Below, in pieces: positions 1 to 30,698 of a DNA stretch of 30,698 nt. Both the position numbers and the translations under genes were made by a program. This stretch comes from a virus. The stretch's first letter is position 1. Each line of letters begins with the position of its first letter. The DNA is taken from positions 1 through 30,698 of IMG/VR virus record IMGVR_UViG_3300044966_000524; one strand, written 5' to 3'. The notes beneath the pieces are model-generated. The model saw nothing but the letters and a program-made list of their open reading frames with translations, made no database searches and had not been told where the DNA came from.

Positions 1-834
1 AAATTACAGACGCGCGGGACGGATGCTTTTAAGGAACCGGCGGGCATGACGGTGGCCGAAGGATGGAAGGAATTTTCTTTTGTGCGGATGCCCAAGCTGA
101 AGGAGGGAAACCACGTTCGTCTTCTCAAATGGTGGTGGGGGCATTTCGTTGCGAAGTATGGCGCCATGGATTTGCGGGACATCAAGCCGGTGCATATTGA
201 TGCTTTCCTGACTCGACCCGAATGGAACGGCACAACGGCGAATCAGGGGTTCGTTTATCTGCGCCTGGTATTCAATTGGCTCGTGCGCTACGAGCTTGCC
301 TCGGTGAACCCCGTGCTGAAGATCGACACGCCAAAGGCGGAACCGGAGCACCATTTGTTGACCGTTGCCCATGTGCGAAAATTACTCAAGCTCACCTCTG
401 GAACCCCCCGTCTCCGTGCCTGGCTTGTTCTTGGTCTCTTCGGAGGCATGCGCATCTCGGAGGTTTGGCGCTGCCGCCCAGAGCATATTGAGAAGGAGGA
501 AATCTTTGTTCCTATTCGCAAGAGCACGGATCCAAAACCTCGCCCGCGCTTCGTGCCGATCCTGCCGGCGCTTCTCAGGCATCTCCCGAAAAAGTGGGAC
601 GAGATTAACGAGGACATCATTAAGGGAGACCGCACCGAGCTGGCTCAAGCGATGGGGTGGGAAGAGTGGCCGCAAAATTGCTTAAGGCACACGGCGGCTT
701 CCATGCACCGCGCCATGTGGGGGGACTCGACAAAGACGGCTTACTTCCTCGGCCATTCTTCGCCTCGCATGGTTGAGGATCGCTACGCACGGGCCGTGCG
801 AAAAGAGGAAGCAAAGGCGTTTTGGGCGCTTTGA
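1..834 (+). CDS. int: Tyrosine recombinase / phage integrase, 5'-truncated by window edge
   Basis: Site-specific recombinase that would integrate and excise the phage. The reading frame is open to the first base of the window, so the true start lies upstream; the first in-window ATG is at 46. Numbering from that ATG, an N-terminal SAM-like core-binding region (about 1-100) precedes the catalytic domain. The box I arginine lies in GGMRISE (R136), the second catalytic arginine in CLRHT (R214), the histidine in FLGHSS (H237) and the nucleophile tyrosine in DRYAR (Y248). The position three residues before R214, usually His, is Asn (N211), a variation seen in some phage integrases. The gene ends two bases before the convergent BRCT gene. 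Its left-end position suggests the attachment site lies just outside the window. Family assignment is secure; target site unknown. Confidence 0.93.
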   Translation, partial: KLQTRGTDAFKEPAGMTVAEGWKEFSFVRMPKLKEGNHVRLLKWWWGHFVAKYGAMDLRDIKPVHIDAFLTRPEWNGTTANQGFVYLRLVFNWLVRYELASVNPVLKIDTPKAEPEHHLLTVAHVRKLLKLTSGTPRLRAWLVLGLFGGMRISEVWRCRPEHIEKEEIFVPIRKSTDPKPRPRFVPILPALLRHLPKKWDEINEDIIKGDRTELAQAMGWEEWPQNCLRHTAASMHRAMWGDSTKTAYFLGHSSPRMVEDRYARAVRKEEAKAFWAL

Positions 835-854
835 CTCAATCCAAAAACTGAGTC
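833..854. terminator. Short inverted repeat between convergent genes
   Basis: GACTCA and TGAGTC form a perfect 6-bp stem around a 10-base A-rich loop exactly where the integrase and the minus-strand BRCT gene converge. It overlaps both stop codons. The stem is short and has no strong T run, so a bidirectional terminator role is only a suggestion. Confidence 0.25.
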
Positions 855-1492
855 CAGTGCTCTTCGGAAACAATCGCCAGGCCGCTCCCAGAATCACGTA
901 GCTCTACGGCTTTCTCAATTTTTCGACCGTGGTTTGTGTTGATCCAGTCGCGGCTCGCAAAAACTCCAATTACGAGATAATGGCTTTCAAGTGTGGGAGC
1001 GGAATCCACGGGGAAACCTCCTCTGGATTCGATGGCCTCCATTACATTTTTCCGTGTGCCAAAAGCAAACTTGCCGGTGATGTTAAACCTGCGGCCTGGG
1101 AAAACCAGAGAAGGGACGGGTTCGGTAAGCGGAAATGTGGTTGAATAGGTTTCTTCTGGCTTCGCTTGCTGTGTGTATCCGCATAGCGCCTCCATGACGC
1201 CTTTCAGTTCCTGCCGCTCGTCCTCATCACAGCGACCATCGGAAAAAATACGATCCAACCGAGATAACACTTCGGTAAAAGGCCAGACAGGTTCGAGGGG
1301 GGCATGGTTGCGCACCCAGTCAGAAAAAAACTGAGCCTCATTTTCATTAACGGTGCCATCTGCAAGAATCCCGGAGCAAATTCCAGTAAGTTGATCGATT
1401 GACTTGGCGACATTGTTTTCCAGACGCGCCTTGAATATGCGTGTCGGTTGTCCATGTTGATCGGTATTGGTTTTGAGGATGTATTTCTTCAT
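836..1492 (-). CDS. TerB-like / BRCT domain protein
   Basis: A 218-residue protein with two parts. The N-terminal half (about 33-105) has two acidic helical units, DGTVNENE (46-53) and DGRCDEDE (85-92), resembling TerB-like domains. The C-terminal part (about 136-217) is a BRCT domain: the FNITGKF strand, the GG turn after the first helix, the LVIG strand, the conserved Trp in RDW (W183) and a final strand and helix. BRCT domains bind phosphopeptides or DNA ends, and this arrangement is like the C-terminal BRCT of NAD-dependent DNA ligases without ligase domains. It is last in a minus-strand operon after the RHH regulator and the G-tract gene. It has only a weak AAGAAG ribosome-binding site. 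Exact role unknown; a lysogenic accessory function is an inference from its position beside the integrase. Confidence 0.85.
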   Translation of the reverse strand: MKKYILKTNTDQHGQPTRIFKARLENNVAKSIDQLTGICSGILADGTVNENEAQFFSDWVRNHAPLEPVWPFTEVLSRLDRIFSDGRCDEDERQELKGVMEALCGYTQQAKPEETYSTTFPLTEPVPSLVFPGRRFNITGKFAFGTRKNVMEAIESRGGFPVDSAPTLESHYLVIGVFASRDWINTNHGRKIEKAVELRDSGSGLAIVSEEHWTQFLD

Positions 1493-1510
1493 ATTGCTTC
1501 TTGTAAAATA

Positions 1511-1825
1511 TTAAAATAAAGTCACTTCCCCCCCCCCCCCCCCCCCCTCGCGTTCTGTGTAGGTGGCAAGGTCTATAACTTCTGCTCTCCAGCCAGACGG
1601 AAGCCCATCTGTTTTGGTATTGTTTACCCACCATCGCAATGGCGTTTTGACCTGCTTTTCTTGCTTTCGATCTACCGTGTTTTCGTGCTTGGGTAAAATA
1701 ATCCGCAGCCTTTTTTCGATTACAAATAACTCAGGCAATATTGTCGGCTCATGTCCCAAAATTTGGTCTAAAACATGACGAATCTGTTTGTTTAGTGTTC
1801 TAATTAAAGCTGCTTTTCTTGGCAT
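1511..1825 (-). CDS. Hypothetical protein with 3' homopolymeric G tract
   Basis: A 104-residue basic protein of no family I recognise. It starts with a Lys/Arg-rich helix (1-20), has a hydrophobic central stretch (LPELFVIEKRLRIILP) and a Trp-rich segment (RWWVNN, then GLPSGWRAEVIDLATY). The C-terminus is a run of six glycines followed by EVTLF, encoded by 20 consecutive G. Loss of one G would end the protein two codons later; gain of one would add about 67 residues read out of frame through the start of the BRCT gene. It lies between the RHH regulator and the BRCT gene on the same strand, so co-transcription is likely. A toxin role paired with the RHH protein is possible but unsupported by any recognised toxin motif. 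Confidence 0.6.
   Translation of the reverse strand: MPRKAALIRTLNKQIRHVLDQILGHEPTILPELFVIEKRLRIILPKHENTVDRKQEKQVKTPLRWWVNNTKTDGLPSGWRAEVIDLATYTEREGGGGGGEVTLF
1528..1547. repeat. Homopolymeric C20 tract (G20 on the coding strand)
   Basis: Twenty consecutive C on the plus strand lie inside the 3' end of the minus-strand hypothetical gene. Runs of this length slip readily during replication and are typical of phase-variable loci. The tract may also be a sequencing length estimate, so its exact length is uncertain. Confidence 0.95.
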
Positions 1826-1843
1826 GCAGCGCGGAACACTACA

Positions 1844-2200
1844 TTAAGCGGTTTTTTTGGGTAGCTTTTTCGATGCTGATTGCGGGCGTTTTTTGCTGCC
1901 TGATTTGGCTTCTGTTTTTGTTGCGGCGGCTATGCGGTGCATTTCGGCTTCGAACGCCATACGCATTTCTGGGGGGAGGCCATCAGGGTAAAGGACTTCA
2001 GGCCGGACGATTTTGTCGTCGTCATCGTCGTAAACCTTAGAAGGCTTGCTTGAGTTTTTTTGCGGATGTTCTGCAAGATCGTTTTCGATGAGGTGGAGCA
2101 TGTGCCCCTGAAGGCTGCGATGTTGAGATTTGGCGCGTTTTTTTGCTTGTTCGGCTAATTCAATCGGGACTCGAAATGAGATAAATTTTTCTTCTTCCAT
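1844..2200 (-). CDS. Ribbon-helix-helix regulator with charged tail
   Basis: A 118-residue protein. Residues about 4-42 (KFISFRVP, then a Lys/Arg-rich helix, then a leucine helix ending HLIENDL) match an Arc/MetJ-type ribbon-helix-helix DNA-binding domain; the strand FISFRVP would enter the major groove. A linker with five consecutive Asp and a Lys/Ser-rich C-terminus follow. I choose the ATG at 2200 rather than the upstream one at 2236 because it has an AGGTG ribosome-binding site at good spacing and the RHH strand starts just after it. The start codon abuts a TGTGCACA palindrome, so autoregulation is likely. It is first gene of the minus-strand operon. It could be a repressor or an RHH antitoxin-like protein. 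Confidence 0.8.
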   Translation of the reverse strand: MEEEKFISFRVPIELAEQAKKRAKSQHRSLQGHMLHLIENDLAEHPQKNSSKPSKVYDDDDDKIVRPEVLYPDGLPPEMRMAFEAEMHRIAAATKTEAKSGSKKRPQSASKKLPKKTA

Positions 2201-2389
2201 GTGCACACCTTTTGCACGGAGGTGAACATTTTGCAATTTCTAAAAAAACTTTTGTGCACATAAAAATTTTTATTGACCCGCAAACGTAGACTGCAAGCGG
2301 GTGTCAAGAAAAAAATATGGGGTGTTCCCCCCACTTCGCTGATTTTTTTTCTTTTCTTTTTGTGCACAAATTTTAAACATTTGTGCACA
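2200..2389. promoter_or_regulatory. Divergent control region with four TGTGCACA operators
   Basis: The 188-base A+T-rich gap between the two divergent RHH genes holds four perfect copies of the 8-bp palindrome TGTGCACA, at 2200-2207, 2253-2260, 2361-2368 and 2382-2389. The outer copies run directly into the two start codons, giving TGTGCACATG on each strand; the rightmost pair is spaced 21 bases, two helical turns. A longer imperfect inverted repeat with TTGAC arms spans about 2273-2307. Palindromes of this size, present in tandem, suit dimeric RHH proteins. No convincing -10/-35 pair could be assigned. The inference is a mutually or auto-regulated lysogeny switch. Confidence 0.7.
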
Positions 2390-2556
2390 TGCAAACGGAA
2401 GAGACTACAGCACAAGAAGCCCACATCGGGTTCAGAATCCCTGCCGATTTGAGGGAAGCGGCAACCCAAAAGATGCAGGGGAAATACTCAACCTTCAGCG
2501 AATACCTCCGCGACTTGCTTCGCAGGGACGTTGAGAAAACGGAGGCCGCGAAATGA
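2389..2556 (+). CDS. Small ribbon-helix-helix regulator
   Basis: A 55-residue protein. After a 10-residue acidic leader, HIGFRIPADLREAA and a second helix (STFSEYLRDLLRRDVE) form a compact ribbon-helix-helix fold, with the strand HIGFRIP as probable DNA contact. It is divergent from the larger RHH gene and its start codon overlaps a TGTGCACA palindrome, the same arrangement as its partner. No Shine-Dalgarno is visible, so initiation may be leaderless or weak. Its stop overlaps the next start (ATGA). It likely sets early rightward transcription, directly opposing or sharing operators with the minus-strand RHH protein; that role is inferred. Confidence 0.78.
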   Translation: MQTEETTAQEAHIGFRIPADLREAATQKMQGKYSTFSEYLRDLLRRDVEKTEAAK

Positions 2557-2744
2557 TCGACTCAGATCAACTGGCCACTCTCCTCGGTGTGAAAAAATAC
2601 ACGATCGAGCAATGGGCGAGGACCAACCGCATCCCTGGCTTCAAGGTCGGGCGCTGGTGGAAGTTTGATGAGTCCGAGGTAACGAAGGCGCTCAAGCTCT
2701 CCGGGAACGATCTCAGCCGAGCCATCGGGAGGGTTTCGAAATGA
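2553..2744 (+). CDS. Excisionase/MerR-like helix-turn-helix protein
   Basis: A 63-residue protein matching the small excisionase-type winged helix (HTH_17 style). DQLATLLGVKKYTIEQWARTN is the helix-turn-helix, and IPGFKVGRWWKFDESEV is the wing that follows in this family. It overlaps the preceding RHH gene by ATGA and the next gene by ATGA, so the group is translationally coupled. Such proteins serve as recombination directionality factors or as early regulators. Near the integrase and in the early operon, an excisionase role is reasonable but unproven. Confidence 0.82.
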   Translation: MIDSDQLATLLGVKKYTIEQWARTNRIPGFKVGRWWKFDESEVTKALKLSGNDLSRAIGRVSK

Positions 2745-2866
2745 ACCACCAAGAAACTCTGTGGCTTTTGCAATCCGTATGGGAAGCAATCCGCGCGCTC
2801 GGACCCGTTGCGATTCTGGCCGGCGTCACGCTCTGGCTAACAACCTGGGGGGAACGGTCCCGATGA
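2741..2866 (+). CDS. Tiny membrane protein
   Basis: A 41-residue reading frame in an ATGA chain with both neighbours. It has an amphipathic start (NHQETLWLLQSVWEAI) and one predicted transmembrane stretch (LGPVAILAGVTLWLTTW), ending with a short basic tail. No family recognised. The tight start/stop overlaps on both sides support translation. Function unknown. Confidence 0.6.
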   Translation: MNHQETLWLLQSVWEAIRALGPVAILAGVTLWLTTWGERSR

Positions 2867-3027
2867 GCGCGACACTCGCCCTTTCCATTGCCGCTCTGAC
2901 CCTCGGCTCGTGCCTCGCAAGCTACTGGTGCGGTCAGCAGAACATCCTTTTCCGTATACGCCAACATGAAGAACGCCGTCGCCGCGAACGTGAGAACCGC
3001 TGGCGTGAGTTTGACGATCAGGACTGA
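2863..3027 (+). CDS. Small membrane-anchored charged protein
   Basis: A 54-residue protein starting at the ATG that overlaps the previous stop. Residues 3-21 are hydrophobic (LALSIAALTLGSCLAS), then a highly charged Arg/Glu helix (RQHEERRRRERENRWREFDD) follows. The LGSC tetrad resembles a lipobox, but there is no basic residue before the hydrophobic stretch, so a simple membrane anchor is likelier than a lipoprotein. It belongs to the chain of tiny early genes. Function unknown. Confidence 0.55.
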   Translation: MSATLALSIAALTLGSCLASYWCGQQNILFRIRQHEERRRRERENRWREFDDQD

Positions 3028-3109
3028 ACAATTTTCCACCCCGGAACAAAGAAACGCCCTCGTCAGGCGGCAACCCGACGAAGGCAAGAGTAACCCAACA
3101 ATTGAGTAA
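2966..3109 (+). CDS. Possible small overlapping gene
   Basis: A 47-codon frame overlaps the end of the preceding gene by about 60 bases and fills the gap to bet, stopping seven bases before its start. The second half (TEQFSTPEQRNALVRRQPDE) looks protein-like, but there is no ribosome-binding site and no family match. It also spans the hairpin at 3056-3085. Could be chance. Confidence 0.3.
   Translation: MKNAVAANVRTAGVSLTIRTEQFSTPEQRNALVRRQPDEGKSNPTIE
3056..3085. other. Hairpin upstream of bet
   Basis: GCCCTCGTC pairs with GACGAAGGC, one mismatch in nine, around a 12-base loop. No T run follows, so it is not a typical terminator. It could affect translation or mRNA processing between the tiny early genes and the recombination operon. 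Confidence 0.35.
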
Positions 3110-3115
3110 CAAAAA

Positions 3116-4009
3116 ATGAGTAATCAAATAATCGTTGCACCGCAACAAAAACCTTCTGCGCTGGCTGTGATGGCCTCGCGCTGCAATGTCGATCCGGCCA
3201 AGCTCCACTCGACCCTTAAAAACACCGTCTTCAAAGGCGCGACCGATGACGAGCTTTTGGCGCTTGTCGTGACGGCGAACACCTACGACCTCAACCCGAT
3301 CCTCAAGGAACTCTACGCCTTCCCGAAAAAAGGCGGGGGAATCACTCCGATGGTGGGCGTTGATGGCTGGATCAAAATCATGAACCGGCAAGCCAATCTG
3401 GACGGATGGGAGTGCGACATTTTCCCGAAAGAGACAAACGCCAAACCAACGCACGCAACTTGCACGATCTGGATTAAAGACCGCAGCCACCCGGTAAGGG
3501 TCACAGAGTATTATGAGGAGTGCAAACGCAACACCGACCCATGGAACGGATCACCTCGCCGAATGCTTCGGCACAAGGCAATGATTCAAGCGATCCGTCT
3601 GGCCTTCGGTGTGAGCGGCATCCATGACGAGGACGAGGCGCGGGACATCAGCGGCCAAGTGCAAATCATTTCGGGTGCAAAGCCCGTTTTTCGCCCTCGT
3701 GCGGTGGAGGTGGAAGACATCGAGGACGAAATCCCGATGGGGGAGCCGGTGCAAACGGAATCAAAATCCGCCGCTCTGGCCAGTGACGAGCTGCCAGTTT
3801 TCGAGGCGGACACACCGCAAAAGACGCTTCAAGTTGCACTGGCGGACGCGAGCGTTTCTGAGGCGGATTTTCTGAAGGTATTGAAAGCAACCGCGCCTCA
3901 ATTGGTGGGAAAATGCAAATTGATTTCCGAACTCTCGGACGATGCCGCAAATGCCGCACTCTCTGACATTAACGAAATCCTCAACGCAATTGAAGGAGGT
4001 GCGAAGTAA
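3116..4009 (+). CDS. bet: Bet/RecT-family single-strand annealing protein
   Basis: A 297-residue homologue of lambda Bet (261 residues), the annealing protein that loads on single-stranded DNA made by a partner exonuclease and pairs complementary strands. The core (about 30-185) carries the family signatures: YDLNPILKELYAFP, then GGITPMVGVDGWIKIMNRQ, then the WNGSPRRMLRHKAMIQAIRLAFGV segment. The C-terminal 100 residues are acidic and divergent, ending in a helical tail. Its TAA overlaps the exonuclease start (TAATG), with GGAGG upstream of that start, so the two are coupled as in Red and RecET systems. The N-terminal start has no strong ribosome-binding site. Confidence 0.93.
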   Translation: MSNQIIVAPQQKPSALAVMASRCNVDPAKLHSTLKNTVFKGATDDELLALVVTANTYDLNPILKELYAFPKKGGGITPMVGVDGWIKIMNRQANLDGWECDIFPKETNAKPTHATCTIWIKDRSHPVRVTEYYEECKRNTDPWNGSPRRMLRHKAMIQAIRLAFGVSGIHDEDEARDISGQVQIISGAKPVFRPRAVEVEDIEDEIPMGEPVQTESKSAALASDELPVFEADTPQKTLQVALADASVSEADFLKVLKATAPQLVGKCKLISELSDDAANAALSDINEILNAIEGGAK

Positions 4010-4818
4010 TGAGCGCCTTTCAAGACGGAGCGGAGGGAGTTTATTTCGACCTCGCGGAGGATACTTACCGCGCAGCGACCGGCGAGAACATTTCGTGCCT
4101 CAAGGCGATGGGCAAAAGCCCTGCGCATTACCTCGCGCAACTCACGCAGCCAAAGAGCGAACCGACTCCCGCCATGGTATTCGGAACGCTCCTGCACCGT
4201 GCGGCCTTGGAGCCGCACAGGTTGGAGGGTTCTTTTGCGGTGAAGCCTGACGGCATGACCTTCGTGACCAAAGAGGGCAAGGCATGGCGGGACTCGCAAA
4301 CGCTGCCAATCATCACGGGAGAGCAAAACGAGGCGCTGAAAGGAGCGGCGGTATCGGTGGCATCCCACCCCGCAGCGGCGGCGATCCTCGACGGAGCCAA
4401 GCGGGAGGTGTCCGTTTTCCGGCGCATCGTTCGCAATAATCCGGAGGGGCTTTTGCTCAAGGGGCGTCTGGACATCGTAGCCATGGACTCCCAAGGGGCG
4501 ACCACCATCGCGGACATCAAGACCACGGAGGACGCATCGCCCGAAGGCTTTGCAAAATCCATCGCGGCTTTTGGCTACGCTCAACAGGCGGCGTATTACA
4601 TGGACCTCTTGGAGGCGAGTTTCTTCCTGTTCATAGCGGTCGAAAAAACAGCGCCTTATGCGGTCGGGGTTTACTGCCTCGATGCCGAGAGCATCGCCCT
4701 CGGACGAGAAAAGAACACCCGTCAGCTTGACCTCTTGGAGCAATGCCAGGAGTCGGGAATCTGGCCTGCCTATTCGCAGGAAATCGAAACCATAACCCTG
4801 CCCCGTTGGGCTAAGTAA
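4009..4818 (+). CDS. RecE/exonuclease VIII-like PD-(D/E)XK nuclease
   Basis: A 269-residue nuclease related to the C-terminal catalytic domain of RecE. Visible motifs in order: FGTLLHRAALEP with the conserved His (H63), Glu in KREVSVF (E133), Asp in KGRLDIVA (D155), the IADIK active-site strand (D169, K171) and AQQAAYYMDL (Q192/Q193, Y197). It would resect double-stranded ends 5' to 3' and hand single strands to Bet. The GGAGG site 9 bases before the ATG, at the end of bet, supports the start. Pairing a Bet-type annealer with a RecE-type exonuclease rather than a lambda Exo is a mosaic feature seen in other phages. Confidence 0.9.
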   Translation: MSAFQDGAEGVYFDLAEDTYRAATGENISCLKAMGKSPAHYLAQLTQPKSEPTPAMVFGTLLHRAALEPHRLEGSFAVKPDGMTFVTKEGKAWRDSQTLPIITGEQNEALKGAAVSVASHPAAAAILDGAKREVSVFRRIVRNNPEGLLLKGRLDIVAMDSQGATTIADIKTTEDASPEGFAKSIAAFGYAQQAAYYMDLLEASFFLFIAVEKTAPYAVGVYCLDAESIALGREKNTRQLDLLEQCQESGIWPAYSQEIETITLPRWAK

Positions 4819-4820
4819 TT

Positions 4821-5075
4821 ATGGAAGATTACAACGACATCGAGCTTGAGGAGGCCAAGGCGCTGGTGGGTGACATCCTCGAAACCCACTGGATCGGCAT
4901 CCTCCGGGCGGTCTCGGACAGTGAGGACCAGAACGGCAGCGTGAGCATCGCGGTGAAGCTCGACCACAGCGGGCCGACTCGGAATCTCAAAGTCCGCCTC
5001 TCGTATGCGGTCAAGACCACGGACGAGACCGAGAAGAATGTGAGCAACCCCGCACAGCAGGAGCTTGCGATATGA
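4821..5075 (+). CDS. Conserved-type hypothetical, recombination operon
   Basis: An 84-residue acidic protein with a helical N-terminus (IELEEAKALVGDILETHWIGILRAV) and a beta-rich second half (GSVSIAVKLDHSGPTRNLKVRLSYAVKTTDETE). Not recognised. It sits two bases after the exonuclease stop and overlaps the next gene by ATGA, so it is part of the recombination operon. An accessory role there is an inference. Confidence 0.75.
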   Translation: MEDYNDIELEEAKALVGDILETHWIGILRAVSDSEDQNGSVSIAVKLDHSGPTRNLKVRLSYAVKTTDETEKNVSNPAQQELAI

Positions 5076-5404
5076 CGATGCAACTGGAGCTTTTCCGCCC
5101 AAAGAAGGGCGCGCCGAAGATCACGCCAGAGCGTGTAGAGGTTTTTGTGGAGCGGCTGGCTCGCGCCGAGAGTTGGGTCTCGGCGCGAGCCTTGGAGGAA
5201 CCGGACTGCAACGACCGAGCAATCCGGGCAATGGCCAACGCCAGCGGTGGGCGAATCATTTCCGGACAGCGAGGATACAAGGCGGCATCGTGTGCCACAT
5301 GCGATGAGATAGCCCACGCCGCAAACTGGCTGGAGCACCAAGCGCGGGAGATGACGCAACGGGCGGCTGAGATCCGCCGTGCAGCAATTTACTGCCGAGC
5401 ATGA
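5072..5404 (+). CDS. Putative winged-helix DNA-binding protein
   Basis: A 110-residue protein. ITPERVEVFVERLARAESWV, then ALEEPDCNDRAIRAMANAS and GGRIISGQRGYK read like a winged helix with a glycine-rich wing; a long C-terminal helix (DEIAHAANWLEHQAREMTQRAAEIRRA) follows. Similar small proteins occur near phage recombination genes, but I cannot name a family. An AGGAG-like site precedes the start. It overlaps both neighbours by four bases. Confidence 0.72.
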   Translation: MTMQLELFRPKKGAPKITPERVEVFVERLARAESWVSARALEEPDCNDRAIRAMANASGGRIISGQRGYKAASCATCDEIAHAANWLEHQAREMTQRAAEIRRAAIYCRA

Positions 5405-5850
5405 AGGCCATCACCTTCCAAGTCTTTGCCGAGCCGAAGGGCCAACCACGGCCAAAAGCCTTCGCCCGTAATATGGGCGGAGGCAAATTCGCCGCTCGCG
5501 TTTACGACCCTGGCACAGCCGAGGCATGGAAAGGGGCCATCGCGGAAGCTGCCACAAAGGCCGGCGCTCAGAACCTCATGATCGAGGGGCCGATCCGAGT
5601 CGTGCTGTGGTGCCACTTTGCGCGGCCAAAATCCCACCTTACCACCAAGGGCGATCTCAAACCGACCGCACCAGAGTGGAAAACGAGCAAACCGGACGCC
5701 GACAACATTTTCAAGGCGGCAACGGATGCCCTGACGCAAATCGGCGTCTGGCGCGACGATGCGCAAATCGTGTCGGCGCTCATTCACAAAAAATACGCCC
5801 AAGAGCGGTCTGCTTCATGGGCTGAAATCACAATCTCGCAGATGAATTAG
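5401..5850 (+). CDS. rusA: RusA-family Holliday junction resolvase
   Basis: A 149-residue endonuclease that resolves branched recombination intermediates. The family pattern is present: an N-terminal beta strand with PKGQPRPK, then KPDADNIFKAATDAL with acidic D99 and D101 and lysine K105, then GVWRDDAQIV supplying the third acid (D119/D120). These match the metal-binding acids and lysine of E. coli RusA (120 residues); the extra length is in the N-terminal half. It completes the exonuclease-annealing-resolution set with its two upstream partners. The start overlaps the previous stop (ATGA). Confidence 0.9.
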   Translation: MKAITFQVFAEPKGQPRPKAFARNMGGGKFAARVYDPGTAEAWKGAIAEAATKAGAQNLMIEGPIRVVLWCHFARPKSHLTTKGDLKPTAPEWKTSKPDADNIFKAATDALTQIGVWRDDAQIVSALIHKKYAQERSASWAEITISQMN

Positions 5851-5861
5851 AAAACAAAAAA

Positions 5862-6674
5862 ATGAAAACATCAATTATTACAATAACGAAAACTATTGCG
5901 GAACATCTACTTAAATTTAACCATGGGAACAGGTCGCCAAGAAAAAGAACCGTTCAGTATTTTAAAGACTGCTTAAAAGAAGGGTCGTTTTATACTACTC
6001 ATCAAGGCATTGCGATTCAAGGAACGATGCGCAACCCAATAAGGGTTTTAGACGGGCAGCATCGATTGATTGCTATTGCTGAGTCAGGAATTTCGGCAGA
6101 ACTGCAAGTGACAGAAGATGCAACCTTAGCATGTTTTGAGAACGCCGATAATGGCTTGCCACGAACAATGTCGGATCGTGCTGCCATTAAAGGCAAAGAG
6201 GCGTCAATTTGCGGTGTGTTTTTTGAGCTATGTGCTCACGGAAGTATTCGCCACAAGCCATCCGTTGATAGAATTAAGGCTATTTATGATTTAATTGAGG
6301 AGTATTTAAAGCATATTCCTCTTCATGGGAACAGAGGCGTTTCTTTGGCGGGTTTTTCAGCTGCTTTTTTATTACAACAAAAGAGTTATGGTTTCAATGA
6401 TTGCGCTGATTTTTCAAGCATAGATTCTGAAAAATGCAGAGACTTAGCTGAGAGAAACCCCGCTTTGTTTCAGTTAAGAATTAGGCAGACTTTAAACCAT
6501 AAACGCACAACATTGCATCACGCTGAAGCGTTTTGCATGCTATGGGATTGCGTTAATGGTGAACCTCGGAAGCGCGTTACTATTAGAAGTGATGCAAGAG
6601 AACGCGCTATGAAAATTATTAAAAGCGAATGGAGTGAGCTTTATTCAATAAGCACCCTGCACAAACATTTGTAG
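5862..6674 (+). CDS. ParB-like DGQHR-motif protein in A+T-rich island
   Basis: A 270-residue protein with an N-terminal ParB/sulfiredoxin-like fold: NRSPRKRTVQYFKDCLKEG, THQGIAI, then VLDGQHRLIAI with the invariant DGQHR at 64-68. This arrangement is known from phage and actinobacterial proteins annotated as ParB-like nuclease-domain proteins of unknown function. The C-terminal 170 residues are helical and unassigned. Base composition is clearly richer in A and T than both flanks, with many Lys, Ile and Asn codons ending in A or T, so recent acquisition is likely. It interrupts the recombination and replication module. No ribosome-binding site is evident. Confidence 0.78.
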   Translation: MKTSIITITKTIAEHLLKFNHGNRSPRKRTVQYFKDCLKEGSFYTTHQGIAIQGTMRNPIRVLDGQHRLIAIAESGISAELQVTEDATLACFENADNGLPRTMSDRAAIKGKEASICGVFFELCAHGSIRHKPSVDRIKAIYDLIEEYLKHIPLHGNRGVSLAGFSAAFLLQQKSYGFNDCADFSSIDSEKCRDLAERNPALFQLRIRQTLNHKRTTLHHAEAFCMLWDCVNGEPRKRVTIRSDARERAMKIIKSEWSELYSISTLHKHL

Positions 6675-6675
6675 C

Positions 6676-6879
6676 ATGAACGAAATCTTACAAGAAAACA
6701 AACGACTTCAAGCACAGGTCGAAAAACTACTGACCGAAAACATGGAGCTTACGGCAGTCATCCGGGCGCTACGCAAGAACGCCCGCGAGGATGCGGCGAC
6801 TATTGAAACCGCACAGCGGGAATTATGGCTCTGGAAGAACGGCAAATACGAAAAGAGCACGGAGGGAGCAAATGATTAA
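6676..6879 (+). CDS. Small coiled-coil protein
   Basis: A 67-residue protein that is nearly all coiled coil: ENKRLQAQVEKLLTENMELTA is followed by a second charged helix. It resembles leucine-zipper-like phage proteins, without a named family. It begins one base after the preceding stop and overlaps the next gene by eight bases. Base composition returns to that of the main genome. Function unknown. Confidence 0.7.
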   Translation: MNEILQENKRLQAQVEKLLTENMELTAVIRALRKNAREDAATIETAQRELWLWKNGKYEKSTEGAND

Positions 6880-7174
6880 GGCGAGCATCAATGTCACCAA
6901 GATAGAGAAGGCCGAAATCTATGTCGGCAAGAACGGAAAATATGTCGGTCTGGCATTCTTTGCCAACAAGGGCGGGCCTGACCAGTTTGGAAACGATGGC
7001 TTCGTGACTCAGGAGATTTCCAAGGAGCGGCGGGACAATGGCGAGCGCGGCCCGATCATTGGCAACTGGAAGTATCTTAAAAAAGCCAGCGTGCCAGCAG
7101 GGAAACCGCAAGGCCCGGCTGACCGATACCAAGGCCGGACACACGACGACACGGGGGAGGAAATACCATTTTAA
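6872..7174 (+). CDS. SSB-like protein with acidic IPF tail
   Basis: A 100-residue protein. The start at 6872 is chosen because GGAGG lies just upstream and the conserved-looking IKASINVTKIEKAEIYVGKN begins there; the frame extends further upstream without support. The body is beta-rich (YVGLAFFANKGGP, FGNDGFVTQEIS). The C-terminus is DDTGEEIPF, very like the DDDIPF tip by which single-stranded DNA-binding proteins recruit replication partners. Combined with its position between recombination and replication genes, this suggests a divergent phage SSB. The OB fold is inferred, not demonstrated. Confidence 0.78.
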   Translation: MIKASINVTKIEKAEIYVGKNGKYVGLAFFANKGGPDQFGNDGFVTQEISKERRDNGERGPIIGNWKYLKKASVPAGKPQGPADRYQGRTHDDTGEEIPF

Positions 7175-7181
7175 GATCATT

Positions 7182-7445
7182 ATGATTCAACTCGAATTAT
7201 TTCTCGAAAATCCAAAAGCGCACCTTTTTCCATACTGGTGGAAGCGTTTGCGGGAATGGCCGCGATTGGTCATGGAGCACAGGAGGGACACCGAAAGCAG
7301 CGGATGGGGCGCTGCTGAATTGAGTGGGTGGTTTGCGGATTTATTACATAAAGCAGGTCAAATGAGCCAGTCGGAATACAGCCGATGGCAGAGATTTGAA
7401 AGGCGCGTGTATTCCTGGAAAGGAGCAAAACACCATGGCCGGTGA
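7182..7445 (+). CDS. Hypothetical protein of replication region
   Basis: An 87-residue protein beginning IQLELFLENP and containing a Trp-rich basic segment (PYWWKRLREWPRLVMEHRR) and two helices. Not recognised. The frame extends further upstream, but the ATG at 7182 avoids a long overlap with the SSB-like gene and follows it by seven bases. Its end overlaps the replisome organizer start by 11 bases. Confidence 0.65.
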   Translation: MIQLELFLENPKAHLFPYWWKRLREWPRLVMEHRRDTESSGWGAAELSGWFADLLHKAGQMSQSEYSRWQRFERRVYSWKGAKHHGR

Positions 7446-8076
7446 ATGGATCAAGGTGGAGGTTTCAATAGACACAAAGCCAGAGGTTTTTTCGTTGGCT
7501 TGCGAACTGGATCGTGACCCGTTGCACATTGTCGGGATGCTCTGGAAGGTGTGGGCATGGGCCGATACCCACACGCTATCAGGTAACGCAATCAGCGTTA
7601 CCACGGTAACGCTCGACAGGTTGACAAACTGCCAAGGTTTCGCTGATGCGCTCCGCAAAGTCGGCTGGTTGGAAGGACGCGATGGCCTCCTTTCCTTCCC
7701 ACGCTTTGAGCGGCACAACGGCCAAACAGCTAAAAACAGGGGGCTTACCGCAAAACGAGTGGCAGCGCACAAGAGCAGAAAAGGTAACGCTCCGCTAACG
7801 CTTCCTGAGTTACCTAAAGAAGAGGTAGAGAAGAGAAGAAATACTACAGACCTACCAACGCGCGAGGAGCCAGTCGGCGACCTTGAATCAGAAAACGCGG
7901 AGTGGCTGGAAAACCTGCGGCGGAATTTCCCCGACCGCGATGTCGATGGCGAACTCAAAACCTTTCAGCGTTACTGCGCCAGCAAGGGGACGGCAGCAAA
8001 CCAACGGGGCTTTTTCGGATGGCTCAAAAAATCCAGCCCGGCAATCCCCGCCCAAAAATCACAATGGAGCTATTGA
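7435..8076 (+). CDS. Replisome organizer / DnaT-like replication protein
   Basis: A 213-residue protein. The N-terminal 110 residues match phage replication proteins of the DnaT-like or replisome-organizer type: EWIKVEVSIDTKPEVFSLA, MLWKVWAWADTHTL, then LDRLTNCQGFADALRKVGWL and FPRFERHNGQTAKNRGLTAKR. A charged linker (130-150) leads to a helical C-terminal domain (EWLENLRRNFPDRDVDGELKTF) typical of primosomal proteins that contact DNA or the loader. The ATG at 7435 has an AGGAG site; upstream in-frame codons lack one. The next gene is a DnaC-like loader, so the pair probably opens the phage origin and recruits host helicase. Confidence 0.82.
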   Translation: MAGEWIKVEVSIDTKPEVFSLACELDRDPLHIVGMLWKVWAWADTHTLSGNAISVTTVTLDRLTNCQGFADALRKVGWLEGRDGLLSFPRFERHNGQTAKNRGLTAKRVAAHKSRKGNAPLTLPELPKEEVEKRRNTTDLPTREEPVGDLESENAEWLENLRRNFPDRDVDGELKTFQRYCASKGTAANQRGFFGWLKKSSPAIPAQKSQWSY

Positions 8077-8801
8077 ACGAAATGCAAACGATGACAACAC
8101 GAGACTGCGCGGACTGCGCAACGGGGTTCACTCCGCACGATGTGGAGTTCGGCGGAAGGACGATCTTCACGCAGACACGCTGCGAGGCTTGCCAAGAACG
8201 GGCCTGCAAGGCGTCGGAAGACGCCGAGAGGGTCAGGGTAGCGGAGGCAAAGAAAAAGGCGCGGGAAGACGCCTTTCTGGCGATTTGCCCGCCTCTCTAC
8301 CGCGACACCGACCCCGAACGAATCCATGCACGCTTTCGAGAGGCGGCTTTCACCTGGACATGGAACCCGGTGGGAGTCGGCTTCGTGGGGATGGCTGGGA
8401 AAGGGAAAACGCGGGCGGCTTATTTGCTCATGAACCGGATGGTGCAAGCAGGCCACCGATGCGCGGCGATGACCTCGACCACATTCGGGAAAATATGCGT
8501 CGATCAATTTGCCGACGACAAGGCACGCAAGGCGCAAGCGGAGAAAGACCTCCGCGCATGCTACACGGCAAGCGTGTGGTTTCTGGACGATCTCGGCAAG
8601 CAACGCATGACCGAGAGGGGAGAAATGGAGCTTTACGCCGTGCTGGAACACCGCACGGCAAACATGTTGCCGACAATCTGGACGGCAAATGCCAAGTCGG
8701 ATGTGCTTTGCAAAATGTTCAGCGAGGACCGAGGCGAGCCAATCATGCGGCGGCTCATCGAGTTTTCAAAAATCACAGCGGTATGGAGGGACGGGCAATG
8801 A
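8064..8801 (+). CDS. DnaC-like AAA+ helicase loader
   Basis: An AAA+ ATPase of about 245 residues. An N-terminal zinc ribbon is formed by CADC (C15, C18) and CEAC (C40, C43), followed by a charged helix. The ATPase has Walker A GMAGKGKT (109-116), Walker B VWFLDDLG (171-178), a sensor-like TIWTAN strand and a C-terminal arginine pair (MRRLIEF). This is the organisation of DnaC/DnaI-like loaders that place the replicative helicase on DNA. It overlaps the end of the replisome organizer. The ATG codons at 8082 and 8091 are alternative starts; 8082 has a GGAG 12 bases upstream. Confidence 0.88.
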   Translation: MELLNEMQTMTTRDCADCATGFTPHDVEFGGRTIFTQTRCEACQERACKASEDAERVRVAEAKKKAREDAFLAICPPLYRDTDPERIHARFREAAFTWTWNPVGVGFVGMAGKGKTRAAYLLMNRMVQAGHRCAAMTSTTFGKICVDQFADDKARKAQAEKDLRACYTASVWFLDDLGKQRMTERGEMELYAVLEHRTANMLPTIWTANAKSDVLCKMFSEDRGEPIMRRLIEFSKITAVWRDGQ

Positions 8802-9088
8802 ATCGAATAAAATGTTGGACTTGCGATGGATCGGGAATCGCAAGCCGAGCAAACATGAACACGGCGGGAATTGATATCGAGTGTCGCCGGTGCAATGCCA
8901 CCGGCCAATGTCCCGAAATCATGCGCGAATGGGCGAAAATTGGCGAAAAATATAAGAACGAACGGAGATCAGAGAGAAAAACCATCCTTCAACTCGCTCG
9001 GCAAATCGGATGCCGACCATCCGACCTATGCAAAGCCGAGGCCGGAATCATTAACCCAAGAGAAATCTACAAGGAGGGCGAGGAATGA
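8798..9088 (+). CDS. Small zinc-finger protein with DnaJ-like cysteine motifs
   Basis: A 96-residue protein starting at the ATG that overlaps the loader stop, with GGAGGG upstream. The first half has two CxxCxGxG-type units, CWTCDGSG and CRRCNATGQC, forming a DnaJ-type zinc site. The second half (TILQLARQIGCRPSDLCKAEAG) reads as a helix-turn-helix. The combination suggests a nucleic-acid-binding regulator. It overlaps the next gene by ATGA. Confidence 0.72.
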   Translation: MNRIKCWTCDGSGIASRANMNTAGIDIECRRCNATGQCPEIMREWAKIGEKYKNERRSERKTILQLARQIGCRPSDLCKAEAGIINPREIYKEGEE

Positions 9089-9447
9089 GCGCCACGCCTG
9101 AGACCGATGCGCTGTATGCGCAAATGCTGGCAGAGAACCCCGGCAACTTTATTCACCTCGAGGAGTTTCTGGAACTGGCTTGCCGATTGGAGCGCGAGCG
9201 TGACGAGGCGAGAAATGGACGAGAAGCTTACAAGCAACTTGCTATTAAACACGCGCAAGAGCGCGACGAGGCAAGAACAACCATCGAAGACGCAAAACGA
9301 GCATTAAATGCAACCGATTATGAGGGGATTTTATTGGCGGCAATGCGAGTAAAGGCAGAGCGCGACGAGGCGAGGGAGAGATGCGCCAAGCTACAAAACA
9401 TTGCAGAAAGAGCGGTAAATCTTGGCCTTGGAGGAAAAACGAAATGA
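9085..9447 (+). CDS. Coiled-coil hypothetical with ERDEAR repeats
   Basis: A 120-residue protein with a strong AAGGAGG ribosome-binding site. It starts with a short conserved-looking leader (MSATPETDALYAQ) and is then mostly coiled coil, with the motif ERDEAR recurring three times (about residues 38, 59 and 91). This layout is common in small phage early proteins, with no known function. It overlaps the sigma factor start by ATGA. Confidence 0.7.
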   Translation: MSATPETDALYAQMLAENPGNFIHLEEFLELACRLERERDEARNGREAYKQLAIKHAQERDEARTTIEDAKRALNATDYEGILLAAMRVKAERDEARERCAKLQNIAERAVNLGLGGKTK

Positions 9448-9971
9448 ACGAGGACGCAATGACCTCGTGCATTGCACGCATCGCCAACGGAGACGAGCAA
9501 GCCATGGCCGACCTGTTCGCCCTCACGCAGGGAGATATCACGCGCATCATTGCCTCAATCGTCCCGCCGGATGATGCCGGCGACATCTACCAGACCGCGA
9601 TGCTGCGAGTCTGGCGCAATGCGGGAACATTCCGCACCGGGTTGCCCGTCATGCCGTGGCTGATCGGTATCGCCCGCCTTGCGGCCTTCGACCTTTTACG
9701 AACTCGGAGGCGCAGAAGTGCCTTATTTGAAAAAAATACCGACGCAACCCCTGATCTCGTGGCGTCATTAAAGGAGGAGCGGCAAGAGGTCGGCCATCAT
9801 CTCGCACAACTGCCCGAAGTGCAAAAAAAAATTATCCATTTAAGCTTTTTTAAAAAACTCCCGCTCAAAGACATCGCCTCGCAATTAGGCATCCCCCACA
9901 GCCAAGCACGCACTCTTCGCCGGAAGGCGCTCAACTACCTGAAAGAAAGCCTAAAACTTGAAAACCTGTAA
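9444..9971 (+). CDS. ECF-like sigma-70 family sigma factor
   Basis: A 175-residue protein of the extracytoplasmic-function sigma size. Region 2 (about 20-92) has DAGDIYQTAMLRVWRNAGTF and PWLIGIARLAAFDLLRTRRRR; region 4 (119-172) has LPEVQKKIIHLSFFKKLPLKDIA and a helix-turn-helix GIPHSQARTLRRKALNYL. It would bind host core polymerase and redirect it. GGAGG lies nine bases before the ATG at 9444. Its position at the junction of early and late modules, beside a Mor-like activator, suggests it drives phage late transcription. No anti-sigma gene is adjacent. Confidence 0.87.
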   Translation: MNEDAMTSCIARIANGDEQAMADLFALTQGDITRIIASIVPPDDAGDIYQTAMLRVWRNAGTFRTGLPVMPWLIGIARLAAFDLLRTRRRRSALFEKNTDATPDLVASLKEERQEVGHHLAQLPEVQKKIIHLSFFKKLPLKDIASQLGIPHSQARTLRRKALNYLKESLKLENL

Positions 9972-10149
9972 AGAGAAAAGCGGAACACCACACCATGCCG
10001 CCCGTGGATATGTCGTGCTATGGGCCACGCTCATGGCTCATGCCAAGCCCAACCATCGCGGCTCGATCGCCGAGATCGGCAGGGAAATGATGGAGGCAAT
10101 CGACCTCGATGAGCAACGCAAGGACAAAGGAGAAGCGCATGAACTCTGA
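9958..10149 (+). CDS. Hypothetical small protein, start uncertain
   Basis: An open frame between the sigma factor and the Mor-like gene. It can begin at TTG 9958, GTG 10015 or ATG 10033; none has a ribosome-binding site. The C-terminal part (GSIAEIGREMMEAIDLDEQ) is a convincing amphipathic helix with codon use like the neighbours. Its stop overlaps the start of the next gene by 11 bases. A 31-codon frame from ATG 9994 in another frame is an alternative. No function can be given. Confidence 0.45.
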   Translation: MKTCKEKSGTPHHAARGYVVLWATLMAHAKPNHRGSIAEIGREMMEAIDLDEQRKDKGEAHEL

Positions 10150-10612
10150 AATACCATTACCACCAACCGCGCAAGTGGTTGCGGATGTCATAGGACGTGA
10201 TGCCACACTGGCCCTTGCCATGTCCTGCCTGTATCGCTGCCTCTATGTCCCAAAGGGAAAGCTGGCCCCGGACAGCTATCTCGTGCGGACAATCGGCGAA
10301 GAGAAGGCAAAGCTCATGCAAAGGGAGTTCATCGGCATGCTCTTACCGCTCGCAACATGTCACCACATCGCCGTCTTTGAACGCCAGCAAAGGATACGCG
10401 CTGCGGTCGCTGAAGGAAAGACACACGCGCAAGTCGCAGTCGCGTATGGCCTCACGGTCAAATGGGTGCGCAACCTATGCGCCCGCAAACCAGATGAATA
10501 TCGATACCCACTCAAAGCCTACGACCAGCCACCAGCCAGGGGGGTAGTAGGTTCTTCCGAGGGGGACCGGGAGCGGGTATGCGGAAACTTGCAGAGTTTG
10601 GTTAGAGATTGA
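10139..10612 (+). CDS. Mor-like transcription activator
   Basis: A 157-residue protein resembling the Mor/C activator family of phage Mu. The N-terminal dimerisation part has VIGRDATLALAMSCLYRCLYVPKG; the helix-turn-helix is in EGKTHAQVAVAYGLTVKWVRNLC (about 92-114). Mor-type proteins activate middle or late phage promoters that lack good -35 boxes. AAAGGAG precedes the ATG at 10139 with good spacing. The C-terminal 40 residues are proline- and glycine-rich and unassigned. Beside the sigma factor, it is a second candidate late regulator. Confidence 0.68.
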   Translation: MNSEIPLPPTAQVVADVIGRDATLALAMSCLYRCLYVPKGKLAPDSYLVRTIGEEKAKLMQREFIGMLLPLATCHHIAVFERQQRIRAAVAEGKTHAQVAVAYGLTVKWVRNLCARKPDEYRYPLKAYDQPPARGVVGSSEGDRERVCGNLQSLVRD

Positions 10613-10638
10613 CCAAAAAACCGCAGTTTGCTTTTCAA

Positions 10639-12153
10639 ATGAAACAACAAAACTATCAGATTGAACAGATCGAAACGGGGAGCCTCATTCCCTACGCACG
10701 CAACGCCAAAAAGCACGATGCCGCACAGGTGGCAAAAATCGCCGGAAGCATCCGGGAGTTTGGATTCAACAACCCCGTGCTCATCGATTCGGAGAACGGA
10801 ATCGTTGCCGGTCATGGTCGCGTGCTTGCCGCGCAAAAGTTGGGGATGGCATCCGTGCCGTGCCTCCGGCTCTCGCACCTCACGGACGCACAGCGCAAAG
10901 CCTACATCCTCGCCGACAACCGCCTTGCCGAAATCGGCGGCGGATGGGACGAGGAAATGCTGAAGCTCGAACTCGCGGACCTTGCGGCGCTTGGGGTTGA
11001 TGTTACCGAGCTTGGTTTCGATGCTTTACCGGCGGACATGCAAGAAGCGGCGGACCTTGCCGACGCAAAAAAAACCCTTTCGGAAAAATTCGGAGTTCCA
11101 CCCTTTACCGTTCTCAACGCCCGCGAAGGATGGTGGCAGGATAGAAAACGGGCTTGGCTGGCTTTGGGTATTAAAGGCGAGGCAAGCCGAACAGAATCCG
11201 ATACAGGAGACCGTCAATTATTAGCAAAATCAAGCGGAACAGATTTTTACGCTCAGAAGCGCGCAAAGGAAAAGGAAATTGGAGCAAGTTTGACCACTAA
11301 AGAGTTTCAAGAACAACACTATAAGCAAGATAAAAACTACGACGAAGGAACAAGCATCTTCGACCCCGTCCTTTGCGAACTGGCCTACCGTTGGTTTTCA
11401 CCAGAAGGCGGAACGATACTCGATCCATTCTCCGGCGGCTCCGTGCGGGGCATCGTGGCCAGCCATTGTGGCCGTCAATATGTCGGCATGGATTTACGCG
11501 AGGAACAAATCCAAGCAAACCGCGCGCAAGCAAATGTCGCGCAAGACCCGCAACCCGTGTGGCATTGCGGAGATAGCCGAACGATTGACAAAGTATGCAG
11601 CGACATCAAAGCGGACATGGTTTTTTCATGCCCGCCCTACGCAGACCTCGAAGTCTACAGCGAAGATCCAAACGACCTATCAACACTCAGCTATCCAGAG
11701 TTCAAAGCCGCCTATTTTGAAATCATCCAAAAAGCCTGTTCCTTGTTAAAGCCTAACACCTTCGCCTGCTTTGTGGTCGGAGATGTCCGAGACAAGAAGG
11801 GGAACTACTACAATTTTGTGGGCGATACGGTGGAAGCCTTTCGCGCCGCCGGGCTTCACTACTACAACGAAGCCATTCTTGTCACAGCCGTGGGAAGCCT
11901 CCCGATCCGAGCGGGCCGACAATTTGCCGCAAGCCGTAAACTTGGAAAAACGCATCAAAATGTTTTGGTTTTCAAAAAGGAAGAGGAACATTTCAAGGCA
12001 ACGCAGCAACTTACGCCAGCGCATCAAAACATTTTAGTTTTTGCAAAAGGCGACGGAAAACAAGCCGCCGCAAACTGCGGAGAAATAAAGGCAACCATGC
12101 AGGCGCTCGAAGATCAAGAGCTTACTCTATTGTCGCCACCTACCGAAGCTTAA
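10639..12153 (+). CDS. ParB-domain / DNA methyltransferase fusion
   Basis: About 504 residues from ATG 10639; a TTG at 10609 overlapping the previous stop is an alternative start. The N-terminal ParB-like domain (about 10-100) has SLIPYARNAKKH, NNPVLIDSENGIVAGHGRVLAA and the ILADNRLAE segment. The C-terminal part is an amino-methyltransferase: AdoMet motif I in ILDPFSGGSVRG, and catalytic motif IV SCPPY downstream, an order in which motif I precedes motif IV. It would methylate adenine N6 or cytosine N4, perhaps to protect phage DNA from host restriction. A 23-codon tandem duplication gives HQNVLVFKK and then HQNILVFAK near the C-terminus. Such fusions commonly lie just before the terminase genes. 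Confidence 0.88.
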   Translation: MKQQNYQIEQIETGSLIPYARNAKKHDAAQVAKIAGSIREFGFNNPVLIDSENGIVAGHGRVLAAQKLGMASVPCLRLSHLTDAQRKAYILADNRLAEIGGGWDEEMLKLELADLAALGVDVTELGFDALPADMQEAADLADAKKTLSEKFGVPPFTVLNAREGWWQDRKRAWLALGIKGEASRTESDTGDRQLLAKSSGTDFYAQKRAKEKEIGASLTTKEFQEQHYKQDKNYDEGTSIFDPVLCELAYRWFSPEGGTILDPFSGGSVRGIVASHCGRQYVGMDLREEQIQANRAQANVAQDPQPVWHCGDSRTIDKVCSDIKADMVFSCPPYADLEVYSEDPNDLSTLSYPEFKAAYFEIIQKACSLLKPNTFACFVVGDVRDKKGNYYNFVGDTVEAFRAAGLHYYNEAILVTAVGSLPIRAGRQFAASRKLGKTHQNVLVFKKEEEHFKATQQLTPAHQNILVFAKGDGKQAAANCGEIKATMQALEDQELTLLSPPTEA

Positions 12154-12157
12154 TCTC

Positions 12158-12718
12158 ATGCCAAACAAAACCGAAGCCCAGACCGTCGCCGTGACCGTGC
12201 TGGCAAATATATTCAACATCACGCCCGTGCGAGTGCAGCAACTTGCCAAGATGGGGGTTGTGGTAAAATCGGCGCGGGGAACTTATGAGCTGTGGAAATC
12301 CGTGAAGGGATACATCAAATACCTCCAAGACCGAGCAGCAGGAAAAGGCATGGGGGAAGGAGACGGAGGCGACTACGAAAAGCACCGCACGCGCCTCTAC
12401 GCCGCCCGTGCTGATGCGCAGGAAGTCATTTCGGCCAAGCTCAAACGAACCGCGCATGATGCGGAAGCCGTGGCCGAGGTGATGAACGACATGGTGGCCA
12501 ACGCCCGCAGCCGCATCTTGGCAATCCCCACGCTGGTCGCGCCAAGGGTGGCCGACGAAAGCGATCCGGCGGTGTGTCTGGAAATCATTCGGGACGCCGC
12601 GCATGAAGCCCTCACCGAACTGACCGACTACAACCCTGACAAAGTTGTGGCCCGTTTTTACAAACAACTGGAAGCAGAGCGCAACGAAAGCCCCGAAGCA
12701 GACGAGGCGGAAGAATGA
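12158..12718 (+). CDS. Terminase small subunit (Nu1-like)
   Basis: A 186-residue DNA-recognition subunit of the packaging motor, near the size of lambda Nu1 (181). The N-terminus is a winged helix (VTVLANIFNITPVRVQQLAKMGVVVKSARGTYELWKSVKGYIKYLQ), expected to bind the cos or pac site. A charged linker leads to a helical oligomerisation domain and an acidic tail. The stop overlaps the large-subunit start by ATGA. There is no ribosome-binding site at the start, as for most late genes here. Confidence 0.85.
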   Translation: MPNKTEAQTVAVTVLANIFNITPVRVQQLAKMGVVVKSARGTYELWKSVKGYIKYLQDRAAGKGMGEGDGGDYEKHRTRLYAARADAQEVISAKLKRTAHDAEAVAEVMNDMVANARSRILAIPTLVAPRVADESDPAVCLEIIRDAAHEALTELTDYNPDKVVARFYKQLEAERNESPEADEAEE

Positions 12719-14634
12719 CCGGAGAGCAGCAAGAGTTGGCCGGCCTCGGGCGGGTGATTTCAAAAACATGGTCGCCCCCGCCAAAATGGACGATCAGCGA
12801 ATGGGCAGACCACCGGCGCAAACTCTCCGGGGAGGCGGCAGCGGAGAAGGGGCAGTGGCGAACCAACCGCGCCGAATACCAGCGCGGAATCATGGACGCC
12901 GTTGCCGATCCCACCATTGAGCAAGTCGTCGTCATGTCATCGGCACAGGTGGGGAAAACGGAAATCCTTCTCAACTGCATCGGCTACTTCGTGGACTTCG
13001 ACCCCTCGCCCCTCATGCTCGTTCAGCCGGACGAGGCGATGGCAGAGACATTCAGCAAAGACCGTCTCGCGCCGATGTTTCGAGACTCGCCCAGCCTCCG
13101 CTCCAAGGTGCGACCGGCAAAGACACGCGACAGCGGAAACACGATCCTGCATAAACGATTCCCCGGCGGGCATGTCACGCTTGTCGGAGCCAACGCCCCC
13201 AGCGGCCTCGCCTCTCGCCCGATCCGAATCCTCCTGCTTGACGAGGTGGACCGATACCCCGCCAGCGCGGGAACGGAAGGTGATCCGGTAAATTTGGCCA
13301 TCGCCCGCACCAAGAATTTTTGGAACAGAAGAATCGTCATGGTCTCGACCCCGACCGTCAAGGGCTTGTCCCGCATAGAGCGAGCTTTTGAGATTTCCGA
13401 TCAGCGGCATTTTCTGGTGCCTTGCCCGCATTGCCAACACGAGCATCCGTTGCGGTGGGGGAATGTTGTCTGGACGGACGGACGCCGCGACCTCGCCACC
13501 CTCCGCTGTCCCGCCTGCAACGGCACGATCACAAACGCACAAAAAAACCAAGCCGTTGCCCGTGGTCGGTGGCAGGCCAGCGCCGGACCCAGCCGCATCG
13601 CGGGCTTTCATCTCAACGAACTTTATTCGCCGTGGCGAAGCATCGCAGACATCGCCATCGAGCACGGACGGGCGAAGGACGATCCCTCCACCCTGCAAGT
13701 CTGGATCAACACCAGCCTGGGTGAAACATGGGAGGAAGGCGGCGAGCGCATCAGCGAGCACGCATTGATCGAGCGATGCGAACCCTACCCGCAGGCGGAT
13801 GTTCCCGCCCGTGGGCTGATTCTCACGGCAGGCGTCGATACCCAGCAAGACCGCCTCGAGGTCGAAGTGGTCGCGTGGGCAGGAGGCGAAGAAAGCTGGA
13901 GCGTTGCATACCATGTCATCCTCGGAGACCCTGACATTCCCGAAGGAACGGCAGGCAGTCCGTGGACGCACCTTACCGACTACCTTCGCAAGCGGTGGAC
14001 CTCGGAGGCAGGCGGCGAAATGGTCATCGAAACCACCTGCATCGATACCGGGGGCAGCAACACGCAGGCCGTTTACGGCTATGTGAAACGCCACAAGGGA
14101 GACCGAGTTTACGGCATCAAGGGACAAGGCGGCCCCGGCTTGCCCATCGTCGGCAACCCCGCCCGCCGCAGAGCAGGGAAAAAGACCAGCCGCCCCATCG
14201 ATGTTTACATCGTCGGCGTCGATTCCGCGAAGAGCATCGTATACAAGCGCCTCCGCATCACCGAACCCGGCTCTGGATATTGCCATTTCCCGCAGGGACG
14301 CAGCGCCGAGTATTTCCGAGGTCTGACCGCAGAAAAAGCCGTGACGAAATTCGTGAAAGGTTTCCCCCGGCTGGAATGGCACAAAACATCCGGCGCACGC
14401 AACGAACCGCTCGATTGCCGGGTTTACGCATTCGCCGCGCTGGTGCTCCGCGCCCCGCAGTTTGACAAGCTCGCCCTACGGAGGCGGCAGACCATGCCCG
14501 CGCCGAAGCCCGCCGAGGTAGAGACGCCCCCTCCTACGGAACTCCCCGCAGAAGACACCCCCCCACCTCACGAAGACACTGCCGGAAAACGCAGGCGCAC
14601 CCAGCGCCGTGGCAGCTTCGTGAACTCATGGTGA
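12715..14634 (+). CDS. Terminase large subunit, GpA family
   Basis: A 639-residue packaging ATPase and nuclease, almost the length of lambda gpA (641). The N-terminal ATPase has Walker A SSAQVGKT (75-82) and Walker B LLLDEVDRYP (173-182). A zinc-binding insert follows (CPHC at about 237-240 and CPAC). The C-terminal nuclease begins near AGVDTQQDRLEVEVVAW, containing a metal-binding Asp. The enzyme cuts concatemers and drives DNA into the prohead. The last 50 residues are Pro/Glu-rich and contain a copy of the dispersed repeat at 14538-14557. The gene overlaps the next by seven bases. Confidence 0.95.
   Translation: MTGEQQELAGLGRVISKTWSPPPKWTISEWADHRRKLSGEAAAEKGQWRTNRAEYQRGIMDAVADPTIEQVVVMSSAQVGKTEILLNCIGYFVDFDPSPLMLVQPDEAMAETFSKDRLAPMFRDSPSLRSKVRPAKTRDSGNTILHKRFPGGHVTLVGANAPSGLASRPIRILLLDEVDRYPASAGTEGDPVNLAIARTKNFWNRRIVMVSTPTVKGLSRIERAFEISDQRHFLVPCPHCQHEHPLRWGNVVWTDGRRDLATLRCPACNGTITNAQKNQAVARGRWQASAGPSRIAGFHLNELYSPWRSIADIAIEHGRAKDDPSTLQVWINTSLGETWEEGGERISEHALIERCEPYPQADVPARGLILTAGVDTQQDRLEVEVVAWAGGEESWSVAYHVILGDPDIPEGTAGSPWTHLTDYLRKRWTSEAGGEMVIETTCIDTGGSNTQAVYGYVKRHKGDRVYGIKGQGGPGLPIVGNPARRRAGKKTSRPIDVYIVGVDSAKSIVYKRLRITEPGSGYCHFPQGRSAEYFRGLTAEKAVTKFVKGFPRLEWHKTSGARNEPLDCRVYAFAALVLRAPQFDKLALRRRQTMPAPKPAEVETPPPTELPAEDTPPPHEDTAGKRRRTQRRGSFVNSW
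14538..14557 (+). repeat. Dispersed repeat copy A (inside terminase 3' end)
   Basis: GGAACTCCCCGCAGAAGACA, identical to the copy at 21473-21492 and one or two changes from those at 17862 and 27026. Here it is translated within the proline-rich tail of the terminase as part of TELPAEDTPP. No AAAAT box lies 16 bases downstream, unlike the three intergenic copies, so it probably lacks promoter function. Confidence 0.85.
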
Positions 14635-15125
14635 CAATTACGGCGGGCGAGACATTCAATGTTACGGTATCGGCAGACCCAGCCGCGACCGTCCTTGTGC
14701 AATTCGCTGGCATGCAGTCGCGGAATGTCGCCGCCACCGGCACGGCAGGCACCTTCACCGGCGCCGCGAACACCAGCGGATGGATTCCAGGGCATTACAT
14801 CTGGGAAGCGTGGGCAACGGTTGCCGCACACCGAATGCTTGTCGGAACCGGCGACCTCCTCATCCGCGAATCCGCTGCCACACTCGCCCCCGGTGCCGAG
14901 GTGCGCACGCAGGCCCGCATCGCCGTGGCACACATCCAAGCCATGCTGGCAGGAGGCGCAACGCTTGAGGCCAAACGCTACAAAATCAACAACCGCGAGT
15001 TGGAGCGGCACAGCATCGCCGAACTCCTTCAGCTCCTTTCCTTCTGGCGGCGTGAGCTGTCCCGCGAGTCCCGCCGCGATTCCGGCATCTCGTCCATCGG
15101 CCAATCCATTTCCGTCCGCATCTAA
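14628..15125 (+). CDS. gpW-like head-tail joining protein with beta N-terminal domain
   Basis: A 165-residue protein between terminase and portal, the position of lambda gpW. The C-terminal part (about 95-150) resembles gpW-like proteins: helix QARIAVAHIQAMLAGG, then KRYKINNRELERHSIAELLQLLSFWRREL. The N-terminal 85 residues (VTITAGETFNVTVSAD and GHYIWEAWATV) form a beta-sandwich-like domain also seen in small structural proteins. gpW-like proteins help stabilise packaged heads for tail joining. Two-domain architecture inferred from sequence pattern only. Confidence 0.72.
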   Translation: MVTITAGETFNVTVSADPAATVLVQFAGMQSRNVAATGTAGTFTGAANTSGWIPGHYIWEAWATVAAHRMLVGTGDLLIRESAATLAPGAEVRTQARIAVAHIQAMLAGGATLEAKRYKINNRELERHSIAELLQLLSFWRRELSRESRRDSGISSIGQSISVRI

Positions 15126-15130
15126 TCCCC

Positions 15131-16660
15131 ATGGGCCTCCTTCAAAACATTTTTTCCCGCGCCACCACGAAGAAGCCCGCCCAAAGCCGCGCCGACCAGC
15201 CTCGTCTCTGGTCGGCGCGGTCCATTCTTTCCGACACCATGGGGAGCTTCGCCAGCGCAGGCATGCCGCAATCCGCCGGTGCAGGCCGTCTGGAATCCAC
15301 ATGGGCAGGGACACCGACCACGATTGACGCATGGATTTTCCAATACTGGAGCCGCATCGTCGCCCGCTCCCGTGAGCAGGCCGAAAACAACGACCACTTA
15401 AAAAAATTCCTCCAAATGGCCCGCGACAATATCGCAGGCCCGACAGGCTTCACCTTCAACGCCCAAATCCGCGACCCCAGCGGAACGATGGACACCGTGG
15501 CCAGCAGCGCCATCGAAGATGCCTTCGCTGATTGGTCGCGCCGTGGCAACTACGACATCACCGGACAACTCTCCCGCGCCGATGGCGAGCGGCTCGCAGT
15601 CACCACCGCCGCGATGGATGGCGAAGTCATCTGCATCAAGAAATATGGCGAAGACCTCAACAAATGGGGCTTCGCTGTGCAGTTCATCGACCCCGTTTTG
15701 CTCAACCCTACGAAGTGGGAAAAATTGAACAACGGCAATGTCATCCGCCACGGCATCGAGTTCAATCCGAACGGTCGCCCGGTCGCCTACCATTTCCGAA
15801 ACTACGACGAGCAAATGATGGGCTATGTGAACTACAACGGCGAGAGCTTCCAGCGAGTTCCCGCCGATCAGGTCATCCATCGTTTCCTCCCAGAGCGAGT
15901 CGGCCAAAAGCGCGGCCTCCCGTGGGCGCGAACAGCCCTCTGGCGCATGCGCATGCTGGCAGGTTTTGAAGACGCCGCCGTTGTCAACGCCCGTGTGTCC
16001 GCCAGCAAAATGGGCTTTTTCCGAAACCTCGATGGCGACAGCGACGACATACTCGAAATGGACGCCGAACCCGGCAAGTTCGAGGACATCGGAAACCGCG
16101 AGTTCATCCCCTACACGCCGCAATTTCCAGATCAGGCATTCGACCCGTTTTGCAAAGCCATGCTTCGCTCGATTTCATCCGGCCTCGGCGTGAGCTACAA
16201 CAACCTCGCCAGCGACCTCACGAGCGTCAATTTCTCATCGATCCGCCAAGGCGCACTCGACGAGCGCGAAGTGTGGAAGGGCCTGCAAGAATGGCTCATC
16301 TCTGGCTTCGTCATGCCCATTTACGAGGCATGGCTGGAGCGTTCCCTCCTCGCCAACAAAATCCTCATCGCTGGCAAGCCCCTCAAATTCGAGCGCCTCG
16401 AAAAATACAAACAAGTTGCTTTCACGGGCAGGCGCTGGGCATGGATCGACCCAAGCGCAGAAATGGCCGCAAACGAAAAAGCCATCTCACAGAAACTCAA
16501 ATCCCGCAGCGAGATCATCCGCGAGACCAGCAACCGCGACCCCGAAGATGTCTGGAGCGAGATCGAGCGCGAGGAAGTCGAACTCAAAAAGCGCGGCATC
16601 GTGCCGCTCGTCCCCGCAGGCGCAGCCGCCCCCGTGGCACAGCCCGACCCCCAGCCATGA
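15131..16660 (+). CDS. Portal protein, lambda family
   Basis: A 509-residue protein of the lambda gpB portal family (lambda B is 533). It forms the dodecameric ring at the prohead vertex through which DNA enters. Family features include the Arg-rich N-terminal clip, RSREQAENNDHLKKFLQMARDN, the GPTGF turn, TAAMDGEVICIKKY, IDPVLLN and the late VSYNNLASDLTSVNFSSIRQGALDEREVW segment. The C-terminus is Ala/Pro-rich. It directly precedes a small beta protein rather than the expected prohead protease, which is displaced about 4.9 kb downstream. Confidence 0.95.
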   Translation: MGLLQNIFSRATTKKPAQSRADQPRLWSARSILSDTMGSFASAGMPQSAGAGRLESTWAGTPTTIDAWIFQYWSRIVARSREQAENNDHLKKFLQMARDNIAGPTGFTFNAQIRDPSGTMDTVASSAIEDAFADWSRRGNYDITGQLSRADGERLAVTTAAMDGEVICIKKYGEDLNKWGFAVQFIDPVLLNPTKWEKLNNGNVIRHGIEFNPNGRPVAYHFRNYDEQMMGYVNYNGESFQRVPADQVIHRFLPERVGQKRGLPWARTALWRMRMLAGFEDAAVVNARVSASKMGFFRNLDGDSDDILEMDAEPGKFEDIGNREFIPYTPQFPDQAFDPFCKAMLRSISSGLGVSYNNLASDLTSVNFSSIRQGALDEREVWKGLQEWLISGFVMPIYEAWLERSLLANKILIAGKPLKFERLEKYKQVAFTGRRWAWIDPSAEMAANEKAISQKLKSRSEIIRETSNRDPEDVWSEIEREEVELKKRGIVPLVPAGAAAPVAQPDPQP

Positions 16661-17004
16661 GCCAACCCTTCGACATCACCATTCCAGCCGGCGAGTCATT
16701 CTTTTTCGAGGTGACGCTGAAAGACTCCACAGCGTCAAACGCATTGCCAGTCAACCTGACCGACTTCACCGCATCCGGCCAACTGCGCGAAGACTGGGAC
16801 AAACCACTCCTCGCCGACTTTGCCGTCACATTCCCGCTTCCCCGCACAAGCGGCAAGGTGCGCGTGCTCCTCACCGACGAGCAGACCCGCGCCCTGCCAG
16901 TGACCCGCGCCCGCTACGACATTTTCTTAACCGACCCCTACGGCAACAGCCGCAAAATCCTCGAAGGCTTCGCATACATCGAGCGAGCCATAACCCGCAC
17001 CTGA
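16657..17004 (+). CDS. Beta-rich structural protein, BppU-N-like
   Basis: A 115-residue protein starting at the ATG overlapping the portal stop. It begins FDITIPAGESFFFEVTLKDS, followed by LPVNLTDFTASGQLRED and RYDIFLTDPYGNSRKILEG, giving an Ig-like beta sandwich similar to the N-terminal domains of baseplate upper proteins and some head decoration or neck proteins. Its position argues for a neck or head accessory role. Exact function unknown. Confidence 0.68.
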   Translation: MSQPFDITIPAGESFFFEVTLKDSTASNALPVNLTDFTASGQLREDWDKPLLADFAVTFPLPRTSGKVRVLLTDEQTRALPVTRARYDIFLTDPYGNSRKILEGFAYIERAITRT

Positions 17005-17007
17005 CCT

Positions 17008-17748
17008 ATGGCAGTCGTTGACCTCACACTCGTTCCGAATACGCAAGTCGTCGTCGCCCCCGGCATCGCACTCCCCATCGGCAGCGGAGCGCAGGGACCG
17101 GCTGGCACGGTCGCCATCGGCAGCGTCACGCAACTCGCCACCGGCACAGCGCCCACCGTGACCAATGTCGGAAGCCCTACGAATGCCGTTCTCAATTTCG
17201 GAATCCCCCTCGGAGCGCAAGGCCCCGGCGGCACGATAGCCGTTGGCGCAGTGCAGACCGTGGCAGGAAACCAACCCGCAACCGTCTCCAATGTCGGCAC
17301 GCCACAAAATGCCGTTCTCAATTTCGCCCTCCCTCGCGGCCTCTCGTCCACCATCTCAGTCGGCACGGTCTTCATGCTCCCCGCAGGAGCCACGCCCACG
17401 ATCACCAATGTCGGCACGCAGGAAAACGCCGTTCTCAATTTCGGCATCCCGTCACCAGCCCCCGGCCCGAAGGGCGATGCAGGCGAGCGCGGCCCCGCCT
17501 TCGTTTACGGGTCCCTCTCATTCATCTCGGATGTCTCCGACGATCACCTCACCCACTGGATCGGTCGCGCCTCCGCAGGCACCGGCACGGATCAAGCCGC
17601 ATGGACAATCACGAAAAGCGTGTTCACTCGCAGCGGTGAACTCGTCAGCCGAGGCGTAGCCGCCAACGCAGTCTGGGACACCCGCGAGACAGCCAACTAT
17701 GTCGCCGGGGCTGTCTCCACCAGCGAGATCGACGCCGGTTTCTTCTAA
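17008..17748 (+). CDS. Repeat-containing appendage protein with collagen-like segments
   Basis: A 246-residue protein with three near-identical units built around TNVG, NAVLNF and GIP, separated by 42 and 39 residues. Short collagen-like Gly-X-Y segments (GAQGPAG, GAQGPGG and GPKGDAGERGP) join and follow the units. The C-terminus (FVYGSLSFISDVSDDHLTHWIGRASAG) is a globular beta domain. Such proteins trimerise and form fibres or head decorations. It stands at the head of the appendage block and is followed by a strong terminator. Confidence 0.75.
   Translation: MAVVDLTLVPNTQVVVAPGIALPIGSGAQGPAGTVAIGSVTQLATGTAPTVTNVGSPTNAVLNFGIPLGAQGPGGTIAVGAVQTVAGNQPATVSNVGTPQNAVLNFALPRGLSSTISVGTVFMLPAGATPTITNVGTQENAVLNFGIPSPAPGPKGDAGERGPAFVYGSLSFISDVSDDHLTHWIGRASAGTGTDQAAWTITKSVFTRSGELVSRGVAANAVWDTRETANYVAGAVSTSEIDAGFF
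17155..17445 (+). repeat. Three in-gene direct repeats
   Basis: The blocks AATGTCGG and GCCGTTCTCAATTTCG recur together at about 17164, 17290 and 17407, spaced 126 and 117 bases. They encode the TNVG...NAVLNFGIP units of the collagen-like protein and could support recombination that changes repeat number. Confidence 0.75.
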
Positions 17749-17769
17749 AAAACTTAGCCCAATATCACA

Positions 17770-17810
17770 CCCGCCCCGCCTCTCCACGATGCGCAATGGG
17801 CGGGTTTTTT
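17770..17810 (+). terminator. Rho-independent terminator after repeat protein
   Basis: A 7-bp perfect stem CCCGCCC/GGGCGGG with a 21-base loop is followed by six T. It ends the transcript of the portal and repeat-protein genes and is directly followed by dispersed repeat copy B. Confidence 0.8.
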
Positions 17811-17881
17811 GTGCCCTCTCCCCCTCCGTGTCCTCCGCGCTCTCCGTGGTTAAACCCGCACGGAACGCCCCGCAGAAGACA
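17811..17881 (+). repeat. Dispersed repeat copy B
   Basis: An intergenic element made of CT-rich CCTCCGTG-type repeats, then CTCCGTGGTTAAAC, then GGAACGCCCCGCAGAAGACA (17862-17881). Its two halves recur in copies C and D. It follows a terminator and precedes the appendage gene at 17956. Confidence 0.85.
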
Positions 17882-17903
17882 GGGATTTTCGCAGCGGCAA
17901 AAT
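17876..17903 (+). promoter_or_regulatory. Candidate late promoter in repeat copy B
   Basis: AAGACA (17876-17881) and CAAAAT (17898-17903) are separated by exactly 16 bases, as in copies C and D, while the spacer differs between copies. This is the pattern of -35/-10 conservation. A CA-rich 50-base leader separates it from the ATG at 17956. Confidence 0.5.
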
Positions 17904-17955
17904 AACGCCCGTCCACCACGGACACCGCAACCACAACCACCACCACAAAAAAATT

Positions 17956-18714
17956 ATGTCAGTTCCAATTCGCATTCGCCGCCGCCAATCCGGTTCCGCC
18001 GGAGCACCCGGAGTTCTCAAGTCCGCCGAACTCGCATTCAACGAAGTTGATGGCATCCTCTACTACGGTAAAGGTGCCGACGCTTCCGGCAACGCCACAC
18101 AAATCGTTGGCATCGGCGGCAACGCCTCCAGCAGCTACGCAGACGGCCTCGTCGCCACAGAGCGTGACGCACGCATCGCTGCTGACGCAGCAGAAGAGAC
18201 CCGCGCCCTCGCCGCTGAATCCGCATTGAGCACACGGGTGACCACTGAGAAGAATCGCGTTGATGCGATCCTTTCCGCTTCATCCGCTGACAAAGACAGC
18301 TTCGCCGAGATCGTCACTCTGATCAATTCGGTGGACCTGACGAACGACAACGCGCTCGCAGCCGCCGTCCTCTCGATCAACAACTCGGTTGACGCAGAAG
18401 TCACTCGCGCCACTGGCGAGGAAAACAGCATCAAGTCGGCAGCGACCGCGCTAACTACCCGTGTGAGCAGCGCCGAGAGCAGCATCACAGCCCTTCAATC
18501 CCGCGCCACCACCATCGAAGGCGCAGCCACCTCGCTCACCAGCCGAGTGACCTCAGCCGAGAGCGCAGCGACCGCACTAACCAGCCGGGTTTCCGCAGCA
18601 GAGAGCGCAGCCACCAGCGAGCAAAACGCCCGCATCGCAGCCGACGACGCGTTAAGCGCCCGAGTGCTGGCCCTCGAACCCCTCCTCACGGAGATCGACG
18701 GCGGCTCGTTCTAA
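17956..18714 (+). CDS. Appendage/tail-fibre-like coiled-coil protein
   Basis: A 252-residue protein. The N-terminal domain (SVPIRIRRRQSGSAGAP, then AELAFNEVDGILYYGKG) is a phage fibre attachment module shared with the protein at 18793. A long trimeric coiled coil follows, rich in Ala, Ser and Glu, with repeats of the type TSRVSSAESS/TSRVTSAESAA, and the C-terminus ends LTEIDGGSF. It has no ribosome-binding site but a long CA-rich leader. It likely forms an elongated virion appendage, whether on head or tail. Confidence 0.78.
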   Translation: MSVPIRIRRRQSGSAGAPGVLKSAELAFNEVDGILYYGKGADASGNATQIVGIGGNASSSYADGLVATERDARIAADAAEETRALAAESALSTRVTTEKNRVDAILSASSADKDSFAEIVTLINSVDLTNDNALAAAVLSINNSVDAEVTRATGEENSIKSAATALTTRVSSAESSITALQSRATTIEGAATSLTSRVTSAESAATALTSRVSAAESAATSEQNARIAADDALSARVLALEPLLTEIDGGSF

Positions 18715-18729
18715 AGCAACGGCCCACAG

Positions 18730-18769
18730 GGCCGGTCAACCTCGTGTCCATACATGACGACCGGCCTTT
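18730..18769 (+). terminator. Hairpin, possible terminator
   Basis: GGCCGGTC and GACCGGCC form a perfect 8-bp stem around a 21-base loop, followed by TTTC. It lies in the 78-base gap after the coiled-coil gene. The loop contains an ATG that I reject as the next gene's start. Confidence 0.5.
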
Positions 18770-18792
18770 CAAAACCTTCCGAGTCTATACTC

Positions 18793-19188
18793 ATGCCAGT
18801 TCCAATTAAGCCCAAAAAATCCACCGTGCCGGGTCGCATCCCCAGCACGGCGGATCTTTCTTTTGGCGAAGTCGCCGTAAATTTGGCCGACAAAAAAATC
18901 TATAGCCGCGACAGCACAGGCATAATCCAGCTCGCACTTCCAACAAGGGAAGAACTCCGGGCGATTAACCCAAGAGACCCCAGCCTATACCAGCATCTCT
19001 CCGCCGTAATAGGATACGACGCTTATTCAGGACGCCTTGAGTGGGACGACTACCCCGCCACAGGTCAACCAGAAGACTCCCCCGCCTGGACCATTTACCG
19101 AATCACCACCAACTCCGCAGGCGATGTCGTCTCGGAGCAATCCGCCACCGGAGCGTGGTCATCCAAACAATCTCTCCCCTACAGCTAA
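18793..19188 (+). CDS. Fibre-type N-terminal domain protein
   Basis: A 131-residue protein. The start at 18793 is preferred to the upstream ATG at 18754, because that lies in the hairpin and because MPVPIKPKKSTVPGRIPSTADLSFGEVAVN then aligns with the N-terminus of the 17956 protein (MSVPIRIRRR...AELAFNEV). After this shared module come KKIYSRDSTGIIQLALP and a compact domain with AWTIYRITTNSAG. It lacks the coiled coil of its paralogue. It probably caps or adapts another appendage subunit. Confidence 0.7.
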   Translation: MPVPIKPKKSTVPGRIPSTADLSFGEVAVNLADKKIYSRDSTGIIQLALPTREELRAINPRDPSLYQHLSAVIGYDAYSGRLEWDDYPATGQPEDSPAWTIYRITTNSAGDVVSEQSATGAWSSKQSLPYS

Positions 19189-19191
19189 AAC

Positions 19192-20529
19192 ATGATCGCA
19201 AACGCACTCCCTCGCCCGCTCACCGCAGGCTCAGTTGACAACGCCATCCTCCGCGCAGACGGCACTGGTGGAGCAACATTGGAAAACTCTGGCCTTATTG
19301 TGGACGATGCCGTCGTGCCATACTCCGTGACAGGCGATGCCGCCACGGATGTCATCACGGCGACCGGTCATATCTACACGGCAAACCAGACCGTCATTTT
19401 TAGCGCCATCACCGGTGGCGCGGGGTTGTCCGCAAACACCGTCTATTTCGTCCGCAACCCATCTGGCAACACCTTCCAACTCTCCACCACCAGCGGCGGC
19501 GCAGCCATCAATTTCACGACCAACATCACTGCCGGAACGGTCATCGCCATTCAAGCCAATGTGGCCATTTCGCAAAACACAGCGGAAACCAACTCTGCGC
19601 TCGTCCTTACGCCAAAAGGCACAGGGGCCTTTATTGTTGGCCTAAAACCGGATGGGACGAATACTGGCGGAAATGCAAGGGGGACAAATGCGGTCGATTT
19701 GCAGACCACCAGAAGCGTGGCAACTCAAGTTGCAAGCGGCACAAGAAGTTTTGTAGGCGGAGGAGAAAGAAACACTGCATCCAACACAAACAATGTAGTC
19801 TCTGGCGGTTATCAAAACACAGCATCTGGCGGTTTTTCTAACATAATCCCCTCAGCGGTTTGTGGTGGAGGTCAAAACACTGCCAATTCTATGGGGTCAT
19901 TTGTTGGAGGAGGTAGATCAAACGCTGCAAGCAACGATTATTCTATTGTTGGTTCTGGATATTCAAATAACGCGTCAGGAAACGCCTCTGTTGTTTGCGG
20001 AGGAGGTATTGGCGGTGGGGACATAGGTGCAGGGAACATTGCTTCAGGAACTTGGTCAGCAATTTTAGGTGGAAGCGCCGCACTTGCTAACAGAACAGGC
20101 ATGCAAGCTCACGCTGTAGGACAATTTGCGGCCCAAGGCGATGCCCAACGCGCCCGGTTCGTGCTTCGCAACAAGACGACAACGAACAGCGCAGTCGAGC
20201 TATTCTTGGATGGCAGCGCAACACGCCTCACGATCCCATCTGGCAAAGTTCTCGCCCTCACAATCAACATCTCCGGCATCTCCAGCACAGGTGCGGCAGT
20301 GGCGCACTACATGCGGCAATACGCTCTCAAGAATGTCTCTGGAACCTGCACGGAGGTTTACGCCCCAATCACCATTGGAACCGACAACGCCGCAGGAACA
20401 TCCATCGCGCTCTCCGCAGGCGATGACGCAAATGGCGAATATCTAAAAGTCAGCGTCACCGGCACAGCCTCCACCATCTGGCGGTGGGTCGCCTCGGTCG
20501 ATGCTGTCGAAATCATATTCGGAACTTAA
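19192..20529 (+). CDS. Appendage protein with YadA-like head repeats
   Basis: A 445-residue protein. After an N-terminal domain and a beta-rich stretch (NTVYFVRNPSGNTFQLSTTSGG), residues about 183-300 contain a run of short repeats such as FVGGGERNTAS, VSGGYQNTASG and GSGYSNNASG. These match the left-handed beta-roll head repeats of YadA-type trimeric adhesins. A globular C-terminal domain (about 320-445) follows. The repeat DNA is richer in A and T than the rest. The protein probably makes a trimeric fibre that binds cell surfaces; the domain type is recognised, the binding target is not. Confidence 0.8.
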   Translation: MIANALPRPLTAGSVDNAILRADGTGGATLENSGLIVDDAVVPYSVTGDAATDVITATGHIYTANQTVIFSAITGGAGLSANTVYFVRNPSGNTFQLSTTSGGAAINFTTNITAGTVIAIQANVAISQNTAETNSALVLTPKGTGAFIVGLKPDGTNTGGNARGTNAVDLQTTRSVATQVASGTRSFVGGGERNTASNTNNVVSGGYQNTASGGFSNIIPSAVCGGGQNTANSMGSFVGGGRSNAASNDYSIVGSGYSNNASGNASVVCGGGIGGGDIGAGNIASGTWSAILGGSAALANRTGMQAHAVGQFAAQGDAQRARFVLRNKTTTNSAVELFLDGSATRLTIPSGKVLALTINISGISSTGAAVAHYMRQYALKNVSGTCTEVYAPITIGTDNAAGTSIALSAGDDANGEYLKVSVTGTASTIWRWVASVDAVEIIFGT

Positions 20530-20542
20530 CCAAACACACACC

Positions 20543-20782
20543 ATGAAAACATACGGACTTATATTCGCAGACGGACGCAAAGAACTCGCCAGCATCGTGC
20601 TGGACGAAAACGACGAGCCACGCATCGACACCATTCGCCCATACCCTTGCCCGGAGGATTGGGTCGATCCGCAAATTGTCCCGCTTGTCAAAATCGAGCA
20701 ACCCGATACCGGCGACTGGGAACCGAACATCGTCTGGTTCGCAGATCGCGTCGAGCGCCAGTGGATTCAAGCTAACTCCTAA
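20543..20782 (+). CDS. Small acidic protein of appendage block
   Basis: A 79-residue protein starting at the ATG after a CCAAACACACACC leader. It begins KTYGLIFADGRKELASIVLDE and is Asp/Glu/Pro-rich, with DWVDPQIVPL and VWFADRVERQWIQ. Not recognised. It could be a chaperone or assembly factor for the adjacent fibre proteins, by position only. Confidence 0.65.
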   Translation: MKTYGLIFADGRKELASIVLDENDEPRIDTIRPYPCPEDWVDPQIVPLVKIEQPDTGDWEPNIVWFADRVERQWIQANS

Positions 20783-20796
20783 CCAAACACGACCAC

Positions 20797-21378
20797 ATGC
20801 CAAACGAACTCAACATCGCCCTCGCCACTACCGGCCTCACCGTCACCGCCCAGCCATACCAAAACGGAGCCGCCGTAGGCTCTGCCATATCGTGCCCGGA
20901 AACCGGAAGCACCGGATTCTACTCTGGGAACATGGCAGGCAGTGCCGGAACCTACCAAATCGCATTCCGCTCCGCAGGAGTCAATGTCGGCAGCGGCAGT
21001 ATCGTGTGGGACGGAACCGCCGAAGTCGCCAGCAGTGCGCCATCAGCAGCTCAAAACGCAGCAGCCGTTTGGAGCCAAGCGACTCGCACCGTAACGGGCG
21101 GCACGGTGGACACTCTCACCAACGCGCCAACCGTGCCATCGGCCTCGGCTATAGCGTCACAGGTCAGAACTGAGCTATCCGTGGAGCTTGGGCGAGTCGA
21201 TCAAGCCATCTCCAGTCGAGCAACCCCCGGAGACATCCCGACAGAAACGGAAATCGCCGCCGAGGTCTGGGCCAAGCCGACCACCGAGCTGACGATCACC
21301 GGCTCCATCGGCGAACGCGCCAAAAATCAAAGCACGGTCTCAACGACCGGCGCTCAACTCGCCGCAGCACTCTCGTAA
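20797..21378 (+). CDS. Structural protein with beta-sandwich N-terminal domain
   Basis: A 193-residue protein. The N-terminal half (IALATTGLTVTAQPYQNGA, GSTGFYSGNMAGSAGTYQIAF, GSGSIVWDGTAEV) is a beta domain seen in various phage structural proteins. The second half is Ala-rich and helical (AAQNAAAVWSQATRTV, ASAIASQVRTELSVELGRVDQAISS). It is last in the appendage block and is followed by the strongest terminator in the window. A capsid accessory or fibre role is plausible. Confidence 0.68.
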   Translation: MPNELNIALATTGLTVTAQPYQNGAAVGSAISCPETGSTGFYSGNMAGSAGTYQIAFRSAGVNVGSGSIVWDGTAEVASSAPSAAQNAAAVWSQATRTVTGGTVDTLTNAPTVPSASAIASQVRTELSVELGRVDQAISSRATPGDIPTETEIAAEVWAKPTTELTITGSIGERAKNQSTVSTTGAQLAAALS

Positions 21379-21395
21379 GTTGGTTCATAGGTTAT

Positions 21396-21430
21396 CCCGG
21401 CGTGGGCCAAAACCCACGCCGGGTTTTTTT
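21396..21430 (+). terminator. Strong rho-independent terminator
   Basis: An 11-bp perfect G+C-rich stem (CCCGGCGTGGG/CCCACGCCGGG) with a 6-base loop is followed by seven T. It closes the appendage transcription unit just upstream of dispersed repeat copy C. Confidence 0.92.
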
Positions 21431-21492
21431 GTGTCTCTGTGCCCTCTGTGTCCTCGGTGGTTAAACCTCCTCGGAACTCCCCGCAGAAGACA
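21431..21492 (+). repeat. Dispersed repeat copy C
   Basis: CT-rich block (CTCTGTG-type repeats), CTCGGTGGTTAAAC, then GGAACTCCCCGCAGAAGACA at 21473-21492. Together with copy B it flanks the appendage genes in direct orientation. It lies between a terminator and the capsid gene. Confidence 0.87.
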
Positions 21493-21514
21493 ACCCGACA
21501 CCCACTGGCAAAAT
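21487..21514 (+). promoter_or_regulatory. Candidate late promoter in repeat copy C
   Basis: AAGACA (21487-21492) and CAAAAT (21509-21514) lie 16 bases apart, as in copies B and D. The capsid ATG is only 10 bases beyond the CAAAAT box, so a transcript from here would have almost no leader; the gene also has no ribosome-binding site. Confidence 0.5.
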
Positions 21515-21524
21515 TCGCGCACAG

Positions 21525-23393
21525 ATGAAGCCCGCCGCAAAAGAATTTTTCAGCCAGCCAATGCGCCGAGTTATGACCATTGGCGCAATCGCTGCGGAGT
21601 CGCGCACCATCGAGCTGGCCTTTTCCAGCAACGCCGAAATCGAGCGTTGGCCCGGCATGGTCGAAGTCCTCGATCACTCAGCGGATGCCTGCGACCTCTC
21701 GCGGCTCAACGACCGCGCAAATCTTTTGTTCAACCATGACCAGAACGAGGTTCTGGGAGTCGTCGAGACCGCCCGCATCGATGCAGACGGGATGGGCCGT
21801 GCGCTGGTGCGCTTCGGCAAATCCGAATGCGCCGAGGAAGCGTGGCAAGATGTGCAGGACGGAATCCTCACGAAGGTCTCAGTCGGCTACCGCATCCGCG
21901 AAGTCAAGTTGACCGAAGAACGCGAGGGCGTGGATGTCTACACCGTCAGCCGGTGGGAACCCTACGAAATCTCCCTCGTCACCATCCCCGCCGACACTTC
22001 TGTCGGAGTGGGTCGCAGCCTTAACCACCCGCCAGAGGCAATTAGCCTCGGCACAATCACCCAATCCAATATGCAAGACACACCTACACCCGCGCCACAA
22101 GCGCCCGCACCGGCGGCACCGGAGATCAACATCGTCGCCGAGCGCAACGCCGCCATCAAAGGCGAGCAAGACCGCACCCGCTCGATCCTCGAAGCCGGTG
22201 ACAAATACGGCATGCCCGCCCTCGCCGCACAGATCGTGCGTGACGGTGGCAACCTGGTGGACTTCCAAGCCGCCGCACTCGCCGAGAAAGACAAGCGCAG
22301 CGCCCAAGTCCGCGAAGGCAACGCACCAATCGGCCTCAACGAACGCGAAGCTGGCAGCTTCTCCTTCGTGAAGCTCATCCGCGCCCTCGCCGCCGAGCCA
22401 ACCGACAAGAAAGCCCGTCAAGACGCCGCTTTTGAATTGGAAGCTTGCGAAGCCGCCGCCGGAGCAATCGCCCATCGCAACGTCAAGGGAACCATGATTC
22501 CCGTTGATGTCCTTACCGCAGGCTATGGACAGCGCGGCACAAACACCGTTTCCGGCAAATCCGCAGCAGGCTACACCGGCACAGGAAACAACACCGTGCA
22601 AACAAACCTCCTCGCCTCCTCGTTCATTGACGTGCTCCGCAACAAAGCGGTCATCATGAATTTGGGAACTGAGCTGGCTGGCCTCGTCGGCAATGTGGAC
22701 ATGCCCAAGCAAACAACATTCGGCACTGGCTACTGGCTCGGCGAAGATGACGACGCGACAAAATCCGACATCGATTTCGGACTCGTCTCGCTCCGTCCTC
22801 GCACGGTTGCAAACTTCGGCGAAATCACACGCCGCATGCTCATGCAACCCTCGCTGTCCGTCGAAGCCCTGCTTCGTAACGACCTCGCGCAAGGCTTGGC
22901 CCTCACCATCGACTCCGCAGCATTCTACGGAACCGGACTCAGCAACGCACCAACCGGAATCAAATCCGCCGCAGGTGTGCTCTCGCAGTCCTTCGTCGCA
23001 GTGCAGCCAACCTTCGCGGAACTCGTGGGAATGGAAAGCCTCGTCAGTGCTCAGAACACGGACGTTGCCAGCATGGCATTCGTTGCCAACCCATCCACAC
23101 GCGGCATGGCAAAAACCTCGCTCAAATTCCCAACCGGCTCCACCAACGGCGGCACGATCTGGGAAAATGGAACAATGAACGGCTACCGCACCGAGATCAC
23201 AAACCAGATCACAACTGGCGATGTGTTCTTCGGCAACTTCGCCGACTTCATCATCGGCCTCTGGGGTGGTCTCGAAATCACCGTGGACCCATACAGCAAC
23301 TCGACCAAAGGCCGTCTCCGCATCGTTTGCATGCAAGACGTGGACTTCGCTGTCCGCCGCGCCCAGTCCTTCGTTTACGGCAAAAAGCCCTAA
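21525..23393 (+). CDS. Fused HK97 prohead protease and major capsid protein
   Basis: A 622-residue fusion. Residues about 15-170 are an HK97-family prohead serine protease, with catalytic His in LLFNHDQ (H71), Ser in KVSVGYRI (S119) and a nearby acid in WEPYEIS (E148). A proline/alanine-rich linker (about 182-200) and a helical scaffold-like delta region (about 200-300) lead to the HK97-fold major capsid protein (about 330-622), ending RRAQSFVYGKKP. In HK97 and related phages these are separate genes; fusions are known in some prophages and need self-cleavage during maturation. It follows a terminator and repeat copy C, and is followed by a terminator. Confidence 0.92.
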   Translation: MKPAAKEFFSQPMRRVMTIGAIAAESRTIELAFSSNAEIERWPGMVEVLDHSADACDLSRLNDRANLLFNHDQNEVLGVVETARIDADGMGRALVRFGKSECAEEAWQDVQDGILTKVSVGYRIREVKLTEEREGVDVYTVSRWEPYEISLVTIPADTSVGVGRSLNHPPEAISLGTITQSNMQDTPTPAPQAPAPAAPEINIVAERNAAIKGEQDRTRSILEAGDKYGMPALAAQIVRDGGNLVDFQAAALAEKDKRSAQVREGNAPIGLNEREAGSFSFVKLIRALAAEPTDKKARQDAAFELEACEAAAGAIAHRNVKGTMIPVDVLTAGYGQRGTNTVSGKSAAGYTGTGNNTVQTNLLASSFIDVLRNKAVIMNLGTELAGLVGNVDMPKQTTFGTGYWLGEDDDATKSDIDFGLVSLRPRTVANFGEITRRMLMQPSLSVEALLRNDLAQGLALTIDSAAFYGTGLSNAPTGIKSAAGVLSQSFVAVQPTFAELVGMESLVSAQNTDVASMAFVANPSTRGMAKTSLKFPTGSTNGGTIWENGTMNGYRTEITNQITTGDVFFGNFADFIIGLWGGLEITVDPYSNSTKGRLRIVCMQDVDFAVRRAQSFVYGKKP

Positions 23394-23414
23394 GCGATAG
23401 CTGAAAACTTAACC

Positions 23415-23448
23415 GCCTCCTCCGTGTGCAATCGCGGAGGAGGCTTTT
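23415..23448 (+). terminator. Rho-independent terminator after capsid gene
   Basis: A 10-bp perfect stem GCCTCCTCCG/CGGAGGAGGC with a 10-base loop, followed by TTTT. It probably gives a capsid-rich transcript separate from the lysis and tail genes. Confidence 0.85.
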
Positions 23449-23465
23449 GCTAACGACCCAACGCC

Positions 23466-23630
23466 ATGGAACCTCAAAAAATCACACTCCTCCAAAGCCT
23501 CATGATTGCCGGCGAATCCTGCCCGGTCGGCAGCGATGTCGAAGTCTCGCCCTCATTCGCCCGCGAACTCATCGCCCTCGGTCTCGCCAAGCCATTCGTT
23601 GAAACCGCAGAGCCGAAGAAAAAGAAATGA
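23466..23630 (+). CDS. Small capsid-adjacent protein
   Basis: A 54-residue protein (EPQKITLLQSLMIAGESC, then VGSDVEVSPSFARELIALGLA) with a lysine tail. The pattern of a small beta motif with a hydrophobic A-x-x-L-I-x-x-G-L-A element matches short proteins often found just after phage capsid genes. Function unknown. It overlaps the next gene by ATGA. Confidence 0.7.
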   Translation: MEPQKITLLQSLMIAGESCPVGSDVEVSPSFARELIALGLAKPFVETAEPKKKK

Positions 23631-23893
23631 GCCTCGAAGAGAAGGACGGACGCCCAGCCGTGCGGCTGAACTTCGCCGAAGCCCTCGCCGCTCTGGCCCT
23701 AATCGCCACCATATTCAGCTCACTCAATGGGTGGGTTGTCCTGCCGGAACAAATGCGCCAAGTCCGAAATGAAAACGAACGCCAAGACATCCGCCTCCAA
23801 GCCATCGAACGCCTCGCAGCCGATCGCAGCGAAACCCTCGCCCGCATCGACGAGCGCACCAAGCGCATCGAGGAAAGCCTCAAAGCAAAGTGA
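23627..23893 (+). CDS. Membrane-anchored coiled coil, candidate i-spanin
   Basis: An 88-residue protein with one transmembrane helix (about 17-40, LNFAEALAALALIATIFSSL) and a charged coiled coil after it (QMRQVRNENERQDIRLQAIERLAADRSETL). This is the layout of an inner-membrane spanin, N-terminus in the cytoplasm and coiled coil in the periplasm. The overlapping downstream gene encodes a small lipoprotein, as expected of an o-spanin. A holin-accessory protein is an alternative. Confidence 0.62.
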   Translation: MSLEEKDGRPAVRLNFAEALAALALIATIFSSLNGWVVLPEQMRQVRNENERQDIRLQAIERLAADRSETLARIDERTKRIEESLKAK

Positions 23894-24069
23894 AAAGCCT
23901 GCTGGCACTCCTGCCTCTCCTACTCCTGCCCGCCTGCGTAAGCGTCCCGCTGCCGCCAAGCGGCGACAAGATGGGAAGCCTCGGGCGCGTGGAGGTCGGC
24001 ATCCGCTACTTCCCGCCAGTCAACATCGATTGGTTCAACCCGCAAATCCCCAGCCTCAAAGACAAATGA
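23890..24069 (+). CDS. Small lipoprotein, candidate o-spanin
   Basis: A 59-residue protein with a GTG start that overlaps the previous stop (GTGA). The first 16 residues form a signal peptide with lipobox LPAC (Cys16 would be lipidated). The mature part is proline-rich (SVPLPPSGD) and ends with RYFPPVNIDWFNPQIP. Small Pro-rich lipoproteins partnered with a coiled-coil membrane protein are typical o-spanins, which disrupt the outer membrane in Gram-negative lysis. It overlaps the holin start. Confidence 0.68.
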   Translation: MKSLLALLPLLLLPACVSVPLPPSGDKMGSLGRVEVGIRYFPPVNIDWFNPQIPSLKDK

Positions 24070-24245
24070 TGAAAACACTCGACTACATAATGAACCGCCT
24101 CGCCGAAGCCTCCACATGGCGCGGCCTCGTCTTCGTCGCTTCCGCTGCCGGAATCGCACTCGACCCAGACAAAGCCAACGCCATCGCAGCGGCAGGCATG
24201 GCCCTCGTGGGAGCGATCAACATTTTCCGCAAAGAGAAAAAATGA
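24066..24245 (+). CDS. Holin-like membrane protein
   Basis: A 59-residue protein (or 58 from the second of two consecutive ATG). Hydrophobic stretches at about 19-32 (RGLVFVASAAGIAL) and 37-53 (ANAIAAAGMALVGAINIF) flank the DPDKA turn, followed by a basic tail RKEKK. The WRGLV...A.G.ALDPDKANAIAAAGMALVGAI pattern is common in small phage holins, which permeabilise the inner membrane to release endolysin. Both ends overlap neighbours by ATGA. Confidence 0.75.
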   Translation: MMKTLDYIMNRLAEASTWRGLVFVASAAGIALDPDKANAIAAAGMALVGAINIFRKEKK

Positions 24246-24319
24246 AGCCTGAGCGCATCGCGTTCGCGCTGATTCTGCTCTCATTTTTTTTCCTCGCCCT
24301 CGCATTCCTCAACCGCTGA
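24242..24319 (+). CDS. 25-residue transmembrane peptide
   Basis: A tiny frame in the ATGA chain: KPERIAFALILLSFFFLALAFLNR, a single hydrophobic helix with basic ends. It fills the gap between the holin and the endolysin exactly. Possibly a holin regulator (pinholin or antiholin-like); not established. Confidence 0.5.
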   Translation: MKPERIAFALILLSFFFLALAFLNR

Positions 24320-24321
24320 CC

Positions 24322-24831
24322 ATGCTCCACAAGCTCCTCGCCATCGCACAAGCGCAAATCGGTGTGCGCGAAGAAGGCGGCAACAATCGCGGCCAGCGGA
24401 TTCGTGACTACCAGCGAGCCACCGACCTGCCGCCCGGCCCGTGGCCATGGTGCGCGGCGTTTGTTTCGTTCGTCGTGCAGGAATGGCTAAAGGAAAACGA
24501 TGTCCCGGAGTGGCTGCGACTCACGCGATCGCCTGCCCAGTGGCAACCGCGCACCGCGCTGGCCTACGGATTCGTGCCATGGGCAAAGGCTCGCGCCCGC
24601 ACCACCAGCATCTACACCGACCAAGACGCCGCACAGCCGGGAGACATCGTGACCTTTGATTTTTCGCATGTCGGCATCGTGCTCGAAGACGATGGGAAGA
24701 ACCTCGTAACCATCGAAGGAAACACCAACGGCAAGGGACAACGCGAATCGGAGACAGGCGATGGAGTCTGGCGCAAAATCCGGCCAAAATCCCTCGCTCG
24801 AAACTTCATCCGCATCCACCCCGCGCGATGA
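24322..24831 (+). CDS. CHAP-domain endolysin
   Basis: A 169-residue cell-wall hydrolase with no signal peptide, as expected for holin-dependent release. The CHAP signature is clear: NNRGQRIRDYQRAT, WCAAFVS with catalytic Cys44, GDIVTFDFSHVGIV with His116, and TIEGNTN with E132 and N134 as further catalytic residues. It would cleave peptidoglycan peptide bonds or amide links. It belongs to the lysis cassette between capsid and tail genes, as in P2, and overlaps the next gene by ATGA. Confidence 0.9.
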   Translation: MLHKLLAIAQAQIGVREEGGNNRGQRIRDYQRATDLPPGPWPWCAAFVSFVVQEWLKENDVPEWLRLTRSPAQWQPRTALAYGFVPWAKARARTTSIYTDQDAAQPGDIVTFDFSHVGIVLEDDGKNLVTIEGNTNGKGQRESETGDGVWRKIRPKSLARNFIRIHPAR

Positions 24832-25121
24832 CCTACGGCAACCTCGATGTCTTTTTCTCCGGTCTCGACCACACCGAGATTCTTTTTGCCCTGCCCACCG
24901 GAACCCGGATCGTGCGCGGCTATTTCGACAACGCCTTTTTCGACTCCTCCGTGGGCGAGGTAGTGCTCGACAGCACGCAGCCCCGCTTCCAATGCAAGGA
25001 GAGCGACGTCTCAGGCATCCCCCGCGAAACCGCCTGCAAGGTCGGAAGCAAGGATTACACCGTGATGGAAATCCAACCAGACGGCACCGGCCTCGCCACC
25101 GTCACACTCGCCCATGAGTGA
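24828..25121 (+). CDS. Head-tail joining protein, gpFII-like
   Basis: A 97-residue protein similar in style to lambda gpFII (117 residues): MTYGNLDVFFSGLD, YFDNAFFDSSVGEVVLDSTQPRF, and the KVGSKDYTVMEIQPDGTGLATVTL beta segment. gpFII-type proteins attach to completed heads and provide the tail docking site. It lies at the start of the tail module, immediately after lysis genes. Confidence 0.78.
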   Translation: MTYGNLDVFFSGLDHTEILFALPTGTRIVRGYFDNAFFDSSVGEVVLDSTQPRFQCKESDVSGIPRETACKVGSKDYTVMEIQPDGTGLATVTLAHE

Positions 25122-25629
25122 CATGATCTTCATCAACGCAAAGGGCCTCGACCGCATCGGGCGCGACCTTGGGGCAACGCAAAAGCAGATCGCCCCCGCC
25201 ATGCGCAGCGCCGTCTCTCGCGTCACCCGCTGGGCAGGCAACGAAGCCGCCCGCCGCATCAGCAAGGCGACCAAGGTCACAGGCAAGGTAATCAAAGGCA
25301 GGATGCGCGTCGAAGTCATGGGCAAGGATGGCGTCCTCGGTCGCGTATGGGCTGGCCTCCGCAACATCCCGCTGAAAGCCATGAAGCCCCGCCAAACAAA
25401 AAGCGGAGTCACAGCAGGCCCCGCCAAGCGCCCCGGCGCATTCATCTCCAAAAAAATGGGCGGGCATGTCTTCGAGCGGGTCGGAAAAAAACGCCTGCCC
25501 ATTAAAAAATCCGAAGGCGTCAACATCCTCGACCCCGGCATGGACGCCATGGGGAGTCTGGAAAAGGAAATCGGCGAGCGCCTGCAACGAGAATTTGAAA
25601 CCCAACTAAAATGGCAACTCAGCAAATAG
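25114..25629 (+). CDS. Minor tail protein Z-like / tail completion protein
   Basis: A 171-residue protein of the lambda gpZ-type or phage virion morphogenesis family. It contains KGLDRIGRDLGATQKQIAPAMRSAVSRVTRWAGNEAARRISKATKV and a basic Gly-rich middle. gpZ-like proteins act on the tail tube end for DNA passage and head joining, and P2 has gpS at this position. It overlaps both neighbours, the next by 19 bases. Confidence 0.78.
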   Translation: MSDMIFINAKGLDRIGRDLGATQKQIAPAMRSAVSRVTRWAGNEAARRISKATKVTGKVIKGRMRVEVMGKDGVLGRVWAGLRNIPLKAMKPRQTKSGVTAGPAKRPGAFISKKMGGHVFERVGKKRLPIKKSEGVNILDPGMDAMGSLEKEIGERLQREFETQLKWQLSK

Positions 25630-26153
25630 ACCTCGCCGTCCTGCACACGAAGATCGCCGAGAAGATCAACGCCAAGTTTGGCGCATCGGTCAAAACCATC
25701 GCCGCGTATTCGCGTTACATGGAAAAGATCGATGTGCCAGCGATCACCTTTGAACTCGACACCATCGAGCCATCCGACCCCTCGGATGTCGGAACGCAGC
25801 AACTCCAGGTCGATATCCGCTTTTCCGCTTCGCTCATCTACAGCTACAAGGCCGGTAACAAATTCGCCGTCCGCCTCATGTCGGCAAACTTCGCGGCCTT
25901 CCTTCAAGGCCAACGGTTCGGAATGCCAGTGACCCCCGCCCGATTCATCGCCGCCACCCCGCAGGAATTTGACGCCGAAAACCCAGAATACGAAACATGG
26001 CGCGTGGAGTGGGAACACACCTGCCTCCTCGGTGAAACCGCATGGCCTGAAGGGGGAGCGTTACCCACAGACATCCGCGCCTCATGGGTTCCCAAGATCG
26101 GCATCCCGCACGAGCCGGACTATGTGCCGATCCAAGACATCCTCGCCACATGA
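25611..26153 (+). CDS. Tail terminator-like protein
   Basis: A 180-residue protein with AVLHTKIAEKINAKFGASV at the start and beta strands VDIRFSASLIYSY and ETWRVEWEHTCLLG. Its position between the gpZ-like protein and the spike is that of tail completion or tail terminator genes (P2 R/S region). The sequence does not give a firm family; a gp37-like or tail terminator identity is inferred. Confidence 0.6.
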   Translation: MATQQIDLAVLHTKIAEKINAKFGASVKTIAAYSRYMEKIDVPAITFELDTIEPSDPSDVGTQQLQVDIRFSASLIYSYKAGNKFAVRLMSANFAAFLQGQRFGMPVTPARFIAATPQEFDAENPEYETWRVEWEHTCLLGETAWPEGGALPTDIRASWVPKIGIPHEPDYVPIQDILAT

Positions 26154-26971
26154 GCAACGCCCGCATCGGAGAGCTTGAGCGCCGACTCTCGAACACCATC
26201 CGACCCGGCAAGGTCTTGGAAGCGGACTACGCCAAGGCCCGCCTCCGTGTCACGATGGGAGACAACACCAGCGCATGGCTCCCGTGGCTCGCCAGCCGCG
26301 CCGGTGAAGACAGAACATGGCACGCACCAGAAGTGGGCGAGCAGGTCATCGTCATGGCCCCCGGCGGCGAACTCTCAGCGGGCTACGTCATGCCTGGAGG
26401 AGTCTATAAGAACGACTACCCCGCAAACGCTGACAAAGCCGAGATCAGCCGCACCACCTACAAGGATGGGGCCGTCCTCGAATACGACCGGGAGAACCAC
26501 ACCCACCTCCTGCAACTCCCCGAAGGATCAGCAACCGTCAAAGTTGGAGACAATGCGCAGACCGAAATCACCCCTTCCAAGATCACGGCCAAGGTGGGAT
26601 CGGACGCAAAGACCGAAATCACCTCGGACAAAATCCTTGCGCAAATTGGATCCGACGCCAAAACGGAAATCACCGCCTCAAAAATCCTCGCCCAAATCGG
26701 CAGTGATGCGAAAAGCGAAATCACCGCCAGCAAGATCACGCACAGCCTCGGCAGTGGAAAAGTGGAGATCACCAGCGGCAGCGTCAAGATCACGGTCGGA
26801 GGAACCACCCTCGAAATCGCAAGCGGCGGAATCACAATCACCGGCAACATCACGCAGACAGGCAACTACGACCAGACGGGCTTGATGAAATCCAACCTCA
26901 TCACCCTCTCCACCCACACTCACGGCGGCGTCATGTCAGGACCAGCAATCACCGCCGTCCCAAATCCATAA
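26150..26971 (+). CDS. V: Baseplate assembly protein V (central spike)
   Basis: A 273-residue homologue of P2 gpV (211 residues), the trimeric spike at the tail tip. The N-terminal OB-like part has EADYAKARLRVTMGDNTSAWLPWLASRAGEDRTWHAPEVGEQVIVMAPGG (about 24-73) and GYVMPGGVY. The shaft is extended by four 17-residue tandem units such as GSDAKTEITASKILAQI, likely turns of a triple beta-helix. The C-terminus (LSTHTHGGVMSGPAIT) has the HTH metal-binding tip typical of iron-tipped spikes. The start at 26150 overlaps the previous stop. Confidence 0.9.
   Translation: MSNARIGELERRLSNTIRPGKVLEADYAKARLRVTMGDNTSAWLPWLASRAGEDRTWHAPEVGEQVIVMAPGGELSAGYVMPGGVYKNDYPANADKAEISRTTYKDGAVLEYDRENHTHLLQLPEGSATVKVGDNAQTEITPSKITAKVGSDAKTEITSDKILAQIGSDAKTEITASKILAQIGSDAKSEITASKITHSLGSGKVEITSGSVKITVGGTTLEIASGGITITGNITQTGNYDQTGLMKSNLITLSTHTHGGVMSGPAITAVPNP
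26543..26746 (+). repeat. Four tandem 51-bp units in spike gene
   Basis: Tandem units of 51 bases encode 17-residue repeats (VGDNAQTEITPSKITAK, VGSDAKTEITSDKILAQ, then two variants). The middle ones are nearly identical, so the shaft length could change by slippage or unequal recombination. Confidence 0.8.
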
Positions 26972-27045
26972 CCTCCTCCGTGCTCTCCGTGTCCTCCGTG
27001 GTTCAACCTTTCTGACCGCTTCGCGGGAAGTCCCCGCAGAAGACA
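26972..27045 (+). repeat. Dispersed repeat copy D
   Basis: CT-rich CCTCCGTG-type block, CTCCGTGGTTCAAC, a longer middle, then GGAAGTCCCCGCAGAAGACA at 27026-27045. It separates the spike gene from the gpW-like gene in an otherwise tightly packed P2-type baseplate operon. Confidence 0.87.
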
Positions 27046-27067
27046 CCCCCCAGCGCGTCCCTAAAAT
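27040..27067 (+). promoter_or_regulatory. Candidate late promoter in repeat copy D
   Basis: AAGACA (27040-27045), 16-base spacer, TAAAAT (27062-27067), five of six matches to a standard -10. The next ATG is eight bases later, so the leader would be nearly absent. Confidence 0.5.
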
Positions 27068-27075
27068 TCGCCAGC

Positions 27076-27411
27076 ATGCGAGGCATGAGCAGCGACACCG
27101 GGAAAGCGCTTTCCGGGTTGGACCATTTGAAGCAGTCGATACGGGACATTCTAACCACCCCGCTCGGCTCTCGCGTCATGCTGCGAGACTACGGCTCGCG
27201 CCTCTTTGACCTCGTGGACGCCCCGATGAATCGCGGCACCATCGTTGAAATCTATGTCGCCACCATCGAGGCAATCCGCAAATGGGAGCCTCGCGTTGAG
27301 ATCACTCGCGTCATCGCCCAGGCCATCGAACCCGGCAAGATCACCATCGCTCTCGAAGGCGTCTATTTACCCACCGGAACCGCGCTCACACTGGACGGCA
27401 TGGTCGTATGA
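27076..27411 (+). CDS. W: Baseplate wedge protein W (gp25-like)
   Basis: A 111-residue homologue of P2 gpW (115 residues) and T4 gp25, a core baseplate wedge component. The family motif is present: LDHLKQSIRDILTTPLGSRVMLRDYGSRLFDLVDAP, including the conserved EPR in WEPRVEITRV. ATG at 27085 is an alternative start. It directly follows candidate promoter D and overlaps the J gene by ATGA. Confidence 0.9.
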   Translation: MRGMSSDTGKALSGLDHLKQSIRDILTTPLGSRVMLRDYGSRLFDLVDAPMNRGTIVEIYVATIEAIRKWEPRVEITRVIAQAIEPGKITIALEGVYLPTGTALTLDGMVV

Positions 27412-28307
27412 GTTACACGCCAATCGATCTTAGCAGCCTCCCCGCGCCGACGATTGTCGAGAGTCTCGACTACGCCGCGATTTTGCAGGAGATGGTGGAC
27501 GACCTCAAAGCCCGCGATCCGGCTTTCACCGCCATCGTGGAAAGCGACCCAGCTTTCAAGATTCTGGAAGTTTGCGCCTACCGTGAAATGCTCATCCGGC
27601 AACGGGTCAACGATGCCGCTCGTGGCGTCATGCTCGCCTATGCAACCGGCGCGGACCTCGATCAACTCGGAGCGATCTTCGGCACCTCGCGCAAAGTCCT
27701 CGTGCCCGCAGCCCCGACAGCGATCCCGCCGCGCTTGGCCGTCATGGAAACAGACACCGATTTTCGCTATCGCGTCACGCTCGCCCTTGAGGGCTTGAGC
27801 ACCGCAGGCCCGGAAGGGAGCTACCTCTACCACGCGCTGAAAGTGGCCGGCGTCAAACACGCCACCATCGTCGGCCCTCCCACCGTCTCCCCCGGCAATG
27901 TCCTCGTGACCGTCCTCGGCCTCACAGGCAACGGCGCACCCTCGGCAACCGTTATCAGCAATGTCACGCAGGCGCTCAACGCCGAATCCGTCCGCCCGCT
28001 CACGGATGCCGTCACCGTGCAAGGCGCGACGATTGCAAACTACGCAATCACCGCAACCATTTTTACTTTCCCCGGCCCTGACTCCTCCGTGGTCATGGCC
28101 GAAGCCCAAGCCAGCGCCCAAGCCTTCGCCACGCAAAACCACAAAGTCGGCAACGACATCAACCTTTCCGCGATTTTCGCCGCGCTCCATGTGGACGGAG
28201 TGCAAAAAGTGACGCTCACAGCGCCAGCGGCCAACATCGTCTGCAACCACACGCAAGCGCCATTTTGCACGGCAATCGCTCTCACATACGGAGGCTTGAG
28301 CCAGTAA
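27408..28307 (+). CDS. J: Baseplate assembly protein J
   Basis: A 299-residue homologue of P2 gpJ (302 residues), the baseplate wedge that ties to gpW and gpI. Family features include ILQEMVDDLKARDPAFTAIVESDPAFKILEVCAYREMLIRQRVNDAARGVMLAYATGADLDQLG, then RLAVMETDTDFRYRVTLALEGLSTAGPEGSY and the ATIVGPPTVSPGNVLVTVL core. Length and order match P2 closely. Confidence 0.93.
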   Translation: MSYTPIDLSSLPAPTIVESLDYAAILQEMVDDLKARDPAFTAIVESDPAFKILEVCAYREMLIRQRVNDAARGVMLAYATGADLDQLGAIFGTSRKVLVPAAPTAIPPRLAVMETDTDFRYRVTLALEGLSTAGPEGSYLYHALKVAGVKHATIVGPPTVSPGNVLVTVLGLTGNGAPSATVISNVTQALNAESVRPLTDAVTVQGATIANYAITATIFTFPGPDSSVVMAEAQASAQAFATQNHKVGNDINLSAIFAALHVDGVQKVTLTAPAANIVCNHTQAPFCTAIALTYGGLSQ

Positions 28308-28308
28308 A

Positions 28309-29076
28309 ATGAGCCGTTCAATTTACCAATATCTTTCCGACCAAGACGGGAATTTCTTTTACTACGGACAATCCCCGAACGCTGCGAAAACCACCGACCT
28401 CCTGTGGAACATTCTTCGTCAAGAATACAGCTCGGCTGGCGATCTGCTCGACACGAAAGTTGCCATCAAAGTCGCATGGACGAACCGCACAAATGTCGTT
28501 TATGGCGACCCCGCCAACGAAGACGAAATCGCTGCGGACATAACCCTGCGCGACCTCCTGCCGCCCAACGCAACAAGCCCAGAGCGCTCCCTCTCCCTCG
28601 CCACCTCCCGCATCGGCACCATCTCAACGCCCATCCGCTCGCTCTGGAACGCCGACACATGCCCAGAAAACCTTCTGCCATGGTTAGCCTGGGCCGCATC
28701 GGTTGACGAGTGGGACGCCAACTGGACAACGGCAACCAAGCGCAACGTCATCAAGAACAGCGCCGAGATTCACCGCAAAAAGGGCACCGTCGCCGCCATC
28801 AAATCCCTTCTCCAATCCTTCGGCATCGCCTTGCAACTGGTCGAATGGTGGCAGAGCACGCCCAAAGCAACTCCGCACACATTCATCGTTTACCTTGGAT
28901 GGCTTCAAACGCCCGCCGCCGTTCAAGACTCCATCGCAAAGGCCATCGCAGCCATAAAACCCGTGCGCAGCTCATTCACGATTGCCGCGATCGAAACCTT
29001 CGTCGGCAGCGTGAACATCATCGGCGTATGCCGCACCGCCACATTCGACCGCCTCGACTGCCGAGCCACCTACTAA
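28309..29076 (+). CDS. I: Baseplate/tail protein I
   Basis: A 255-residue homologue of P2 gpI (176 residues), which completes the baseplate wedge and connects to tail fibres. The central region has LATSRIGTISTPIRSLWNADTCPENLLPWLAWAASVDEWD and RNVIKNSAEIHRKKGTVAAIKSLLQSFG, typical of the family. An extra N-terminal segment of about 80 residues (YQYLSDQDGNFFYYGQSPNA) makes it longer than P2 gpI. Its start follows the J stop by one base. Confidence 0.88.
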   Translation: MSRSIYQYLSDQDGNFFYYGQSPNAAKTTDLLWNILRQEYSSAGDLLDTKVAIKVAWTNRTNVVYGDPANEDEIAADITLRDLLPPNATSPERSLSLATSRIGTISTPIRSLWNADTCPENLLPWLAWAASVDEWDANWTTATKRNVIKNSAEIHRKKGTVAAIKSLLQSFGIALQLVEWWQSTPKATPHTFIVYLGWLQTPAAVQDSIAKAIAAIKPVRSSFTIAAIETFVGSVNIIGVCRTATFDRLDCRATY

Positions 29077-29079
29077 TCT

Positions 29080-30698
29080 ATGTCGCTTCAATTCATCATC
29101 ACGGACGCCGGACGTGCCGCCATCGCGCAGGTTGGCGGTGCCATCGGCCCCGTCACACTCACAAAAATCGCCCTCGGCAGCGCAGGCTACACGCCACTCG
29201 CCAACCGCACCGCACTGCAAACCGAAATAAAACGCCTCGATCCAAGCGGAAGCAGCGTGCCAGTGCCGGGAACGATCTCGATCACCGCACAGGACAACTC
29301 CGCAGACTCTTACTCGGTTAAGGAAATCGGCCTCTATACGAACAACAACGTCCTCTTTGCCATATGCGCACAGAGCGCCGTTATCATGACAAAGGCAAGC
29401 GGATCAGTCGCTCTTTTTGCGATGGATTTTGTGATGACCAACGTCCCTGCCGGAACCGTCACCGTGGGCAATGTAGGCTTTACCTATTCTCAGGCCACGG
29501 AGACCGCCATGGGCGTGCTGGGCATCGCCACGACCGCCGAAGCCCAAGCAGGAGCGATCGACACAAAGATCATCACCCCGCTGAAGCTGGCACAGGTCAC
29601 AGCCACGGAAACCCGCAAAGGCGTCATCGCGCTGGCAACAACAGCGGAGGCGCAAGCTCTCGCGCCGGATGCAACTAAGGCGCTCACCGTTGCTCGGCTC
29701 GTGGATCGGACAGCCACGACAAGTCGCGTGGGAGTGGTGGAACTCGCAGACAATACGGAGACGCAGACAGGGACAGACGCCACCCGTGCCGTCACGCCTG
29801 CATCGCTTGCTTCAAGAACCGCCACAGACGCACGGGCAGGAATCGTGGAGTTAGCAACAAACGCTGAGACGCAGGCGGGAACAATTACAACTCTGGCCGT
29901 GACACCCGCTGGCCTCGCCAGTCGCATAGCAGGAACCGGACAGGCTGGGCTTGTAGCGCTCGCAACAATCGATCAAACGCAAACTGGAACGGACACCGGG
30001 CGCGCAGTGACCCCCGCAGGCCTTTCCAGCCGGACAGCGACCGAAACGCGGTCGGGAATCGTGCAACTCGCAAGCACAACGGAAGCATCGGAGGGAACAA
30101 TAACAACCAAAGCGGTCACACCTGCCGCGCTAAAATTTTCTCTCGCCGCTTACTCTGGATCAGGGCACACGCATGCGGCATCCGCGATAGTGAGCGGAAC
30201 GATCGAAAACGCACGCCTCACGAAAGCAACAAGCAGCGTTGCTGGCATTGTCGAACTGGCCGCGAACGCAGAGACACAAACGGGAACGGCCACCGACCTC
30301 GCAGTGACGCCAGCCGGTCTAAAATCAACTTTAGGGAATTATTCAGTTTCGACTCACACCCACGCAGCATCCGCGATAGTGAGCGGAACGATCGACAATG
30401 CCCGCCTCCCGCAAGCGGCAAGCAGCGCGGCGGGCATCGTGGAACTTGCTGACAACACGGAAACACAGACCGGAACGGCTACCAACCTCGCCGTCACGCC
30501 TGCATCGCTGGCAAGTCGCACGGCCACCGACACGCGAGCCGGAATTGTGGAGCTTGCTGACAACACCGAGACACAGACCGGAATCGACACAGCCCGCGCC
30601 GTGACCCCCGCCAGCCTCGCCAGCCGCATCGCTACAACATCACGCGCAGGGATTGTTGAGCTTGCCGACAACACCGAGACACAGGCGGGAACGGACAC
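29080..30698 (+). CDS. H: Tail fibre protein H-like, 3' end outside window
   Basis: An open frame from ATG 29080 to the window edge, at least 539 residues. The N-terminal part (about 1-140) is a P2 gpH-type fibre attachment domain: SLQFIITDAGRAAIAQVGGA, then SVKEIGLYTNNNVLFAI and DFVMTNVPAGTVTVGN. From about residue 145 come at least nine fibre repeats with the core GIVELADNTETQTGT followed by AVTPASLASR, at a 36-residue period; two units carry an extra 27 residues with HTHAASAIVSGTI. It forms the long adsorption fibre. No stop is reached, so the receptor-binding tip is missing here. Confidence 0.9.
   Translation, partial: MSLQFIITDAGRAAIAQVGGAIGPVTLTKIALGSAGYTPLANRTALQTEIKRLDPSGSSVPVPGTISITAQDNSADSYSVKEIGLYTNNNVLFAICAQSAVIMTKASGSVALFAMDFVMTNVPAGTVTVGNVGFTYSQATETAMGVLGIATTAEAQAGAIDTKIITPLKLAQVTATETRKGVIALATTAEAQALAPDATKALTVARLVDRTATTSRVGVVELADNTETQTGTDATRAVTPASLASRTATDARAGIVELATNAETQAGTITTLAVTPAGLASRIAGTGQAGLVALATIDQTQTGTDTGRAVTPAGLSSRTATETRSGIVQLASTTEASEGTITTKAVTPAALKFSLAAYSGSGHTHAASAIVSGTIENARLTKATSSVAGIVELAANAETQTGTATDLAVTPAGLKSTLGNYSVSTHTHAASAIVSGTIDNARLPQAASSAAGIVELADNTETQTGTATNLAVTPASLASRTATDTRAGIVELADNTETQTGIDTARAVTPASLASRIATTSRAGIVELADNTETQAGTD
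29515..30698 (+). repeat. Tail-fibre repeat array, 108-bp period
   Basis: Equivalent positions of successive units fall at 29515, 29623, 29737, 29845, 29953, 30061, 30250, 30439, 30547 and 30655. Most steps are 108 bases; one is 114 and two are 189 (108 plus an 81-base insert). The last units are nearly identical at DNA level, suggesting recent amplification or exchange. Confidence 0.85.

Follow-up and report, generated by a model that had tools for sequence, protein, structure and literature searches.

The stretch of DNA analysed here (the window) corresponds to an IMG/VR virus record, 30,698 nucleotides (30.7 kb) long, with the gene set of a temperate tailed phage. Its gene content includes an integrase, RecT, an exonuclease, RusA, a gpA-type terminase and P2-like baseplate proteins. 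The host of the phage is likely a member of the Verrucomicrobiota, the only pointer being a 35% relative of the capsid protein in an Opitutae MAG. The region between the portal and the capsid is organized as follows:

15131..16660, plus strand: portal protein of the lambda family (PF05136 7.9e-81, phrog_21 4.9e-88)
16678..17004, plus strand: tail-fibre-assembly-like gene (phrog_1084 6e-20; phrog_3304 'L-shaped tail fiber protein assembly' 1.5e-14)
17008..17748, plus strand: repeat-rich minor-tail/fibre-like gene, coll (phrog_4120 4.9e-13)
17770..17811, plus strand: orphan abiF-family RNA hairpin and T-run, doubling as a terminator (RF03085 39.8 bits, gathering cut-off 37)
17956..18714, plus strand: b1, coiled-coil appendage protein (present in 17/17 phages; no family above the cut-off)
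18754..19188, plus strand: b2, short protein with a tail-fibre N-terminal motif (phrog_29752 4e-11 and several tail-fibre phrogs)
19192..20529, plus strand: b3, fibre/adhesin-like, the exchanged part (phrog_9370 tail fibre 8e-10)
20543..20782, plus strand: b4, small protein exchanged jointly with b3
20797..21378, plus strand: b5, with a variable N-terminus and a conserved C-terminus
21396..21430, plus strand: ordinary strong terminator before repeat C (11-bp stem and T7, z -4.97)
21525..23393, plus strand: protease-capsid fusion (PF04586, Peptidase_S78, and PF05065, Phage_capsid, in one 622-aa ORF)

The five open reading frames that the first-pass annotation had placed between repeats B and C, and between the portal and the protease-capsid fusion, are confirmed (b1 to b5). 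The gene at 17008-17748, described there as collagen-like, fits this name only loosely, as it is dominated by three internal repeats of about 59 nt. The appendage nature proposed for the genes is borne out for several of them: b2 and b3, like the genes at 16678 and 17008, have matches among tail phrogs, which supports a predicted appendage role for several members of the region. The proteins b1, b4 and b5 give no match to tail phrogs, and a PADLOC search with the nine unassigned ORFs of the window gave no match.

Repeats B (17824-17881) and C (21435-21492) are real: they are direct, 58 nt long and 81% identical. When all the copies are read side by side, the repeat resolves into an upstream half (P1) and a 3' half (P2), the latter being a 20-nt core, GGAANKCCCCGCAGAAGACA, that occurs four times in the window, always on the plus strand, with 0 occurrences expected in 100 shuffles. 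The halves of the repeat and the promoters predicted from P2 are placed as follows:

14538..14580, plus strand: predicted late promoter A (P2 copy A 14538-14557, 17-nt spacer, -10-like GACACT 14575-14580)
17824..17857, plus strand: P1 half of repeat B, a dispersed host-type repeat (CTCCGTGTCC...GTGGTTAAAC)
17862..17903, plus strand: predicted late promoter B (P2 copy B 17862-17881, 16-nt spacer, CAAAAT 17898-17903)
21435..21467, plus strand: P1 half of repeat C
21473..21514, plus strand: predicted late promoter C (P2 copy C 21473-21492, 16-nt spacer, CAAAAT 21509-21514; capsid ATG 10 nt downstream)
27026..27067, plus strand: predicted late promoter D (P2 copy D 27026-27045, 16-nt spacer, TAAAAT 27062-27067; baseplate gene ATG 27076)

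The two halves have distinct distributions. P1 (CTCCGTG..CCTCCGTGGTTAAAC) is variable among the copies, is absent at C in L013 and L019 and at D in L006, L020, L021, L023, L024, L029 and L037, and is dispersed in Verrucomicrobiota genomes (22/145, with up to 19 copies), where a reversed control pattern finds essentially none. P2 is the constant part of the repeat and in relatives always lies on the coding strand, before the head-joining gene (A), b1 (B), the capsid gene (C), the baseplate gene (D) and the E gene. Site E is located outside the window, past its end, and its product begins like a tail-sheath protein, the sheath assignment being our reading of the sequence. At site A, a 14-nt core CCCCGCAGAAGACA is invariant amid variable coding sequence. 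P2 is missing from 387 of the 388 Verrucomicrobiota genomes and its sole occurrence there has one mismatch; therefore, P2 is phage-specific. On this count, a promoter or repeat of host origin was rejected for P2, only P1 being host-like.

Of 84 distinct P2 sites, 78 are followed by a NANANT hexamer at a distance of 16 or 17 nt, as against 1.1 on average and at most 5 when the composition is shuffled. Related sequences enter this count individually, which overstates the independence of the sites, but each of the five site classes shows the hexamer in different surroundings. Site A lies within the terminase gene, at its 3' end, and would serve the operon of the head-joining and portal genes (gene start 14628); the P2 core and NANANT hexamer of this site are unchanged in 12 phages despite the varying coding sequence around them. 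In the phages of a sister clade (60-64% capsid identity), sites A, C, D and E have a diverged version of the motif, (AAACG)CGCACAAGAC, as has one more site, before a gene near the lysis gene; AT-rich sequence follows after 16-19 nt. Two phages more distant than the sister clade have the core of the motif in common. Site sequences that change together across the genome, P2 in one clade and the CGCACAAGAC motif in the other, are what the reading of the sites as a regulon predicts. Since P2 is kept before the same operons and occurs in a diverged version in the sister phages, B and C, each with a -10-like hexamer, are very probably late promoters that belong to a set of five (A to E). The mRNAs from C and D may be nearly leaderless, as the predicted start falls within a few bases of the ATG.

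The block was earlier credited with its own promoter and terminator. By comparison among the phages it does form a predicted promoter-to-terminator unit, whereas a scan for the sigma-70 consensus (TTGACA/TATAAT) detects no promoter above chance here, such that the promoter case is the comparison itself. This result of the scan, together with the short distance of 30-80 nt between P2 and the start codons, would suit a signal of another kind, acting at the RNA level or otherwise at the DNA level, such as a translation enhancer or a partition or packaging site. Yet the fixed 16-17-nt spacing to a hexamer with A2/A4/T6, the terminators directly upstream at B and C, the location of the copies always before operons and the concerted change of the motif in the sister clade fit a promoter, and we consider a non-promoter signal unlikely. 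As late promoters, the P2 sites would offer a phage-specific late promoter that is readable straight from the sequence in uncultivated phages.

Reading of the P2 promoters probably involves a regulator encoded by the phage. Two candidate regulator genes lie side by side upstream of the terminase genes:

9381..9968, plus strand: ECF-like sigma factor, possible late regulator (Sigma70_r2 1.2e-9, Sigma70_r4 1.6e-10)
10109..10612, plus strand: Mor/C-family activator, candidate P2 reader (phrog_836 'late transcriptional activator' 9.5e-22; PF08765 22.1 bits, slightly below the cut-off of 24.9)

Both are weak candidates for this role. The sigma gene was not detected in several P2 phages, and in several P2 phages the Mor-like protein lacks the helix-turn-helix part, yet P2 is identical. 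The GGAAC of P2 was considered as an ECF -35 element and rejected: the conserved hexamer is too distant (about 31 nt), and no sigma gene was found in several P2 phages. That the split Mor-like gene contains a self-splicing intron was also considered and dropped, with no Rfam match.

The block between B and C varies among the relatives in an orderly manner. Across 17 relatives, b1 is always there and b2 and the C-terminus of b5 nearly always, and the middle of the block is occupied by at least five unrelated alternative gene sets, the swaps falling between b2 and the b5 C-terminus; unrelated genes stand in the place of b3 in 12 of the 17 phages. In the sister phages the portal and the capsid are separated by about 114 bp, without B, the block or the abiF RNA. 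The gene at 16678..17004 has no counterpart in this interval of the sister phages and is the true left part of the inserted region, which in the close clade extends from the portal stop to C and thus spans two genes located before B, 16678 and 17008. Between most adjacent segments the pairwise identities show no correlation; only genes 16678 and 17008 travel together (rho 0.85). The idea of an exchangeable cassette consequently holds in part: the gene content is swapped among relatives and the region is extra in comparison with the sister phages, but the swapping takes place inside the block and does not require B and C. The middle of the block would be replaced between relatives via recombination between the conserved genes at the block ends.

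The first-pass annotation had instead taken B and C as brackets, at which homologous or site-specific recombination would insert, delete or swap the appendage block. Two direct copies with 81% identity over 58 nt, in a phage that carries RecT and an exonuclease, are compatible with such an event, and identities do decouple at the junctions (rho 0.01 for coll against the B junction, -0.05 for the B junction against b1 and -0.17 for the b5 C-terminus against mcp). However, joints without repeats decouple equally (0.07 for the portal and gene 16678, -0.07 for b1 and b2, -0.13 for b2 and the b5 C-terminus), and the exchanged genes lie inside the block, not bounded by the repeats. The boundary between presence and absence is located before B, at the portal stop, such that an exchange between B and C would leave two genes behind. 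Moreover, P2 also occurs far from the block, in the window at A and D and, in relatives with a longer sequence, at E as well, which brings their number of copies to five. The portal-capsid interval has lost the block in 0 of the 17 close relatives, and a single fused repeat with coll still present was not found in any relative. The bracket reading is largely refuted, and recombination between B and C as the source of the exchange is improbable. The extra copies at A, D and E, the internal swaps and the wrong left boundary also led to the rejection of B and C as the ends of a transposon or cassette.

A terminator had been proposed before each of B and C, and a hairpin with a T-run is indeed present at both places (17770-17811 and 21396-21430); the hairpin before B is, in addition, an abiF-family RNA, of the kind that serves as antitoxin in AbiF abortive infection and with which bacteria restrain an anti-phage toxin. 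It constitutes the 3' end of the portal operon and consists of a strong stem followed by T6 (z -3.18). A model built from cellular RNAs only finds this hairpin at 2.6e-7. Applied to 728 kb of phage DNA, the cellular-only covariance model gives 20 matches, all of them at the slot between coll and B, including a diverged type 2 element that is recovered at 2e-5 to 8e-3. The type 3 element of the same slot is not recovered by the cellular model, types 2 and 3 have no Rfam family, and L005 and L008 contain an unrelated element in the slot. The abiF RNA exceeds the Rfam cut-off in 13 of the 38 phage records, with scores up to 52.8 bits and always at this slot. An Abi_2 gene (PF07751) was found in 0/38 of these records, and what the phages carry is therefore the RNA alone, not the whole AbiF toxin-antitoxin system.

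The two-helix structure of RF03085 has 99.1% of its cells paired and a covariation of 0.175, against 0.051 for shuffles and at most 0.055 for slid controls. Stem covariation is present in both the cellular and the viral sets; in the viral set most left-side columns are fixed by the search pattern, and the columns of the inner pair 8/25 are free, this pair changing among C-G, A-U, U-A and G-C. The window hairpin and those of unrelated phages keep the conserved CUCU..ACGAU loop and the inner covarying pair, and a 5' flank, AACAACA/AGCAUA, is common to phage and cellular copies.

In cells, the RNA mostly lies next to its toxin gene. An abiF RNA above the cut-off was detected in 20 of 388 Verrucomicrobiota genomes. 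All the tested neighbour ORFs of cellular abiF RNAs are Abi_2 (10/10, E-values 1e-49 to 1e-59), and Abi_2 is directly downstream of 17 of 28 such RNAs, 15 by the distance limit plus L242 and L264, in which the open frame extends beyond the RNA. In IMG/VR, a search by pattern identified at least 119 stretches. Among the matches listed, 111 places were examined with a cellular profile made from ten proteins and checked against Pfam on whole records: 90 lack Abi_2 in a downstream sequence of at least 1.2 kb, 18 are too short and 3 have Abi_2. When whole records were searched with the Pfam model, again among the matches listed, 47 of 50 motif-bearing viral records, many of which are fragments, were without Abi_2 and 3 had it. 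Cultured phages above the Rfam cut-off include Aeromonas phages PZL-Ah8 and vB_AhaP_PT2, with the RNA between the connector and capsid-assembly genes, Salicola phage CGphi29, where it precedes the terminase genes, and Synechococcus phage S-CREM1, whose annotation shows no AbiF gene in the vicinity. Rhizobium phage Pasto shows a BLAST likeness but is below the Rfam cut-off and was not retained. A DNA region of lactococcal phage sk1 reportedly protects phage 712 from AbiF (as cited in PMC12737573 and PMC6105707); it is not a demonstrated precedent, since neither Rfam nor our own model finds an abiF RNA in sk1 or 712.

These observations can be assembled into one model. Promoter A would drive the head-joining, portal and first fibre genes, and its transcript would end in the abiF-family hairpin. 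Promoter B would drive b1 to b5, ending at the ordinary terminator, and promoter C would then drive the capsid operon. Late in infection, many copies of the hairpin would be made and bind host AbiF-type HEPN toxins, which would be kept inactive; placed at the end of a late transcript, the hairpin would keep AbiF occupied once the production of host antitoxin stops. The abiF RNA of C. difficile binds AbiF directly and thereby neutralises it, both in cis and in trans (PMC12373285), and AbiF has been proposed as the ancestor of Cas13 (PMC12737573). We regard the model as a whole, that is, a late transcription unit with P2 promoters, internal swapping and the abiF hairpin as an orphan antitoxin, as probable. 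For the antitoxin role in particular, the comparison of sequences tips the balance slightly in its favor.

In the main rival explanation, the hairpin would be a plain terminator, descended from or resembling an antitoxin RNA and devoid of anti-AbiF activity. The strong stem before T6, the location at an operon end and the replacement by other structured elements in some relatives all speak for it. Termination, on the other hand, needs neither the CUCU..ACGAU loop nor the inner covarying pair, yet both are kept here and in unrelated phages, and the 5' flank is one that the cellular copies have in common. A terminator without further function is thus a serious but less probable explanation. The RNA might alternatively be a trigger that AbiF senses, as defence proteins often sense conserved phage features and the antitoxin could be the copy of a phage hairpin. 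Keeping such a trigger would be costly for many phages, and the activity known for the RNA is to neutralise the toxin (PMC12373285); we find this explanation very improbable. In this phage family the content of the slot is itself swapped (abiF type 1, diverged type 2 or another structured element), as an arms race would predict.

The abiF antitoxin RNA has been characterised only recently, and to our knowledge RNA decoys against type III abortive systems come mainly from laboratory escape mutants (pseudo-ToxI). There is an even chance, in our judgement, that solitary abiF RNAs are a common and unrecognised class of phage counter-defence RNA, spread over many groups of tailed phages, often among or at the end of structural transcripts, and flooding the cell with antitoxin at the very time when a failure of host transcription would set the toxin free. 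If the phage abiF RNAs do neutralise AbiF, they represent a widespread natural RNA-based anti-defence that is easy to find by an Rfam search and easy to test. The abiF RNA matters more than the question of the repeats, and it extends to cultured Aeromonas, Salicola and Synechococcus phages.

Several parts of this locus have parallels in known systems. Mu-like phages have activator-dependent late promoters of the Mor/C family, and the present phage resembles them in its several near-identical late sites before morphogenesis operons and in its Mor/C-family gene upstream of the terminase genes. Unlike the Mu-like late promoters, two types of regulator share one site sequence here, the ECF-like sigma gene adjoins that of the activator and the binding is a prediction; the P2 site presumably differs from the Mu C box. 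Tailed phages also contain exchangeable tail-fibre/receptor-binding modules located after the tail genes. The block shares with these modules the conserved ends and the swapped middle, whereas its own position is between the portal and the capsid. The phage RNA is similar to RF03085/RCd22 of C. difficile in its 37-nt two-stem hairpin with a conserved loop, above the Rfam cut-off, but it is a lone motif placed where a structural operon ends, without an Abi_2 gene, whereas RCd22 has two motifs (PMC12373285). Cyanophage S-CREM1 likewise carries RF03085 without an annotated AbiF gene nearby; its RNA was already reported as a single Rfam match, possibly functional in infection, and the decoy idea is absent from the consulted passages of that report (PMC9964418). 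A parallel in function would be the pseudo-ToxI RNA that lets phage TE escape ToxIN and arose in laboratory escape mutants, likewise an RNA produced by a phage and similar to the antitoxin of such a system, of type III toxin-antitoxin/abortive infection (PMC5086642). Pseudo-ToxI represents a laboratory escape from ToxIN, whereas the phage abiF RNA is a fixed natural element in many phages, with another putative family of target toxins.

The capsid and baseplate genes lie directly behind the proposed late promoter P2, the 3' half of the dispersed repeats, at the following positions of the window:

21509-21525, -10-like hexamer to start codon, capsid gene
27062-27076, -10-like hexamer to start codon, baseplate gene

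Since the start codons are placed just 8-10 nt past the end of the hexamers, the sequence predicts that the mRNAs of both genes have almost no leader. In the sister clade, an additional late-promoter-like site (L034 12750; L079 12401) precedes a gene close to the lysis gene, a site that is absent from the window's clade.

The Mor/C-family late activator, a candidate reader of P2, occurs in an alternative form in L202, L203, L206 and L208, as well as in L207, where it carries an in-frame TGA. This form has lost the helix-turn-helix part, since its Mor-like N-terminal half already ends near residue 107, and in some of the records remnants of the C-terminus are found approximately 0.5 kb downstream, beyond another ORF.

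The upstream half of the repeats, P1, is composed of units of approximately 9 nt (CTCYGTGNC), the terminal part being GTGGTTAAAC. It is variably present or absent between phages at identical sites and is scattered on both strands of Verrucomicrobiota genomes. The window contains it at:

17824-17857, P1
21435-21467, P1
26976-27005, P1

The slot between the collagen-like gene and repeat B, which holds an abiF-family RNA hairpin in the window, is occupied in two relatives by a structured element (type 3) that was matched neither by Rfam nor by the abiF model. An orphan abiF RNA in a 3-kb contig of a Verrucomicrobiota MAG (G077:C78) adjoins ORFs resembling phage tail genes.

L005 6064-6211, type 3 element
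L008 6792-6938, type 3 element
L246 1501-1537, orphan abiF RNA

Internal repeats are also present at two further places, and those at the right end probably belong to a repetitive fibre-like gene truncated by the contig end:

17155-17456, three repeats of approximately 59 nt, VTNVGxPxNAVLNF-type, within the gene called collagen-like
29730-30665, long direct repeats of 234 and 189 nt that are 71-74% identical, right end
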